A stretch of DNA of 62,109 nucleotides, taken from assembly GCA_035308905.1 (NCBI GenBank), contig DATGFS010000065.1, positions 1 to 62,109 on the forward strand, read 5' to 3'. A program made the position numbers and the translations under genes. Of the stretch, positions 1-62,109 are shown one piece after another (position 1 is the stretch's first letter; every line of letters begins with the position of its first letter). The notes under the pieces are model-generated. The model made no database searches. It saw only the letters and a program-made list of their open reading frames with translations, and was not told the DNA's origin. The stretch is from a bacterium. GTDB taxonomy: Bacteria; Sysuimicrobiota; Sysuimicrobiia; Sysuimicrobiales; Segetimicrobiaceae.

Positions 1-98
1 GCGCCTGCCAGCGTGAGACCCGCCGCGGCCAGGGCAACCGTGCCTACGGCACCCATAACGGCTGCGACGTGCAACACCGGTGCGGGACCTCGCGGCAC
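1..98 (-). CDS. possible N-terminal fragment of a secreted or membrane protein, cut by window edge
   Basis: On the minus strand a reading frame opens with GTG at 98 and stays open to the window edge. It encodes a short polar start followed by a hydrophobic, alanine-rich stretch (GAVGTVALAAAGLTLAG) that would suit a signal peptide or membrane anchor. Only about 32 codons are visible, there is no clear ribosome binding site, and GC-rich DNA often shows such frames by chance. The product cannot be named. Confidence 0.2.
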   Translation of the reverse strand, partial: MPRGPAPVLHVAAVMGAVGTVALAAAGLTLAG

Positions 99-800
99 GG
101 CACCGCATATTCGGGCGGGAACGGCGATTACCCTCCGCCCCCGTACGGCACGCTCACCGTGATCGCGGCTAGGACCACCAGGGTTGAGACCACACCGATT
201 CGCCTGCCCGGCTAGTCATCCCCTTCCGCGTCGCCGTCGCCGTGACCGCCGCCTCTCTCGTGGCCAACCCCTTTGTCGCCCTGTTCACCAGAACCTTGCC
301 CGCCGCCGCTGTCCTGACCGTTGCCGTGCGGGTCTGGGCCAGGCCCGGCGTTTAGGGACCTCGATCCCGGTAACCCGCCGCTCACGCCGATGCCGCCGGC
401 CCCGCCCGTTGGTCCGCCGACGTAGGAAAGCTTGATGATCAGCCGGCCGTTATAGGCCGGAGGTTGAAGACCAAGCAGATTCTCGAAGACCTCGCATCCC
501 GGAGCCAGCACGAGTGCGGCTGAGGCAGGGCCGCCGCCGCATCCTGCGAAGGTGGCTGCGGCCCTGACGCCGCGGGACGCCGGCCGGCCCGTAGTGCTTG
601 GAGTCCGAATGCCGAGCCGGTTCCTGAGCATGCGTACAGCCGCGGGTGACTCGGCGGGGCAGGTGGCGTGCTGCGCGAGCGTCGACCAAGGCGTCGGACT
701 GGGCGCCGACGTCGTATGGAACGCAGGTCCAGCGGTACGCTGTCGGTGGCACGCCGACAGCGGCGGTAGACTCATGAGCCATCAGATTCCGCCATATAGG
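99..800. other. stretch without a supportable gene
   Basis: Several overlapping frames are open on both strands, but none has a convincing ribosome binding site, a recognisable domain or consistent codon use. One minus-strand frame ends in a Gly/Asp/His-rich low-complexity tail (about 212-330), which is more typical of a shadow frame than of a folded protein. The stretch may contain decayed coding sequence. I see no RNA gene here. Confidence 0.4.
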
Positions 801-806
801 GTACAT

Positions 807-825
807 ACCCGATACAGCATCGGGT
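807..825. repeat. small perfect hairpin
   Basis: ACCCGAT, a five-base loop, then ATCGGGT form a perfect 7-bp stem. It lies just before the terminator at 844-877 and may be part of the same transcript end or leader. Confidence 0.4.
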
Positions 826-843
826 CGCGAACCGATGTCTAAT

Positions 844-877
844 CCGCCAAAGACACCATAGTAAGATGGCGGTTTTT
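844..877 (+). terminator. rho-independent terminator
   Basis: CCGCCA and TGGCGG form a 6-bp stem around a 17-base loop, followed directly by five T residues. This is the only hairpin noticed in the window with a real T tract. No secure gene lies upstream on the plus strand, so it may end a transcript from the unassigned stretch or act as an attenuator ahead of the zinc-ribbon gene at 969. Confidence 0.55.
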
Positions 878-968
878 CAGGATGCGCTCGGAGCCGGCAG
901 TTTCTATACTTAACTAGAAGGGCTGGGTGGATACGGGCATATCTGGTTCGCGCGACGGGAGAGGGACG

Positions 969-1160
969 ATGGAATCGCTTCCGGTGTGTGAAAAGTGCGG
1001 CTTACGGGTTGTGCGGCAGGAGCTCGAGAGGAACGGCATCGTGCTGAGGTTCTGTGATTACTGCTACTGGGGCGAGGCCGCAGCAGAAGACTCGTCTGCA
1101 GAGCAGGGCGTGCACGTAGAGAAAGCCTTCTCCGATGTGGGACTGCCAAGGGGGATTTGA
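969..1160 (+). CDS. small zinc-ribbon-like hypothetical protein (63 aa)
   Basis: The first half has two CxxC pairs, CEKC near residue 7 and CDYC near residue 29, about 20 residues apart. That is the spacing of a small zinc ribbon or knuckle. The tail is acidic and probably unstructured. I chose the ATG at 969 because GGGAGAGGG lies just upstream; an in-frame start at 927 lacks such a site. The family is not recognised, and a role in nucleic-acid or protein binding is only a guess from the zinc-site pattern. Confidence 0.55.
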   Translation: MESLPVCEKCGLRVVRQELERNGIVLRFCDYCYWGEAAAEDSSAEQGVHVEKAFSDVGLPRGI

Positions 1161-1310
1161 ACGATCCGGCGGCGATCGCTCGTGCTGGAACTGGCAATCG
1201 GTGAGTAATGAATTCAATGAACGGTAGGTTTTATCGATACGTAAGAGCGTGAGCCGGCGGTCCTCATCAGATATCCTGCCGCACGGCGGCGAGCGTAGAT
1301 TTGAGTCAAA

Positions 1311-1538
1311 ATGTGGCCGGTCCTGTTCGGGTCCGGATGGCGCTGGGAAATCCTTCTGGCAGCGGCGCTCCTATGCTTCGTCGTCAGCGTTCTCGGGTTT
1401 CTACTCTGCATCATCTGCCCGCGCAAGGAAACTGCCGATTCTGCCGATCAAGTCTGGCACCGTTACGAAGCAGGCGCTATTACGCGCTCGGATTTCGAGC
1501 GGCGGCGCCGCCGGGCGCAAGGGCAACACCCCGAGTAA
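1311..1538 (+). CDS. small membrane protein with SHOCT-like tail (75 aa)
   Basis: One transmembrane helix (about residues 13-34, rich in Leu, Ala, Val and Phe, ending in CIICPRK) is followed by a charged C-terminus with YEAGAITRSDFERRRR. The tail fits the short SHOCT motif (a G-x-I-T-x-x-E/D-F-E core followed by basic residues), which often sits at the end of small bacterial membrane proteins and is thought to mediate oligomerisation. The likely arrangement is a single-pass inner-membrane protein with the SHOCT helix in the cytoplasm. The ribosome binding site is weak. The cellular role is unknown. Confidence 0.55.
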   Translation: MWPVLFGSGWRWEILLAAALLCFVVSVLGFLLCIICPRKETADSADQVWHRYEAGAITRSDFERRRRRAQGQHPE

Positions 1539-1891
1539 CCCCGCTCTTTTTCGGAAGACTCCTTCTTTAGGATATCCTTGGACGCGGCACCGCTAATGCG
1601 AGGCTCAGATTCGAATCTTCTCGCCGGAATGCGCGCAGATCAGGCCACGCAGCGTGCGGCGGTGGGCGCAAGTGCAGACGGAGCCATTCAGCGGCTGCAC
1701 TGGCGCCATAGCGGAATGGACGCTTCTTCGCGGCCATCTTTCCTGGGCCTGGCCGGGCGGGCCGCGGCGGGACATCGTATACGGTCAGGGCCTGATCCCA
1801 CATACGGGCTGCGGCCTGATATTCTCTTAGTAACATTCTGCGGTACTTACTAAAGATACCCGTCCGGCGGCGGCCGGGCGAAAGGACGTTC
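1539..1891. other. intergenic stretch before the two-component operon
   Basis: No gene is supported here. The short open frames have no recognisable content. The last 100 bases are more AT-rich and carry the inverted repeat at 1827-1853, so the promoter of the sensor kinase operon is probably near the right end. Confidence 0.4.
1827..1853. promoter_or_regulatory. inverted repeat upstream of sensor kinase, possible operator
   Basis: TTAGTAA and TTACTAA are perfect 7-bp arms separated by 13 bases, an arm spacing typical of dimeric regulator sites. The repeat ends about 38 bases before the kinase start codon and is unusually AT-rich for this genome. The binding protein is unknown. The adjacent NarL-type regulator is an obvious candidate for autoregulation, but this is inference. 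Confidence 0.35.
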
Positions 1892-4189
1892 ATGGAGCCG
1901 GCTCTCTACGGGTCCGCAGTGACGCAGCGCATCGAAGACGCGGTGCGCCGGTCGTCTCCTGCGCGCAGCCTGCGGGCGCGAATTATGGTCGCCGTGGCCG
2001 TCGGCATCCTGATTCTGCTGGCCGTCATGGGTCTCAATAGCTATCAGATGGTGCGGCAGCTGACCGACCAACTGCTTCAAGAACGCCTCCGCTCGGCGCA
2101 GGCCACGGCGGAACTCCTTGACGGAACGCTGACCCAATCCTTCCGGCAGTTACAGGGACTTGCGTCCTCGGCGGCGTTGAGCGCTCCGAGCGCCGGCGGG
2201 CAGCGCGAATGGCTCCGGGAGATGCGACCCCAGATCGCTCTCGCTTCTTACGGCGTGTATGTCGTTGACGCGGCGGGGCGCTTGAGGATCGCGCAACCGG
2301 CCCACCCGGGCGATGCCGCGATCGACTTCCGCGACGATGAGGCGGTGCGGCAGGTCCTCGCCGGTCGGCCCACCGCGGCGTCGAACTTGGAGTTTCTGGG
2401 CTCCGCCCGCGTGCCCGCCGTGTTGTTGTGTGTGCCGCTTTCCGCCCGCGCGGGCGCACTGTGTGCCGCCGTGGACCTCCGCCGACAGCAACTCCTATCC
2501 TATATCACCGAGTACAGCACGACACACCGTCCAGGCACCACGTGGCATGCGCTGATCATCGACGCGCACGGCGAGGTCCTAGCCACGACGGAAAGCGCCG
2601 AGGCATTCCAGGCCAACGAGCATCCACTGTTTCATAATGCGCTCATGAGCGCTCGTACGGCGGCGGTCGGCCGAGCCGCCGTGGTGAAAGGGGGGCAGAT
2701 CCGCGGCTATCATATTATGGCCTTTGCCCCGTTGTACCAGGCGGCGTGGGGTGTGAGCGTCGGACAGACCGAGGCCGAAACGTTTGCGCCGATCGTCGCG
2801 GTGCGGAACCGCAATCTCTTGATCGGCGCCACCGCCCTCATCCTGGCGCTGCTGCTGGCGTGGTGGGACACCGGCACAGCGGTGCGGCCGTTGCGATCCC
2901 TGGCCGGGGCCGCGCAGCGGATCGCCGGCGGGGACCTTGACACCACGGTGCGGGTCGACCGCCACGACGAGATCGGCAGCCTGGCCGACGCCTACGACAC
3001 GATGCGTGACCGCCTCAAGACGTCGCTCGCGGAACGGGCCCGGCGCGAACATGAGGCGCAGGCGCTCTACGCCGTCAGCCGCGAGATCCTGGCGCTCACG
3101 GACCTGCGGACGATCCTCGCAGCCATCGCGGAGCACGCGCGGCGGCTGCTCCACATGGAGGCCGGCGCGCTGTGCTTGTTCGCCGACCGCGGCGGCCCAA
3201 TCGTCATGGGCGCGTTGAGCGGGCCGCCCGACGCCCAGCTGCCGGACCGCCCGGGTGGCTCCGTGGGAGCGCCGGCGGGGGAGCCGCTGCGTTGCTGGGA
3301 AGACCAGGCGTGCCCGTTCATCAACGACCGGTACGGCCGTGCGCACGCCGTGGCGCCCGTGCAAATCGGCGATCGGACCCTCGGAACGCTGTGCGTTGCC
3401 AACAGCGCGCCCCGCCGTGTGACGCCGGACGAGACCAACCTGCTCTCCGCCCTTGCCGCTCTGGCCGCCATCGCGGTCCAGAGCAACAACCTGCATCAAC
3501 AGGTGCAGCAAGTCGCGGTGTTGAGCGAGCGCGACCGGATCAGCCGTGATCTTCATGACAATACGATGCAGGCCTTGTACGGCGTCGACTTGGCGCTGGA
3601 ATACGCCGCCGGATTGATCGACGACGATCCGGGCGAAGCGAAACGACGGCTGAGCCAGACGCTGGACATCCACACCCGCATCATTCAGGACATCCGCGGT
3701 TACGTGCACAACCTACGTCCGCCGGAGACGGCCGAGCGGACCCTTCGGACAGCCCTTGAGGCCATCGCGGGAGAGTTCCAGGAGCACTCACGGCTGCCAA
3801 TCACTCTGGATCTGGAAGACGTGGACACGGTGCCACCGGTGCCGAGCGAGGTACGGACCCAACTGATCCTGATCGTCCGTGAAGCCCTTGCGAACGTCAT
3901 CCGCCACGCGCACGCCGCGCGTGTGACCGTCCGAGCGGCTGTGACGGACGACGCGCTTACGCTCCTCGTGCGGGACGACGGCCGTGGATTCGACCCCGCG
4001 GGCCTATCGTCGCGCTACGGCCTCGGCCTCGGCAGCATGTCCGAGCGAGCGCGCGCGCTCGGAGGCCGGCTGCGGGTGACGGCTGCGCCGGGCGCGGGCA
4101 CCACGGTCGAAATATCGATTCCACGGCCGGCCCGCGCCCAGGTGGAGGTGGAAGATGGAGAAGCCGTTACGCATCCTGCTGGTGGATGA
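1892..4189 (+). CDS. membrane sensor histidine kinase, NarL/DesK-type (765 aa)
   Basis: This is the sensor half of a two-component system. A transmembrane helix (about residues 30-50) and a second one (about 308-326) frame a 255-residue extracytoplasmic domain that looks Cache-like. A HAMP linker (about 326-380), a GAF-like domain (about 395-525), a HisKA_3 dimerisation domain with the phospho-acceptor His555 (SRDLHDNTMQ), and an HATPase domain follow. The ATPase has an intact N box (Asn668 in REALANVIRHA) and the G1 motif DDGRGF, so it should be active. The partner regulator overlaps its 3' end by 35 bp. A site like AAAGGA precedes the ATG. The signal sensed is not visible from sequence. Confidence 0.9.
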   Translation: MEPALYGSAVTQRIEDAVRRSSPARSLRARIMVAVAVGILILLAVMGLNSYQMVRQLTDQLLQERLRSAQATAELLDGTLTQSFRQLQGLASSAALSAPSAGGQREWLREMRPQIALASYGVYVVDAAGRLRIAQPAHPGDAAIDFRDDEAVRQVLAGRPTAASNLEFLGSARVPAVLLCVPLSARAGALCAAVDLRRQQLLSYITEYSTTHRPGTTWHALIIDAHGEVLATTESAEAFQANEHPLFHNALMSARTAAVGRAAVVKGGQIRGYHIMAFAPLYQAAWGVSVGQTEAETFAPIVAVRNRNLLIGATALILALLLAWWDTGTAVRPLRSLAGAAQRIAGGDLDTTVRVDRHDEIGSLADAYDTMRDRLKTSLAERARREHEAQALYAVSREILALTDLRTILAAIAEHARRLLHMEAGALCLFADRGGPIVMGALSGPPDAQLPDRPGGSVGAPAGEPLRCWEDQACPFINDRYGRAHAVAPVQIGDRTLGTLCVANSAPRRVTPDETNLLSALAALAAIAVQSNNLHQQVQQVAVLSERDRISRDLHDNTMQALYGVDLALEYAAGLIDDDPGEAKRRLSQTLDIHTRIIQDIRGYVHNLRPPETAERTLRTALEAIAGEFQEHSRLPITLDLEDVDTVPPVPSEVRTQLILIVREALANVIRHAHAARVTVRAAVTDDALTLLVRDDGRGFDPAGLSSRYGLGLGSMSERARALGGRLRVTAAPGAGTTVEISIPRPARAQVEVEDGEAVTHPAGG

Positions 4190-4799
4190 CCACGAAGTGG
4201 TGCGGGCGGGCGTCCGGATGCTCCTGGAGCACCGGCCCAACATGACGATCGTCGGCGAAGCCTCGACCGCGGCGGCCGCAATTGCGGAGGCGGCGCGGAC
4301 GACGCCCGACGTAGTGATCATGGACGTACGCCTCCCCGACGGCAGCGGCGTCGAAGCCTGCCGGGAGATCCGGTCGGCGCGGCCCGCCACCCGGGTGTTG
4401 ATGCTCACGTCGTTTGCGGACGAAGAAGCCGTCGATGCCTCCGTGATGGCCGGCGCGTCGGGCTACTTGTTGAAGCAAACTCGAAGCGCGGAACTGATCC
4501 ACGCGATTGAGGTCGTGGCCGCCGGGGAATCGCTGCTCGATCCGACGGTCACCCACCAACTTCTCACGCGCTTCAGGCGCCTGGGGGGGAGCGGCGGCGC
4601 GATCATCGACGCGCTAACAGAACAAGAGCGCCGCGTGTTGGCGCTGGTTGGGGACGGGATGACCAATCGAGAGATCGCCGCCGCGCTGCACCTGAGCGAA
4701 AAGACGGTCAAGAACTACGTCAGCACCCTGCTCGGCAAACTGCACGTGCAACGGCGAGCCGCCGCGGCGGCAATAGCCGCCAAGCAGAAGCTCTCCTAA
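4155..4799 (+). CDS. NarL/LuxR-family response regulator (214 aa)
   Basis: A receiver domain (about residues 5-120) with the acidic pair in LLVDDHE, the phospho-acceptor Asp57 (IMDVRLPDGSG) and the conserved lysine in YLLKQ is joined to a LuxR-type helix-turn-helix (about 150-210, TNREIAAALHLSEKTVKNYV). It should be phosphorylated by the kinase encoded just upstream, whose gene it overlaps by 35 bp, and act as a DNA-binding transcription regulator. The target genes are not known; the genes downstream to the cupredoxin at 7414 are candidates by position. Confidence 0.93.
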   Translation: MEKPLRILLVDDHEVVRAGVRMLLEHRPNMTIVGEASTAAAAIAEAARTTPDVVIMDVRLPDGSGVEACREIRSARPATRVLMLTSFADEEAVDASVMAGASGYLLKQTRSAELIHAIEVVAAGESLLDPTVTHQLLTRFRRLGGSGGAIIDALTEQERRVLALVGDGMTNREIAAALHLSEKTVKNYVSTLLGKLHVQRRAAAAAIAAKQKLS

Positions 4800-4826
4800 G
4801 CTGCAGACCCGGATTGTTCCGTCGGG

Positions 4827-4854
4827 GGGCCAAAGGTCCCGGGACCTTTGGCCC
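4827..4854. terminator. 28-bp perfect palindrome behind the two-component operon
   Basis: GGGCCAAAGGTCCC is followed immediately by its exact reverse complement, with no spacer. Transcribed RNA would fold into a very stable hairpin with a minimal loop. It lies 28 bases after the regulator's stop codon. No T tract follows, so it is either a non-canonical terminator or an RNA-protecting hairpin. It belongs with the similar palindromes at 35135 and 57401. Confidence 0.5.
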
Positions 4855-4987
4855 TCATCGTTGTCCTCAACGGCCCTACTGGGGCGCGCGTGTATGAACT
4901 ACGGTAACGGCATGAGCCGCGGACGGCGCGGTCCGAGAATGCGCCGGGCGGCACATCGAGATATCGGGCAACCGGGGAGGCACCTTT

Positions 4988-5623
4988 ATGGCGGCAACGC
5001 GCATCCGATACAGTCAGGAGTTGCAGGAGGCGGTCGCGCGACACGGGCTGCTCAGTAGATACGACGCCGCCGTCCGAGAGGCCGTCGCGGTCCTCGCCGG
5101 TCGCTTCACCGAGGTGCGCCTCTCCCCGGCGTGGGCGGCGCCCGACGAGGGCGCGGCGGTCGGGGAAGACGGCGCAACGCTTCACCTCACAGTACTGCCG
5201 CTGCGCTTTGCGAACCCGTTCGGGCTCACGCGATTCCTCCGTCACGAACTGGGACACGTTGCTGATATCCTCGACGGCGCGTTTGGATACGGGAACGTCC
5301 CGGAAGATCTGGCGGCGACGCCGACACTGCGGCGGCGGTTCAAACTCCTCTGGGCGTGCTGTGTCGACGGACGAACCGCGCGGCTCGGCGGGTCGCCGCT
5401 GCATACCCCGGCGGAGTACGAGGTCGAGTTTCTGCGGCAGTTTCCGGGGCTCACGGACGGAGCCGCCCGGGTGGCTGTCGGCGGATTGTGGGACAGAGAG
5501 CGGCCGTGCTACTGGTGTCTGATGCGGATGGCGGCCGATCTCGCCGCGCAGCCTGTCGCGTCGCTGTCCGTTGCCGGCCCGGCCATCGTGGACGAAACGT
5601 GGTGCGCGACAGGACGGACCTAA
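4988..5623 (+). CDS. hypothetical protein with HELGH zinc-protease-like motif (211 aa)
   Basis: The central part contains FLRHELGHVADIL, matching the HExxH zinc-binding motif of gluzincin-type metallopeptidases. A downstream acidic segment (EYEVEFLRQF) could provide the third ligand, and a CYWC pair lies near the C-terminus. There is no signal peptide or membrane segment, so it is probably cytoplasmic. The start follows GGGGAGG at good distance. I cannot assign the family. HELGH can also occur in proteins without peptidase activity, so this is a candidate metalloprotein only. Confidence 0.6.
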   Translation: MAATRIRYSQELQEAVARHGLLSRYDAAVREAVAVLAGRFTEVRLSPAWAAPDEGAAVGEDGATLHLTVLPLRFANPFGLTRFLRHELGHVADILDGAFGYGNVPEDLAATPTLRRRFKLLWACCVDGRTARLGGSPLHTPAEYEVEFLRQFPGLTDGAARVAVGGLWDRERPCYWCLMRMAADLAAQPVASLSVAGPAIVDETWCATGRT

Positions 5624-5673
5624 CGTGTGCCGGCAAGGGACAAGAGAAACTCAAGGCGAAAACGTGAGGCGAG

Positions 5674-5893
5674 GTGCGCGTGACGGGTCTCGCCGTACTG
5701 GTCGGGGCCGTGGTGGCGCTCGGACCCGGGTCGCACGCCGCCACTACGACGCAGGCCGGTGACGTGCCGGGGACGACGTTTACCTGTTCTACGATTCGAA
5801 CGCCGCCACGCTGGATCCCACGGACTCGCCAACTCGAAGCCCGGGACGAAGATTTTCCCCGTGTCGATGCAAGGGTATGTGATCATGCTCTAA
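5674..5893 (+). pseudogene. decayed cupredoxin-like gene (remnant)
   Basis: The frame begins with a plausible signal peptide (MRVTGLAVLVGAVVALG) and then breaks. A second frame reads DVYLFYDSNAATLD and, after a further shift, a third reads GLANSKPGTKIF and PVSMQGYVIML, ending with TAA at 5891. These pieces line up with the last 40 residues of the cupredoxin at 7414 (YFFYDERFAMYN and PVAMQGYVVVL). The middle of the domain is missing, and the reading frame cannot be restored by a single change. I read it as a relict second copy of the copper protein, now split from its relative by the kinase gene at 6039. Confidence 0.65.
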
Positions 5894-6038
5894 CGCGCAT
5901 CGAGCGCGGGGCACGGATAACGGATCGGTGGGGCAGCAGGGCCGCGCCGCCTGAGCGGTCGGTGCCGGTGGAACGACAGCCGCCGGCCGCTAGCGCGGCG
6001 GTCCTCCCCCCGTCTCGCGTCACGATGAGAGGCTGACG

Positions 6039-7385
6039 ATGCCTACGGTATCGATCGAGACGCTGGACTGGCTAGCCCTTGGCGTCGGTGCCCACGCTGC
6101 GGTGATGCTGTTGCTGTTCCTGCGGTTTCTCGAGACCCGCGAGCGGATCGTACTGTGGTGGACGGGCGCCTACGTCCTGTTCACACTGCACGTGGTGGCC
6201 GAAGCGGCCGCGATGCGCACGGCAGAACCCTGGCTCTTCTTCGCACGGCACGCGGCAATCGTTGCGGCGTCGCTGGTCATGCTCTCGAGCGTTGCCGCGG
6301 GGTGGCGGAATCTGAGCCGGCGTCATCTGCTTGCCGGCGCGGCCGGGCTCGCCGCGTCTGCGCTCGCGGCGTCGGCACTCGGCGCGCGCGCGGGGACTTG
6401 GTGGCTCATGGTGTGGCCCCCGTCTGTCTTCGCGGCGGCCGCCTTCCTCGCCTCGGCATACTTCCTGCGGCAGACCGAGGGGCGTACGCGGCAGTGGGGA
6501 ACAGCGCTGCTCTTCTGGGGACTTGTCTTGACCGGCCTGCACGGGCTCGATTACCCGCTCTTACGGCCGCTGGCTCCGCTGCCGGGTGCGCTGGCGTCGG
6601 GGGTGTTCACGCTGCTCTTTGGGACCGGCATCGTGCTGCGGGCCAATCAGCGGGTTCGCGAGTTGACGGTCCTCAACGCTGTGCGCGGGACGCTCCTGGC
6701 GAAAGTGTACACCACACAGGAGGACGAACGCCGGTGGATCTGCCGGACGCTGCACGAGGAGGTCGGGCAGATGCTGTCGGCCCTCATTATGTCACTGGAC
6801 GGGACCGAGCGATACTTCGCCGAAGCGCCGTCGGCAACCACCCGGCAGATCGCACACATCCGGGGCGTTGCCGAGAAGACCTTGGACGAAATCCGCACGA
6901 TCGTCAACGATCTGCGGCCCACGCTCCTCGATGAGCTTGGGCTGCGCGCGGCCGTGTGCGCTCACGCGCGCCGCGTGCTGGCGCCGGCGGGGGCCTCGGT
7001 CGAGATCGAGATCGACGACCTCACGACCCGCTTTCCGCCGCGGATCGAAGTGGTGCTCTTTCGCATCCTACAGGAGTCCCTCACCGACATCGCCAAGCAT
7101 GCAGGCGCCACCCGCGTCGGCGTGCGCATCGCGCGCGCGGACACGATCGTGTATGCGACGGTAACGGATAACGGCGCGCGATTCGAACCGGCGGTGAGTT
7201 TGCGCACCGGCGACGCGCGCACCATCGGGCTGTTCGCCATGCGGGAGAGGGCCGCCGCCATAGGCGGGCAGGTGAGTACGTGCACCCTGCCGGGAGTCGG
7301 AACGCAGATCGAGATAACGCTTCCATGCGGCGGGGAACCCGTAGAACCGGGGCCTCAGCCTCTGTTACCGTTGGCGGGCCTGTAG
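6039..7385 (+). CDS. 7TM-type sensor histidine kinase with degenerate ATP site (448 aa)
   Basis: Roughly seven hydrophobic segments (residues 8-200) precede a HisKA_3 domain with His239 (CRTLHEEVGQML) and an HATPase-like domain. Two key positions are changed: the N-box asparagine is Asp350 (QESLTDIAKHA), and the second glycine of the G1 box is Arg381 (DNGARFEP). The intact kinase at 1892 has Asn and Gly at these places. ATP binding is therefore doubtful. The protein could be a phosphatase-only sensor, a partner that is phosphorylated by another kinase, or a decaying gene. No regulator gene is adjacent. A GAGAGG site lies upstream of the ATG. Confidence 0.85.
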   Translation: MPTVSIETLDWLALGVGAHAAVMLLLFLRFLETRERIVLWWTGAYVLFTLHVVAEAAAMRTAEPWLFFARHAAIVAASLVMLSSVAAGWRNLSRRHLLAGAAGLAASALAASALGARAGTWWLMVWPPSVFAAAAFLASAYFLRQTEGRTRQWGTALLFWGLVLTGLHGLDYPLLRPLAPLPGALASGVFTLLFGTGIVLRANQRVRELTVLNAVRGTLLAKVYTTQEDERRWICRTLHEEVGQMLSALIMSLDGTERYFAEAPSATTRQIAHIRGVAEKTLDEIRTIVNDLRPTLLDELGLRAAVCAHARRVLAPAGASVEIEIDDLTTRFPPRIEVVLFRILQESLTDIAKHAGATRVGVRIARADTIVYATVTDNGARFEPAVSLRTGDARTIGLFAMRERAAAIGGQVSTCTLPGVGTQIEITLPCGGEPVEPGPQPLLPLAGL

Positions 7386-7413
7386 ACAGCCCAACACTCA
7401 GGAGGCGCAAACG

Positions 7414-8145
7414 ATGCGGCAGGCGTGCACGGCGATCTTGGCTCTCGTTCTAACCGGCGCGGCGGTCCTCAACCCTGTGATCCCCCGCGCGCCCGTCGAG
7501 GCCGCCGGGCCGACGGTGACCATTCCCGGAGATTCGTACCTGCCGCCGTCGATCATGATCGATGCCGGACAGACGGTCACCTGGATCAATAAAGATACCG
7601 ATCCGCACGTCACTACGACGATGCCCGGTACTCCGGCGTCGTTCACGCTCGTCCACCCGCCGGGGAAGCCGGCGTCGTTCAAGTTCACTACGGCCGGGAT
7701 CTACCCGTACTACTGTCTCGACCATGCCACCTTCAACACAACGCTCCGGCGGGCCGCGGCGCGCAAAGAAGCGGATACGTTCCCGGTGGCCATGGAAGGG
7801 CTCATCGTGGTCAAGGGACCGGAGCTCACGGGAATGCCGTCCGCGACGGTGAAGATCTCCGGGGACACCTATGCGCCCGATATCGCGGTTGTGCGGGTCG
7901 GCGGCAAAGTAACCTGGATCAACGCAGATCGCGCCGCGCACACGGCGATCTTCACGGGTGGCGGCGCGCCAAAACTCACGATCGCCGCCGGCAAGAGCGG
8001 CTCGGCCACATTCGCGAAGCCGGGGATTTACTTCTTCTACGATGAGCGGTTCGCGATGTACAACACCAAACTGGGGCTCGCGGCGGCCAAGAAGGGGGCG
8101 CCCCACTTTCCCGTCGCCATGCAGGGATACGTCGTGGTGCTCTAA
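7414..8145 (+). CDS. secreted tandem cupredoxin (two plastocyanin-like domains, 243 aa)
   Basis: A signal peptide (about residues 1-31) is followed by two plastocyanin-like repeats (about 33-135 and 143-243), each ending in FPVAM-[E/Q]-G. Domain 1 keeps copper-type ligands: His65 (DPHVTT), Cys101 and His104 (YYCLDH). No obvious methionine sits at the usual fourth position. Domain 2 keeps only His176 (AAHTAIF); its Cys/His loop reads FFYDERF, so it is probably copper-free. The protein should act outside the cytoplasmic membrane in electron transfer or copper binding. AGGAGG precedes the ATG. It lies 28 bp behind the degenerate kinase gene and may be co-transcribed with it. Confidence 0.85.
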   Translation: MRQACTAILALVLTGAAVLNPVIPRAPVEAAGPTVTIPGDSYLPPSIMIDAGQTVTWINKDTDPHVTTTMPGTPASFTLVHPPGKPASFKFTTAGIYPYYCLDHATFNTTLRRAAARKEADTFPVAMEGLIVVKGPELTGMPSATVKISGDTYAPDIAVVRVGGKVTWINADRAAHTAIFTGGGAPKLTIAAGKSGSATFAKPGIYFFYDERFAMYNTKLGLAAAKKGAPHFPVAMQGYVVVL

Positions 8146-8158
8146 GAGCCTCGTGTCC

Positions 8159-8180
8159 GCCCGGCGGACCGCCGCCGGGC
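8159..8180 (+). terminator. hairpin terminator behind the cupredoxin gene
   Basis: GCCCGGCGG and CCGCCGGGC form a perfect 9-bp stem with the 4-base loop ACCG, 13 bases after the stop codon. Only TT follows, so the T tract is poor, but position and stability fit a terminator. Confidence 0.6.
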
Positions 8181-8334
8181 TTCGCATGGGACGGCCGGCG
8201 ATACGGGCCTGCGACATACACTGGGCTGCCGGCGGGCCGACCGGGATGGCGGCCGTCCTGTCTACGGCGGTCCTGTACGGAGATCGGCGCGCCGACCCGA
8301 ACCGGCCGGCGTCATGGCGTCTACGTGCGGGCTC

Positions 8335-9174
8335 TCAGTCAAAAGCGAGGGACGTCGAGAGGTCCCGGTTCGCGTCGATCTGCGCTTTCAGGTCCGCGAT
8401 CTTCTGCTCCGCGGTGGCAATGGCATCGGCGCCGGCGATGAAGCGGCGCGGAGGTGGCTCCTGGCTCGCAATCGTGATGAGCGCGCGCGCGAGCTTCGCC
8501 GGGTCCCCGGATTGGTGGCCGTTCTGGGCTTTCCAGTACTCGACCAGGGGCCCTCTGCGCTCGTCGTAGTCGGCGATGGACGGCGCGGCGTAGTTCGTCG
8601 ATTGCTCCGTGAGGAGTTCCGTGCGGAAGAATCCCGGATTGACGATCGTCGTATTGATGCCAAACGGTGCGACCTCGGCATGCAGCGACTCCATCCACCC
8701 CTCAAGACCAAATTTCGACGCGGCGTAAGCCGTCACGAAGTCGTAACCGGCGGCGAGGCCCGCTGTCGAAGAGATCGAGATGATGTGCCCCGAGCGCTGC
8801 TTGCGCATCACCGGCAGGACCGCGCGGGTGACGTTCATCGGACCGATGAGGCTCGCGGCCAATTGGCGATCGAACTGCTCCGGCGTCAACTCCTCGAAGT
8901 AGCCGGCGTAGAAGCTCGCCGCGTTGTTTACCAGCACGTCGATGCGACCAAACCGGTCGACTGCGGCCTTCACAGCCGCCTTGGCATCGGCACGGCTCGT
9001 GACGTCTAGCTTGACGGGCAACAAGTCGTTCGACTGTCCCAGGGCCTTCGATACGCGAGCGGTGTCCCGGCCAGTGGCCACGACGGCGTACCCGACCGCC
9101 AGGGCCGCCTTGGCGAAATCGGCACCCATGCCCCGGCTCGCTCCGGTGATGAACCAGACCTTCTTGTTACTCAC
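8335..9174 (-). CDS. SDR-family oxidoreductase (279 aa)
   Basis: A classical short-chain dehydrogenase/reductase. It has the NAD(P) glycine motif TGASRGMG near residue 10, the NNAA motif, the catalytic serine in ISISSTAG and the YAASK catalytic Tyr/Lys pair. Its length matches classical SDRs. The substrate cannot be told; similar proteins are often annotated as oxidoreductases acting on ketones or alcohols. I chose the GTG at 9174 because GGAGATGTC lies right before it and the Rossmann motif follows closely. A truncated reductase fragment ends 17 bp upstream, so the two were probably once in one operon. Confidence 0.9.
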   Translation of the reverse strand: MSNKKVWFITGASRGMGADFAKAALAVGYAVVATGRDTARVSKALGQSNDLLPVKLDVTSRADAKAAVKAAVDRFGRIDVLVNNAASFYAGYFEELTPEQFDRQLAASLIGPMNVTRAVLPVMRKQRSGHIISISSTAGLAAGYDFVTAYAASKFGLEGWMESLHAEVAPFGINTTIVNPGFFRTELLTEQSTNYAAPSIADYDERRGPLVEYWKAQNGHQSGDPAKLARALITIASQEPPPRRFIAGADAIATAEQKIADLKAQIDANRDLSTSLAFD

Positions 9175-9190
9175 GACATCTCCATCCTCT

Positions 9191-9412
9191 CTAGGCGCGA
9201 GACTTGAAACGCTCGATGCGGTACGCGATCTCGGGTCCGTTGTCCCCCTCGTACGCGAGTTGCGCCATCGCCAGGGCGAACGGCTCCAAGTATCTGGCGA
9301 TTCGCAGCGGTCCAGCATCCACGGGTTCAAAGCCAACGTCACGAATCAGCGTCGCCGCGACGTCTTTGGCGGCCCGGTCATTGCCGCAGTACATGAGGCT
9401 CGGCCGGCGCCG
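9191..9412 (-). pseudogene. C-terminal fragment of an F420-dependent NADP reductase-like protein
   Basis: The minus-strand frame reads PSLMYCGND, then DVGFEPVDAGPLRIARYLEP. This is the typical C-terminal half of proteins in the NADP oxidoreductase, coenzyme F420-dependent family. The N-terminal Rossmann domain that binds NADP is missing: a TAG (9413-9415) closes the frame and nothing similar follows upstream. An internal ATG at 9394 could give 67 residues, but that would lack the cofactor domain. It sits between an SDR gene and a tRNA-flanking repeat area, which fits truncation by a rearrangement. Confidence 0.7.
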
Positions 9413-9553
9413 CTAGCGTCGGCGGTTACTGAAAAAGGCCCGTAAGTGATCGACGCACATACGGCCATCTCTTCGAAACGATCAAACCGATTCCGGTCGA
9501 ATGGCCGGAGGATCTGCTCTGGCCCTCCGGTTACCCGTGGGAAGACAGGGCGA

Positions 9554-9664
9554 AGCCTGCTACGGGCAGTGACACTGATAAAATCAGGAGCAAAGCCCGC
9601 TAACCCTGCCTGCTGCGAACAGTGACATTGTACTGACAAACCCAGAACCAAACCCCGATAACCC
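9554..9664. repeat. two imperfect direct repeats of about 55 bp beside tRNA-Pro
   Basis: Units at 9554-9606 and 9608-9664 match at roughly 80% of positions, with one gap of about five bases. Read on the minus strand each begins GGGTTA and ends in AGCAGGC, with shared TCAGT and GTCACTG blocks. They lie directly downstream of the tRNA-Pro 3' end. Function unknown; a remnant of an integrated element or a small repeat family is possible. Confidence 0.6.
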
Positions 9665-9685
9665 TTGATAAATAAGGTCTAGAGA

Positions 9686-9762
9686 TGGTCGGGGAGGAGG
9701 GACTTGAACCCTCGGCCTCAGCGTCCCGAACGCTGCGCGCTACCAAGCTGCGCCACTCCCCG
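9686..9762 (-). tRNA. tRNA-Pro (anticodon CGG)
   Basis: The minus strand folds as a full cloverleaf of 77 bases. The acceptor stem is CGGGGAG/CTCCCCG, the D stem GCGC/GCGC, the anticodon stem CAGCG/CGCTG with loop TTCGGGA (anticodon CGG, reading CCG codons), and the T stem GAGGG/CCCTC with loop TTCAAGT. Discriminator A and the CCA end are encoded. The acceptor, anticodon and T stems pair without mismatches. Confidence 0.95.
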
Positions 9763-9854
9763 GCTTTGATTGCATGGGTGCCGGCCGCGGGTCGGCCAGC
9801 GGGCCTCATTGTAGCATCCGGCGCGGGCCGCGCACAATGCGGCGGCGGCGGGGC

Positions 9855-9938
9855 GGGCAGGAGGCCGCGAATGCGGCCGGAGGTCCCGCGTAGACGGGGC
9901 AGGAGGCGGCGAATGCGGCCGGAGGTCCTGCGTAGACG
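9855..9938. repeat. 42-bp tandem repeat, two copies
   Basis: Copies at 9855-9896 and 9897-9938 differ at only two positions. Each starts GGGCAGGAGGC and ends GCGTAGACG, and contains the complementary blocks CCGC and GCGG. A related single copy stands at 24224-24268 in front of ylqD, so this is a dispersed family. It lies in the leader of the crotonase-family gene at 9977. Its function is unknown. Confidence 0.75.
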
Positions 9939-9976
9939 GGGGAACGCGCCCGCCGGAGGAGAACGCTGTCGGCTGT

Positions 9977-10756
9977 ATGGACGAACTGCACGTGGTGCGC
10001 GACGGCGCCGTCGCCACGGTCACCCTCAACCGGCCCGAGAAGCACAACGCGATTACGGTGGCGATGTGGGAAGCGCTGCCCGGCGTGCTGGCGCCGCTCG
10101 CGGCGGACGCGGCCGTCCGCGCCGTCGTGGTGCGCGGCGCCGGGGAGGAGGCGTTCGCCTCCGGCGCGGACATCTCGGAGTTCGGCCGCGTGCGGAACGG
10201 CGCGCCGTCGGCGCGGGCGTACAGCGCGCTGGTGGCCGCGGCCGAGCGCGCGCTGGCGGACTTCCCAAAGCCGGCGATCGCGATGGTCCACGGGTTCTGC
10301 GTCGGCGGCGGCCTCGAACTGGCGCTCGCGTGCGATCTCCGGTGGACGAGCCCGTCGGGGCGGTTCGGCATCACCGCCGCGCGCCTCGGGATCGTGTACA
10401 GCCCCGACGCGACGAGGCGTCTCGCGCGCCTCGTCGGTCCGAGCCACGCGCGCGACCTGCTCTTCAGCGGGCGCCTCGTCGATGCGGCGGAGGCGCGCAC
10501 GATGGGACTCGTCAACCGCGTCTGCCCGTCCGGCGAGCTGGAAACGGCGACCTACGCCTACGCGGACATGCTCGCGCGACAGGCGCCGCTGTCGCAGCGT
10601 GGCGCGAAAGCGATGCTGCAACGACTGGCAGGGGAGGGAACGATGAGCGACCAGGACATCGCCGCGTTCGTCGAGGCCGCGTACGAGAGCGCGGACTACC
10701 GCGAGGGTGTGCGGGCGTTTCTCGCGCGCCGGCCCGCCCGGTTCGAGGGCCGTTGA
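9977..10756 (+). CDS. enoyl-CoA hydratase/isomerase (crotonase) family protein (259 aa)
   Basis: Crotonase fold with the oxyanion-hole segments ASGADISEF and GFCVGGGLELALACDLRW, and full family length. The two catalytic glutamates of classical hydratases are not conserved: the position of Glu144 falls in FGITAARLG as Ala, and that of Glu164 in HARDLLFSG as Asp. The segment LGIVY resembles methylmalonyl-CoA decarboxylase-like members more than hydratases. Decarboxylase, isomerase or hydrolase activity on an acyl-CoA is possible; a normal hydratase role is unlikely. It opens a four-gene acyl-CoA operon and has GGAGGA upstream of the ATG. Confidence 0.88.
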   Translation: MDELHVVRDGAVATVTLNRPEKHNAITVAMWEALPGVLAPLAADAAVRAVVVRGAGEEAFASGADISEFGRVRNGAPSARAYSALVAAAERALADFPKPAIAMVHGFCVGGGLELALACDLRWTSPSGRFGITAARLGIVYSPDATRRLARLVGPSHARDLLFSGRLVDAAEARTMGLVNRVCPSGELETATYAYADMLARQAPLSQRGAKAMLQRLAGEGTMSDQDIAAFVEAAYESADYREGVRAFLARRPARFEGR

Positions 10757-10758
10757 CA

Positions 10759-11967
10759 ATGGGACCGCTCGACGGCATCCGGGTGGTCGACCTGACGCGG
10801 TTTCTCGCGGGTCCCTTCTGCACGCAGGAACTGGGCGACTTCGGGGCCGACGTGGTCAAGATCGAGCCGCTCGACGGCGACCACTCCCGGAACCAGACCC
10901 TCCGGCCTCACCTGGTCGGCAACAGTTACTTCTTCGCCGGGGCCAACCGCAGCAAGCGCAGCATGGCCCTCGACGTGACGAAGCCGGCCGGGCGGGAGGT
11001 CGTCCTCCGGCTGGCGCGCCGCGCCGACGTCGTGATCGAGAACTTTCGGCCCGGAGTCATGGAGCGCCTCGGCTTCGGCGCGGCCTCGCTGCGCGAAGAC
11101 AATCCGCGCCTCATCTACTGCGGCGTGACGGGGTTCGGGCAGACCGGCCCGTACAGCGGCCGTCCGGGATTCGATCAGGTGGGGCAGGGCATGTCCGGCT
11201 TCATGAGCATCACCGGCCAGGAGCCGACCGGGCCGACCCGCGCCGGGATCGCGCTCGCCGATCTCTACTGCGCGATGACCGCCTGCCGCGGCGTGCTCTA
11301 CGCACTGCTGGCGCGAGAGCGGACCGGGCGCGGGCAGGACGTGTACGTGTCGATTCTCGACTCGATGGTCTCGCTGCTGACGTGGAGCGCCGGGATGTAC
11401 TTCGAGACGGGCACGCCGCCCGGCTTGGCCGGGAACTACCACCCGCTCGCGTCGCCGTTCGGCGTGTACCAGACCCGGGAGGGATCGTTCAACCTGTGCG
11501 CGGGCAATGAGGTCATGTGGCGGCGGCTGTGCGAGGCGATCGGCAAGCCGGAGCTCGCCGAGGACCCGCGCTTTCAGAACGTGAACGCCCGCGTCGCGAA
11601 CCGTCCGGCGCTCAACGCAATCCTGACCGAGGCGTTCAAGAGCCGGACGAGCAACGAATGGGTGCAGTATCTCAACGAGCGCGGCGTCGCCTGCGGACCG
11701 ATCTACAACCTCGCGGAAGTGTTCAGCGACCCGCAAGTCCTGCACAACGGGATGCTGGTGGAACGGCCGCATCCCGTCCACGGCGCCGTCAAGCTGATCG
11801 GCATCCCGATCAAGCTCTCCGAGACGCCCGGCGAGATCCGCCGGGTCCCGCCGATCCTCAACGAGCACGCCGACGAAATCTTGACGGAGGCGGGGTACGC
11901 CCCCGGCGAGATCGCGAAGCTGCGGGAAGCCGGTGTGCTGGGCGCCCGGCCCGCGGCGCGGGGATGA
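10759..11967 (+). CDS. family III (CaiB/BaiF) CoA-transferase (402 aa)
   Basis: Full-length CoA-transferase of the formyl-CoA transferase type. It moves CoA between carboxylic acids through an enzyme-bound anhydride and thioester. Conserved features include LDGIRVVDLTRFLAGP at the N-terminus, the VVIENFRPGVMERLG block and the likely catalytic Asp168 in IALADLYC, matching Asp169 of formyl-CoA transferase. The start ATG lies two bases after the stop of the crotonase gene, with GAGGG upstream. A second CoA-transferase of equal length follows. Acid and CoA donor are unknown. Confidence 0.92.
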   Translation: MGPLDGIRVVDLTRFLAGPFCTQELGDFGADVVKIEPLDGDHSRNQTLRPHLVGNSYFFAGANRSKRSMALDVTKPAGREVVLRLARRADVVIENFRPGVMERLGFGAASLREDNPRLIYCGVTGFGQTGPYSGRPGFDQVGQGMSGFMSITGQEPTGPTRAGIALADLYCAMTACRGVLYALLARERTGRGQDVYVSILDSMVSLLTWSAGMYFETGTPPGLAGNYHPLASPFGVYQTREGSFNLCAGNEVMWRRLCEAIGKPELAEDPRFQNVNARVANRPALNAILTEAFKSRTSNEWVQYLNERGVACGPIYNLAEVFSDPQVLHNGMLVERPHPVHGAVKLIGIPIKLSETPGEIRRVPPILNEHADEILTEAGYAPGEIAKLREAGVLGARPAARG

Positions 11968-11977
11968 CGCCGGACCG

Positions 11978-13186
11978 GTGACCCCCTCGCCTCCGCCCAC
12001 CGGGCCGCTCGCGGGCCTCCGCGTGCTCGACCTCGGCAACATGATCGCGGGGCCGTTTTGCGCCCGCCTGCTCGGGGACTTCGGCGCCGACGTCATCAAG
12101 GTGGAGCAGCCGGGACGGGGCGACCCGGTCCGGGGCTGGCGGAGCCAGTACCGGGGCCACTCTCTTCTATGGAAGACAATGAACCGGAACAAACGCGCCG
12201 TCACCCTGGACCTTCACGCGGAAGAGGGACAGGCCATCGCGCGCCGGCTCTACGACGCCTGCGACATCGTGGTGGAGAACTTCCGGCCGGGCGTGCTCGA
12301 GCGCTGGGGGCTCGGCTACGCGCAGGTGCGGGAGGCGGCTCCCCGCCTCATCATGGTGCGCATCAGCGGGTACGGCCAGACCGGTCCGTACCGTGACCGG
12401 GCGGGATTCGGCGGGGTGGCCGAGGCGATCTCCGGGGTCCGCTTTCTGACCGGGTACCCCGACCGGCCGCCGACGCGGGTTGGGTTCGCGCTGGCCGACA
12501 CCGTGGCCGGTCTGTACGGGGCGTTCGCCGCGATGGCCGCGGTGTCGGAGCGCGCGCGCAGCGGCCTCGGTCAGGAGATCGACGTCGCGCTTACGGAAGC
12601 CACCTTCAGCCTGCTCGACGATTTGCTTGCCGCGTATCAGAAGCTCGGCCACGTGGCCGAACGGCACGGTACCGGACTGCCCGGGGTCGCGCCGAGCAGC
12701 ATCTATCCGACGCGCGACGGGCAGTACATCGTGATCGGCGCCAACAACAACAATGTGTTCCGCCGGCTCGCAACGTTGATGGGCCGCGAGGACTGGCTCG
12801 CCGACCCCGGCCTGGCCAACGACCAGGGACGCGGCGGGCGCCAGGCCGAGCTCGACGCCGCGGTCGGCGCGTGGACCGCGCAGCACGATCTGGGCGCGCT
12901 TAACGAGCTGCTCGCCGCGCACGGGGTTCCGGCGGGGCCGGTCTACGACATCGCCGGCGTCGCCGCGGACCCGCAGTTTCGCTTCCGCGGGGCGATCGCC
13001 GAGGTGGACGATCCCGACGTCGGGCCGCTCGCGCTGCCGGGGGTTGTGCCGGTGATGAGCCGGACGCCCGGCCATATTGCCTGGGCCGGGGCGCGGCAGG
13101 GCCAGCACAACGCGGAAGTCTACGGCGAGGTGCTCGGGCTGAGCGGCCGGGACGTCGAGGCGCTCCGGGACCGCGGGGTCATCTGA
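11978..13186 (+). CDS. second family III (CaiB/BaiF) CoA-transferase (402 aa)
   Basis: Same fold and length as its upstream neighbour, but clearly diverged. It has LAGLRVLDLGNMIAGP, the block VVENFRPGVLERWG and the likely catalytic Asp174 in FALADTVAG. I chose the GTG at 11978, ten bases after the previous stop, because the conserved N-terminal block follows soon after; the frame is open further upstream but lies inside the first transferase. Two family III transferases in tandem suggest either a heteromeric enzyme, as in succinyl-CoA:malate CoA-transferase (SmtAB), or two acids activated in one pathway. Confidence 0.9.
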   Translation: MTPSPPPTGPLAGLRVLDLGNMIAGPFCARLLGDFGADVIKVEQPGRGDPVRGWRSQYRGHSLLWKTMNRNKRAVTLDLHAEEGQAIARRLYDACDIVVENFRPGVLERWGLGYAQVREAAPRLIMVRISGYGQTGPYRDRAGFGGVAEAISGVRFLTGYPDRPPTRVGFALADTVAGLYGAFAAMAAVSERARSGLGQEIDVALTEATFSLLDDLLAAYQKLGHVAERHGTGLPGVAPSSIYPTRDGQYIVIGANNNNVFRRLATLMGREDWLADPGLANDQGRGGRQAELDAAVGAWTAQHDLGALNELLAAHGVPAGPVYDIAGVAADPQFRFRGAIAEVDDPDVGPLALPGVVPVMSRTPGHIAWAGARQGQHNAEVYGEVLGLSGRDVEALRDRGVI

Positions 13187-13214
13187 GGCCGGCCTTGGCG
13201 AGGTGGATGCGTTC

Positions 13215-14132
13215 ATGAAGCTGCCCGGGGCTGTGACGATCTCGGAAGTGGGGCCCCGCGACGGGTTCCAACTCGTCGGCCGTGTGATCCCAACCGAGAC
13301 CAAGATCCGCGTGATCCGCGCGCTCTACGACGCCGGTGTGCACGACATCGAGGTCACGTCGTTCGTGTCGCCGAAGGCCGTGCCGCAGTTCGCGGACGCG
13401 GACGAGGTTGCGCGCGCCGCGCTGCGGCTGCCGGGACTGCGCGCGTCGGCCCTCGTGCCAAACTTGAAAGGCCTGGAGCGCGCGCTCGCCGCCGGCATTC
13501 GCGCCGTGACGGTGGTGATCGGGGCGACCGACGCGTTCAATTCGGCGAACGTCCGGATGACCGTGAGCCGATCGCTCGAGCAGCTGGCCGCGATTACGGA
13601 GGCGGCGCGGGCGCTGCCGGGGGCGTCCATCGAGGCCGGCATCGCGGTCGCGTTCGGCTGTCCTTATACCGGACCGGTGCCGCTCGACGCGGTGGAGGCG
13701 ATCGTCGAGCGGGCGGCGGCCCTCGGGATCACCTCGGTCAGCCTCGGCGACACGATCGGTGTCGCGACGCCCACGCAGGTCGCCGGCGCCGTAGCCCGGC
13801 TGGCGGGAATCTACCCCGGCGCCCGCCTCGCGCTGCACCTGCACGACACGCGCGGCATGGGGCTCGCCAACGTCCTGGCCGGGCTGGACGCGGGCGTGAC
13901 CACGTTCGACGCCGCGATCGGCGGCCTCGGCGGTTGCCCGTTCGCGCCCGGCGCGACCGGCAACATCGCGACCGACGACACCAACTATATGCTGCGCGGG
14001 ATGGGCATCGAGACCGGCATCGACCAGGAGGGCCTTCTCGCCTGCGGCCGGCTGGTGGCCGAGACCGTAACGGCGGACCTCCCGAGCCACGCGCTCCGGG
14101 TGCACCTCAGCCGGGCCCGACCGACGAGTTAG
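13215..14132 (+). CDS. hydroxymethylglutaryl-CoA lyase family protein (305 aa)
   Basis: A TIM-barrel lyase of the HMG-CoA lyase family. It shows EVGPRDGFQ near the N-terminus (substrate and metal residues), LHLHDTRGMG with two metal-binding histidines, and the signature GLGGCPFAPGATGNIAT with the active-site cysteine loop. Such enzymes split 3-hydroxy-3-methylglutaryl-CoA, or related tertiary hydroxyacyl-CoAs, into acetyl-CoA and a keto acid. A GTG at 13203 is an alternative start; the ATG at 13215 has the better-spaced GGCGAGG. With the two CoA-transferases it suggests activation and cleavage of a branched C5-C6 acid. Confidence 0.9.
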   Translation: MKLPGAVTISEVGPRDGFQLVGRVIPTETKIRVIRALYDAGVHDIEVTSFVSPKAVPQFADADEVARAALRLPGLRASALVPNLKGLERALAAGIRAVTVVIGATDAFNSANVRMTVSRSLEQLAAITEAARALPGASIEAGIAVAFGCPYTGPVPLDAVEAIVERAAALGITSVSLGDTIGVATPTQVAGAVARLAGIYPGARLALHLHDTRGMGLANVLAGLDAGVTTFDAAIGGLGGCPFAPGATGNIATDDTNYMLRGMGIETGIDQEGLLACGRLVAETVTADLPSHALRVHLSRARPTS

Positions 14133-14221
14133 AGTGGTTTCGCAGGATTTTTCTCACGTTTCTCGAACTACGCCGGGACATTAACGCCGAATAACCTACG
14201 CAGCACTCATCGGAGCAGACA

Positions 14222-14887
14222 ATGGCGCAGACGTTGCGGGACTGGTACCGCTACCTCGAACGGCAGATGCATGTCTCCCTCCCGGAACCGGTCACGTCCT
14301 TGAACGCCGGCCCACCCGACGCGCTCAGCCGTCAGATCGGTGCGGTCGAGCCGGCCGGCTCTAGGCCTGCGGCTTCAATTTCGTCGTGGCCCGCGGCGGG
14401 TCCGCGGGCACGAGCCAAAATCGCGCCGGCCGCCACGAAATCACCGCCGGCCCAGCCGAACCCGGTCGCGGTAGCCGCCGCCGTGGGCGCCCGGGCTACA
14501 TCCGGGACGCCCGGCGAGGCCGGCGGCGGGCAGGGCTCGCGGGCGGCCCTTGAAGCCGAGGCCCGCGCCGACGCCGTCCGCCGGAGTCTCGGCGCCGGGC
14601 CCGATCAGCGGGCACTGCCGATGGAGCTCGGCCCGCGTGGGCGGGGCGGCCGGCGCCCGATCACGGAGAGCCGCGAGGAGATCATTCGCCGGCTGCTCGA
14701 TCCCGAGATCAGCCTGCACGAGGCGGCCGCCGTGCTCAACCTGAGCAAGGCGACCGTGCGCCGCTACACCGACCAGGGGAAGCTGGCGTGTCTACGCACC
14801 GAGGGCGGGCAGCGGCGGTTTCGCCTGTCCGCGCTGCTCGGCTTTCTCGACGTGCAGTCACAGGCGCGCGGCGAGACCGCCGGGTAA
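14222..14887 (+). CDS. helix-turn-helix DNA-binding protein with disordered middle (221 aa)
   Basis: The C-terminal 75 residues carry a MerR/excisionase-like winged helix-turn-helix: ISLHEAAAVLNLSKATVRRY, then a wing with GGQRRFRLSALLGFL. The N-terminal 35 residues are a separate conserved-looking helix (LRDWYRYLERQM). The middle (about 40-130) is Ala/Pro/Gly-rich and probably disordered. It likely binds DNA as a regulator or nucleoid-associated factor. It sits 1 bp from the glycosyltransferase gene that precedes smc, but gives no direct clue to its targets. Confidence 0.8.
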   Translation: MAQTLRDWYRYLERQMHVSLPEPVTSLNAGPPDALSRQIGAVEPAGSRPAASISSWPAAGPRARAKIAPAATKSPPAQPNPVAVAAAVGARATSGTPGEAGGGQGSRAALEAEARADAVRRSLGAGPDQRALPMELGPRGRGGRRPITESREEIIRRLLDPEISLHEAAAVLNLSKATVRRYTDQGKLACLRTEGGQRRFRLSALLGFLDVQSQARGETAG

Positions 14888-16072
14888 GTGCACGTTGGCC
14901 TGTTCACGGATTCCTACCGGCCGCGCACGAGCGGCGTGGTGACGGCGGTCGAGACGTCGGCGCGGCAGCTGCGGTCGCGCGGCCACCGGGTCTCCATCGT
15001 GGCGCCGGCGTACCCCGGTTACGCCGACGTGGACCCCGACGTCGTGCGCGTCCCGTCGGTCACCCCGCCGGGCCACCCCGACTTTCCGCTGGCGCTGCCG
15101 TATCCCGGCCGTGCGCTGCGGGCCGTGCGCGCGCTCGGCCTCGATCTCGTGCACACGCACTCGCCGTTTCTGCTCGGCGGCATGGGCTGGTGGGCGGCGC
15201 GGGCGCTGGGGCGCCCCGTGCTCTTCACGTACCACACCCGGTACGACGAGTACGCCCACTACGCGCCGGTGGTCGGCGAGCTTGCCCGGCCGCTCGTGAG
15301 CGCCTACGCGACGGTCTACTGCAACCAATGTGACTGCGTGCTTGCGCCGCTCCCGTCGATCGCGGCGCTGCTGCGCGACGCCGGCGTGCGCGTGCGGGTG
15401 GTCGTGGTGCCGAGCGCGGGCATCGACGTCTCGGCCTTTGCGCCGCAGCCAGGGTTCGCGGGGGACGAGCGGACGGCCGTGCGCGGCCGGTTCGGGGTGC
15501 CGCCCCGCTCGCCGCTCCTCGTGTTCGTCGGGCGCCTGGCGCGGGAGAAGAACGTGGCGCTCCTGCTCGCGGCGCTCGCGGCGCTGCCGTCCGAGGTGCG
15601 GCTGCTGCTCGTCGGCGACGGTCCCGAGCGCGCCGCCCTCGAGGCGCAGGCGAAAGACGCCGCGCTTACCTCGCGCGCGGTCTTCGCCGGCACGCAGCCG
15701 CCGGCGGTGGTCGCCCAGGTGCTGGCGGCGGCCGATCTTTTTGTCTTTCCGTCGACGACGGAGACGTTCGGGATCGCGATGATCGAGGCGATGGCGGCGG
15801 GCTGCGCCGTGGTGGCCGTGCGGGCCCCCGCCTCGTCCGATCTCGTCAGGGACGGCGAGACGGGGCGTCTCGTTCCGGCGGATCCCGGCGCGTTTGCGGA
15901 GGCCGTCCGCGACCTGCTGGCGCAGCCGGCCCGGCGCAGCGCGATGGGTGGAGCCGCCCGGGCGGCCGCGGCGGACTACGACCAGGCGCGCGTCACCGAT
16001 CGCCTGTTGATCGTCTATCAGGAGCTGCTCGCGCGCCAGCGCGTCGCGGGAGGGGGACTCACGTGCGTCTGA
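14888..16072 (+). CDS. glycosyltransferase family 4 protein (394 aa)
   Basis: A GT-B glycosyltransferase. The N-terminal half starts HVGLFTDSYRPRTSGVVTAV, typical of the glycosyltransferase 4 fold. The C-terminal half has VFVGRLAREKN and the donor-binding E-x7-E motif in TTETFGIAMIEAMAAG. Close relatives include diacylglycerol glucosyltransferases and mannosyltransferases that make glycolipids at the cytoplasmic membrane face. The exact acceptor is not visible. The GTG start lies next to the previous stop, and the 3' end overlaps smc by 10 bp. Confidence 0.88.
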   Translation: MHVGLFTDSYRPRTSGVVTAVETSARQLRSRGHRVSIVAPAYPGYADVDPDVVRVPSVTPPGHPDFPLALPYPGRALRAVRALGLDLVHTHSPFLLGGMGWWAARALGRPVLFTYHTRYDEYAHYAPVVGELARPLVSAYATVYCNQCDCVLAPLPSIAALLRDAGVRVRVVVVPSAGIDVSAFAPQPGFAGDERTAVRGRFGVPPRSPLLVFVGRLAREKNVALLLAALAALPSEVRLLLVGDGPERAALEAQAKDAALTSRAVFAGTQPPAVVAQVLAAADLFVFPSTTETFGIAMIEAMAAGCAVVAVRAPASSDLVRDGETGRLVPADPGAFAEAVRDLLAQPARRSAMGGAARAAAADYDQARVTDRLLIVYQELLARQRVAGGGLTCV

Positions 16073-19000
16073 AACGGCTCGAGCTCACGGGGTTCAAGAC
16101 GTTCGCGGACCGCACCGCCTTGGAGTTCTCCCCGCGCCTGACCGCGATCGTCGGCCCCAACGGCAGCGGCAAGAGCAACATCTTCGACTCGATCCGCTGG
16201 GCCCTCGGCGAGGGCAGCCTGCGCGCGCTGCGCGGCGTGCGCAACGAGGATGTGATCTTCGCCGGCAGCGAGCGGCGCCGGCCGCTCGCCATGGCGGACG
16301 TGACGCTGGTGCTCGACAACGGGGACGGCACGCTCATGATGCCCCTCGACGGCGACGACGCCGCGCCGACGCCGCTCGCGTTCGCGGAGGTCACGGTGAC
16401 GCGGCGGGCGCTGCGGGCCGCCGACAGCCGCTATTTCATCAACACCCTCCCGTGCCGGTTGCGCGACATTCAGACGATGTTTCTCGGCACCGGTCTCGGC
16501 GGGCACACCTACGCGCTCGTGACGCAGGGCGAGGTCGACCGCATGCTCGACGCGACGCCCGAAGAGCGGCGGATGATCCTCGAGGAGGCCGCGGGCCTCG
16601 CGAAGTTCAAACGCCGCCGGCACGACGCGGAGCGCCGCATGGCGGCCGCGGACCAGCTGCTGCTGCGCGTGGCGGACATCCTCGCGGAGCAGGACGCGCG
16701 GGTCGAGACCCTCGCGGCACAGGCCGATGCCGCGCGGCAGTATCAGGCCTACACGCAGGAGCTGCGCGGGCTCGAGCTCGCCGTTCAGGTCGAGGAGGTC
16801 CGGCGGCTGGCCCGCGCGCAGAAGCGCGTTCAGGACCAACTCGAGCAGATCGCGGTGAAGCGCCGCGACGTCGAACGATCGCTCGCGGCCCTCGCGGAAG
16901 AACGGGCGGCGCTGGACCGGCGCGCCGCGGACGCGGGCCGGGAGTGGGACGACGCCCAACGGTCGCTCGTCCGGCTGACCGAGCGCCGGGCGGCCGAGGA
17001 ATCCGCCGCGCAGCTGCTCGCCGAACGCCGGCGGGGCGTCGCCGCGCAGCGGGCCCGGCTCGACGCGGAGATCGCCCGTGAAGGGGCGGAGGCCGGCCGT
17101 CTCGCCGATGAGCGCGACGACCTCGCGCGCCAGGACCGGTCGCTCGCCGCCGAGGCGGAGCGCCGCCGCGGAGACGTGGCCGCCGCGCAGGACGCCCTGC
17201 TGCGGCTGGAAGAGAGCACCGCGCGAGACGAGGCGAGGGCGGCGCAGGCGCGAGATGACGCGCGCGCGCTCGCGGATTCCCGCGCGCGGGCACATGCCGA
17301 TTTCGCCACGGCGGACGCGCGGGTGGCGGCCTATCTCGATCGGGCCGCGGCGATCGCCGGCCGGCTGCGGCATCTGCGCGAACAGGCCGCGGAGATCACC
17401 GCACGGCGGGAGACGCTGACCGCCGAGCTGGCGCAGATCACGGCCGCCCTCGACGCCCGGCGCAGCGCGCTGCGCGCGCTGCGCAACGAGCACGAGCAGG
17501 GCGAGGCGCACCGCGACGAACTGCTGGCGGAGGTCCGCCGGGTGGAGATGGAGCGCGAGACGCTCCGGTCGCGTCTTGCGTTTCTCGAGGAGGCGCACGC
17601 GCAGTTCCGAGGCTACGATGCCGGCGCGCGCGATCTGCTCCTCGCCCGCCGCCGCGAGCCGGAGCGCTTTACGGCGCTGCGGGCCGTCGTGGCCGAGGTG
17701 ATTCGCGCGCCGCGGGAGATCCGTCCGGCCGTGGAGGCCGCGCTCGGCGCGGCCGCCTCGGCGCTGATCGTCGGGACGATCGACGACGCCCACGCGCTGC
17801 GGCAGGCCGCAGGCGGCGAGGCCGGCGAGATCGCCTTCCTGCCCCTCGCGCTCGTCCGGCCGCTGCCGGCGCCGGCGCTTCCCGCCGAGGCCGCCGCGGA
17901 TCCCGGGTTTGCCGGCCGGGTCCTCGACCACATCGAAGTCGAGGGAGAGCACGCCGGCGCGGTCCGCGGCCTCTTGGGCGACGCCGTGTTCGCACGCGAC
18001 CTCGAGGCGGCCGTCCGCATCCGGGCCGCCGGCTACGAAGGCCGGATCGTCACGCTGGCCGGCGACGGGGTGTCGGCGCTCGGAGTGGTGACCACCGGCC
18101 GCCGCGCGCCCGGGCAGACCGGGACGGTGGGACGGGCCGAGGAGATCGCCGAGGCCCGCGCCGCCCTCGAGCGGCTGGAGGCGGCGGCGCGCGACTGCGC
18201 CGCGCGGATCGACGCCGCGACGGCGCGGCTCCGGGAGATGGAAGCGGCGGTCGCGCAGGCGGACGCGGGCATCACCGAGGAAAGCGACCGGCGGGGCGAC
18301 GCCGACCGGCGGCTCGTGCTGCTCGACGCCGAGCGCGCCCGCATCGACGACGAGCTCGCCGCGCTGGCCGCGGAAGCGCGGGCGGCGGAGGACGCCGTTC
18401 GGGAACACGAGCAGGCCCGGGACCGGTTCGCCGCGGAGGCCGCCGCGCTCGAGCAGCGGATCGCCGGGCTGGAGGGCGAGGCGGAGGATCTATCGGTCCG
18501 GCTGCGCGATCAGGCGCTCGCCGCCCGCGGCGCCCGGGAGGCGCTTACCGAGGCGCGCGTCGCCATTACCGAGTTGGAGGGACGTCGCGCGGGCGTCCGC
18601 GCCCGCGCCGCCGAGGCCGAGCGGAGCATGGCCGCGGCGGACGAGCGGCGCCGGGCGCTCGAACTGGAGGGCACCGGCCTCGATGCCGACGCCGCCGCGC
18701 TTGAGGCGGAAGAGGCGGCCGCGCGGGAGCGGTGCGCCGCGTTGACCGGGGAAGGCGAGCGCCTCGAGGCGTCACTCGCGGCGCTCGACGAAGAACGCGC
18801 CGCGGTCGCGGGACGCCGGGCCGAAGTGGAGCAGCAGCACGCGGACGCGGCCGGCCGCGCGGAGGCGCTCGCGGAAGACGTGCACCGTGTCGAGCTCCGG
18901 CAGGCCCAGGTGGACGCGGAGATCGGCAGCGCGCGCCGGCGCATCGAGGAAGAGTTCGGCCTGCCGTTCGATCGCGCCGCATCCGAGGCCCCCGAGTCGA

Positions 19001-19701
19001 TCGAGCGCGACGAGACCCTCGGCCGCATCGAGGCGCTGCGCGGCCTCATCGCGTCGCTCGGACCGGTCAACCTGATCGCGATCGAGGAGCACCGCGCCGC
19101 GGTGGCCCGCGCGGACGCGCTGCGCGAGCAGTACGACGACGTCGCGGGAGCGCTCGAGGCCCTGCGGGGCCTGATCGCGGACCTCGAGACGGTGATCCGC
19201 GAGCGGTTCGAGGAGACCTACCGCGCCGTCAACGACGAGTTCAGCGGGCTGTTCGTGCGGCTCTTCGGCGGCGGCCGCGCCGGGTTGGATCTCGTCACGG
19301 TGGAGGGCAGCGACGAGCCCGGCATCGACATCGTCGTGCAGCCGCCGGGGAAGAATCTTCGTAGCCTGAGCGCCCTGAGCGGGGGCGAGCGCGTCATGGT
19401 ATCGCTCGCGTTGATCTTCGCGATGCTGCGCGTGCGGCCGAGCCCGTTCTGCGTCTTCGACGAGGTGGAGGCGGCGCTGGACGAGGCGAACACGCGCAAG
19501 GTGGCCGAGGTGCTGCGTGAGCTCACCGAGCAGACGCAAATCATTATCATTACGCACAACAAGGCGACCATGGAGTCGTGCGACGTGTTGTTCGGCGTGA
19601 CGATGGAGGAGCCCGGGGTCTCGCACATGGTGTCGGTTCGGCTGCAGGAGGCCGCGCAGACAGGAGAGGACGCGCAGCTCGAGCAGCAGCCCGTCGGTTG
19701 A
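16063..19701 (+). CDS. smc: chromosome segregation protein SMC (1212 aa)
   Basis: Full-length SMC condensin ATPase. It has the Walker A motif GPNGSGKSN (residues 31-39), two long coiled-coil arms rich in Ala, Arg and Glu, a hinge around residues 520-650, the ABC signature LSGGERVMVSLAL near 1105 and a Walker B FCVFDEVEAALD near 1130. It organises and separates newly replicated chromosomes together with ScpA and ScpB, which are not in this window. The GTG start overlaps the glycosyltransferase gene. A very long antisense frame in this gene is only a shadow of its biased codons. Confidence 0.97.
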   Translation: MRLKRLELTGFKTFADRTALEFSPRLTAIVGPNGSGKSNIFDSIRWALGEGSLRALRGVRNEDVIFAGSERRRPLAMADVTLVLDNGDGTLMMPLDGDDAAPTPLAFAEVTVTRRALRAADSRYFINTLPCRLRDIQTMFLGTGLGGHTYALVTQGEVDRMLDATPEERRMILEEAAGLAKFKRRRHDAERRMAAADQLLLRVADILAEQDARVETLAAQADAARQYQAYTQELRGLELAVQVEEVRRLARAQKRVQDQLEQIAVKRRDVERSLAALAEERAALDRRAADAGREWDDAQRSLVRLTERRAAEESAAQLLAERRRGVAAQRARLDAEIAREGAEAGRLADERDDLARQDRSLAAEAERRRGDVAAAQDALLRLEESTARDEARAAQARDDARALADSRARAHADFATADARVAAYLDRAAAIAGRLRHLREQAAEITARRETLTAELAQITAALDARRSALRALRNEHEQGEAHRDELLAEVRRVEMERETLRSRLAFLEEAHAQFRGYDAGARDLLLARRREPERFTALRAVVAEVIRAPREIRPAVEAALGAAASALIVGTIDDAHALRQAAGGEAGEIAFLPLALVRPLPAPALPAEAAADPGFAGRVLDHIEVEGEHAGAVRGLLGDAVFARDLEAAVRIRAAGYEGRIVTLAGDGVSALGVVTTGRRAPGQTGTVGRAEEIAEARAALERLEAAARDCAARIDAATARLREMEAAVAQADAGITEESDRRGDADRRLVLLDAERARIDDELAALAAEARAAEDAVREHEQARDRFAAEAAALEQRIAGLEGEAEDLSVRLRDQALAARGAREALTEARVAITELEGRRAGVRARAAEAERSMAAADERRRALELEGTGLDADAAALEAEEAAARERCAALTGEGERLEASLAALDEERAAVAGRRAEVEQQHADAAGRAEALAEDVHRVELRQAQVDAEIGSARRRIEEEFGLPFDRAASEAPESIERDETLGRIEALRGLIASLGPVNLIAIEEHRAAVARADALREQYDDVAGALEALRGLIADLETVIRERFEETYRAVNDEFSGLFVRLFGGGRAGLDLVTVEGSDEPGIDIVVQPPGKNLRSLSALSGGERVMVSLALIFAMLRVRPSPFCVFDEVEAALDEANTRKVAEVLRELTEQTQIIIITHNKATMESCDVLFGVTMEEPGVSHMVSVRLQEAAQTGEDAQLEQQPVG

Positions 19702-19705
19702 GCAC

Positions 19706-19729
19706 GCCGGTCCCCTCGACGGGGGCGGC
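19706..19729 (+). terminator. weak hairpin between smc and ftsY
   Basis: GCCG-gt-CCC pairs with GGG-gg-CGGC around a short loop shortly after the smc stop codon. There is no T tract. It could give partial termination before ftsY. Confidence 0.3.
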
Positions 19730-19750
19730 GCACACGGGGACGTAGCGGCG

Positions 19751-20674
19751 ATGGCAGGGAGCGGATGGTTCGGCCGGTTTCGCGAGGGCCTGGCGAAGAC
19801 GCGCCAGGCCCTCGCCGCGCAGCTCGACGGTCTGATCGGGCGCGAGATCGACGAGTCGTTCTACGATGACCTGGAAGAGGCGCTGCTAGCGGCGGACCTC
19901 GGCGTCCAAGCGACCGAGACGGTGATCGCGCGCCTCCGGAGCCGCGCGCGCTCGGGCGAATTGGGCGCCGCGGCGCGGACGCCCGAGGGCCTGCGGCGGG
20001 CGCTCGCCGAGGTCGTGCTCGCCACACTCGGCGAGCCCGCGCCCCTCCGCCTCGAGCCGCGGCCGGCCGGCATCGTCGTCCTCGGGGTCAACGGCGCGGG
20101 CAAGACGACGACGATCGGCAAGCTGGCCCACCGCTTTCGCGCCGACGGCCGGCGCGTGATCGTCGCCGCGGCGGACACATTCCGGGCCGCGGCGATCGAC
20201 CAGCTGGCGGTATGGACCGACCGCGCCGGGGTGGAGCTCGTGCGGCACGCGGAGGGCTCGGACCCGGCCGCGGTGGTGTACGATGCCGCGCAGGCCGCGC
20301 GCGCCCGCCACGCCGATGTGCTGATCGTCGACACCGCGGGCCGCCTCCACACGAAGACGAACCTCCTCGAGGAGCTCAAGAAGCTCGATCGCGTCCTGCG
20401 GCGCGAGCTGCCCGAGGCTCCGGTCGAGTCGCTCCTCGTGCTGGACGCGACCACCGGACAGAACGGGATTGCGCAGGCGCGGCAGTTCGCCGCGGCGCTG
20501 CCGCTGACCGGGGTCGTGCTGACCAAGCTCGACGGCACCGCGCGCGGCGGCATCGCCGTCGCGATCGCCGACGAGCTCAAGCTGCCTGTGCGGCTCGTCG
20601 GGTTCGGCGAGGGGATGGACGACCTGCAGCCGTTCGATCCGAAGGCGTTCGTCGAAGCCCTGCTGGCGTCATGA
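19751..20674 (+). CDS. ftsY: signal recognition particle receptor FtsY (307 aa)
   Basis: SRP-family GTPase with N domain (about residues 20-95) and G domain. The G1 loop is GVNGAGKTTTIGKL (residue 113 on), followed by DTFRAAAIDQL, VDTAGRL and TKLDGTARGG. It docks SRP-bound ribosomes at the membrane. The protein lacks the long acidic A domain of proteobacterial FtsY, as in many Gram-positive lineages. Placement after smc is the usual one. Its partner ffh lies 1.6 kb downstream. Confidence 0.97.
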   Translation: MAGSGWFGRFREGLAKTRQALAAQLDGLIGREIDESFYDDLEEALLAADLGVQATETVIARLRSRARSGELGAAARTPEGLRRALAEVVLATLGEPAPLRLEPRPAGIVVLGVNGAGKTTTIGKLAHRFRADGRRVIVAAADTFRAAAIDQLAVWTDRAGVELVRHAEGSDPAAVVYDAAQAARARHADVLIVDTAGRLHTKTNLLEELKKLDRVLRRELPEAPVESLLVLDATTGQNGIAQARQFAAALPLTGVVLTKLDGTARGGIAVAIADELKLPVRLVGFGEGMDDLQPFDPKAFVEALLAS

Positions 20675-20696
20675 GGCGCGAGACGGAGGGACGCGT

Positions 20697-21095
20697 ATGG
20701 ATGGGATGCCGGACGCCGGGATGGTCCACCTGCGCAGCGGGCACTCTGTGCCGGAAACCGTGCAGCGGCTGCAGGCCTCGCTGCGCGCGCACGGCCTCAC
20801 CATCTTCGGCCTGATCGATCACGGCAGCGAGGCGGAGAAGGCAGGACTGGCGATGCGGCCCACCCAGGTGCTCATCTTCGGCAGCCCCAAGGCCGGGACG
20901 CCCTTGATGGTGGCGGCGCCGACGCTCGCGATCGATCTCCCGCTCAAGGCCTTGGTCTGGGAAGACGCCGGCGGCGCCGTCTGGCTCTCCTACAACACTC
21001 CGGAGTACCTCCGCGAGCGCCACGGCGTGCCGGAGGACCTCATGAAGAACATCACGGGAGCCGGCGCGCTCTTGAAACAGGCCGCGGAGCCGTGA
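20697..21095 (+). CDS. DUF302 family protein (132 aa)
   Basis: The whole protein fits the DUF302 fold: an N-terminal beta-alpha unit (SGHSVPETVQRLQASLRAHG), then FGLIDHGSEAEKAGL, QVLIFGSPKAGTPLM, and the C-terminal WLSYNTPEYL. Members are small cytoplasmic or secreted proteins of unknown biochemical role, sometimes linked with metal or redox stress. No signal peptide is seen here. It is inserted between ftsY and the ylxM-ffh pair, an uncommon position. Confidence 0.85.
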   Translation: MDGMPDAGMVHLRSGHSVPETVQRLQASLRAHGLTIFGLIDHGSEAEKAGLAMRPTQVLIFGSPKAGTPLMVAAPTLAIDLPLKALVWEDAGGAVWLSYNTPEYLRERHGVPEDLMKNITGAGALLKQAAEP

Positions 21096-21180
21096 ACCCC
21101 AACCGGGCGACCGATCACCTTGCAAACGAGCGCACCCTTCCCGCATGGCTGCGCACCGGGCTCGCCGTCGCCGTGTCGCC

Positions 21181-21211
21181 TTGAGTTTCTCGGGTAGCCG
21201 TGTGCTATACT
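21181..21211 (+). promoter_or_regulatory. extended -10 promoter for ylxM-ffh operon
   Basis: TATACT at 21206-21211 is preceded by TG one base earlier (extended -10), and TTGAGT at 21181 is a -35 candidate with a long 19-bp spacer. A start about seven bases downstream would leave a leader of only six to eight bases before the ylxM ATG. Confidence 0.65.
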
Positions 21212-21224
21212 GGCGTCAAGGACA

Positions 21225-21638
21225 ATGCCTTTACAGAAGACACCTTCCACCCCGCGGCTCAACGGCCGCGCCCGCAGTCTCGCCGATCGGACCGCCGTGA
21301 TCCGGCTGTTCGACGCGTACGCCGGCCTGCTGACGGCCCGCCAGCAGCGGCTGGTGCGCATGTACTACCATGAGGACCTGTCGCTCGGCGAGATTGCCGG
21401 CCGGCTCCGCGTCAGCCGGCAGGCCGTGTTCGACAGCCTGCGGCGCTCGGTGGACGAGGTGCGGCATCTCGAGGACCGGCTCCGCGTCCTCTCGGAGGCC
21501 GGGCGGAACGGGCGTGGCCGGGACGCCGCGGCCGCGCGCTTGCTCGCGGTCGAACGGGCGGCGGCGCGCTTGACCGAGGCCGGGGCGCCCACCGGCCCCC
21601 TGCTGCGGGCGCTGCGGGCGCTTCGCGAGGCGATGTGA
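21225..21638 (+). CDS. ylxM: YlxM-family SRP-associated DNA-binding protein (137 aa)
   Basis: Residues 25-85 form a sigma-70 region 4-like helix-turn-helix (LTARQQRLVRMYYHEDLSL, then GEIAGRLRVSRQAVFDSLRR), the hallmark of YlxM/p13 proteins encoded next to ffh in Gram-positive bacteria. In streptococci YlxM binds SRP RNA and modulates the GTPases. The C-terminal 50 residues are an Arg/Ala-rich helix not found in short homologues. A methyltransferase gene separates it from ffh here. Confidence 0.88.
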   Translation: MPLQKTPSTPRLNGRARSLADRTAVIRLFDAYAGLLTARQQRLVRMYYHEDLSLGEIAGRLRVSRQAVFDSLRRSVDEVRHLEDRLRVLSEAGRNGRGRDAAAARLLAVERAAARLTEAGAPTGPLLRALRALREAM

Positions 21639-21643
21639 GCACA

Positions 21644-22303
21644 ATGGCGTCGCCCCGCCCGAGCGGGACTAGCCGGCGGAAGGCGCCGGCGTCGCATTAC
21701 TTCACGCCGGCTCCGCCCCCTGACGAGGGCAGGCCGGCGCCCGGACGCGAGCGGACGATCCGCTTCGAAGACGGCGGCCGTGAGTTCCGGTTTCGCACAG
21801 CCCCAGGCGTCTTCTCGCGCGGCGGCGTCGATCGCGGGACGCGTCTGCTGCTGGAAGCGGTGGATCCCGCCGAAGCCGGCACGATCCTGGATCTCGGCTG
21901 CGGCTACGGCGCGCTCGGCATCGTGATGGCCGCCCGCAGCCCGCGGGCCCATGTGACGCTCGTCGACATCAATCCGCGCGCCACGGCCCTCGCCGCGGCC
22001 AACATCCGCGATAACGCGGCCGCCAACGCCGAGGCGCGGACCGGCGACGGCTGCGCGCCGGTTGGAGACGAGCGCTTCGACCTGATTCTGCTCAACCCGC
22101 CGATCCGCGCGGGCCGGACGGTGGTCGTGCGGCTCCTCGGCGAGGCGCGGGCGCATCTCGCGCCGGGCGGCCGCTTCTATCTGGTCGCGCGCACGAGCCA
22201 GGGCGCCCGGACGATCGCGCGGTGCATGGGCGAGGTCTTCGGCAGCGTGCGCGAGGTGGAGCGGGGCGGGGGATTTCGCGTGTACGAGGGCCGTGATGTT
22301 TGA
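21644..22303 (+). CDS. RsmC/RlmG-like class I SAM methyltransferase (219 aa)
   Basis: SAM motif I is LDLGCGYGALGIV, motif II is TLVDINPRA, and the catalytic motif is LLNPPIRAG. An NPP motif followed by I-R-A-G marks the RsmC/RlmG group, which methylates the N2 of guanine in 16S or 23S rRNA. The N-terminal 45 residues are Pro/Arg-rich and may be disordered. A GTG at 21635 overlapping the ylxM stop is an alternative start. It overlaps ffh by 8 bp, so it is translated together with the SRP genes. Confidence 0.85.
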   Translation: MASPRPSGTSRRKAPASHYFTPAPPPDEGRPAPGRERTIRFEDGGREFRFRTAPGVFSRGGVDRGTRLLLEAVDPAEAGTILDLGCGYGALGIVMAARSPRAHVTLVDINPRATALAAANIRDNAAANAEARTGDGCAPVGDERFDLILLNPPIRAGRTVVVRLLGEARAHLAPGGRFYLVARTSQGARTIARCMGEVFGSVREVERGGGFRVYEGRDV

Positions 22304-23645
22304 GCAGCTGCAGTCCCGCCTCGGCGGCATCCTGAACCGGCTGCGCGGGCGGGGGGCTTTGTCCGAGGCGGACGTCGAGCAGGCGCTCCGCGAGATCCGT
22401 CTCGTCCTGCTCGAGGCCGACGTCAACGTCAAGATCGCCCGTGATTTCGTCGCCCGGGTGCGCGAGGCGGCCGTGGGGCAGGAGGTCTGGAAGAGCCTCA
22501 CCCCGGGCCAGCAGGTCGTGCAGATCGTCCACGCGGAGCTGGTCCGGCTGCTCGGCGAGTCGCACCGCGCGCTCATGCCGGCGCCGAAGCCGCCGACCGT
22601 GATTCTGCTCGCGGGTCTCCATGGAACCGGGAAGACCACGACGGCCGGCAAGCTGGCCGTCCACCTCAAGAAGCGCGGCCGGGAGCCGGTGCTGGCCGCG
22701 GCCGACCTTTCGCGTCCGGCGGCGGTGCGCCAACTGGAGATCGTCGGCCAGCGGGCCGGGGTGACGGTGGTGTCGCCCGCGGCCGGCGAGGACGCGGTCG
22801 CCGTGGCGCGGCGCGCCCTCGAGGTGGCCCGCAGCCGCGTGGCCGACACGCTCATCGTCGACAGCGCGGGCCGCCTCCACATCGACGAGGACCTCGTCGC
22901 CGAGCTCGCGCGCATTCGCGAGGCCGTCGCCCCCCATTACACGCTGCTCGTCCTCGACGCGATGGCGGGGCAGGACGCGGTGCGCATGGCCGAAGGGTTC
23001 CACCGCGCGGTGCCGATCGACGGGGTGATCCTCACGAAGCTCGACGGGGACGCCCGCGGCGGCGCCGCCCTATCCGTGGCGGCCACCATCGGCGTGCCGA
23101 TTCTCTACGTCGGCACCGGCGAGCGCCTCGACGCGCTGGAGCCCTTCCATCCGGACCGCATGGCGTCGCGCATTCTCGGCATGGGCGACGTGCTTACCCT
23201 GATCGAGAAGGCCCAGGAACAGGTGACGGCCGACGACGCGCGCGAGATGGAGCGCAAGCTGCGCCGCGCCGAGTTCACGCTCGAGGATTTCACGAAGCAG
23301 CTCCGGCAGGTCCGGGCGATGGGCCCGATCGACCAGGTGCTCGCAATGATACCGGGATTCAGCGCCAAACGCGCGGGCCTGCCCGGCGGGGGGGAAGTGG
23401 ACGAGCGCGCGCTCGGCCGCCTCGAGGCGATGATCAACTCGATGACGCCGGGCGAGCGCCGGCATCCCGACGTGATCGACGGCAGCCGCCGCCGCCGGAT
23501 CGCGCGCGGCAGCGGCACCTCGGTGCAGGAGGTGAACCGGCTGCTGCGCCAGTTCGCCGACGCGAAGAAGATGCTGAAGCAGATCGAGAGCATGGGGCGG
23601 CGCGCCGGCAAACTCGGCAAGCTGCCCACCTCGTTGGAGCCGTAA
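22296..23645 (+). CDS. ffh: signal recognition particle protein Ffh (449 aa)
   Basis: SRP54 homologue with N, G and M domains. The G1 loop reads GLHGTGKTTTAGKL (the common form is GLQGSGKTTT), then DLSRPAAVRQL, VDSAGRLHID, TKLDGDARGG and ILGMGDV. The M domain (about 300-430) contains the RNA-binding helices with DGSRRRRIARGSG. It binds signal sequences and SRP RNA and targets ribosomes to FtsY. A GTG directly before the ATG is a possible alternative start. The SRP RNA gene is not in this window. Confidence 0.97.
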   Translation: MFEQLQSRLGGILNRLRGRGALSEADVEQALREIRLVLLEADVNVKIARDFVARVREAAVGQEVWKSLTPGQQVVQIVHAELVRLLGESHRALMPAPKPPTVILLAGLHGTGKTTTAGKLAVHLKKRGREPVLAAADLSRPAAVRQLEIVGQRAGVTVVSPAAGEDAVAVARRALEVARSRVADTLIVDSAGRLHIDEDLVAELARIREAVAPHYTLLVLDAMAGQDAVRMAEGFHRAVPIDGVILTKLDGDARGGAALSVAATIGVPILYVGTGERLDALEPFHPDRMASRILGMGDVLTLIEKAQEQVTADDAREMERKLRRAEFTLEDFTKQLRQVRAMGPIDQVLAMIPGFSAKRAGLPGGGEVDERALGRLEAMINSMTPGERRHPDVIDGSRRRRIARGSGTSVQEVNRLLRQFADAKKMLKQIESMGRRAGKLGKLPTSLEP

Positions 23646-23713
23646 GGCCAGGACGAACGGCGCCGTTCCCGAGAGGCACCCGGCGCCGATTGAAGGCAGG
23701 AGGGGGACAGAAC

Positions 23714-23992
23714 ATGAGCGTCAAGATCCGGCTGACGCGGCGGGGGGCCAAGGGCCAGCCGTTTTACCGGCTGGTGGTGGCGGATTCCCACAGCCCGCGC
23801 AGCGGCAAGTATCTCGACAACGTGGGCTACTACAATCCGCGGACCGAGCCGTCGACAATGCACGTCAACACCGACAAGGTGCTGGCGTGGCTCCGCAAAG
23901 GGGCCCGGCCGTCGGACGCCGCCCGCGTCATCCTCGAAAAGACCGGCGTCCTCCGTCAGTGGGAGGAGAGCCGGGCCAAGGCGCCGCGGTGA
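23714..23992 (+). CDS. rpsP: 30S ribosomal protein S16 (92 aa)
   Basis: Typical bS16: SVKIRLTRRGAKGQPFYRLV at the N-terminus and VGYYNPR in the middle, with normal length. AGGAGGGGG precedes the ATG. It is followed with a 4-bp GTGA overlap by khpA, the standard arrangement. Confidence 0.97.
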   Translation: MSVKIRLTRRGAKGQPFYRLVVADSHSPRSGKYLDNVGYYNPRTEPSTMHVNTDKVLAWLRKGARPSDAARVILEKTGVLRQWEESRAKAPR

Positions 23993-24222
23993 AAGCCCTC
24001 GTCGAGCTCGTGGCGCGGTCGTTGGTCGACCATCCCGACGACGTCGTCGTCGAGGTTGTCGACGGCCCGCAGACGGCCACGATCGAGGTCCGGGTCGCGG
24101 CGGACGACGTGGGCAAACTCATCGGCCGCGGCGGCCGGATCATCAAGGCGATTCGCACGCTCGCGCGGGCCGCGGCGACGGGCAGCGGCAAGCGCGTGAA
24201 CGTAGAGGTCCTGCGGCCGTAG
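23989..24222 (+). CDS. khpA: KhpA, KH-domain RNA-binding protein (77 aa)
   Basis: One short type II KH domain with the GxxG loop in KLIGRGGRIIKAIR. It matches KhpA (YlqC) in length and in its place between rpsP and rimM. In Gram-positive bacteria it pairs with KhpB and affects cell division and mRNA fate. The GTG start overlaps the rpsP stop. Confidence 0.95.
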   Translation: MKALVELVARSLVDHPDDVVVEVVDGPQTATIEVRVAADDVGKLIGRGGRIIKAIRTLARAAATGSGKRVNVEVLRP

Positions 24223-24223
24223 A

Positions 24224-24268
24224 GGGCGCAGGAGCCGCGAAGGCGGCGGAGGCCCCCGCGCTAGACGG
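24224..24268. repeat. dispersed copy of the 42-bp repeat upstream of ylqD
   Basis: The segment reads GGGCGCAGGAG, then CCGCGAAGGCGGC and GGAGG, and ends in GCGCTAGACG. The blocks are in the same order as in the tandem repeat at 9855-9938, with several small indels. It fills the gap between khpA and ylqD. Confidence 0.6.
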
Positions 24269-24288
24269 GGGGACGAAGGGGGACGGGC

Positions 24289-24762
24289 ATGCCAACCATT
24301 ACGGTGCAGCGGCCGGTCGTCATCAAAACGATCGTGACCGAGAGTTTCAAGCGGCTGTACGTCGCCGATCTCGAGGACGCCATCAAGCGCATCGAGGCGG
24401 TGGTGCAGCAGATCGACGTGCAGGCGAGGCGGTTCGACCTCGAGCGGCAGGTCTCGCCGCAGTCCCGCGCGGTGCGGCAGCAGCTCGAGATCGAGCGGGC
24501 GCGCCAGGACGCGGCGCGCGCGGAGCTCACCGCGCGGCTCCGCGAAGCGGAGGAGCTGAAGATCAACGAGGAGTTCACTCAGGGCACGATCGAGGGCATC
24601 GCCGAGCTCGTGGTCGGCGACAACCTGTTCGACAAGATCTCGCGCGCGGAGATCGTCGTGAAGGACGGGATCGTGATGGAGATCCGGGAAGGCGCCCCCG
24701 CGTCGTCGCCGTCTGCTTCGCCGTCCGCCTCGCCCTCGGGCCTGATCATGCCGGGGGCCTAA
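24289..24762 (+). CDS. ylqD: YlqD-family protein (157 aa)
   Basis: The N-terminal strand TITVQRPVVIKTIVTESFK, a long central coiled coil (about residues 25-95, with FDLERQVSP) and the position between khpA and rimM match YlqD of Bacillus. Its role is unknown, though the location among ribosome-maturation genes suggests a link to translation. The last 20 residues are a repeated Pro-Ser-Ala-Ser tract, probably disordered. The start follows a copy of the dispersed repeat. Confidence 0.88.
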   Translation: MPTITVQRPVVIKTIVTESFKRLYVADLEDAIKRIEAVVQQIDVQARRFDLERQVSPQSRAVRQQLEIERARQDAARAELTARLREAEELKINEEFTQGTIEGIAELVVGDNLFDKISRAEIVVKDGIVMEIREGAPASSPSASPSASPSGLIMPGA

Positions 24763-24782
24763 GGGCCGTCCGGGGACGCGGC

Positions 24783-25340
24783 GTGGCGTGTTCGCGCGGC
24801 TGGGCCTACGGCGTGGGCAAGAGCGGCGACGGCCGGCGTGACGGGCTCATCGTCGTGGGTGAAGTCACCCGTCCGCACGGCGTCCGCGGCGCGCTGCGCG
24901 TGCTGCCGATCACCGACTTCCCCGAGCGGCTGCTGCGTCTGCGGGAGGTGGCGCTCGTGCAGGGCGGCCGCGTGCGCACGATGGCGGTGGAGGCGGCCGA
25001 GCCGGCCGGCCGGTTCGTCGTCATGAAGCTGGCCGGCGTCGATACCCCGGACGACGCCGCGGCGCTGCGCGGCGCCACGATCGAGGTGCCGGCGGCGGAC
25101 GCGGTGCCGCTGCCGCCCGGACAGTTCTACGTCTTTCAGATCGTCGGCCTCCGCGCGCGGACGCCCGGCGGCGAGGTGCTGGGCGAGGTCGTCGACGTGC
25201 TGCGGACCGGCAGCAACGACGTCTACGTCGTCCGGTCGGCCGCGGGGACAGAGACGCTGCTGCCGGCCGTCGAAGGCGTGATCGAGACCGTCGATCTGGC
25301 GGCCGGCGAGATCGTCGTGCGTCCCCCGGAGTGGTCGTGA
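24783..25340 (+). CDS. rimM: 16S rRNA processing protein RimM (185 aa)
   Basis: Two-domain RimM. The N-terminal barrel has IVVGEVTRPHGVRGALRVLP, and the C-terminal PRC-barrel has GQFYVFQIVGL and LLPAVEGVIETVDL. It helps mature the 30S head domain and binds S19. The GTG start gives an N-terminal extension of about 20 residues before the conserved core; a later in-frame start is possible. Its stop overlaps the trmD start by one base. Confidence 0.95.
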   Translation: MACSRGWAYGVGKSGDGRRDGLIVVGEVTRPHGVRGALRVLPITDFPERLLRLREVALVQGGRVRTMAVEAAEPAGRFVVMKLAGVDTPDDAAALRGATIEVPAADAVPLPPGQFYVFQIVGLRARTPGGEVLGEVVDVLRTGSNDVYVVRSAAGTETLLPAVEGVIETVDLAAGEIVVRPPEWS

Positions 25341-26107
25341 TGCGTATCGACGTGGTGACGATCTTTCCGGACGTGTTTCCCGGGCCGCTCGACGCGGGGG
25401 TGATCGGCCGCGGCCGCGCGCGGGGCCTGCTCGACCTGGTGGTCTGGGACCTCCGCGCGTTCACGGACGACCGCCACCGGACCGTGGACGAGCCGCCGTA
25501 CGGCGGCGGGGCCGGCATGGTGATGAAGGCCGAGCCGTTCCTCCGCGCCGTGGACGTCATCCGGCGCGCCGCGCCGGCGCCGGGGCCGGTCCTGCTGACC
25601 AGCCCGCAGGGGCGGCGCCTCTCGCAGGCGTGGATCCGGTCCCTCGCCGCGGCGCCGCAGCTCACCGTCCTGTGCGGCCGGTACGAGGGAGTGGACGAGC
25701 GCGTCGCCGAGATCCTCGGCGCGGAAGAGGTCAGCATCGGCGATTACGTTCTGAGCGGCGGCGAACTGCCGGCGATGGTGATCGTCGAGGCCGTGGGCCG
25801 TCTCGTGCCGGGCGTGGTGGGCGAGGAGGCGTCGGTGCGCGAGGACTCGTTCTCGGCGGGGCTCCTCGATCACCCGCACTACACCCGGCCGGCCGATCTC
25901 GAAGGGCACGCCGTGCCGGAGGTGCTGCTGAGCGGGCATCATGAGGAGATCCGCCGCTGGCGGCGGCGCGAGGCGCTGCGGCGGACGCTCGCGCGCCGGT
26001 CCGATCTGGTGGACGAGGCTTCGCTCGACGAGGAAGCCCGCGGGTGGCTCCGCGAGTGGCGCGCGGCGCCGGATCAGGCCGGCGCGCGGCGCGGCGAAAG
26101 GGGCTGA
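25340..26107 (+). CDS. trmD: tRNA (guanine37-N1)-methyltransferase TrmD (255 aa)
   Basis: SPOUT-class knotted methyltransferase. It starts MRIDVVTIFPDVF and has PPYGGGAGMVMKAEP, LCGRYEGVDERV, the knot sequence IGDYVLSGGELPAMV and the C-terminal PHYTRPADLEGHAVPEVLLS. It methylates G37 of tRNAs and so prevents frameshifting. The ATG overlaps the rimM stop (TGATG). Confidence 0.97.
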   Translation: MRIDVVTIFPDVFPGPLDAGVIGRGRARGLLDLVVWDLRAFTDDRHRTVDEPPYGGGAGMVMKAEPFLRAVDVIRRAAPAPGPVLLTSPQGRRLSQAWIRSLAAAPQLTVLCGRYEGVDERVAEILGAEEVSIGDYVLSGGELPAMVIVEAVGRLVPGVVGEEASVREDSFSAGLLDHPHYTRPADLEGHAVPEVLLSGHHEEIRRWRRREALRRTLARRSDLVDEASLDEEARGWLREWRAAPDQAGARRGERG

Positions 26108-26133
26108 CGCCCTGAGCGCGCGCGTGCTATAAT
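26104..26133 (+). promoter_or_regulatory. extended -10 promoter for rplS-lepB
   Basis: A perfect TATAAT at 26128-26133 is preceded by TG one base earlier, and CTGACG at 26104 is a -35 candidate with an 18-bp spacer. It overlaps the trmD stop. The leader would be about 75 bases. Confidence 0.75.
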
Positions 26134-26214
26134 GCGCTGTCACTTCGGCCGGCCAGCATGAAGTTAGAGCCGCCGGCGCCCATGAAATCAAGGCCCGTGG
26201 GGGGCGTTTGTGTT

Positions 26215-26556
26215 ATGGAGAGGGTCGTCGCGATCGAGCGCCAGCAGATGAAGACGGAACTGCCGCCGTTTGCCGCCGGGGATACCGTGCGCGTGCACAT
26301 CAAGGTGGCGGAGGGCGGGCGCGACCGCCTCCAGGCGTTCGAGGGCACCGTGATCGGGCGCCGCGGCGGCGGACTGCGCGCGGCGTTTACCGTCCGCCGG
26401 ATCTCCCACGGCGTCGGCGTCGAGCGGACCTTCCCGCTCCACTCGCCCCGCATCGAGAAGATCGAGATTCTCCGCAAGGGCCGTGTCCGCCGCGCCAAGC
26501 TCTTCTATCTGCGGGAAAAGATCGGACGGGAGAGCCGCATCAAGGAGAAGCGCTAG
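26215..26556 (+). CDS. rplS: 50S ribosomal protein L19 (113 aa)
   Basis: Typical bL19: [20 protein letters not shown], then [16 protein letters not shown] and [14 protein letters not shown]. The ATG at 26215 gives the normal N-terminus ([17 protein letters not shown]). In-frame ATGs further upstream would add 19 residues not usual for L19. The gene has its own extended -10 promoter and a leader of about 75 bases, where ribosomal protein genes often carry control elements. Confidence 0.96.
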
Positions 26557-26558
26557 GC

Positions 26559-27167
26559 GTGGCATCGCTCAGCATCCCCACGATGATCCTGGGGGTGTCC
26601 GCACTGCTGGTTGCGTCCCGCATCGTCGTGAAGCGGGCGTACGCGATTCCGCCCGTCGTGCGCACGTCGATCATCGAAACGCTCGACGCGTGCATTTTCG
26701 CGGCCGTGCTCAGCCTCGTTATCATCACCTTCGTCGTCCAGGCCTTCTACATCCCGTCCGGCTCGATGGAACCGACCCTCATGGTGAACGACCGCATTCT
26801 GGTCGCGAAGTTTCTGTACCGGTTCGAGCCGATCGCCCGCGGCGACGTGATCGTGTTCCGGTATCCTCTGAACCCGCAGCGCGACTTCGTCAAACGGGTG
26901 ATGGGCCTGCCGGGCGACCGGGCGCAGCTCAAAGAAGGCGTTGTGTACGTCAACGGCCAACGTATTTCCGAGAAGGGGTACACGATCAAGCCTGATTTCG
27001 GCAACTACGGACCCGTCACGGTGCCGCAGGGCCAGTTCTTCGTCCTGGGCGACAACCGGAACAACAGTGAGGACAGCCGGTTCTTCGGATACGTACCCCG
27101 TGACAACATTATCGGCAAGGCGATCTTTATCTACTGGCCGCCGCAGCGGATCGGCTTCGTCCACTGA
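26559..27167 (+). CDS. lepB: signal peptidase I (202 aa)
   Basis: Type I signal peptidase with two N-terminal membrane segments (about residues 6-22 and 42-63), the catalytic Ser69 in IPSGSMEPTL, the general base Lys112 in RDFVKRVMGLPGD, and the box GDNRNNSEDSR. It cuts signal peptides of exported proteins on the outer face of the cytoplasmic membrane. The GTG start is 2 bp after rplS. The order rplS-lepB-rnhB is common in Terrabacteria. Confidence 0.96.
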   Translation: MASLSIPTMILGVSALLVASRIVVKRAYAIPPVVRTSIIETLDACIFAAVLSLVIITFVVQAFYIPSGSMEPTLMVNDRILVAKFLYRFEPIARGDVIVFRYPLNPQRDFVKRVMGLPGDRAQLKEGVVYVNGQRISEKGYTIKPDFGNYGPVTVPQGQFFVLGDNRNNSEDSRFFGYVPRDNIIGKAIFIYWPPQRIGFVH

Positions 27168-27203
27168 TCGGCCTTCCCTAAGCGGGCGGCACGGAGACCG
27201 CGC

Positions 27204-28016
27204 GTGCGCATGAGTGATCTTCGCCGCCTCACGGTGGCGGAGATCATCGAACGTCTCGCCGGCTATCGCATCCCTCCGGAATCTTTGCTTCGAGCCCTCG
27301 CGCGCGACCGCCGGGCCCTGGTGCGGCGTCTGGTCGCGCGCGCCCGGAAAGCGGCCGCCGCATCGCGCGCCGAGGCGGCCCGGCTCCGCGCGCTCTACCG
27401 CGAAGAGCGGCGCCGGCTGCGCATCGGGCAGGTCGTGGCCGGGATCGACGAGGTCGGCTGCGGGCCGCTCGCGGGCCCCGTCGTCGCCGCGGCGGTCGTG
27501 CTGCGGCCCTCGCCGCCGATCCGCGGCCTCAACGACAGCAAGCGTCTCACGCGGGAAGAGCGCGAGGCGCTCATCACGGAGATTCGCGAGCGCGCCGACG
27601 CGATCGCCTTGGGCGAGGCGTCGGTCGCGGAGATCGACCGCTGGAACATCCTCGGCGCGACGCGCCTGGCGATGCAGCGGGCGGTCGCGCAGCTGACGCC
27701 GCCGCCCGCCTTCCTGCTCATCGACGGGCGGCATGTGCTTCCGAACGGCTTCCCGCAGATCTCGATCGTGAAGGGCGACGCGACCTGCGCCTGTATCGCC
27801 GCGGCGTCGATCGTGGCCAAGATCGCGCGCGACCGGATGATGCGCGATCTGGACCGGGAGTACCCCGAGTACGGCTTCGCCCGGCACAAGGGGTACGCGA
27901 CGGCGGAGCACCTGGCCGCCCTCGACCGGTACGGACCGTCGCCCATCCACCGCCGCGCCTTCCTGCCCGAGCGGCAGCTCGCGCTCTTCGCACCGGAGTC
28001 CCTCGAAGGCCCGTAG
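27204..28016 (+). CDS. rnhB: ribonuclease HII (270 aa)
   Basis: RNase H fold with the metal-binding start VAGIDEVGCGPLAGPVVAAA (Asp82, Glu83) and later LLIDGRHVLP and AAASIVAKIARDR. It removes single ribonucleotides and RNA primers from DNA. The first 75 residues form an Arg-rich helical extension, as in the longer Gram-positive form. An ATG at 27210 is an equally good start. Confidence 0.95.
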   Translation: MRMSDLRRLTVAEIIERLAGYRIPPESLLRALARDRRALVRRLVARARKAAAASRAEAARLRALYREERRRLRIGQVVAGIDEVGCGPLAGPVVAAAVVLRPSPPIRGLNDSKRLTREEREALITEIRERADAIALGEASVAEIDRWNILGATRLAMQRAVAQLTPPPAFLLIDGRHVLPNGFPQISIVKGDATCACIAAASIVAKIARDRMMRDLDREYPEYGFARHKGYATAEHLAALDRYGPSPIHRRAFLPERQLALFAPESLEGP

Positions 28017-28025
28017 GGCAGGCGC

Positions 28026-28442
28026 GTGCCGGTCCGTTCGCCCCATGACCCACAGCGGCCAACCGCGGCCGCGAGAGGGTCGGTGCGGCGGACGCGCGGC
28101 CGCATCGGCGAAGAGGCCGCCGCGCACGCGCTCGCAGCACGCGGCTACCGCGTGCTCGTCCGGAACGTCCGCCTCGGCCGCGGTGAGATCGATCTCGTGT
28201 GCGAGCACGACGGCGACGTCGTGTTCGTCGAGGTCAAAACCCGGCGCGGGACGGCGTTCGGCACACCCGCCGAGGCCGTCACCGTGCGGAAGCAGCGAAC
28301 GTTGCTCGCGCTCGCGATGCGGTATCTCGGCCGGACCGGCCGCGCGCACCGGACCTGCCGGTTCGACGTGGTGGAGGTGTGGCTGGCGGCGGGCGACCGG
28401 CCGATCCGCGTCGAGGTCGTGCGGGACGCCTTCCGAGGCTAA
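28026..28442 (+). CDS. yraN: YraN/UPF0102 family nuclease-like protein (138 aa)
   Basis: Restriction-endonuclease-like fold of UPF0102: GRIGEEAAAHALAARGYRVL, GEIDLVCEHDGDVVFVEVK with the D...E-x-K active site pattern, and RFDVVEVW. Members look like Holliday-junction-type nucleases, but the role is not proven. It follows rnhB closely, as usual. The N-terminal 25 residues are basic and may be unstructured. Confidence 0.93.
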   Translation: MPVRSPHDPQRPTAAARGSVRRTRGRIGEEAAAHALAARGYRVLVRNVRLGRGEIDLVCEHDGDVVFVEVKTRRGTAFGTPAEAVTVRKQRTLLALAMRYLGRTGRAHRTCRFDVVEVWLAAGDRPIRVEVVRDAFRG

Positions 28443-28558
28443 GCAGGACTTTCCGGACCCTCCCAAGAACCAGCAAGGCCGAGCGGCACGCACGCAATTG
28501 GACCGGCAACCGTCGCAGCATCTCGCCGTCGCAACGGACGCACTACTGGAGGCAGCCC

Positions 28559-28783
28559 ATGAGCCGCGACCAGCTTGTCAGCGCGCTCCAAGCCTGCGGA
28601 GCGTTCTCCCTCGTCCAGACCATCGATGATGTCGCCTGCGGCCGGCGCCGCCGTGTCTGCGTGGACCGTCTGATCGGGGACCCGGTGCTTACCCGCGAGG
28701 TCGTGGAGTACCTGCGCAGCCTCGGCGCAGACGTTGAGATTCCGGTGCCGGCGCTGCACTCGCGCCTGCGCCGCGCCGGCTGA
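28559..28783 (+). CDS. small hypothetical protein (74 aa)
   Basis: The ATG at 28559 has GGAGG at ideal distance. The product begins SRDQLVSALQACGAFSLVQT, contains a basic run GRRRRVCVDR, and ends in a helix and strand (EVVEYLRSLGADVEIPVP). It is compact, without signal peptide or known motif, and I do not recognise the family. It is followed 11 bp later by another small gene on the same strand. Confidence 0.55.
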   Translation: MSRDQLVSALQACGAFSLVQTIDDVACGRRRRVCVDRLIGDPVLTREVVEYLRSLGADVEIPVPALHSRLRRAG

Positions 28784-28794
28784 TACCGGTCGCG

Positions 28795-29007
28795 ATGCGC
28801 GACGAACTGATTCGGCGGGAGACACCGAGCGGCACCGTGCGCGTGGTGGTCGCGTACGCGCGCGTCCGGGGCGGCGGCTGGCTGTGGATCGCGCGCCGCA
28901 CGCCCTCGGGTCCGATCGTCGGGCAGGGCCGCGGCGCGACCTACGAGATCGTGCGCGCCGCCGTGGAGGAGTGGCTCGAGCAGGAGGCCGAGGCGCTGAC
29001 GCGCTGA
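28795..29007 (+). CDS. small hypothetical protein (70 aa)
   Basis: Three predicted beta strands (GTVRVVVAYARV, GGWLWIARRTPSGPIVGQG) followed by a C-terminal helix (YEIVRAAVEEWLEQEAEALT) suggest a small alpha/beta protein. No family is recognised. It sits 11 bp behind another small gene, and a convergent hairpin follows. Confidence 0.5.
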   Translation: MRDELIRRETPSGTVRVVVAYARVRGGGWLWIARRTPSGPIVGQGRGATYEIVRAAVEEWLEQEAEALTR

Positions 29008-29016
29008 CCGCGGCGT

Positions 29017-29036
29017 GCCGCCGCCGGCGGAGCGGC
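29017..29036. terminator. hairpin between convergent genes
   Basis: GCCGC and GCGGC pair around a 10-base GC-rich loop containing CGCCGGCG. It lies between a plus-strand gene ending at 29007 and the ABC permease gene ending at 29038, so it could terminate both directions. Confidence 0.45.
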
Positions 29037-29037
29037 C

Positions 29038-29931
29038 TCAGATCCTGAGGCGCGGATCCAAATAGTCGCGAAGCCCGTCCCCGAAAAGGTTGCTCGCGAA
29101 TACCACCAGGCTGATCGCCAGCCCCGGGAAGATCACCACCCACGGAGCGCGCTGCGCGAACTCCGCCGCGGAGACCGAGAGCATGCGGCCCCACGACGGG
29201 TAGGGTTCCGGGATGCCGAGGCCAAGGAAGCTCAGCGATGCCTCCACGAGGATGGCGTTGCCGAGCTGCGCGGTGGTCATCACGACAAGCGGCGCGACCG
29301 TATTCGGAAAGACGTGGCGCAGCGCCACACGCAGGCCGCCCGCGCCGAGGGCGCGGGCGGCCTCGACGTAGGTTGTCTCCCGGACGCCGAGCGTGACCGC
29401 GCGTACCACGCGCGCCACCCGCGGAACGAACGGCACCGAGATCGCGATCACCACCGTGCCGATCGACGGGCCGAGGGCCGCCGTCATCACCAGCGCGAGG
29501 ACCAGCAGCGGGAAGCCCTGCATGATGTCGAGCACCGGCTGGATGATCGCGTCGACCCGGCGGCCGGCGAGCCCGCTGACCAGCCCGACCGCGCCGCCGC
29601 CGACCCCGCCGAGCAGCGCGCAGGCGACGCCGACCGCCAGCGAGACCCGGGCCCCGTGCACGAGGCGGCTGTAGATGTCGCGGCCGAGATGGTCGGTCCC
29701 GAGCCAGTGGCGCGGGCCGGGCGGCTGGAAGGTCTGCGCCGCGTCGGTCCGCGTCGGATCGTGCGTCGCCACGATCGGCGCGCCGAGGCCGGCGACGATC
29801 ACGACGAGCATGACGAAGGCGCCCACCGCGCCGAGAGGCGACCGCCGGCCGAACGCGCGGGCGACGCCGGTGTGCCGGCGGGTCACGGCCGCGGCGGGGG
29901 CGGGTCCCGCGACGGCGTCGACGCGGTTCAT
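29038..29931 (-). CDS. peptide/nickel-type ABC transporter permease, DppC-like (297 aa)
   Basis: An inner-membrane permease with about six helices (the first at residues 35-55) and the DppC landmarks HWLGTDHLGRDIYSRLVHGA near the N-terminus and the EAARALGAG coupling motif for the ATPase. It ends DGLRDYLDPRLR, standard for this family. It overlaps the DppB-like gene by 4 bp (ATGA). No ATPase gene (DppD/DppF-like) lies beside it, so the energy subunits must be encoded elsewhere. Peptides, nickel or sugars are all possible substrates. Confidence 0.93.
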   Translation of the reverse strand: MNRVDAVAGPAPAAAVTRRHTGVARAFGRRSPLGAVGAFVMLVVIVAGLGAPIVATHDPTRTDAAQTFQPPGPRHWLGTDHLGRDIYSRLVHGARVSLAVGVACALLGGVGGGAVGLVSGLAGRRVDAIIQPVLDIMQGFPLLVLALVMTAALGPSIGTVVIAISVPFVPRVARVVRAVTLGVRETTYVEAARALGAGGLRVALRHVFPNTVAPLVVMTTAQLGNAILVEASLSFLGLGIPEPYPSWGRMLSVSAAEFAQRAPWVVIFPGLAISLVVFASNLFGDGLRDYLDPRLRI

Positions 29932-30878
29932 GTGTACCGCACCCTGGGATCGAGCCGGGCGTAGAGCAGATCCACGCCGAGGTTCGAGAGCACGACGACG
30001 ATCGCGATCAGCATGACGAGGTTTTGGACGATCGGGTAGTCGCGCCACAGTATCGCTTCCACGAGGAACCGCGCGACGCCGGGCAGGTTGAACACCGTCT
30101 CGGTGACGACCAATCCCCCGATCAAGAATGCGAACTCCGTGCCGACGACCGTGACGACGGGCAGGAGCGCGTTGCGCAGCGCGTGCCGGTAGACGACGAC
30201 CCGGCCGGCGAGACCCTTGGCGCGGCCGGTCCGCACGTAATCCTCGCGCAGCACTTCGAGCATGGAGGAGCGGGTCATCCGGTTGATCAGCGCCGCGCTG
30301 CGGTACCCGACGGCCAGCGCCGGAAAGAGAAACTGCATCACGTGGAGGCCCGGATTCTCGCGGATCGGCACGTACAGCATCGGCGGGATCCATCCGAACA
30401 CGCGGACCAGCATCAGGATGATCACCATCCCGAGCCAGAACGCGGGCATCGACAGGCCCGCGAGGCTGAAGATCCTGAGGCCGTAGTCCGTGGCCGTGTT
30501 CTGCCGGGTCGCGCTGGCGATGCCGGTCGGCAGGCCCACGAGGAGCGCGACCGCCATGCCCATCACGGCCAGCTCGACGGTAATCGGGACGCGCGGCCCG
30601 ATGATGCGCGCCGCCGGCAGGTCGTAGCGGTAGGACTTGCCGAGGTCGCCGTGGAGGAGGGCACCGGCCCACTGCGCGTACTGGACCGCGATCGGGCGGT
30701 CGAGCAGCAGTTCGTGGGTGATCTGCTGCTTCTCGGCCGGGTCCACGTAGCCGGCGGAGGAGAACAGCAGGTCCACGATGTTGCCGGGCGCGATCCGCAG
30801 GAGCACGAAAATGACGATCGACATCCCGACGAGCGTGATCGCCGCGAGACCGAGCCGGTGGGCGACGAACGTCCGCAT
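29928..30878 (-). CDS. peptide/nickel-type ABC transporter permease, DppB-like (316 aa)
   Basis: First permease of the importer. One N-terminal helix (LAAITLVGMSIVIFVLLRIA) precedes a periplasmic segment and five further helices. The ATPase-contact motif is YVRTGRAKGLAGRVVVYRHA. It ends with the typical DLLYARLDPRVRYT. It lies between the binding-protein gene (24 bp away) and the DppC-like gene (4-bp overlap), one operon on the minus strand. Confidence 0.93.
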   Translation of the reverse strand: MRTFVAHRLGLAAITLVGMSIVIFVLLRIAPGNIVDLLFSSAGYVDPAEKQQITHELLLDRPIAVQYAQWAGALLHGDLGKSYRYDLPAARIIGPRVPITVELAVMGMAVALLVGLPTGIASATRQNTATDYGLRIFSLAGLSMPAFWLGMVIILMLVRVFGWIPPMLYVPIRENPGLHVMQFLFPALAVGYRSAALINRMTRSSMLEVLREDYVRTGRAKGLAGRVVVYRHALRNALLPVVTVVGTEFAFLIGGLVVTETVFNLPGVARFLVEAILWRDYPIVQNLVMLIAIVVVLSNLGVDLLYARLDPRVRYT

Positions 30879-30902
30879 GGGCGCGACGCGGGATGCGCCG
30901 GT

Positions 30903-32513
30903 TTACTTGCTCATCCACACGTCCTGCAGGCGGCCGTTGTTGTAGACGTTGTTGTGCGGTACGAACCCGTGGACGTACGGCCACATCGCGAAGTAGTCGA
31001 GATCCCAGGCGAAGATCGGCCGGGCGGCGTCGAGCTCGAGCCGCTTCTGAATCTCGGCGACCATTGCCTGGCGCTTGGCCTGATCGAGCTCCTGCGACTC
31101 CGCGTCAAACATCCGATCGACTTCCGGGTTGCAGTACTGCGAGTAGTTGCGCTGCGATCCGCAGGCGTAGTTCTCGTAAAAGGTCACATCCGGGTCGTCG
31201 GCCCCCATCCCGGTCTGGTTGGCGCCGAGCTCGTAGTCGCCGCGCGCGAGTTTGGCGAACCACACCGCGCTGTCGATTTGCTCGAGCGTCGCCTCCACGC
31301 CCACCTGCTTAAACTGATCGATGACGTAGGTCGCCATGTCCACGTAGAGGGCGATGCCGCGCGTGCTGAGGGTGACCCGCAGCGGCTTCGCCGGCCCGAA
31401 GCCGGCCTCGGCGAGCAGCCGGCGGGACTCCGCCTTCTGCGCCGCGCCGTCGCCGTTGCCCGGCAGCGCCGCCAGCGCGGACGGGCCGAGGCCCCATGCC
31501 CCCCAGGGCCGCGGCATCAGCGACGCGCCCATGAGCGCGCCGCCCTGGCGGACCGCCTTGATGAAGCCCCGCCGGTCGATCGCGAGGCTCAGCGCCCGCC
31601 GCACGCGGGCGTCGGTGAACGGCGCGCGCTTGAAGTTCATGAGCAGGTTGGTATTGATGTCGTGGCTCGCGAGGGTGATGACCATCGACGGCACGGCCTT
31701 TCTCAGCTGCTCGCCGGCCGTCACGCTGCCCTCCTGCGGCATCATGATGTCGAGCCGGCCGGCCTGAAGGGCCGCGATCCGCGTGCCGCGCTCTTTAATG
31801 ATGATGAAGCGGATGCCGTCAAGGTAGGGCCGTCCCTTGACGAAGTAGTCCGGATTCCGGACGTACTCGATCAGTTCGCCGGGCCGGTACTCGCGCAGCT
31901 TGTACGGCCCGGTCCCGACGCAGCGCGTCCGGAGCTCCGCGGGCGGGATGTGCTGCGGATAAATCGGCGAGTAGCCGGACGCCATCATCATCAGGAGCGC
32001 GGGCTGAGGCCGCCGGAGGCGAAAGAGCACGGTCGCCGGGTCGGGCGTGTCGATCGCCTGAATCTGCGAGTACCACAGTTTGCGGGGATTCAGGCGCAGC
32101 TTCACCGGCATGCCCGGCGCCTCGCGGATCAGGTCGAACGTGTATTTCACGTCCGCGCTGCTGAACGGCCGGCCGTCGTGCCAGCGCACGCCGCGGTGCA
32201 GCGTGAACGCCAGCGTCTTGCCGCCGTCCCGCCATTCCCACTTCTCGGCCAGGTCGCCGATGATCGACTGGGGCGTCTCCTGCGATTTCGCCGGATCGAA
32301 CATGACCAGGTTGTTGTAGCAGGGCATTACGCCCCAGTTCACCGAGACGGTGGCCTCTTCGATGAGGCTGAAGCTGGGCGGGTCCTCGCGGTGCATCGCG
32401 TTGAGGATCCCGCCGTACTTCGGGGCCGGCGCCGCGGCCCAGGCCGACGACGCGGTGAGGATGCCGGCGAGCGCGGCGCAGATGATCCAGCGAAACGAGG
32501 CATGGTACGTCAT
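30903..32513 (-). CDS. extracytoplasmic solute-binding protein, family 5 (536 aa)
   Basis: A signal peptide with a cleavage site near SSAWA-A is followed by an SBP_bac_5 domain: YGGILNAMHREDPPSF, AEKWEWRDGGKTLAFTLHRG, VRWHDGRPFSSADVKYTFDL and later PFTDARVRRALSLAIDR. It captures peptides or similar solutes outside the cell and hands them to the DppBC-like pair. The ATG at 32513 gives a clean signal peptide; an upstream in-frame start at 32588 would put 25 residues before it. A GGGGG run lies upstream. Confidence 0.93.
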   Translation of the reverse strand: MTYHASFRWIICAALAGILTASSAWAAAPAPKYGGILNAMHREDPPSFSLIEEATVSVNWGVMPCYNNLVMFDPAKSQETPQSIIGDLAEKWEWRDGGKTLAFTLHRGVRWHDGRPFSSADVKYTFDLIREAPGMPVKLRLNPRKLWYSQIQAIDTPDPATVLFRLRRPQPALLMMMASGYSPIYPQHIPPAELRTRCVGTGPYKLREYRPGELIEYVRNPDYFVKGRPYLDGIRFIIIKERGTRIAALQAGRLDIMMPQEGSVTAGEQLRKAVPSMVITLASHDINTNLLMNFKRAPFTDARVRRALSLAIDRRGFIKAVRQGGALMGASLMPRPWGAWGLGPSALAALPGNGDGAAQKAESRRLLAEAGFGPAKPLRVTLSTRGIALYVDMATYVIDQFKQVGVEATLEQIDSAVWFAKLARGDYELGANQTGMGADDPDVTFYENYACGSQRNYSQYCNPEVDRMFDAESQELDQAKRQAMVAEIQKRLELDAARPIFAWDLDYFAMWPYVHGFVPHNNVYNNGRLQDVWMSK

Positions 32514-32958
32514 GGACCTAGCCCCCTTGCACGCGGACCGTCCGGCCGTACGCAGTCTGGACGCGGCGCGGCGCACCAGCCCTTCCACGTGCCGCGAATC
32601 GGCCCCTCCCGATGCGGTGCGGAACGGGCCCGAACGCGCACAATAAAGGTCGGCCGGGCGGAGCGGAGTAGGCTACAATGTGCATGTCAAAAGCAGGCCG
32701 ACGAAACGCGACTGCGGGGTGCCTGATGCACGCGCGACGATCACGCGTCGTCCACATGATGCCGCTTGGCGCAGGCGGGAGCTGATTTTGCGATGAAGAT
32801 CGGAGCGCTCCGGCGCGCGCCCACCTTCGAGGACATGTTCGATCTCAGGGCGCTGCGTCAGGTCGAACGCGAGCATCCAGAGACTCTTCAGAGATCTTCC
32901 GCCGGTTCCGGGCGTGCTCAGGCTATCAACCCCGTAGGGACCGTTGAAGAATCAGGCT
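32514..32958. other. intergenic stretch between ABC importer and DinB-like gene
   Basis: No convincing gene. A plus-strand TACAAT at 32674 is followed by an ATG at 32684 opening a 33-codon frame of basic, featureless composition. A second short frame from 32793 (MKIGALRRAPTFEDMFDLR) runs into the antisense of the DinB-like gene. The minus-strand promoter of the importer should lie at 32514-32700, but I cannot point to clear boxes. Confidence 0.4.
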
Positions 32959-33498
32959 CTACCACGTCTCGGGCGTTCGCTCCCAGACGAGGCGGCTGTA
33001 GTCGAGGTCCTGCGCCGGCACACCGGCCAGCCGCAGCATCGTCATCACCTGCGCCCGGTGGTGCACTTCGTGGAAGAGCAGTTGTCCGGCGATGCCGCCG
33101 GCCGTCGTCCGGGTGCGGCGGGGCGGCGTGAAGTTGCGCGACACGTATTCGATCGGGCACGACGGGTCGTCGAGGCCCGCGAGCGCGCGGCGCGTGGCCG
33201 GCTGCTGGGCGCTCCACGCGGCGGCGAACGCCGGGAGGCCCGGATACCGGTCTTCCGCGAACGGCGAGTCTTCCCGAGTGTAGTCGCGGCCGGTCAGCCG
33301 CTGCACGTAGCCCCACTCGATGTCCGCGATGTGGAGGAGCGTCGCGCGGATCGATCCCAGCCCGAACGGGTACGCGCGCGTGTAGAGACCTTCGGGCTGC
33401 GCTCCGATCCAGCCGAGCAGGCGGCCGCGGGCAAGCACCAGGTAGTCGAAAAAGTGCGCGAAGTCAAGTCGCGGCGCCGTGCGCCGTTCCCGGTCCAC
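32959..33498 (-). CDS. DinB-family protein (179 aa)
   Basis: A four-helix DinB/YfiT-type fold. One metal-binding histidine is in LLHIADIEWGYVQRL and two more are in LLFHEVHHRAQV, the usual three-histidine site. Members include thiol-transferases that use bacillithiol or mycothiol and many of unknown role. The GTG start at 33498 is the best fit to family length. It is a single gene, divergent from the gene at 33762. Confidence 0.85.
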   Translation of the reverse strand: MDRERRTAPRLDFAHFFDYLVLARGRLLGWIGAQPEGLYTRAYPFGLGSIRATLLHIADIEWGYVQRLTGRDYTREDSPFAEDRYPGLPAFAAAWSAQQPATRRALAGLDDPSCPIEYVSRNFTPPRRTRTTAGGIAGQLLFHEVHHRAQVMTMLRLAGVPAQDLDYSRLVWERTPETW

Positions 33499-33761
33499 AG
33501 TGGGGCTGCGCTTCTGCGGGGTAGTGCGGCCTCCTCCGCGCCGGGCGGGTGCGTGCGATCGGGGGCGGTGGTCAGGCAGGCGCCCGCGTTGATTTCATGA
33601 TTGCCGAGCCGCGGGTCGGCCGGCGGAGGATTCCCGCGCGCGAACCGGAAGGGTATCGTGCACTCGTTCGCGCGCAAGCGTCATCGTCGAGCCGGCACGG
33701 TGTGTCTCCGTAACGCTCACCGTTCGTGCCGTACCGAGAATCCGCAGGGGGGAGTGTCCGC

Positions 33762-35117
33762 ATGGAACCATGGAAGAACGACAACCGCTGGTTCGTCAGT
33801 CCGTATAATTACGCGCCGGCCGTCACGTCGTCGGTGAAGTTTGCCGACCGGATCGAGCTCCACGACATCACGCTTCGGGACGGCGAGCAGCAGGCCGGCG
33901 TCGTGTTCACGAAAGACGACAAAATCCGCATTGCCGAGGCGCTCGCGGAAGTCGGCGTCCACCGGATCGAGGCGGGCATGCCCTCCGTCAGCAAGGACGA
34001 CGCCGGCGCGATCAAGGAGATCGTCCGCCGGAAGCTTGGGCCGAAGATCTTCGGGTTCTGCCGGTGCATGGTCAACGACGTCAAGCAGGCTGTGGACTGC
34101 GGCGTCGACGGGATCGTCATCGAGATTCCCTCGTCGCAGCACATCATCAAAGAGGCGTATGGATGGCCCCTGGAACGGGCCGTGGACCTCAGCATCGAGG
34201 CCACGCAGTATGCCAAGTCCCAGGGCCTGTACACCGTGTTCTTTCCGATCGACGGGACCCGCGCGGAGCCGGAGTGGTTCCTGGACCTGATCGAGCGCGT
34301 GGCGCGGGAAGGCCACATGGACGCGCTCGGCCTCGTCGACACGTTCGGAGGATGCTCCCCCCACGCGATCGCCGAGTTCACCCGGCGAGTCCAGGCGCGG
34401 ATTACCAAGCCGCTCGAGACGCATTTCCACGATGATTTCGGTATGGCCGCCGCCAATACGATTACCTCGCTCGCGATGGGCGTGCCGGTGGCCCACGTCA
34501 CCGTGTCGTCCCTCGGCGAGCGGGCCGGGAACGCGGCGCTCGAAGACGTGGCGATGGCGCTGCGCGTGCTCTACGGCGTCGATCTCGGCATCCGGTACGA
34601 GAAGCTCTACGACCTCAGCCGCCTCGTCCAGAAGCTCGCGCGGTTCCAGATCCCGAGCAACCGGCCGATCGTGGGCGACATGCTGTTCAAGGTGGAGTCC
34701 GGCATCATCAGCTCGTGGCTCTCGCGCTGCAAAGCGGACAACCCGGTCGAGCTGTTCCCGTTCCACTGGAGCATGGTGGGGCAGCCGGAAGCCGACATCG
34801 TGGTCGGCAAGGGCAACGGCCGCGATTCCATCGCGTACCGCCTCCGGGCGATGGGCGTGGCCATCGAGAGCGACGACCCGCGGATCGACACCATTCTCGC
34901 CGCGGTCAAGGCGGCGTCGCTCAAGAAGCACGCGCTGCTCGATGACCGCGAGTTCCGCGGCATCGTGTCCAAAACGATCAAACTCGGAAACGGGCGTCGC
35001 CCGGCAGCCCGAAAGGCCGGGGCGCGGCGGAGCGGCAGGGGGAGGGGCGTCCGCCGCACCGTGACGGCCCGGGCGCGGACCAGAGGCCGCAGGCGGGCGC
35101 GGGCCGCCGCGCGGTAA
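33762..35117 (+). CDS. isopropylmalate/homocitrate synthase-like enzyme with basic tail (451 aa)
   Basis: The HMGL-like TIM barrel begins with IELHDITLRDGEQQAGVVF, the LeuA/NifV/CimA signature, and has THFHDDFGMAAANTITS with two metal-binding histidines. Such enzymes condense or cleave acetyl-CoA with a keto acid. No LeuA regulatory domain follows. From about residue 405 the chain turns into a 45-residue Arg/Lys/Ala-rich tail not typical of the family. The ATG at 33762 has AGGGGGGAG upstream. No leucine or lysine pathway genes are adjacent, so the substrate is open. Confidence 0.85.
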   Translation: MEPWKNDNRWFVSPYNYAPAVTSSVKFADRIELHDITLRDGEQQAGVVFTKDDKIRIAEALAEVGVHRIEAGMPSVSKDDAGAIKEIVRRKLGPKIFGFCRCMVNDVKQAVDCGVDGIVIEIPSSQHIIKEAYGWPLERAVDLSIEATQYAKSQGLYTVFFPIDGTRAEPEWFLDLIERVAREGHMDALGLVDTFGGCSPHAIAEFTRRVQARITKPLETHFHDDFGMAAANTITSLAMGVPVAHVTVSSLGERAGNAALEDVAMALRVLYGVDLGIRYEKLYDLSRLVQKLARFQIPSNRPIVGDMLFKVESGIISSWLSRCKADNPVELFPFHWSMVGQPEADIVVGKGNGRDSIAYRLRAMGVAIESDDPRIDTILAAVKAASLKKHALLDDREFRGIVSKTIKLGNGRRPAARKAGARRSGRGRGVRRTVTARARTRGRRRARAAAR

Positions 35118-35134
35118 CGCGCTCTAAAGTCCGT

Positions 35135-35166
35135 CGGAGGCGGGGAGCCTAGGCTCCCCGCCTCCG
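35135..35166. terminator. 32-bp perfect palindrome behind the LeuA-like gene
   Basis: CGGAGGCGGGGAGCCT is followed at once by its exact reverse complement, with no spacer. It lies 17 bases after the stop codon. Only short T runs follow. It is the second of three loop-less palindromes found behind genes in this window. Confidence 0.55.
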
Positions 35167-35264
35167 GCCTTAACCTGACGGTCCCTTCCGTGCGCGGCGC
35201 AGGTGCGAAACACGGACCCACAGGGTAACTCTTACGTGCAGCGGGCCGCTATAGGAGGGAGCAC

Positions 35265-35798
35265 ATGGCGCGCGTCTCCCGAGCCGTTCACATCGACGCC
35301 CCCCGCGACCGGGTGTTCGCGCTGGTCGCGGATCCGGCGCGGATCGCCGAACTCGACCCGCGGGTTGGGGGCGTGCGTGTCGAGCGAGGAGACACCGGTC
35401 CCCGGCGCGTGGTTCTCGAGTTCGCGCCGGGGACCGGTGGGGCCACGGCCGAGATCGTCGCCGACGTCACCCGCTACGTCGCGGGCCGAGACTTTGCGCT
35501 CGCGTCGCCGGAGGGCGCGCGAGGCCCGGTGTTCCGCCTGGACATCGCCTGCCGCGACGCCGGCAGCGGCACGGACCTGACGTGCGACATGGAAATCCGC
35601 CTGCCGGGTCTCGCGGGCCGGATGGCGGACCCACTGCTCGGCGCAGCGCTCACGCAGCAGGTCGGTGCGCTGCTCGCGCGCGTCGAGCGCGAGGCGGTCG
35701 CCGAGCGGCCGGACGACCCGGCTATCGGCCCCGGGGCACGGCCCGATCCGCCCGAACCGGTCCGTTCTTCGACCAGAACGCGAAAGACCCGAAACTGA
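35265..35798 (+). CDS. SRPBCC (START-like) family protein (177 aa)
   Basis: Residues 1-145 fit a polyketide cyclase/START-like fold: ARVSRAVHIDAPRDRVFALV at the start, DPARIAELDP, and a C-terminal helix with LGAALTQQVGALLARVEREA. Such proteins bind hydrophobic ligands or act in lipid, quinone or stress pathways; the ligand is unknown. The last 30 residues are Pro/Arg-rich and probably disordered. GGAGGGAG precedes the ATG. Confidence 0.82.
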   Translation: MARVSRAVHIDAPRDRVFALVADPARIAELDPRVGGVRVERGDTGPRRVVLEFAPGTGGATAEIVADVTRYVAGRDFALASPEGARGPVFRLDIACRDAGSGTDLTCDMEIRLPGLAGRMADPLLGAALTQQVGALLARVEREAVAERPDDPAIGPGARPDPPEPVRSSTRTRKTRN

Positions 35799-35904
35799 CG
35801 AGCGTCCACGCGGCGCGGGCGCCGAGGATCGACCACCTGCCGGCCGCCGGCGCCAGGCGGTTATTACGAGCGCGAACGGGTATGCCGTAGCGGCGGAGCG
35901 GGAC

Positions 35905-35921
35905 GAGCGAGGCTGTCGCTC
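35905..35921. terminator. small hairpin between convergent genes
   Basis: GAGCGA and TCGCTC pair around a 5-base loop, just before the end of the minus-strand gene at 35925. It may terminate transcripts from both sides, but it is short and has no T tract. Confidence 0.3.
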
Positions 35922-35924
35922 TGC

Positions 35925-36137
35925 CTAACGGCGGCGCCGCGCCGCTTTCTTCCGTGAGCTCTTCTTGCGCGCCGGAACCTTGCCGCCCTTGCGCCGGGCT
36001 TCGGACAGCCCGATCGCGATTGCCTGTTTGCGGCTCGTGACCTTCTTGCCCGACCGGCCGCTGCGCAGGGTGCCGCGCTTGCGGCGTTGCATGGCGCTCT
36101 TGACCCGCCGCTGTGCCGACTTTCCGTACCGTGCCAT
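35925..36137 (-). CDS. DUF6496-like basic protein (70 aa)
   Basis: The product starts ARYGKSAQRRVKSAMQRRKR, then GTLRSGRSGKKVTSRKQAIA, and ends in a Lys/Arg-rich tail (KKSSRKKAARRRR). This matches small proteins annotated as DUF6496, found in many soil bacteria. The strong positive charge suggests binding to DNA or RNA, possibly as a nucleoid or stress protein, but no function is established. AGGAGG lies ahead of the ATG. Confidence 0.8.
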   Translation of the reverse strand: MARYGKSAQRRVKSAMQRRKRGTLRSGRSGKKVTSRKQAIAIGLSEARRKGGKVPARKKSSRKKAARRRR

Positions 36138-36290
36138 AACAGCCTCCTGACGAGATCGTCGGGCCGGAAACGTGGTGAGCCGGCTCTTCTTTCGTACGTT
36201 CCTCCCGCGCGCCGGGGCCAAACGCGCGTTCCGCGAGGCGGCGGGCCGCACCTCATCTCCGCCCGTTGGTGATCGGGGACGCGCGTTTCG

Positions 36291-37282
36291 TCAGTCCAGC
36301 CGCCGCCAGAGCGCCGCGGCCAGGAGGGTGCCGCCGAGCAGGACGCCGGAGGCTGCGGAGACGATGCCGCTTACCTCTTCGGGCCGCCGCTTCCACGCGA
36401 TCGTGCGGCCGAGCCCTGCGTACGCGCGGGAGAGCTGCGCTTCCGACGCCGCGCGATGGTACGTGCCGTCGGCGGCCGCGGCGATCTTCCTCAGCGTGTT
36501 CTCGTCGAGCGCCTCGCCCGGGGCGTGGCTTTCGACGTCGGGCACCGTGCCCTGGGGCGACCCAAGCCCGACGGTGTGTGGACGATCACGTGCAGCCGGC
36601 GGGCGACGAACGCGGCCTTGTCGGGCGCGCTGCCGGTGTTGTTGCCGCCGTCGCTCATCAAGACGACGGCCGCGGGCGGCAGGGTGGCCGGATCCACGGC
36701 GGCGGCCGGCGGGCCGGCCACCTGCGCCGCCGGATCGAATGCGCCGCGGCCGGGGAGCGCGTAAACGGCCGTGAGCAGGCCGTCGCCGATGGCGGTCGAC
36801 GCTTCCGGCCGAAGCTCGGCGAGCGCCGCGATGACGCGGTCGTGATCGTCGGTCGGCGGCGTGATCAGCGTGGCGCGGGTGCTGAACTTCACCAGGCCGA
36901 CCTTGGCGCCGGCGGGGAGGCCCCGCACGAACTCCGTCGCGGTCTTCTTCGCCGCCGCGATGCGGCTGGGATAGACGTCGGTGGCGATCATGCTGCCGCT
37001 CACGTCCAAGCTGAGCATGACGGCGGTCTGATTATCCGGAACGGGAATCGGCCAGACCGGACGCGCCAGCGCGAAAATCGTCGCGCACAGCGTGATCAGG
37101 TAGCAGACCGCGGGCACGTGCCGGCGCAGGGGCCGCCCGGCCGCGACCGCCCGGACCGCCAGATCGAGGGTGGGGTAGCGTACCGACTCCGCCGCGCCGC
37201 GGCGGATCACCCACACGTAGAAGCCGACGAGCACGGGCACGTGGAGGTATGCGAGCAGTACTTCCGGCCACAGAAGCGTCAT
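36291..37282 (-). pseudogene. frameshifted BatA-like VWA membrane protein
   Basis: Two frames together make one BatA-like protein of about 330 residues. The first has two N-terminal membrane segments and a VWA domain with the metal site SLDVSGSM and later VVLMSDGGNN. The second continues with VGLGSPQGTVPDVESHAPGE, then ALDENTLRKIAAAADGTYHR, and ends in a membrane helix. The break is in a CA-repeat (CACACA where CACA would keep frame, about 36571-36580), two extra bases. It could be a real null allele, a slippage switch or an assembly error. Relatives work with MoxR ATPases; one is encoded at 61522. Confidence 0.8.
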
Positions 37283-37461
37283 GACAGCTGCTGTGCCTCC
37301 GCTCAAACACCGTTCGCGTCCTCGCCCGGGGAAACAGGACCGACCGATTGAGACTGAGAGTACTTGTCAGTAACTTACCCTATCCGCACCGCCGCGCTTC
37401 GGCCGCGCGCCGGCGCAGCCCGGTGAAGGTAGGATATCTAGACATATCAACATCTAACTAC

Positions 37462-37467
37462 TATACT
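37462..37467 (+). promoter_or_regulatory. -10 candidate in AT-rich leader of comM
   Basis: TATACT lies 15 bases before the comM ATG, inside a 40-bp AT-rich island (37430-37470) that stands out from the GC-rich surroundings. No good -35 is seen. Transcription would start within about eight bases of the start codon. Confidence 0.45.
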
Positions 37468-37481
37468 AATACCGAGGCATC

Positions 37482-39113
37482 ATGCTTGCGCGCGTACACA
37501 GTGCGGCGGTGGTCGGCGTCGACGCGGTGCCGGTCGAGGTCGAGGTGGACGTCGGCGCGGGTCTTCCCATGTGCGCGATCGTGGGATTGCCCGATGCCGC
37601 CGTCCGGGAGGCGCGCGAGCGCGTCCGGTCCGCGATTCGCAACGCCGGTTACGAGATGCCGGCGCGCCGGGTGACGGTGAACCTTGCGCCGGCGGACCTG
37701 CGCAAGGTGGGTCCCGCGTTCGACCTGCCGATCGCCCTCGGTCTTCTCGCAGCCACCCAGCAGATCCCGCCGCAGGCGCTTGCCGGCTGCGTCGTCGTCG
37801 GCGAACTCTCCCTCGACGGCAGCGTGCGGCCTGTGCCCGGCGTGCTCAACATCGCCCTCGGAGCCCGCGCGCGGCGGGCCCGTGCCCTTCTCGTCCCGGC
37901 CGCGAACGCCGAGGAGGCGGCGCTCGTGGAGGGCCTGACCGTTCACCCGGTCACGGCGCTGGCCGCGCTCGTTGCCGCGCTGGCGGGCCGCGGCGCCCTG
38001 CCGGTTCAGCCGGCCACCCGCATCTCCGCGCGCGCGCCGGCCGGCTCCGAGTTCATGATGGCCGGCGCGTCTTTGGCTCGTGCCGCGGGTCCGGAGTGGG
38101 CGCGCGGGTCCGCCGGCGAGGGCACGGAAGAGCCGGATCTCGCCGAGGTACGTGGACACGCCCACGCGCGCCGCGCGCTCGAGATCGCGGCCGCGGGCGC
38201 GCACAACTTGCTCCTTATCGGACCGCCGGGTACCGGCAAGACAATGCTCGCGCGGCGGCTGCCGACGATCCTGCCGCCGCTGTCGCTCGACGAAGCGATC
38301 GAGGTCACGCGGGTGTACAGCGCCGCGGGCCGGCTGCCCGCGGCGCCCGCAATGCTCGCGGTTCGCCCCTTCCGGGCGCCGCACCACGCGACGAGCGTGC
38401 AGGCGCTCGTGGGCGGCGGGACGCCGCCGGTGCCCGGCGAGGTGAGCCTGGCCCACCTGGGCGTCCTGTTTCTCGACGAGGCCGCGGAATTTCACCACGA
38501 TGCGCTGGCGGCGCTGCGGCAGCCGTTGGAGGAAGGGCGGGTGGTCGTGGTTCGCGTGACCGGCACGGTGACGATGCCGGCGCGCTGTATGCTCGTGGCC
38601 GCGATGAACCCGTGCCCGTGCGGGAATCTCGGCGATCGGCGGCGCGTCTGCACCTGCACGCCGCCGCAGCGGGCCCGCTACCGGGCGCGCGTCTCCGCGC
38701 CGCTGCTCGACCGGATCGATCTACACGTCGAAGTGCCGCCGCTGACCGGGGACGAATTGGCGGCGGCCGCCGCCGAGCGCTCCGCGGACGTGCGCGCTCG
38801 GGTGCTTCGCGCGCGCGCGCTGCAGACGGTGCGCGGCAGCGCGTTCGGGATCGCGGGGGCCGTGAACGCGACGATGCCGGCGGCGCTCGCGCGCGCAAGC
38901 TGCGCCCTCGCGCCGGAGCCTCGCGCGCTGCTGCGCCGTGCCGTCGACCGGCTCGGCTTGAGCCCGCGGGCCTATCATCGCCTGGCGCGTGTGGCGCGTA
39001 CGATCGCGGATCTCGACGACGCGGCGGCGATCGACGCGCGCCACGTGGCCGAGGCGATCGGGTACCGGACCCTGGATCGGGCCGCCGATTCGGAGGGGTT
39101 CGCGAACGGGTGA
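37482..39113 (+). CDS. comM: YifB/ComM-family Mg-chelatase-like AAA ATPase (543 aa)
   Basis: It has an N-terminal Lon-protease-like domain (about residues 1-165), a Mg-chelatase AAA core with Walker A GPPGTGKTM near residue 247 and Walker B GVLFLDEAAEF, an embedded cysteine cluster (NPCPCGNLGDRRRVCTCTPP) and a C-terminal helical domain. In Vibrio ComM is a branch-migration helicase for natural transformation. It lies before comF and dprA, a DNA-uptake and recombination group, although no uptake pilus genes are in the window. Confidence 0.95.
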   Translation: MLARVHSAAVVGVDAVPVEVEVDVGAGLPMCAIVGLPDAAVREARERVRSAIRNAGYEMPARRVTVNLAPADLRKVGPAFDLPIALGLLAATQQIPPQALAGCVVVGELSLDGSVRPVPGVLNIALGARARRARALLVPAANAEEAALVEGLTVHPVTALAALVAALAGRGALPVQPATRISARAPAGSEFMMAGASLARAAGPEWARGSAGEGTEEPDLAEVRGHAHARRALEIAAAGAHNLLLIGPPGTGKTMLARRLPTILPPLSLDEAIEVTRVYSAAGRLPAAPAMLAVRPFRAPHHATSVQALVGGGTPPVPGEVSLAHLGVLFLDEAAEFHHDALAALRQPLEEGRVVVVRVTGTVTMPARCMLVAAMNPCPCGNLGDRRRVCTCTPPQRARYRARVSAPLLDRIDLHVEVPPLTGDELAAAAAERSADVRARVLRARALQTVRGSAFGIAGAVNATMPAALARASCALAPEPRALLRRAVDRLGLSPRAYHRLARVARTIADLDDAAAIDARHVAEAIGYRTLDRAADSEGFANG

Positions 39114-39153
39114 GGGGGCCGTCCCGGATGCCTCACCCGGCGGCTTGTGGCGG

Positions 39154-39876
39154 GTGCTCCGCGCGCACGCCACGCCTACGGATCGGCCGTGCGCGCGCTG
39201 CGGCGGCGGCTACCCGATTGCTCCGAGTTGTCTCGCGTCCTGCGTCAGGTTGATCGCGCTCGATGCGTGCCCGTGTTGCGCCCAGCGCCGCACGGGCGGG
39301 ACGTGCCGGAGCCTCGGCTGCCGGCGCGGATGGTCGCCCATCCGGCGCGCGGACGCGGTCCTCGGCTACAAGAGCGGCGACGTCGAGCGGCTCGTGCTCG
39401 CGGCGAAGCGGGTTGAACGATGGGCCATCGTGGCGCTCGGCCGTGTGCTGGCCGGGTGGCTCCTCGAAGCCGAAGCGCGGCGGCGCTACGATCTGGTGCT
39501 GCCGGTGCCGTTTCATCGGGCGAATCTCGCGGGCCGGCCCGCGCATCCTTTGACGGCGATCTACCTCGACGCGCGTCCCGCGGTTTGGCGGACGGTCCCG
39601 CTGGACGACCTCGCGCCGCCGCTGCTCGTACAGCGCCGTCCGCGGCCGGCCCGGCGGGGACAGTCCGAACGAGTGAGATGGCATTCCGTGCGCGGCGCCG
39701 TGGCGCTCGCGTTCCCCACGCGCCTCGTGCGCGGCGCCCAGGTGCTGATCGTCGACGATGTCTTGACGAGCGGCGCCACGGTCGCAGAGTGCGCGCGTGT
39801 GCTGCTCGACGAGGGCGGCGCCGCGGCCGTCGACGCGATTGTGCTCGCGCGGCAGCCCTGGCGCGCACGGGGGTAG
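39154..39876 (+). CDS. comF: ComF-family phosphoribosyltransferase-like protein (240 aa)
   Basis: A C-terminal PRTase domain has the PRPP-binding loop VLIVDDVLTSGATV. The N-terminal half contains several cysteine pairs (CARC, CPCC and more), as in the ComF zinc finger. ComF supports DNA uptake or processing in competence. Start choice is uncertain: the GTG at 39154 is the last good start before the cysteine motif, but the frame is open further upstream inside comM. It lies 40 bp from comM and 2 bp from dprA. Confidence 0.88.
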   Translation: MLRAHATPTDRPCARCGGGYPIAPSCLASCVRLIALDACPCCAQRRTGGTCRSLGCRRGWSPIRRADAVLGYKSGDVERLVLAAKRVERWAIVALGRVLAGWLLEAEARRRYDLVLPVPFHRANLAGRPAHPLTAIYLDARPAVWRTVPLDDLAPPLLVQRRPRPARRGQSERVRWHSVRGAVALAFPTRLVRGAQVLIVDDVLTSGATVAECARVLLDEGGAAAVDAIVLARQPWRARG

Positions 39877-39878
39877 GC

Positions 39879-41003
39879 GTGGTGGAATCCTCGGAGCGGC
39901 AGCGATGGTGCCTCGTGGGCCTGTCGCTCGTGCGCGGGCTCGGCGCCGTCCGCATCGCGCGGCTGATCGCACATTTCGGATCGCCCGGCGCCGCGTGGAC
40001 GGCTTCGCCGGAGGCGCTCGCCCGCGTACGCGGCATTGGGCCCGCCACGGCCGCGGCGATCGTGGCGGCCCGCGGTGCGAACTTGGTCGACGGTCAACTG
40101 CAAAGGGCGGCGGGCGCCGGCGCCCGAGTCGTCACGTGGCTCGACGCCGGCTACCCGGCCCGGCTGCGGGGCATTCCCGCGTCCCCGCCCGTCGTGTACG
40201 TGCGCGGAGGGTGGTCCGACGATCGGCCGGCGGTCGCGATCGTCGGAACACGGCGCGCCACGGCATACGGCCTCGGCGTGGCCGAGCGCCTCGCGGCCGC
40301 CCTGGCCGAACTCGGCATCACCATCGTGAGCGGCCTCGCCCGCGGGATCGATGCGGCCGCGCACCGGGCAGTCGTTCGGATCGGCGGATCGACCGTTGGG
40401 GTGCTCGGATGCGGGGTTGACGTGGCGTACCCCCCGGAGCACCGGACCTTGATACAGGCGATGAGTGTTCACGGCGGCGTGCTCGCCGAGGCGCCGGTGG
40501 GCGCGCCGCCGGAGCGCGGCGCCTTCCCAGCCCGAAACCGCCTCATCAGCGGCTTGGCGGATGTGGTCATCGTCGTCGAGGGTGACGTGCGGAGCGGCGC
40601 GCTGATCACCGCGCGGCTGGCCGCGGCGCAGGGCCGGACGGTGTTCGCCGTGCCGGGCAACGTGTACGCGCGGGCCAGTCGGGGGCCCCACCGGCTGCTC
40701 GCGGCCGGCGCCAAGATCATCACGGGCCCGGAGGACGTGCTGGCTGCGCTCGGCCGGCCGGCGACCGGGGGACCGCCCGGCGCAGCGAGCCGGACCGCCG
40801 CCCTCGGGCTGGCGCCGGCCGAGCGGCGCTTGCTTGCCGCGCTGGAAGACGGCGAGGCGCGGCCGGTGGACGGGCTGGCCGCCTCGGTCGGGCTCGACGT
40901 CTCGACCGCCGCGGCGGCGCTCGTGGCGCTCGAAATGCGCGGGCTCGTCCGTCGGATGACGGGCGGATTGTACGCCGCCGACCCGGCCTCCCGGACCCCG
41001 TAA
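39879..41003 (+). CDS. dprA: DNA processing protein DprA (374 aa)
   Basis: An N-terminal helix-hairpin-helix-like domain (VRGIGPATAAAIVAA) precedes the Rossmann-type Smf domain with VAIVGTRRATAYG, SGLARGIDAAAH, FPARNRLISGLAD and VVEGDVRSGALITA, and a C-terminal winged helix (about 305-370). DprA binds incoming single-stranded DNA and loads RecA. The GTG at 39879 or the next codon is the start, right after comF. The order comM-comF-dprA-topA is consistent with dprA-topA pairing in many bacteria. Confidence 0.95.
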   Translation: MVESSERQRWCLVGLSLVRGLGAVRIARLIAHFGSPGAAWTASPEALARVRGIGPATAAAIVAARGANLVDGQLQRAAGAGARVVTWLDAGYPARLRGIPASPPVVYVRGGWSDDRPAVAIVGTRRATAYGLGVAERLAAALAELGITIVSGLARGIDAAAHRAVVRIGGSTVGVLGCGVDVAYPPEHRTLIQAMSVHGGVLAEAPVGAPPERGAFPARNRLISGLADVVIVVEGDVRSGALITARLAAAQGRTVFAVPGNVYARASRGPHRLLAAGAKIITGPEDVLAALGRPATGGPPGAASRTAALGLAPAERRLLAALEDGEARPVDGLAASVGLDVSTAAAALVALEMRGLVRRMTGGLYAADPASRTP

Positions 41004-41005
41004 AT

Positions 41006-41033
41006 TTGACAATAACAAAGGTTGGGGTATAGA
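41006..41033 (+). promoter_or_regulatory. promoter for topA
   Basis: TTGACA at 41006-41011 matches the consensus -35 exactly. TATAGA at 41028 (16-bp spacer) or TAGAAT at 41030 (18-bp spacer) would be the -10. The area is AT-rich. The leader to the topA GTG is about 100 bases. Confidence 0.75.
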
Positions 41034-41045
41034 ATCCACCGACGA

Positions 41046-41077
41046 TGCCGTTATTTATATGGAAGTAACATACGGCA
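41046..41077 (+). promoter_or_regulatory. hairpin in the topA leader
   Basis: TGCCGT and ACGGCA form the base of a hairpin with an AT-rich loop of 20 bases; TA/TA pairs may extend it across a bulge. It would lie within the first 40 bases of the topA mRNA, where a supercoiling- or translation-linked control is conceivable. Confidence 0.35.
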
Positions 41078-41143
41078 GCCGACGCACCATCTGTCAGGCA
41101 CCGCCCGGCCGCGGCCGGGCGGCGAAGCAACCGGAGGGATAGA

Positions 41144-43279
41144 GTGGCGAGATCACTGGTCGTCGTCGAATCACCGACCAAGGCGAGGACGCTCAAGAAG
41201 CTCCTCGACGGCCGGTACGACGTCATGGCCTCGATGGGACATGTGAAGGACCTCCCGCGCAGCCAGCTCGGCGTGGACGTGGAACATGAGTTCGCGCCGA
41301 AGTACCTGGTGCCGAAGGGCAAGGGTCCGATTATCAAAGAGCTCAAGTCGGCGGCCAAAAAGGCCTCGACGGTCTACCTGGCCACCGATCCCGACCGGGA
41401 AGGCGAGGCCATCTCCTGGCACCTCTCCAACATCCTCGGACCGGTGAACGACAAGATCAAGCGGATCGAGTTTCATGAAGTAACGCGCGACGCCGTGCGC
41501 CGGGCCCTCCAGCATCCGCGCAGCATCGACACGAGCCTCGTCAATGCCCAGCAGGCGCGCCGGATCCTGGACCGCCTCGTTGGATATAAGCTCAGCCCGC
41601 TGCTCTGGCGCAAGGTCCGGGGCGGCCTGAGCGCGGGACGGGTGCAGTCGGTCGCCGTGCGCCTCATCGTCGAACGCGAAAAGGAAATCGAAGCGTTCGT
41701 TCCACAGGAGTACTGGTCGATCACCGCCCGGCTCATCCAGACCGGGGCCGCGACCCCGCCGGTGGCCGACGCCTCGTTCCAGGCCAAGCTCATCGGCAAG
41801 GGGTCGGAGAAGATCTCGATCGGCGGCGAGGCCGAGGCGAAGGCGCTGGTCGCGGAGCTCGAGCGGCTGCCGTACGTCGTCGGCGAGGTCCGCCGGCGGG
41901 ACCAGCAGCGGAACCCGGCCGCGCCGTTCACCACGAGCACGCTGCAGCAGGAGGCGAACCGCAAGCTCGGGTACTCCGCGGCCCGCACGATGGTTGTGGC
42001 CCAGCAGTTGTACGAGGGCCTCGACGTCGGGTCGGAGGGCACAGTCGGCCTGATCACCTACATGCGCACCGACTCGGTCAATATTGCCGAGTCGGCCCAG
42101 CAGCAGGCGCGGGAGTACGTCGCCGCCGCCTACGGCGCCGAGTACGTGCCGGAGAAGCCGCGCCGCTACACCTCCCGCCGCGGCGCGCAGGAGGCGCACG
42201 AGGCGATCCGGCCCACGTCGGTGCTCCGCACGCCGGATGCGGTCCGGCCGCACCTCAAGGCCGACCAGTACAAGGTCTACAAGCTGATCTGGGAGCGGTT
42301 TGTGGCGAGCCAGATGGCGTCCGCCGTGATGGACACCCTGGCGGTTGACATCACCGCCGGTCCGTACCTGTTCCGCGCGACCGGGTCCCGCGTGAAGTTC
42401 CCCGGGTTCCTGCGCGTGTACCTGGAGGGCCGCGACACGGACGAGGACGAGACACCGGAGGGCTGGCTGCCCGACCTCACCGCCGGCGAAATGCTGCGCC
42501 TCCTCGGCCTCGATCCGCAGCAGCACTTCACGCAGCCGCCGCCCCGCTATACCGAGGCGACGCTGGTGCGCGCGCTCGAGGAGCGCGGCATCGGCCGGCC
42601 GAGCACGTACGCGCCGATCATCGAGACGATCAAGCACCGCGGATACGTCGAGCTCGAGGACCGGCGGTTTTATCCGACGGACCTCGGCACCTTGGTGAAC
42701 GCGCTGCTCGTCGAGCATTTCCCGAACGTGCTCGACGTGGAGTTCACCGCCCGGATGGAAGAAAACCTCGACAAAGTCGAAGAGGGCGCCGCAGACTGGA
42801 TCGGTCTGCTGGCCGGCTTCTACGGGCCGTTTTCGAACGAGCTGTCGAAGGCCGAGCAGGCGATCGAAGAGGTCGAGATGACGCCGGAGGAGATCGGCGA
42901 GGCCTGCCCGCGGTGCGGCAAGCCGCTCGTCAAGCGGCGCGGCCGCTACGGGGAATTCATCGCGTGCTCCGGGTATCCCGAGTGCTCGTACACCCGGCCG
43001 GTCGGGATCGGCGTGCGCTGTCCGGTGGACGCCGGCGAGGTCGTCGAGCGGCGGACGCGGAAGGGCCGCGTCTTCTACGGCTGCGCGAATTATCCGGCCT
43101 GCACCTACGTGTCATGGGACCGGCCGACCGGACGGATGTGCCCCACCTGCGGCTCGATGCTGGTCGCGAAGCGCGCGCGCCGCGGTACCCCGCCGACGAT
43201 CGTCTGCAGCAACAAGCAGTGCGCCTACAAGGAAGTCCCCCAGCCGCGCGAGGCGGAGCACGCCGGCGCCCGTCCCTGA
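41144..43279 (+). CDS. topA: DNA topoisomerase I (711 aa)
   Basis: Type IA topoisomerase: the Toprim domain starts [17 protein letters not shown] with [15 protein letters not shown], and the active-site Tyr306 is in [10 protein letters not shown]. Three C-terminal zinc ribbons follow. The first (CPRCGK...CSGYPEC) and third (CPTCGS...CSNKQC) have four cysteines. The second begins CPVDAG and has lost the second cysteine of its first pair. It relaxes negative supercoils behind RNA polymerase. GGAGGGAT precedes the GTG start. Confidence 0.97.
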
Positions 43280-43292
43280 GGCGGCACGCGTC

Positions 43293-43844
43293 ATGGAGCG
43301 TGCGCGCCACCGGCTCGCCATCCGTTCCACGACCGTTGTCGCGGTGCGCCGCGGCGGTCGCGTGGCCGTCGCCGGCGACGGGCAGGTCACCGTCGGATCG
43401 ACCGTGCTTAAGCACGGCGCGCGGAAGGTCCGGCGCGCGGGCGACGGCGTGCTGCTCGGGTTCGCCGGGTCGGCCGCGGACGGCCTGACGCTCTACGACC
43501 GGCTCGAAGAGAAGCTGCGCGAAACGCGCGGCGATCTCACCCGCGCCGTCGTGACGCTGGCGAAGGAATGGCGGTCCGACCGCGTGCTCCGCCGCCTCGA
43601 GGCGCTGCTCGTGGTCGCCGACAAGAGCCACCTTTTCGTCCTGTCCGGCAGCGGGGACATCGTCGAACCGGACGACGGGGTGGCGGCGATCGGGTCCGGC
43701 GGTCCGTACGCGCTGGCCGCGGCGCGCGCGCTCCTCAAGCACTCCTCGCTCGACGCCGAGGGCGTGGCCCGCGAGGCCCTCCGCATCGCCGCCGAGATCT
43801 GCGTGTACACCAACGACCAGGTGACGGTCGAGGTGCTCGACTAG
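43293..43844 (+). CDS. hslV: ATP-dependent protease subunit HslV (183 aa)
   Basis: Proteasome-like N-terminal nucleophile protease. After a 12-residue propeptide the mature chain starts with Thr13 in [20 protein letters not shown], and [14 protein letters not shown] follows later. It forms a double hexamer that degrades proteins unfolded by HslU, encoded 2 bp downstream. Position upstream of rpsB, without a codY or xerC gene between, is a variant of the Gram-positive order. Confidence 0.96.
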
Positions 43845-43846
43845 CG

Positions 43847-45295
43847 GTGCGTCCGCCGGACGGCCGTCCCGACCCCGCGCTCTCCATCGAGACGCTGACG
43901 CCGCGCCGGATCGTCGAGGAGCTCGATAAGTTCATCGTCGGCCAGGCGCCGGCCAAACGGGCGGTCGCGGTCGCGCTGCGCAACCGGTACCGCCGCAGCC
44001 GCCTCGGGCCGGAGCTGCGGGACGAGGTCATTCCGAAGAACATCCTCATGATCGGGCCGACCGGCGTCGGCAAGACCGAGATCGCGCGGCGGCTCGCCCG
44101 GCTCGCCGGGGCGCCGTTCGTCAAGGTCGAGGCGACCAAGTTCACCGAAGTCGGCTACGTCGGCCGCGACGTCGACTCGATGGTCCGCGATCTCGCCGAG
44201 ACCGCCGTGCAGATGGTGAAGGCCGAACGCGTCGAGGCCGTGCAGGAGCGCGCCGCGGCCCATGCGCGGGACCGCCTGATCGAGATTCTGGTGCCGGCCC
44301 CGCGCCGCGAGGCGGGCCTCACGAACCCGCTCGAGGTGCTCTTCGGCGGGCGGCCCGGGCAGGTACCCGAGCCTCCGGCCGGCACCGCCGCGGCCGGAGG
44401 GGTCGAGGCCGGCGACCTCGCGGCCCGGCGGGCGGCGATGCGCGACCGGCTCGACCGGGGCGAGCTCGACCGCGACCAGGTCGAACTCGACGTCGAGGAA
44501 ACGTCGACGCCGACGCTGGAGGTCTTTTCCGGCCAGGGCGTCGAGGAGATGGGCGTCAACCTCCAGGATCTGTTCGGCACGATCCTGCCGCGGCGCCGGA
44601 AGCGCCGGCGCACGACCGTCGCTGAGGCGCTGCGGATCCTGACCTCGGAAGAAGCCCAGAAGTTGATCGACATGGATGAGGTCGTCCGCGAAGGCGTCCG
44701 GCGGGCGCAGGAGGCCGGCATCGTCTTCATCGACGAACTCGACAAGATTGCCGGCCGGGAGGGCGGGGCGGGGCCCGACGTGTCGCGGGAGGGCGTGCAA
44801 CGCGACATCCTGCCGATCATCGAGGGCTCGACCGTTACGACCAAGTACGGGCCGGTGCGCACCGACCACGTGCTGTTCATCGCGGCCGGCGCCTTCCACG
44901 TCAGCAAGCCCTCGGATCTGATTCCCGAGCTGCAGGGGCGGCTGCCGATCCGCGTCGAGCTCGCCCCGCTCACCGAGGCGGACTTCGTGCGGATTCTGGT
45001 CGAGCCGTCCAACGCGCTGACCAAGCAGTACGCGGCCCTGCTGGCGACGGAGGGAGTGGCGGTCGAATTTCCCGACGACGGGATCCGCGAGCTCGCCCGC
45101 ATCGCGCAGGAAGTGAACGGCGAAACGGAAGACATCGGGGCCCGCCGCCTGCACACCGTCCTCGAGAAGGTGACCGAGGACCTGTCGTTCGCCGCGCCCG
45201 AGGCGCCGGCCCGCGTCGTCATCGACGCCACCTACGTCCGCGAGCGCCTCCGCGGCATCCTCGACACCCGCGATCTCAGCCGCTACGTCCTGTAA
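43847..45295 (+). CDS. hslU: ATP-dependent protease ATPase subunit HslU (482 aa)
   Basis: ClpX-class AAA+ unfoldase. It has the N-terminal [20 protein letters not shown], Walker [14 protein letters not shown], the pore loop in [11 protein letters not shown], the I domain (about residues 120-250) and Walker [14 protein letters not shown]. The C-terminal tail ends SRYVL, matching the RY-hydrophobic tail that inserts into HslV. The GTG at 43847 is 2 bp after hslV. Confidence 0.97.
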
Positions 45296-45347
45296 GGCGA
45301 TCGGTTCGAGACCGGGCCGACTTCCCCGTTACGAGGACTCCCATCTC

Positions 45348-45374
45348 AGGCCGGCTCGGTATTCCGAACGGCCT
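45348..45374 (+). terminator. hairpin between hslU and rpsB
   Basis: AGGCCG and CGGCCT form the outer stem and TCGG/CCGA the inner stem around the loop TATT. It lies 52 bases after the hslU stop. There is no T tract; it may be a terminator for hslU since rpsB has its own promoter downstream. Confidence 0.5.
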
Positions 45375-45450
45375 TCGCCGGGAGCCCTCGCCCCGACTAG
45401 GCGGTCGAGGTCTCTTACCGTTGTCTATGCGCACGCGTCGCTGCACGGCG

Positions 45451-45461
45451 TGTGTTATACT
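45451..45461 (+). promoter_or_regulatory. extended -10 promoter for the rpsB-tsf operon
   Basis: TGTGTTATACT contains TATACT preceded by TG one base earlier. No -35 at normal distance is clear. The leader to rpsB would be about 118 bases, long enough for the S2-binding control region seen upstream of rpsB in other bacteria, but I cannot identify that structure. Confidence 0.65.
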
Positions 45462-45585
45462 ACGTCGAGGATTCTCACACGCCCGCGTGACCGCGCCGGC
45501 GGTGCCCGGGGACGCGTAATGCGTACTCCGGGTTCCGGGGCGGGATGATCCGGGCGGAGGCTAAAACCGGACGGGAGGTAGTATT

Positions 45586-48319
<2,734 letters not shown>

Positions 48320-48320
<1 letters not shown>

Positions 48321-48628
48321 TGCGCGCCGCGCCCCCTAACGTGGTGGGGTATCTGCTCGACGAGGCGCGCGCGGTCCTCGCCGAGGCCGGATGGAGCGAC
48401 GTCGAAACGACGGAGACGCATCCGCCCCGGCGCGGGCTGCTTCCGCCCTTCCGCGTACTGCGGCAGCGCGCGGCCGGCGGGCGCATTGCGTTGGTGATCG
48501 CCGGCGAGCGCAGCGAAACCTCCGGGACCGGTGGCACTGCCTCTGGGCCTGCGGCGCGAGCCAAAGCGCGGCGCCTCACCTCCGATCAGGGCGGGGGCGG
48601 CGTCGCGAACGAGGACGCGCGCACGTGA
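48320..48628 (+). CDS. PASTA-like small protein between frr and uppS (102 aa)
   Basis: Residues 5-60 resemble a PASTA repeat: PNVVGYLLDEARAVLAEAGW, then a loop and RVLRQRAAGGRIALVIAGE. PASTA domains normally sit outside the cell on penicillin-binding proteins or Ser/Thr kinases; this one has no signal peptide or membrane anchor and so looks cytoplasmic. The last 35 residues are low complexity. The ATG overlaps the frr stop (TGATG), and its stop overlaps the uppS start. Similar small genes occur at this place in some Clostridia, as far as I recall. Confidence 0.65.
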
Positions 48629-49446
48629 ACGCGTCGGGCTCCGGGGCCGCACGGACTCGGCCTCCTCGTGACGGGGAGGCCGAATCTGCCGTACCGGGCG
48701 CCCTCGACAAGATGGACGCGGCCGCGGTGCTCGACCGGACGCGGATTCCGCGGCACGTCGCCATCATTATGGACGGCAACGGGCGCTGGGCCGAGCGGCA
48801 CGGACTCTCGCGTGTGGAGGGCCACCGCGCCGGCCGGGAGGCGCTGCGTCACGTGCTGCGCGGGGCGTGCGAGTGCGGCATCGGGATCCTGACCCTGTAC
48901 GCGTTCAGCACCGAGAACTGGCGGCGCCCGGCGGACGAGGTGCACGCCCTGATGGCGCTCCTGCTCGAGTCCCTGGACGGCGAAGCCCAGGAGCTGCACA
49001 CGAACGGGGTCCGCTTTCGCGCCTCCGGGCTGGTCGAGGAGATGCCGCCGGCGGTGCAGGATGCGATCCGGCGCGTCACGTCCCTCACGCAGGCCAACCG
49101 CACGATCACGCTCAACCTCGCGCTGAACTACGGCGGGCGCCGTGAGTTGACCGAAGCGGTCCGCCGGATCGCGCGCGTCGTCGCCGCGGGCGGGCTCACC
49201 CCGGACGCGATCGACGAGCGGACGATTGCGCGCCATCTGTTCTCGCCGGACCTGCCGGACCCCGATCTCTTGATTCGCACGGGCGGGGAGCAGCGGCTCA
49301 GCAACTTCCTGCTGTGGCAGGCCGCGTACACGGAGCTGTACTTCACCGACGTGCCGTGGCCGGAGTTCACGCCCGCGCATCTGGTCGAAGCGGTGGTGTC
49401 CTACCAGGCCCGCGAGCGGCGCTTCGGAGGCGTGGACCGTGGATAG
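48625..49446 (+). CDS. uppS: isoprenyl transferase / undecaprenyl diphosphate synthase (273 aa)
   Basis: cis-prenyltransferase with HVAIIMDGNGRWAERHGLSR (catalytic Asp50), LYAFSTENWRRP, LNYGGRRELTEAVRRIA and the C-terminal RTGGEQRLSNFLLWQAAYTE. It makes the C55 lipid carrier for cell-wall synthesis. The GTG overlapping the previous stop gives a 29-residue extension rich in charged residues; an ATG at 48712 would remove it. Both are possible. Confidence 0.96.
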   Translation: MNASGSGAARTRPPRDGEAESAVPGALDKMDAAAVLDRTRIPRHVAIIMDGNGRWAERHGLSRVEGHRAGREALRHVLRGACECGIGILTLYAFSTENWRRPADEVHALMALLLESLDGEAQELHTNGVRFRASGLVEEMPPAVQDAIRRVTSLTQANRTITLNLALNYGGRRELTEAVRRIARVVAAGGLTPDAIDERTIARHLFSPDLPDPDLLIRTGGEQRLSNFLLWQAAYTELYFTDVPWPEFTPAHLVEAVVSYQARERRFGGVDRG

Positions 49447-50332
49447 CGCGCAGGACGTCGCGGCGGCGGTCCGCCGCGACGACGCCGGGGTCTCCGCGGC
49501 CGGGCGCGGCCGCACGCTCGCGCAGCGGGCGCTGACCGCGGTGTGGGGCGTGCCGCTCGTCGTCGCGCTGGCGCTGCTCGGCGGGCCCTGGCTGCTCGCC
49601 GGCGTCGGCATCCTAATCGTCGTGGGGCTCCTCGAGTTCTACCGGATGGCCGCGCGCGCCGGCTACCAGCCGATCTGGGAGGCCGGGCTCGCCGCGGGCC
49701 TGTGGCTTGCCGTCGCCGCGGCGTGGCCGGGCGCATGGCCGGCCCGCTGGGCGCCGCTTGTGCTGCCGGTGCTGCTCGTCTACACGATCCTGACGCAGCT
49801 GCGTCGCGGCCATCCCGACCGCTCGCTCGTCAACACGGGGCTCACGCTCCTCGGTGTGCTCTACGTCGCGTATCTCGCGACCTACCTGATCCGGCTGCGG
49901 GCGCTGCCGGTCTTCCCCGGCGGGCGGCCCAGCGCAATCCCGGTGCTGCTGGTGATCTGCGCCGTCTGGGCCGCGGACAGCGCCGCGTACTTCGTCGGGC
50001 TCAGCATCGGCCGGCACAAGCTGCTGCCGCTCGTGAGCCCGCATAAGTCCCGCGAGGGCGCCGTCGCGGGGGTGGCGGCCGGCATGCTTGCGGGCTTGGC
50101 GTTCGCGTGGGCCGGGGCGGTTCCGGTCGCGCTCGCCGTCGCGGTGGGCGGGTTGTGCGCCGGCGCCAGCATCGTCGGGGATTTGTGGGAGTCTTCGATC
50201 AAGCGTGAGGTCGGGGTCAAGGACGCCGGGTGGGTGCTGCCGGGCCACGGCGGCATGCTCGACCGCTTTGACGGGCTCCTGTTCGCGGCGGTCACGGGAT
50301 ACGCGGTGATGCGGGGGTGGCTCGGTCTGTGA
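49439..50332 (+). CDS. cdsA: phosphatidate cytidylyltransferase (297 aa)
   Basis: Multi-pass membrane enzyme, about eight helices, with the CdsA signature near the C-terminus: SSIKREVGVKDAGWVLPGHG followed by GMLDRFDG. It converts phosphatidic acid to CDP-diacylglycerol for phospholipid synthesis. The GTG start overlaps uppS by 8 bp, and the gene overlaps dxr by 4 bp. Confidence 0.95.
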   Translation: MDSAQDVAAAVRRDDAGVSAAGRGRTLAQRALTAVWGVPLVVALALLGGPWLLAGVGILIVVGLLEFYRMAARAGYQPIWEAGLAAGLWLAVAAAWPGAWPARWAPLVLPVLLVYTILTQLRRGHPDRSLVNTGLTLLGVLYVAYLATYLIRLRALPVFPGGRPSAIPVLLVICAVWAADSAAYFVGLSIGRHKLLPLVSPHKSREGAVAGVAAGMLAGLAFAWAGAVPVALAVAVGGLCAGASIVGDLWESSIKREVGVKDAGWVLPGHGGMLDRFDGLLFAAVTGYAVMRGWLGL

Positions 50333-51489
50333 GGCGGCGGATCGCGCTGCTGGGATCGACCGGTTCGATCGGGCGGGCGACGCTCGACGTCGTCGACCGG
50401 CTGTGCGGCGCGGGTGTCGAGATCGAGGTGGCGGCCCTCGCGGCGCGCCGCGACGTCGCGACGCTGGCCGGGCAGATTCGAAAATACCGGCCCGCGGCGG
50501 CGGCCCTGCAACGCCGGGAGGATGCCGAAGCGCTGCGCGCGGCGGTCCCGGGCTGGGACGGCGAGGTGCTCTCCGGTCCGGAGGGGCTCGACCGTCTGGC
50601 GGCCTCGGGCGTGGATCTCGTCATGGTCGCCGTGGAAGGCGTCGCCGGACTGCCTCCCACGCTGGCGGCCCTGCGCGCCGGCGCGGACGTCGCGCTGGCG
50701 ACGAAGGAGGCGCTCGTCGCCGGGGGCGCGCTCGTCGTGGAGGCCGCCGCCCGCGCGGGACGGCGCCTCCTGCCCGTCGACAGCGAGCATTCGGCGATTT
50801 TTCAATGTCTCGAGGGACGGCCGTCCGCCGACGTGGCGCGCCTGTGGCTGACCGCGTCCGGCGGACCGTTTCGCCGCACGCCCGCCGACGCGATGGCCCG
50901 GGTAACGCGCGAGGACGCGCTGCGGCATCCGACGTGGCAGATGGGTCCGAAGGTGACGGTGGACTCCGCCACCTTGATGAACAAAGGCCTCGAGATCATC
51001 GAGGCGCACTGGCTGTTCGGTGTGGCGCCCGAGCGGATCGACGTCGTGATCCATCCGCAGAGCATCGTGCACTCCTGCGTGGAGATGGTCGACGGCTCGA
51101 TCCTGGCGCAGCTCGGACCGGCCGACATGCGGCTGCCGATTCAAACGGCGCTCACGTATCCGCGGCGCCTGCCGCAGGCGATCGCCCGCCTCGACCTTCG
51201 CGCGCTCGGGGCCCTCGAGTTCGAGGCGCCCGACGAAGCGCGGTTTCCGTGTCTCGGATTGGCCCGCGAAGCGCTGCGGCGCGGGGGCACCGCCCCCGCG
51301 GCTCTCAACGCCGCGAACGAGGCCGCGGTCCGGCTTTTTCTCGACGACCGCATCGGGTTTACGGACATCGCCCCGGCGGTTCGCCGTGCGCTCGACGCCC
51401 ACGTGCCCCGTCCCGCCGCATCGCTCGCGGACGTGGTTGCGGCGGATCGCGAGGCCCGCGCCGCTGTAGCGGCGGTGTGTGCGGCATAA
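50329..51489 (+). CDS. dxr: 1-deoxy-D-xylulose 5-phosphate reductoisomerase (386 aa)
   Basis: Second enzyme of the MEP isoprenoid pathway. It has the NADPH site IALLGSTGSIGRATLDVV, LATKEALVAGG, PVDSEHSAIFQ with metal ligands, TASGGPFRR, and PKVTVDSATLMNKGLEIIEA. The GTG at 50329 overlaps the cdsA stop and gives a standard N-terminus; another GTG 12 bp upstream is possible. ispG in the same cluster supplies a later MEP step. Confidence 0.97.
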   Translation: MRRRIALLGSTGSIGRATLDVVDRLCGAGVEIEVAALAARRDVATLAGQIRKYRPAAAALQRREDAEALRAAVPGWDGEVLSGPEGLDRLAASGVDLVMVAVEGVAGLPPTLAALRAGADVALATKEALVAGGALVVEAAARAGRRLLPVDSEHSAIFQCLEGRPSADVARLWLTASGGPFRRTPADAMARVTREDALRHPTWQMGPKVTVDSATLMNKGLEIIEAHWLFGVAPERIDVVIHPQSIVHSCVEMVDGSILAQLGPADMRLPIQTALTYPRRLPQAIARLDLRALGALEFEAPDEARFPCLGLAREALRRGGTAPAALNAANEAAVRLFLDDRIGFTDIAPAVRRALDAHVPRPAASLADVVAADREARAAVAAVCAA

Positions 51490-51526
51490 TGGAGATCATA
51501 AGGATGAACGAAACGGGGGATCCGGT

Positions 51527-52570
51527 GTGTCGACGATAATCCTGGCCGTGCTGGCCTTGGAATTGATGATCCTGGTGCACGAGTTGGGCCACCTGATTGT
51601 GGCGAAGCGGGCCGGCATTCTCGTGCACGCGTTCGCGATGGGGTTCGGCCCGCGGCTCGTCGCATTCACCCGCGGCGAGACCACCTACAGCCTCAACCTG
51701 CTGCCGATCGGCGGCTACGTGAACATGGCGGGCGAGGACGCGGACAGTCCCGACGTCCCGCCGGAGCGCACCTTCCGCGGCAAGTCGGTGGCGTGGCGGC
51801 TCGCCGTCGTGCTGGCCGGTCCGGCGATGAACTTCGTGCTCGCGATCGTGCTGCTGGCGGCGGTCGCGACATCCTACGGCATCCCGCTGCGCGTCAGCAC
51901 GCGGGTCGGCACACTCGTGCCCGGCTACCCCGCGGCGCAGGCCGGCCTCCAGACCGGGGACACGATCATCTCCGTCGACGGCCGGCCGATGCGCGACGGC
52001 CAGCAGATGATCGACCTGATCCACCGCAGCGGCGACCGGACGCTCGCGATCCTCGTGCAGCGCGGCCCGCGGCGCTTCATCCTGCACGTGCGGACCCGCT
52101 TCGATCCCCGGCAGAAGGTGTGGATCACCGGGTTCTCGCCGACCGTGGTGCGCGGCCGCCTCGATCCCGTGCGGGCGGTGGGCTGGGGGGCCGTGACGAC
52201 GTTTCGCGACGCGGGCGCGTATCTCGCGGCGCTCGGCAATCTGATCCAGTCCGGCCGGCTGCTCGGCGAGCTCGGCGGTCCGGTGACCGCGGTCAACGTG
52301 CTCGGCCAGGCCGCCCACGCGGGCGGCGAGACGTTCCTGTACTTCACCGCGTTCTTCAGCATCATCATCGGACTGTTCAATCTGTTTCCGCTGCCGGCGC
52401 TCGACGGCGGCCGGGCCGCGTTCCTCGTGGTCGAGGGCCTGCGCCGGCGCCCCGTCGATCCGCGCCGTGAGGGCTACGTCCATCTCGTGGGCCTCGCGCT
52501 GCTGCTGTGTCTGATTCTGGCGCTCACCGTGCGGGACGTGCTGCATCCCGTGCACTTAACGCTGCCTTAG
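51527..52570 (+). CDS. rseP: site-2 zinc metalloprotease RseP (347 aa)
   Basis: An intramembrane protease of the S2P family: the first helix holds HELGH (His18, Glu19, His22), followed by GFGPRL and LLPIGGYVNMAGED. One PDZ domain (about residues 125-190) precedes the second active-site motif NLFPLPALDGGR. It cleaves membrane-bound anti-sigma factors or leftover signal peptides. The GTG at 51527 places HELGH at the usual distance from the N-terminus. Confidence 0.96.
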   Translation: MSTIILAVLALELMILVHELGHLIVAKRAGILVHAFAMGFGPRLVAFTRGETTYSLNLLPIGGYVNMAGEDADSPDVPPERTFRGKSVAWRLAVVLAGPAMNFVLAIVLLAAVATSYGIPLRVSTRVGTLVPGYPAAQAGLQTGDTIISVDGRPMRDGQQMIDLIHRSGDRTLAILVQRGPRRFILHVRTRFDPRQKVWITGFSPTVVRGRLDPVRAVGWGAVTTFRDAGAYLAALGNLIQSGRLLGELGGPVTAVNVLGQAAHAGGETFLYFTAFFSIIIGLFNLFPLPALDGGRAAFLVVEGLRRRPVDPRREGYVHLVGLALLLCLILALTVRDVLHPVHLTLP

Positions 52571-52578
52571 CATGACCG

Positions 52579-52587
52579 TGCTACAAT
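52579..52587 (+). promoter_or_regulatory. extended -10 promoter giving a leaderless ispG mRNA
   Basis: TGCTACAAT (TACAAT at 52582-52587 with TG one base before). Transcription starting six to eight bases downstream would begin at, or within one base of, the ATG at 52595. No Shine-Dalgarno sequence is present between. Confidence 0.6.
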
Positions 52588-52594
52588 AGTGCCG

Positions 52595-53722
52595 ATGAAT
52601 CGGACCGAGACGCGGCGGGTGCAGATCGGACCGGTGCCGGTAGGCGGCGGCGCTCCGATCGCCGTCCAATCGATGACGACGACCGACACCCGCGACGCCG
52701 ACGCCACGGTCGCCCAGATCCTGGCGCTCGAGCAGGCCGGGTGTGAGATCGCGCGGGTGGCGGTGCCGGATCGCGCGGCCGCCGACGCGCTTCCCGCGAT
52801 CAAGGCCCGCATTCACGTGCCGCTCGTCGCCGACATCCACTTCGACTATCGGCTGGCGCTCGCGGCCCTCGTCGGCGGCGTCGACAAGCTGCGGCTCAAT
52901 CCCGGCAACATCGGCAGCGACGACCGCGTGCGGACCGTCGCGCGCGAGGCGAAGGCCCGGGGCGTGCCGATCCGGGTCGGCGCGAACGTCGGCTCGCTCT
53001 CCAAGGAGATGCTGCGAAAGTACGGGGAGCCCTGCGCCGCGGCGCTGGTCGACAGCGCCCTCGACGAGATCCGGATCCTCGAGGACCTCGATTTCCACGA
53101 CATCGTCGTGTCGGTCAAAGCCAGCGACGTCGAGATGGCGCTCGACGCCTACACCGCCATCTCGGAGCGCACGGCGTACCCGCTGCACGTCGGCATCACT
53201 GAGGCCGGGACAACGTGGGCCGGCACCGTCAAGTCCGCGGTCGGGCTCGGCGCGATTCTCTCGCGCGGCATCGGCGACACGATCCGCGTCTCGCTCGCGA
53301 CCGATCCCGTCGAGGAAATCAAAGCGGGGTTCGAGATCCTGAAGTCGCTCGGCCTGAGGATGCGCGGGCCGATCCTGGTCGCGTGTCCGTCCTGCGGCCG
53401 CGCCGACGTGGACATCGTCGGGCTCGCCGAAGAGGTGGAGCGGCGGCTCGCCGTCTACCCCGTGCCGGTCAAGGTGGCGGTGATGGGTTGCGCGGTGAAC
53501 GGCCCCGGCGAGGCGAGGATGGCCGATCTCGGCGTCGCCTGCGGCAAAGGCATGGGCCTGATCTTCAAGCGCGGGCGTATCGTGGCCAGCCTTCCGGAAG
53601 CGCAGTTGCTCGAAGGCCTGATGAAGGAAGTCGAGGTCGTGGTCCGCGAGAAGCAGGCCGAGGCGGCGGACGCCGGCGTGCCGGCACCCGTCGGCGGCGG
53701 CGGCGGCGCGGCGGAGAGCTAG
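52595..53722 (+). CDS. ispG: 4-hydroxy-3-methylbut-2-en-1-yl diphosphate synthase (375 aa)
   Basis: Iron-sulfur enzyme of the MEP pathway. It has a TIM barrel with VQSMTTTDTRDADATVAQI and LVADIHFDYRLAL, then an Fe-S domain with CPSC (Cys264, Cys267) and GCAVNGPGEAR (Cys299). It reduces MEcPP to HMBPP. I chose the ATG at 52595 over an in-frame GTG at 52589 because the extended -10 sits at 52582-52587, so the GTG would lie upstream of the transcript start. The C-terminus ends in a Gly/Ala-rich tail. Confidence 0.96.
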   Translation: MNRTETRRVQIGPVPVGGGAPIAVQSMTTTDTRDADATVAQILALEQAGCEIARVAVPDRAAADALPAIKARIHVPLVADIHFDYRLALAALVGGVDKLRLNPGNIGSDDRVRTVAREAKARGVPIRVGANVGSLSKEMLRKYGEPCAAALVDSALDEIRILEDLDFHDIVVSVKASDVEMALDAYTAISERTAYPLHVGITEAGTTWAGTVKSAVGLGAILSRGIGDTIRVSLATDPVEEIKAGFEILKSLGLRMRGPILVACPSCGRADVDIVGLAEEVERRLAVYPVPVKVAVMGCAVNGPGEARMADLGVACGKGMGLIFKRGRIVASLPEAQLLEGLMKEVEVVVREKQAEAADAGVPAPVGGGGGAAES

Positions 53723-53731
53723 GTCGGCCGG

Positions 53732-53755
53732 CGGCGGCCGGTCCGGTTGCCGCCG
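53732..53755 (+). terminator. hairpin behind ispG
   Basis: CGGCGGC and GCCGCCG pair over 7 bp around a 10-base loop, followed by CTTCTGCTT. It lies 9 bases after the ispG stop and fits an operon end. Confidence 0.45.
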
Positions 53756-53886
53756 CTTCTGCTTCGCGACGAGATCCCCGCACACACGCGCGCCGGTCAC
53801 GGCGGCGCAGCGCCGCGCGCCCGCAGGGGTTCGGGGCGGTGCGGCGAACCAGCATGGTCGAATCTACGGGTGGAGGAAGTAGCGCG

Positions 53887-55107
53887 ATGCGTGATATCAA
53901 GGTCGAAACGCTGCCGGGGGTGCCGGTCGGCGAGCTGCAGGTGGAGATGGTCGAGCGCAAAGGGGTGGGGCATCCGGACTCCATCTGTGACGCGATCATG
54001 GATCGCGTGTCCGTTGAGTTGAGCAAGGAGTACATCAGCCAGTTCGGGCACATCCTGCACCACAACATCGACAAAGCGTTCCTCGTCGCCGGCGACGCCG
54101 ACACGCGGTTCGGCGGCGGTTCCATTCGTGAACCGATGCGCCTCATTTTCGGGGACCGGGCCACATACGGCATCAACGGGCGCGAGCTGCCGATTCGCGA
54201 GATCGCGATCCGGACCGCGAAACACTGGATCCGCGAGAATCTACGATTCGTCGATCCCGGCGGGCCGGACGACCAGGACGGCCCGCACGTGACCTACCAG
54301 CTCGAGCTCAAGCCGGGGTCCGCCGAACTGGTCGACATTTTCAGCCGCGACACCACCGGCGCCAACGATACCTCCGCCGCGGTCGGATACTGGCCGATGA
54401 CCGAGACGGAGCGGATCGTGCGGGAGACCGAGCAGTACATCAACTCCCGAACGTTCAAGGAAGAGTTTCCGGAGGCCGGCGAGGACGTCAAGGTGATGGG
54501 CGTGCGGCTTGGGCCGGAGCTGCGCCTCACCGCGGCCGTGGCGTTCGTCGACCGGTTCGTCGAGGGCGAGGATCAGTACTTCCGGCGCAAGCGCCAGCTG
54601 CACGAGTCGGTCGTGGAGTTTCTGAAGAAGCGCACGACCCTGGAGCGGGTGCACTTCGACCTCAACACGCTCGATGAGCCGGGGCGCGGGCAGAACGGCG
54701 TGTACCTGTCGGTGCTCGGCACGTCCGCGGAGTCGGGCGACAGCGGGCAGGTCGGCCGCGGCAACAAGGTCAACGGCGTGATCGCGATCAACCGGCCGAT
54801 GGGCACGGAGGCGGCGGCGGGCAAGAACCCCGTGTCGCACGTCGGCAAGATCTATTCGGTGTTCACGCATCAGGTGGCGCAAAAGGTGTACGAAGAAGTC
54901 TCGGGCATCCGCGAAGTGTACATTTGGATGGTCAGTCAGATCGGCAAGCCGATCGACCAGCCGATCACCGCGGCCCAGATCATCCTCGCGAAGGGCGTGC
55001 GCCGCGGCGCCGTGGAGCGTAAGGTCCGCGACGTCGTCGATCGGGAACTGGCCGGCATCAACGTTTTCTGCCGCGACCTCGCCGGCGGCAAATACACGGT
55101 CTGCTGA
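53887..55107 (+). CDS. archaeal-type S-adenosylmethionine synthetase (406 aa)
   Basis: It makes S-adenosylmethionine from methionine and ATP. The sequence is of the archaeal MAT class, not bacterial Met[21 protein letters not shown], then [32 protein letters not shown], and [15 protein letters not shown] near the end. Length (about 400) fits that class. The ATG at 53887 has GGAGGAAG upstream; an in-frame ATG at 53854 is possible. It stands alone between ispG and a beta-propeller gene. No SAM-sensing leader is evident. Confidence 0.92.
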
Positions 55108-55127
55108 CGCCGCGGCCGTCACGCGCG

Positions 55128-56189
55128 GTGGTGCGATGGGCACGGCTGCCGGGAGCGATCCTGGCGGCCGTGTTCGTTTGCGGCGCCTGCGCGATTCAGC
55201 GCGTCCCGATCGGCGCCGGGCCGCCGTTCCTCCGGTCCGCCGGCTTGACGCGTGTGTCGGACCTCCGCGCGGTCAGCCCGCCCGCGTGGGCGCCGGACGG
55301 ACGGCATCTCGCCTTCAGCACCGCCGACGCGCTGTGGAGCGTGCGCGCGGTGGCGGGAGACCTCGACCGCCGGCGCATCGCGGCCGTCGCGGGCGCCGTG
55401 CGCGTCGCGTGGTCGCCGGACGGCCGCACGCTCGCCGCGCTGGCCGGAGGACGCCTGCTCAGCTTCGCCCTTGACGATCCGTCGCCGCACGCGCTCGTCC
55501 CCGCCGTGGGCATCAAGGATTACGCGTGGCCGCGGGCCGGGGCCGGCCCGGCGTACGCAACCGCGAACGGAGCCGGCACCGCGCTGTGGACGCTGCCGGC
55601 CGCCGGGGGTGTCGTTCGCATCGGATCGCTGCCGCCCGGCCTCGAGATGCGGACGCTCGTGTGGCTGGCCGGGAACGCCGGCCTGGCGGTGGTCGCAGGG
55701 GATCGCGGCGCCGCCGCGGACCGCGTCGTGTTCATCCGCCTCGGCGTCCGCGTGGCGCCGCGCGTGCAGGCCCTGCCGATCGGTGGACACGATCCCGTGC
55801 CGTCGCCCGAGGGGCGCTTCATCGCCTACCTCGACGACGCGGCCGCGTCCGGCGCGGGAGACGGCGGCGAGACCCGCGTCGCGGTGATGCGCGCGGATGG
55901 GACCGGCCGCCGCGCGCTCACGCCTCCGGGGCGGTACACCGGCGTCGCGTGGTCGCCCGCGGGGACCGTGGTAGCCTACGCGCGCCAGGAGGGAGACCGG
56001 GCCGCGCTCGAGATCGCCGATGTGCTCACCGGGGAACGGCTGTGGCTCGGCGACTACCGGCCCGAAGTGGCCCCGCCCCAGGCGCCGCTCGCGATCGTAT
56101 GGGCGCCGGACGGGACGCGGCTGGCCTTCGGGACCGATACCGGAAGCCGCGAAGGATTCGTCTGGGTGGCGACGCTCGAGCGCCGCTAG
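55128..56189 (+). CDS. secreted WD40/TolB-like beta-propeller protein (353 aa)
   Basis: The N-terminus is a signal peptide (RLPGAILAAVFVCGACAIQ) with a possible lipobox before Cys21 or so. Repeats of the TolB/WD40-like type follow, each with a D/S-P-D/A-G-x-x-[IL] turn: WAPDGRHLAFS, WSPDGRTLAAL, PSPEGRFIAYL, WSPAGTVVAYA, WAPDGTRLAFG. That makes a propeller of about five to seven blades. It probably binds a partner or surface polymer. No enzymatic motif is seen. It converges with the methyltransferase gene, overlapping by 4 bp. Confidence 0.82.
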   Translation: MVRWARLPGAILAAVFVCGACAIQRVPIGAGPPFLRSAGLTRVSDLRAVSPPAWAPDGRHLAFSTADALWSVRAVAGDLDRRRIAAVAGAVRVAWSPDGRTLAALAGGRLLSFALDDPSPHALVPAVGIKDYAWPRAGAGPAYATANGAGTALWTLPAAGGVVRIGSLPPGLEMRTLVWLAGNAGLAVVAGDRGAAADRVVFIRLGVRVAPRVQALPIGGHDPVPSPEGRFIAYLDDAAASGAGDGGETRVAVMRADGTGRRALTPPGRYTGVAWSPAGTVVAYARQEGDRAALEIADVLTGERLWLGDYRPEVAPPQAPLAIVWAPDGTRLAFGTDTGSREGFVWVATLERR

Positions 56190-56848
56190 ACCGGCGTGGG
56201 GCCGGCGGGCCGGCGCGCGAAGATGTACGCCCGCCGGCTCTGGTACTCGACCTGCGGCGCATACGGCCCGCGCTCGACGAGATCTTCCACGACGAGACCG
56301 GCGAGCTCCAATTCGCGCCGTATCGCCGGCGGCTCGAAGAACAAGAACTCCAGGTCAATCGGCCGGCCCCACAATTCGCGCTCGCGGAGCGTGTCGCGTC
56401 CGGCATGCAGCGCGAGCAGCAGCAAGCCGCCGGGCCCCAGCACGCGCGCCATCTCCCGGAACACCACGGGGAGCGAGCCGGCCGGGATGTTGACGATCGC
56501 GTAGAAGGCGGCGATTCCGGCGAGCGCGCCGTCGGGAAGATCGAGCGCGAGCATGTTGCCTTCGCGGAAGGCGATGTCCGGGTTGAGCCGCCGCGCCTCC
56601 GCGACCATGCGCGGAGAGAGATCCAGGCCGAACACCGCGGCGCCGGCGTCGCGCAGGTAGCGGGCGACCTGCCCGGGCCCGCAGCCCATGTCGCACACCT
56701 CGCCGCGTCCCGCGACATCGGCGGCGAAGCGGTCCAGCAGGCGCCGATCGAGCGGCTTGTCTCGCAGCTCGTCGAAGAGGCGGCGGGCATACTCGTCCGC
56801 CACGCGGTCGTAACTTTCGCGGATCGATCGCAAGATGCGCTCGGCCAC
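56186..56848 (-). CDS. class I SAM-dependent methyltransferase (220 aa)
   Basis: Small-molecule-type methyltransferase: YDRVADEYARRLFDELRDKP at the N-terminus, motif I VCDMGCGPGQVARYL, motif II FGLDLSPRMV and motif IV AFYAIVNIP. The substrate is unknown; the N-terminal YDRVADEY is common to UbiE-like and antibiotic-type enzymes. It has its own promoter region shared divergently with the zinc-ribbon gene at 57009. Confidence 0.87.
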   Translation of the reverse strand: MAERILRSIRESYDRVADEYARRLFDELRDKPLDRRLLDRFAADVAGRGEVCDMGCGPGQVARYLRDAGAAVFGLDLSPRMVAEARRLNPDIAFREGNMLALDLPDGALAGIAAFYAIVNIPAGSLPVVFREMARVLGPGGLLLLALHAGRDTLRERELWGRPIDLEFLFFEPPAIRRELELAGLVVEDLVERGPYAPQVEYQSRRAYIFARRPAGPTPV

Positions 56849-56895
56849 GCAGAGCCTCCCGGACGCCCCCGCGGGGGGGCGCCGCCCGCGCCGTC

Positions 56896-56901
56896 ATTGT
56901 A
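56896..56901 (-). promoter_or_regulatory. -10 candidate for the methyltransferase gene
   Basis: On the minus strand TACAAT lies 48 bases before the ATG. The -35 is unclear. It is back to back with the plus-strand promoter at 56907-56935. Confidence 0.4.
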
Positions 56902-56906
56902 CTGCC

Positions 56907-56935
56907 TTGACACAATCTCCGGCCGGCGAGACAAT
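56907..56935 (+). promoter_or_regulatory. promoter for the FmdB-like gene
   Basis: TTGACA at 56907-56912, a 17-bp spacer, then GACAAT at 56930-56935. This is the best sigma-70-type spacing in the window. Transcription would start near 56942 and give a leader of about 65 bases that contains a strong hairpin. Confidence 0.75.
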
Positions 56936-56956
56936 GAACCGGTAATGATGGGCGGC

Positions 56957-56982
56957 GGCCCCGCCAGCCATGTGGCGGGGCC
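56957..56982 (+). promoter_or_regulatory. strong hairpin in the FmdB-like gene leader
   Basis: GGCCCCGCCA and TGGCGGGGCC form a perfect 10-bp stem with loop GCCATG. It starts about 15 bases into the transcript and ends 26 bases before the GTG. It could attenuate transcription or stabilise the mRNA. Confidence 0.5.
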
Positions 56983-57008
56983 GTGGCACACGTGTGGGGG
57001 TGAACCGA

Positions 57009-57389
57009 GTGCCGACCTACGAATACCGCTGTCCGCGCTGCGGGCATCAGTTCGAAGCGAGGCACGCGGTGAACGCCGCGCCGCCGAAATGTGAGCGGTG
57101 CGGCCGCGCGGTGCGGCGGGTGTTCACACCGGTGGGGATCATTTTCAAAGGCACAGGCTGGCATATCACGGACTACCGCAAGACCCCGGCGCCGGTTGAG
57201 GGCGAGACGAAGAAAAGCGAGTCCGCCGCGTCCGGCAAGGCCTCCGGCGACGGCGGAAAGAGCGGCTCCGCGGCCGCGGACGGCGGCAGCAAGTCGAGCG
57301 ACGGCAGCACGTCGAGGGGCGGCACGAAGTCCGACGGCGCGCGATCGAAGCCCGCGTCGCGAGCCGGTGGCGGCCGCTCCGGCTCGTAG
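57009..57389 (+). CDS. FmdB-family zinc-ribbon protein with Ser/Gly-rich tail (126 aa)
   Basis: The N-terminal 55 residues are a typical FmdB regulatory-type zinc ribbon: PTYEYRCPRCGHQFEARHAV, then KCERCGRAVRRVF and FKGTGWHITDY. Two CxxC pairs bind zinc. Family members are small proteins once linked to formamidase regulation, but their role is open. The remaining 70 residues are a Ser/Gly/Lys-rich low-complexity tail, longer than usual. The GTG start gives the standard PTYEY beginning. Confidence 0.9.
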   Translation: MPTYEYRCPRCGHQFEARHAVNAAPPKCERCGRAVRRVFTPVGIIFKGTGWHITDYRKTPAPVEGETKKSESAASGKASGDGGKSGSAAADGGSKSSDGSTSRGGTKSDGARSKPASRAGGGRSGS

Positions 57390-59247
57390 CAGCGGCGCCG
57401 GCGCGAGGGCGCGGCCGATCGGCCGCGCCCTCGCGCTGTCAGTGGCGCTGTGCGCGGTCGCCGGTGGACCGGCCGTGATGACCTGGTCGCCGGCGGCGGC
57501 GCAGACGCCGCTCGCCGTCGCGGTGGGCTTCGACGGCGCGGTGCGGCCCGGTGCGCCTACACCGCTCGAGGTGCGGACGCCGCCGATGTCCGCGGGAGGC
57601 TCCGCCGAAATTGTGGTCGAGACGGACACGCTGACGCCGGGCACCGGCCGCGCGACCGTGTCCACCGTGGTGCCCTTCCAGGCGGTCGCCGGGGCGTCGG
57701 AGCGGGTGCGGGTGCCGGTGGTCATCGAGGATGTGCGGCGCCCCGTCCGGGTGCGGCTCATGCTCGGCGGCCGGCTCGTCGCCCGCGCCCAGGTACCGCT
57801 CGATCCTGCGCGTGTGGCCGGCCGGCTCGTCGTGCTCGTCTCGGAGGTACGCGCCGGCCTCGGCGTGCTGCGGCGCGTGGATGAGCGCGCCGTCGACGCC
57901 TACGTCACGGCCGACGCGCTGCCGGCGCGGTGGCAAGAGTATACGGGCGTGGATCTCCTCGTCCTGCGCGACCTCGATCCCGCGCGTCTCGGCGAGGCGC
58001 AGCGCACGGCGCTGCTCACGTGGGTGCGCCTCGGCGGCCGGCTCGTCGTGATCGCCCGGCCCGGGGTGCCGCTGCCCGACTTTCTCGCGCCGATTCTGCC
58101 GGCGCATCTCGCGGGCGCGCACGCGCTCACCGCTCCCGCGGATCTCGCCGCTCGCTTCGGCGGTGCGGTTCCCGCCGGGCCGATCGCAGCGGTGGCGTTG
58201 ATCCCGCAGCCGGACGCCGAGCTCGTGCGCGCGGGCGGCATGGCCGTGGCCGCCGGGGCGGCCGAGGGCGACGGGTACGTGAGCGTGTGGGGGATCGATC
58301 CGACGGTGCCGCCGCTCGCGGAGTGGGACGGCCGCGCGCGTTTGTGGGCGGCCGCGCTCGGCACGCCGCGGCCCGTGCTCGCCGATGCCTCGGTGCTGGC
58401 CGACCGGCTGAGCCCGCGCGCGGCGGTCGACCGATTCTCGCACGTCGCCGCCGGGCTGCTGATCGCGCTGTACGTCGCGGGGCTCGCGGTCCTGCGCCGC
58501 CGCCGTCCCACGCCGGCGGGTGCCGCGGCCGGCGCGGCCGCGGCCGCGCTCGCGATCGCGGTCTTTGTGACGCTCGCGGTCGGCGCGCGTGCACGCTCCA
58601 CCGCTCTTACGCAGGTCGCCCTACTGCAGCAGGCGCCGGGAGCGCCCGTCGCGCGCGCGCTCGTCGTCGCCGCGGCGACGGTGCCCTACGGCGGGCCCGT
58701 CGACGTGACGGCGCCCCCCGGCGCCGCGGCGGCTCCGGTGGCCATGACGGGCGATCTTCGCGTCCGGTGGCGCGACGCCACCGCGGAGCTCGCGGGGGTG
58801 GCGCGGCCGGACCGGCCGTGGGTGTTCCAGGCGCTGGCCGCGGTGCCGCTGCGTACGTCGGCGGCCTTCGACCCCGGCGCGCAGACCTTGACCGTCGATC
58901 TCGGTCCCGCCGGACTGCGCAGCGCGGCCGTCTGGTGGCACGGGCTCGTCTATCCGCTCGGCGATCTGCCGGCGGGCCGGATCGTGCGCCCCGTGCCGGA
59001 GATCGGGTGGCGCCGTGCGTCGGACGTCGTCGCCGACGATCAGTCGCCGGGGCGGTTTTTCCGGGCCCCGGACAGCCAGGCTCCCGGCGCGATTGCGCGG
59101 TGGCCCCGGGCGGTGCTGATCGGCGAGTGGTCCGGTCCGGCACCCAGGTTTGTGCTCCCCGAGCGCGCCGGCGCAGGCCGGGTGGAGGAGGACGTCGTGC
59201 TCGTGGTGCCGATCGAAGGCCCGGCGCCGCGGGGGGCGCAGCCGTGA
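57367..59247 (+). CDS. large membrane-anchored protein of a MoxR-linked operon (626 aa)
   Basis: A signal peptide (ALALSVALCAVAGGPAVM, cleavage near AAAQ) is followed by a beta-rich domain with a strand typical of hidden glutamine-amidotransferase-like folds (YTGVDLLVLRDLD, LLTWVRLGGRLVVIA). Two membrane helices (about residues 359-376 and 390-408) and another extracytoplasmic beta-rich domain come next. I do not recognise a named family. The GTG at 57367 overlaps the previous gene and reads through a palindrome; a GTG at 57442 avoids this but leaves a signal peptide without a positive start. Confidence 0.75.
   Translation: MAAAPARSSGAGARARPIGRALALSVALCAVAGGPAVMTWSPAAAQTPLAVAVGFDGAVRPGAPTPLEVRTPPMSAGGSAEIVVETDTLTPGTGRATVSTVVPFQAVAGASERVRVPVVIEDVRRPVRVRLMLGGRLVARAQVPLDPARVAGRLVVLVSEVRAGLGVLRRVDERAVDAYVTADALPARWQEYTGVDLLVLRDLDPARLGEAQRTALLTWVRLGGRLVVIARPGVPLPDFLAPILPAHLAGAHALTAPADLAARFGGAVPAGPIAAVALIPQPDAELVRAGGMAVAAGAAEGDGYVSVWGIDPTVPPLAEWDGRARLWAAALGTPRPVLADASVLADRLSPRAAVDRFSHVAAGLLIALYVAGLAVLRRRRPTPAGAAAGAAAAALAIAVFVTLAVGARARSTALTQVALLQQAPGAPVARALVVAAATVPYGGPVDVTAPPGAAAAPVAMTGDLRVRWRDATAELAGVARPDRPWVFQALAAVPLRTSAAFDPGAQTLTVDLGPAGLRSAAVWWHGLVYPLGDLPAGRIVRPVPEIGWRRASDVVADDQSPGRFFRAPDSQAPGAIARWPRAVLIGEWSGPAPRFVLPERAGAGRVEEDVVLVVPIEGPAPRGAQP
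57401..57436. terminator. 36-bp perfect palindrome behind the FmdB-like gene
   Basis: GCGCGAGGGCGCGGCCGA is followed directly by its exact reverse complement. It starts 12 bases after the stop codon at 57387-57389. Either it ends transcription of the FmdB-like gene, or it lies inside the first codons of the next gene. Confidence 0.55.
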
Positions 59248-59945
59248 GCAACCCGGTGCTGCGCGGAGACCTGCGGGCGCGGGCCGCCAGCCGCAAGGTC
59301 TTCGCGATCGAGCTATTCTATCTCGGGGTGCTCGGCGCGCTGGCCTGGCTCGGCATGCCGCCGGAACTCGGCCCGCAGACCGCCGAACGAACCGCGAGCC
59401 TGACGACCGCGCTGCTCGCCGTCCAGGTCATCCTCGTGACCTACTTCACGTCGGCCTGCGCCGCCCAGGAGATTGCGGTGGAGACTGAAAAGTCTCCGGT
59501 CGATCTGGTCTTCGCGCCCTTTGCGCCGCGGTCGATCGTCGCCGGCAAGAGCGTCGCGACGCTCGTCACGGTCGGCTATTGGCTGCTGCTCGGGGCGCCG
59601 TTCGTCGCGCTGTCGGCCGGCATCCGTCAGGACTCGGCGGCCGGACTCGCAAGCGCCGGCGCGTTGATCGTCGTGGTGGCGTGGAGCATGGGACAACTGG
59701 GGCTGTGGCTCGGCATCGCGATCGAGTCGGAGTTCTCGCGGACGCTCGCGCATTGGGCATTGCTGTTGCTGGTCTTCGTCGGCACGCTCGCGCTGCCGCT
59801 GCCGGCGCGCACGATCAATCCCGTGCTCGGCGTCGCCGCGGCGCAGCGTGGGGTCTTGCCGGCCGCGGTCTACGCCGTGTACGTCGCGTTCGGCCTCGCA
59901 TGTGACGGGGCGGCGCGCCTGACGCTGCGGCGGTATCTCACGTGA
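59244..59945 (+). CDS. ABC-2-like integral membrane protein (233 aa)
   Basis: Six hydrophobic helices fill the protein (for example VFAIELFYLGVLGALAWLG and LALPLPARTINPVLGVAA near the last ones). The motif CAAQEIAVETEKSPVDLVFA, between helices 2 and 3, is typical of ABC-2-type permeases, where it faces the ATPase. No ATPase gene is beside it in this window. It shares 4-bp stop/start overlaps (GTGA) with both neighbours, so the operon is tightly coupled. Confidence 0.78.
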   Translation: MSNPVLRGDLRARAASRKVFAIELFYLGVLGALAWLGMPPELGPQTAERTASLTTALLAVQVILVTYFTSACAAQEIAVETEKSPVDLVFAPFAPRSIVAGKSVATLVTVGYWLLLGAPFVALSAGIRQDSAAGLASAGALIVVVAWSMGQLGLWLGIAIESEFSRTLAHWALLLLVFVGTLALPLPARTINPVLGVAAAQRGVLPAAVYAVYVAFGLACDGAARLTLRRYLT

Positions 59946-61525
59946 ACGCGTCGCCGGAAGCCCGCGAGCTGCACCGGCTGCTGCAGCCGGTCGTCCGCCG
60001 CCTCGCGATCGCGGCGGCGGTGCGGCGGCTGGCGCGCGCGATCGCCGCGGCCGCCGCCGCGCTGCTCGTCTGGGCGCTCGTGACCGCGGTCATCCCCATC
60101 CCGTTTCCGCTGTCGCGCATGCTGCCGTGGGTGGCCCTGGCGCTCGTCGCCGGGGCCGTGGCCGCCGTCTGCTGGCGCCGGCCGCCGCTTCTCGTGGCTG
60201 CCCGCGTGGCCGACCGGCGCGCGGGGCTCGCCGACCGGCTCGGGACGGCCGTTGATCTCCTGGCGCGCATCGAACGTCCGGTGGGGCTCGTGCGCCTCCA
60301 GATCCGCGACGCGTTGTCGGCGGCGGCAGGACTCGAGCCGCGCGCGGTCGCCCCGATTCGCGCCCCCGGCGACGCCTGGCTGGCGTTCGCGCTGTGTCTC
60401 GCCCTTGCCGCCTGGTCGTGGTTGGGCGCGGGATTGGCCGTGCCCGGCACGCCCGCCGGCCGCATGGCGGCGACAATTCACCGCGAAGGCCGCGTGCTCG
60501 TCGACGTCGGCCGCCGCTTGGATGAGACCGGCCGCGCCGGACACCTGCCGGAAGCGCTGCGCACCGCGCCGGCCGTGCAGGGTGCCGGCCGCCGTCTCGA
60601 AGCGCCGCGCGTCGGGTGGGACGACGCGATGGGCCAGGTCCGCGAGGTCGTGCGGCAGCTGCAGGCGGCGCAGGACAGCGTGCGCCGGCAGATCGACGAG
60701 GCGATGTCTCCGGGGCGCGCCGGGCGTCCCGGTACCGGGAAGCCCGACAGCGCGGCGGCCCGGCGTGCCGATCAGGCGCAGCGGCTCGACGCGGCGCGGC
60801 TCGCGATGGAAGACCTGGCAGGCGCGCTGCGCCAGGGCACCGGCACCGGCATGTCCGCGGATGAGCTCGCCCGGCGCCTGCGCGCGCTCTCCGAATCGCT
60901 CGATCAGTTGGGCGCGCCGCCCGGCGTGCGGGCGGGCGTCGACCGCGCCCGCCGCGCGGCGGAAGGTGGGCAGCGCGGCGCGTCGTCGGCCGCGTTGGGT
61001 GAGGCGTTACAAGACCTGCAGGGCCTCGAGCGGATGCTGGGCGACGAGCAGGCGCTCGGGGACGCCCGGCGGCAGGTCCAGCGTTCGGCGGACCGCATCG
61101 CTCAGGCCGCGCGAGGCGGCGGAAGCGCACAGTCGGCCGAGCAGCCCGGGCCCGATACGTCATCGCAAGCCGCGTCCGGCTCGAACCCTCCGACGCCCGG
61201 CGCCGACGAGACGACGGCGCCGCCGCCCGGGCCGAACCAGGGGAGTCTGCCCGGCCGCGGGACCGGCGGAACCATGGGCGCCCCTACACCGCGGCTCGGG
61301 GGAACCCGGACGCAAAGCCGTCTCCAAGGGCTGCCGGGACCGGGGTCTACCCACGTGCGGGAGATCGTGGGGCCCGGACGCGCCGCGCCCGTGCAGCACG
61401 CCGCGGCGCCGCCGCCGGCGGACATCGCGCACGAGATCGACCGCGCGCTCTCGCAGGACCCGCTGCCGCCGGGGTACGTGACGTTGATCCGCCGGTACTT
61501 CGATTCGCTTGGAGGCGCACCATGA
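59942..61525 (+). CDS. membrane protein with long coiled coil, DUF4175-like (527 aa)
   Basis: The first 170 residues hold three membrane helices (AIAAAAAALLVWALVTAVI, VALALVAGAVAAVCW and one around 140-160), with VADRRAGLADRLGTAVDLL between. The rest is a charged, helical region rich in Ala, Gln and Arg (about 200-390) and then a Pro/Gly/Thr-rich linker (390-470). This layout resembles DUF4175-type proteins found beside MoxR genes. Its role is unknown; a scaffold for the MoxR complex is possible. Confidence 0.65.
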   Translation: MNASPEARELHRLLQPVVRRLAIAAAVRRLARAIAAAAAALLVWALVTAVIPIPFPLSRMLPWVALALVAGAVAAVCWRRPPLLVAARVADRRAGLADRLGTAVDLLARIERPVGLVRLQIRDALSAAAGLEPRAVAPIRAPGDAWLAFALCLALAAWSWLGAGLAVPGTPAGRMAATIHREGRVLVDVGRRLDETGRAGHLPEALRTAPAVQGAGRRLEAPRVGWDDAMGQVREVVRQLQAAQDSVRRQIDEAMSPGRAGRPGTGKPDSAAARRADQAQRLDAARLAMEDLAGALRQGTGTGMSADELARRLRALSESLDQLGAPPGVRAGVDRARRAAEGGQRGASSAALGEALQDLQGLERMLGDEQALGDARRQVQRSADRIAQAARGGGSAQSAEQPGPDTSSQAASGSNPPTPGADETTAPPPGPNQGSLPGRGTGGTMGAPTPRLGGTRTQSRLQGLPGPGSTHVREIVGPGRAAPVQHAAAPPPADIAHEIDRALSQDPLPPGYVTLIRRYFDSLGGAP

Positions 61526-62109
61526 GCCCTGCCGACCGTCCGGCACCCGATCTTGCCGCGCAGACCGTCGAGGAGTTCCGGCGCACGTTCGGGCTCGTGC
61601 GCGGGGAGCTGAGCCGCGTGATCGTCGGCCATCAGGAGCTGCTCGACCTCGTGGTCACCGCGCTCTTTGCCGGCGGCCACGTGCTGCTCGAGGGCGTGCC
61701 CGGTCTCGGCAAGACGCTGCTCGTGCGCACGCTCGCCCAGGCGCTGGACGTCCGATTCGCCCGGATCCAGTTCACGCCCGACCTCATGCCGGCCGACATT
61801 CTGGGCACCAACCTCGTCGTGCAGGACGACGCGGGCCGCCGCCGGTTCGAGTTTCAGCCCGGCCCGATCTTCGCGCAGATCGTCCTCGCCGACGAGATCA
61901 ACCGCGCGACGCCGAAGACACAGTCGGCGCTGCTCGAAGCGATGCAGGAGCATCGCGTGTCGGTCGGCAAGCGCACCCACGTCCTCGAAGAGCCCTTCGT
62001 CGTCCTCGCGACGCAGAACCCGCTCGAGATGGAGGGCACGTATCCCTTGCCGGAGGCCCAGCTCGACCGGTTCCTCCTCAAGCTCTACGTGCGCTTTCCC
62101 GATCGCGAC
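61522..62109 (+). CDS. MoxR-family AAA ATPase, 3' end outside the window
   Basis: The start and the first 196 codons are present. After VIVGHQELLDLVVTALFAGG come the Walker A loop GVPGLGKT, FTPDLMPADILGTN and the Walker B block LADEINRATPKTQSALLEAM. MoxR ATPases act as chaperones for VWA-domain proteins and metal insertion. The ATG overlaps the previous stop and has GGAGG upstream. A BatA-like VWA partner occurs frameshifted at 36291-37282; further operon members such as a DUF58 protein probably lie beyond the edge. Confidence 0.95.
   Translation, partial: MSPADRPAPDLAAQTVEEFRRTFGLVRGELSRVIVGHQELLDLVVTALFAGGHVLLEGVPGLGKTLLVRTLAQALDVRFARIQFTPDLMPADILGTNLVVQDDAGRRRFEFQPGPIFAQIVLADEINRATPKTQSALLEAMQEHRVSVGKRTHVLEEPFVVLATQNPLEMEGTYPLPEAQLDRFLLKLYVRFPDRD

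Follow-up and report, generated by a model that had tools for sequence, protein, structure and literature searches.

A modular four-gene operon with two family III CoA-transferases and a possible role in 2-alkylmalate catabolism

The window, that is, the whole stretch of 62,109 nucleotides analysed here, carries a four-gene operon, a modular variation on systems already known. It consists of two separable modules, a crotonase-family protein with a family III CoA-transferase (ECH-CT1) and a second such transferase with a lyase of the HMG-CoA lyase family (CT2-lyase), each of which is also found apart. As a tentative reading, to which we give somewhat less than an even chance, we propose a composite catabolic operon, in which CT2-lyase would act like Sct-Ccl on a 2-alkylmalate and ECH-CT1 on an unsaturated or otherwise modified acid. 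In the available text of PMC8307300, Sct is succinyl-CoA:(R)-citramalate CoA-transferase (EC 2.8.3.20) and Ccl is (R)-citramalyl-CoA lyase (EC 4.1.3.46).

Gene content and layout

Four open reading frames lie on the + strand in the order ECH-CT1-CT2-lyase, and are regarded as real genes, each frame being open and kept in orthologues from the family. ECH (9977..10756; 259 aa; Pfam ECH_1, 1.4e-49) is followed after 2 bp by CT1 (10759..11967; 402 aa; Pfam CoA_transf_3, 5.2e-132), after a further 10 bp by CT2 (11978..13186; 402 aa, GTG start; CoA_transf_3, 1.3e-124), and after 16 or 28 bp by the lyase (Pfam HMGL-like, 2.1e-44), which ends at 14132 and starts with ATG at 13215 or alternatively with GTG at 13203. 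The first residue of lyase orthologues matches the codon at 13215 or the codon before it, so that 28 bp is the likelier gap. A sequence-only reading of this DNA had named the same four gene families, their tight spacing on one strand and the placing of a CoA-transferase beside a tertiary-hydroxyacyl-CoA-type lyase; all of this is borne out, the adjoining transferase being CT2. Upstream, a tRNA-Pro gene on the - strand (9686-9762) points away from the operon. Downstream lies a + strand gene for a MerR/HTH_17-type DNA-binding protein according to Pfam (14222..14887), and a MerR-type gene is also a neighbour in G001, G002, G005, G007 and G009. No sigma-70-like promoter was found by a consensus scan of 9500-14400.

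The crotonase and the two transferases

ECH is a member of the crotonase superfamily by its ECH_1 domain, and just reaches the cut-off of the NCBIfam subfamily PRK06127 (291.2 bits against 291). Classical enoyl-CoA hydratase uses two catalytic glutamates, Glu144 and Glu164 in the rat enzyme. ECH has the glutamate of the GGGxE motif (E114) and Ala134 where the second is expected, and in this departs from a classical hydratase; the crotonase had rightly been called atypical. The second glutamate is absent from all 13 rows of the ECH alignment.

CT1 and CT2 are family III (Frc-type) CoA-transferases by the CoA_transf_3 domain and the catalytic Asp, which is present in 64/64 aligned transferase rows including both. 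The best match of CT1 among solved structures is succinate-hydroxymethylglutarate CoA-transferase (E 5.5e-83), and SUGCT, Frc and YfdE are matched by both CT1 and CT2, so that sequence searches of the PDB alone cannot separate substrates; of the seven listed NCBIfam models for CoA-transferases, none reached its cut-off for either protein. In the transferase tree, CT1 falls in a clade made up of transferases linked to ECH and some linked to lyases. CT2 belongs to a 25-row clade (SH-aLRT 98) together with three Chloroflexus/Roseiflexus transferases adjoining a lyase-family gene and with LeuCD-linked transferases of Cupriavidus, Pusillimonas, Peribacillus, Bacillus, Domibacillus and Noviherbaspirillum; Smt is placed just outside this clade and SUGCT elsewhere. 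CT2 and the Chloroflexus transferase are 48% identical. Two points on this tree count against our main reading: four of the 25 rows have no lyase seen adjoining, and the LeuCD-linked transferases of sphingomonads (L105, L123, L132), which have lyases close to that of the window, lie outside the CT2 clade.

The two transferases had also been read as a pair. Such pairing is not required: G004 and G005 have CT1 and no CT2, G007 and G009 carry the two on separate contigs, and each protein retains its catalytic Asp; a heteromeric CT1/CT2 enzyme is weakened by the same absence of CT2 and the same Asp. One Smt subunit had been expected to lack the Asp, but it is present in both Smt rows.

The lyase

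The window lyase retains the residues that HMG-CoA lyase uses for catalysis and metal binding. R19, D20, E50, H212, H214, C245 and N254 (numbered from the GTG) are invariant in all 14 rows of the alignment, and their roles are known from the human enzyme. With the leucine-degradation HMG-CoA lyase it has in common the fold family and these residues, and differs from it in position on the trees and in gene neighbourhood. Human and Bacillus subtilis HMG-CoA lyases fall in a 42-row clade (support 99) linked to methylcrotonyl-CoA carboxylase (MCC), which contains no transferase-linked row, excludes the window clade, and includes the second lyase of the same genome (C30), encoded near a carboxyltransferase gene; the window lyase, whose gene is beside a transferase, lies on the best tree outside both this and a second, 7-row MCC-linked clade (support 100). 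Given this position, it is unlikely to be the HMG-CoA lyase of the leucine pathway.

Mapped on the lyase tree, the linkage of the 49 transferase-linked rows (38 labelled CT, seven of the window clade and four Chloroflexus-type) and the 28 MCC-linked rows needs two changes, against a mean of 23 and a minimum of 19 in 200 shuffles. This count excludes 25 rows labelled 'none', among them L076, with LeuC close by and a relative of CT2 some 6 kb off, beyond the 4.5-kb limit. L044 (G003) took its CT label from its sister L045, although its 7.9-kb contig showed no transferase, and L043 was labelled MCC by hand from a carboxyltransferase neighbour. Five transferase-linked rows (L099, L101, L108, L121, L126) are on the MCC side, which counts against the main reading, as does the N-E pair following RDGxQ, absent in the window clade and kept in human, B. 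subtilis and the four Chloroflexus-type lyases. On the best tree, the window clade (support 100) does not join the Chloroflexus lyases, and a forced union of the two is not rejected (p-AU 0.476); nor is a forced grouping of the window clade with MCC-linked and PDB rows against the CT rows (p-AU 0.311). An F/Y difference after GGCP was set aside, one search pattern having required F.

The NCBIfam hydroxymethylglutaryl-CoA lyase subfamily model (cut-off 246) gives 340.5 for the window lyase, 271.5 bits for the transferase-linked lyase of Chloroflexus aurantiacus and 348.6 for the other lyase of that organism. The window score is near that of this other lyase and above that of the transferase-linked one, which we count against the main reading. 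Since the transferase-linked C. aurantiacus lyase also passes, the model does not discriminate; it passes leucine-type and transferase-linked lyases alike, and genes of the latter kind are therefore labelled HMG-CoA lyase.

Distribution and related systems

All four genes occur together in 5/12 genomes of the family, from two genera (G000, G001 and G002; G006 and G008), and the set was found at 0/80 named loci outside it. The sequence-only reading had named a lack of co-conservation outside very close relatives as its refutation; the full set was seen in this one family only, but both pairs recur in other phyla. Within the family, ECH-CT1 is present without CT2 or lyase in G004 and G005, and in G007 and G009 CT2-lyase is on a different contig, with CT1 alone beside MerR-GT-SMC; on the evidence of these four genomes, the modules may be independent of each other. 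G003 and G011 have CT1-CT2 without the operon lyase, which, like this possible independence, counts against the main reading. A lyase is found elsewhere in G003 (a PrpD-ACAD-ECH-lyase cluster), in G011 (clustered with PrpD, a transferase and ECH) and in G005 (a transferase-ACAD-lyase cluster). No description of the four-gene set was found in a search of paper titles and abstract openings in one library.

The 80 named loci were found with patterns built on transferase-linked lyases, so that counts among them are not prevalences. Twenty-eight lack an MCC gene and have a transferase no farther than 4.5 kb from the lyase, on the same strand in 28/28 and within 300 bp in 24/28; LeuC/LeuD occur at 7/28 of these, versus 0/27 MCC-linked loci. 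The lyase on a Thermomicrobium plasmid has no annotated transferase within 6 kb, and the record of a Methylobacterium plasmid carries no annotation of use here. One set of matches comprises the best 80 of at least 585 confirmed, one genome search covered 400 genomes drawn from a larger phylum, and one genome comparison scored six candidates per genome.

The adjoining transferase and lyase genes of C. aurantiacus are presumably sct and ccl, and Friedmann et al. in 2006 reportedly tested the activities of their products. There, as in the window, a CT2-type transferase adjoins an HMGL-family lyase in the same order, and CT2 is in the Chloroflexus transferase clade. The two systems differ in that the window lyase (43% identical to that of Chloroflexus) is outside the Chloroflexus subclade on the best tree, and in their surroundings, GntR in front and hydantoinase A/B behind in Chloroflexus, ECH-CT1 in front in the window. 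The order GntR, CT2-like transferase, lyase is common to G200, taken as C. aurantiacus J-10-fl, and to G015, a genome of the same taxonomic order as the window, in which LeuC and LeuD come next. A close orthologue of the LeuC of G015 and G032 is found in none of the 12 family genomes (best 43%), which counts against the main reading. The CT1-ECH adjacency resembles CaiB/CaiD-like transferase-crotonase pairs such as those of Azospirillum, Variovorax and Sphingobium, which have no annotated adjoining lyase, unlike the window pair, which is joined to a CT2-lyase module. Relatives of CT1 also occur in pairs with lyases, namely in Halomonas, Billgrantia, Geminicoccaceae and Skermanella.

Possible functions of the operon

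In the composite operon that we tentatively favor, CT2 would transfer CoA from succinyl-CoA onto a 2-alkylmalate, (R)-citramalate being the best guess, and the lyase would cleave the (alkyl)malyl-CoA by retro-aldol reaction to acetyl-CoA and a 2-oxoacid, pyruvate in the case of citramalate. CT1 and ECH would activate with CoA, and then isomerize or hydrate, an acid that is unsaturated or modified in another way, and their product may feed the same lyase, replacing the LeuCD-type hydratase of some relatives. What we infer here is the substrate, the stereochemistry, the direction and the link between ECH-CT1 and CT2-lyase. Among the substrates suggested earlier, those of the citramalate type appear favored and HMG less so, as judged from the clade of CT2 and the LeuCD neighbors of its relatives.

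That ECH-CT1 and CT2-lyase serve different acids, as two pathways with one transcript and no common intermediate, is unlikely in our view. The separability of the pairs in four genomes and the transferase-ECH pairs without an annotated lyase agree with it, but the four genes stay joined in two genera and the relatives of CT1 are paired with lyases as well as with ECH. Less likely again is that the lyase acts on HMG-CoA and ECH on methylglutaconyl-CoA. Intact catalytic residues, an NCBIfam score well inside the cut-off and close to that of the other C. aurantiacus lyase, the best solved relative of CT1 and a grouping with MCC-linked lyases that the AU test does not reject are all consistent with this reading; however, the same model passes the transferase-linked Chloroflexus lyase, the genome has another lyase within the MCC clade, CT2 is in one clade with the Chloroflexus transferase encoded beside a lyase, SUGCT lying elsewhere, and the LeuCD neighbors of relatives point to malate-type acids.

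The citramalyl-CoA lyase of the Pseudomonas/Cupriavidus itaconate/methylsuccinate cluster belongs to the CitE family, not to HMGL. The Ict-Ich-Ccl system, found with acyl-CoA dehydrogenase and MmgE/PrpD, follows a logic of CoA-transferase, hydratase/isomerase and citramalyl-CoA lyase in the available text of its descriptions (PMC12290011, PMC9875883), and the operon might be its unrelated counterpart, CT1 forming itaconyl- or mesaconyl-C4-CoA, ECH isomerizing or hydrating this to citramalyl-CoA, the lyase yielding pyruvate and acetyl-CoA, and CT2 providing a side entry for citramalate. Genomes without the operon lyase (G003, G011, G005) carry another lyase among gene kinds of methylsuccinate/itaconate clusters, which suits such a linear route. 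We nevertheless consider it the least probable of these alternatives: hydration is uncertain with the second hydratase glutamate missing in ECH and all 13 aligned proteins, no transporter or regulator among the four genes indicates a C5 acid, and the likeness to Ict is drawn from reaction logic.

A broader proposal, which is doubtful as yet, is that CT2-type transferases with HMGL-family lyases constitute a widespread and largely misannotated R-branch of C5/2-alkylmalate catabolism, in which the present family swaps LeuCD for a second transferase and a one-glutamate crotonase. Along this branch, a citraconate-type acid would undergo LeuCD-like hydration, Sct-like activation and cleavage to acetyl-CoA and a 2-oxoacid. 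According to the available text of PMC9875883, Pseudomonas putida with the Pseudomonas cluster does not use (R)-citramalate or citraconate, and an R-specific lyase would therefore complement that cluster. If true, the R-branch would take in substrates that the S-specific Ict-Ich-Ccl pathway, as described, does not. Should the transferase-linked clades prove to be of the citramalyl type, predictions of leucine or HMG metabolism from these genes would be mistaken, and a route by which (R)-citramalate and citraconate are used becomes testable. The operon is also a case, within one family, of two transferase modules that are joined in some genomes and apart in others at a single chromosomal site.

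Operon genes and their surroundings

The operon consists of four plus-strand genes: a crotonase (ECH, 9977-10756; Pfam ECH_1), two family III CoA-transferases (CT1, 10759-11967, and CT2, 11978-13186; both Pfam CoA_transf_3) and an HMG-CoA-lyase-family protein (13203/13215-14132; Pfam HMGL-like), separated by 2, 10 and then 16 or 28 bp, the last gap depending on the choice of lyase start. The tightly spaced same-strand genes of the sequence-only reading are real ORFs at the positions first described, each with an assigned Pfam family. Its atypical crotonase is borne out as well: the Glu of the GGGxE motif is kept, and Ala stands at the site of the second Glu of Thermus enoyl-CoA hydratase, a position at which none of the 13 aligned crotonases has Glu. 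The lyase residues that bind metal or act in catalysis in human HMG-CoA lyase are invariant among 14 aligned sequences. The catalytic Asp is found in all 64 aligned transferases, including CT1 and CT2.

Just upstream, a 42-bp unit occurs in 2.1 tandem copies (9855-9941); positions 9845-9965 have 45 matches across this genome, itself counted, and therefore represent a dispersed repeat family. The protein encoded at 7414-8145 matches two cupredoxin-type families, one per half. Immediately downstream (14222-19701), nearly without gaps, lie genes of MerR-like, glycosyltransferase and SMC type, and the glycosyltransferase-SMC genes follow the operon site in 11 of 12 sampled family genomes, the contig of the remaining one (G010) ending earlier.

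Variation within the family

The complete set is present in five of these 12 genomes, three of one genus (G000, the window's own, G001 and G002) and two of another (G006 and G008). G003 has ECH-CT1-CT2 and G011 has CT1-CT2 on a contig beginning inside CT1, both followed by glycosyltransferase and SMC genes, and the G010 contig stops after CT2. Only ECH-CT1 occupies the site in G004 and G005, and only CT1 in G007 and G009, where CT2-lyase lies on a separate contig. This mixture indicates that the site upstream of glycosyltransferase-SMC is a variable operon built from two modules, ECH-CT1 and CT2-lyase. A second lyase cluster is found in G003 (L044:2210-6666, with PrpD, acyl-CoA dehydrogenase and ECH), G011 (L045:1007-6564, with PrpD, transferase and ECH) and G005 (L163:3-3055, with transferase and acyl-CoA dehydrogenase), and these extra lyases might substitute for the absent operon lyase. 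The gene kinds recall the Pseudomonas methylsuccinate cluster, but an HMGL-family lyase is carried instead.

The two gene pairs elsewhere

The scan of contigs used 13 aligned transferase-linked lyases as its query, which is biased to such lyases, so that counts among the 80 named loci (the best 80 of 585 confirmed matches) are not prevalences. Among these best 80, a transferase within 4.5 kb without a methylcrotonyl-CoA carboxylase (MCC) gene was found at 28, MCC genes without a transferase at 27, and neither under these limits at 25. The transferase is on the same strand at all 28 transferase-linked loci and within 300 bp at 24; LeuC or LeuD (isopropylmalate-dehydratase-type subunits) accompanies seven and ECH two, whereas none of the 27 MCC-linked loci has LeuC or LeuD. 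None of the 28 has two transferases, and hence none of the 80 has the four-gene set: the search for the same set, proposed by the sequence-only reading, succeeded in two genera of the family and failed at these loci. CT2-type transferases lie near a lyase in Cupriavidus pBB2 (with leuC and leuD), Peribacillus (both LeuCD subunits), Geobacillus (with leuC) and Skermanella. Next to the CT2-type transferases of Chloroflexus (L190:3339-7341, with lyase), Geobacillus (L057:264-4761, with lyase and isochorismatase) and Rubrobacter (L058:6261-10867, with isochorismatase and no lyase annotated nearby) stand genes for hydantoinase/oxoprolinase A and B, which may break down cyclic imides or amides and so supply the same acid route.

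Transferase-crotonase pairs likewise exist on their own. ECH relatives (E <= 1e-55; six candidates scored per genome) occur in 20 of 386 genomes, nine of them in the window's family, and a CT1-like neighbour was seen at three of 15 ECH loci, one of them in G010 (12 of the 20 genomes, flanks up to 1.5 kb). G017, from another family of the same order, has an ECH relative (57%), with no transferase among the scanned ORFs next to it. A further transferase-crotonase pair in the window's genome (G000:C8:27790-40048) has a LeuC-like gene and a weak match to the lyase superfamily within about 10 kb.

Among 43 genomes from the rest of the phylum, CT2 relatives (E <= 1e-125) were found in four. Lyase, LeuC, LeuD and transport genes lie nearby in G015, which also has GntR, and in G032. 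The G028 relative adjoins HpaB and SDR genes, and no lyase was found in the surrounding 14 kb; the order there is TetR, HpaB-type hydroxylase, SDR and transferase (L161:3657-7792), and the fourth genome, G034, has the same ORF sizes.

Phylogeny of the lyase and transferases

The lyase tree has 107 rows, 49 transferase-linked (38 labelled CT, seven from the window's family and four Chloroflexus-type) and 28 MCC-linked; two labels were assigned by hand (L044 as CT, L043 as MCC). The two linkages require two changes on this tree, whereas 200 shuffles averaged 23 and never gave fewer than 19; five transferase-linked rows fall on the MCC side. Human and Bacillus subtilis HMG-CoA lyases belong to a 42-row clade (SH-aLRT 99) with no transferase-linked row. 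The window's genome encodes another lyase, C30, close to a carboxyltransferase gene, and this copy falls in the same clade. The operon lyase clade (SH-aLRT 100) lies outside this clade and outside a second MCC-linked one (SH-aLRT 100), and its closest group (support 88) contains sphingomonad LeuCD-lyase-transferase clusters. Deep branching order is weak: a constraint uniting the operon clade with all MCC/PDB rows to the exclusion of CT/Ccl rows cost 11.8 log units and was not rejected (p-AU 0.311), nor was one uniting it with the Chloroflexus lyases and those of G015 and G032 (p-AU 0.476).

G200, taken to be Chloroflexus aurantiacus, encodes a lyase adjoining its best match to CT2 (48%), and a GntR gene precedes the pair. 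We take this pair to be sct-ccl. Its (R)-citramalate activity was reportedly tested in Friedmann et al. 2006. PMC8307300 gives EC numbers for Sct and Ccl, (R)-citramalate CoA-transferase (EC 2.8.3.20) and (R)-citramalyl-CoA lyase (EC 4.1.3.46). G200 also has two transferases beside its mesaconyl-CoA transferase that presumably represent Smt, and their match to CT2 is weaker (41 and 38%); a search for mesaconyl-CoA transferase in 400 genomes sampled from the phylum of G081 (Dictyobacter) gave 25 matches at 1e-150. CT2 and the Chloroflexus proteins share a 25-row clade (SH-aLRT 98), four rows of which have no lyase seen alongside, and Smt lies just outside (SH-aLRT 96). CT1 falls in a separate 17-row clade (SH-aLRT 95), together with transferases that are linked to ECH or, in some cases, to a lyase. 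SUGCT, YfdE and the sphingomonad LeuCD-linked transferases are placed elsewhere, not in the CT2 clade.

Proposed function

Malate-type acids are the substrates of the LeuCD enzymes, members of the aconitase family. Since this fits conversion of citraconate to (R)-citramalate and not HMG, CT2-lyase is read as a 2-alkylmalate route, with (R)-citramalate as the best guess for its substrate. CT2 would transfer CoA from succinyl-CoA to a 2-alkylmalate, and the lyase would cleave the alkylmalyl-CoA to acetyl-CoA and a 2-oxoacid. CT1 would load CoA on an unsaturated acid, followed by a double-bond shift or water addition by ECH, for which, lacking the second Glu, an isomerase role seems as likely as hydration; the product would perhaps pass to the lyase. 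According to PMC9875883, P. putida with the Pseudomonas cluster used neither (R)-citramalate nor citraconate, leaving room for an R-specific route.

This two-module reading, CT2-lyase for a 2-alkylmalate and ECH-CT1 for an unsaturated acid, is held tentatively, at somewhat less than an even chance. The NCBIfam HMG-CoA lyase model scores the operon lyase at 340.5, the transferase-linked lyase of C. aurantiacus at 271.5 and its other lyase at 348.6, which argues against a special likeness to Ccl; these scores and the sphingomonad transferase placement count against the two-module reading. That the operon serves HMG rather than a citramalate-type acid, an alternative from which the LeuCD association points away, is considered unlikely. 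The four-gene operon is no artefact, nor is it an entirely new pathway; in this family, two gene pairs of known kinds have been joined into a single operon.
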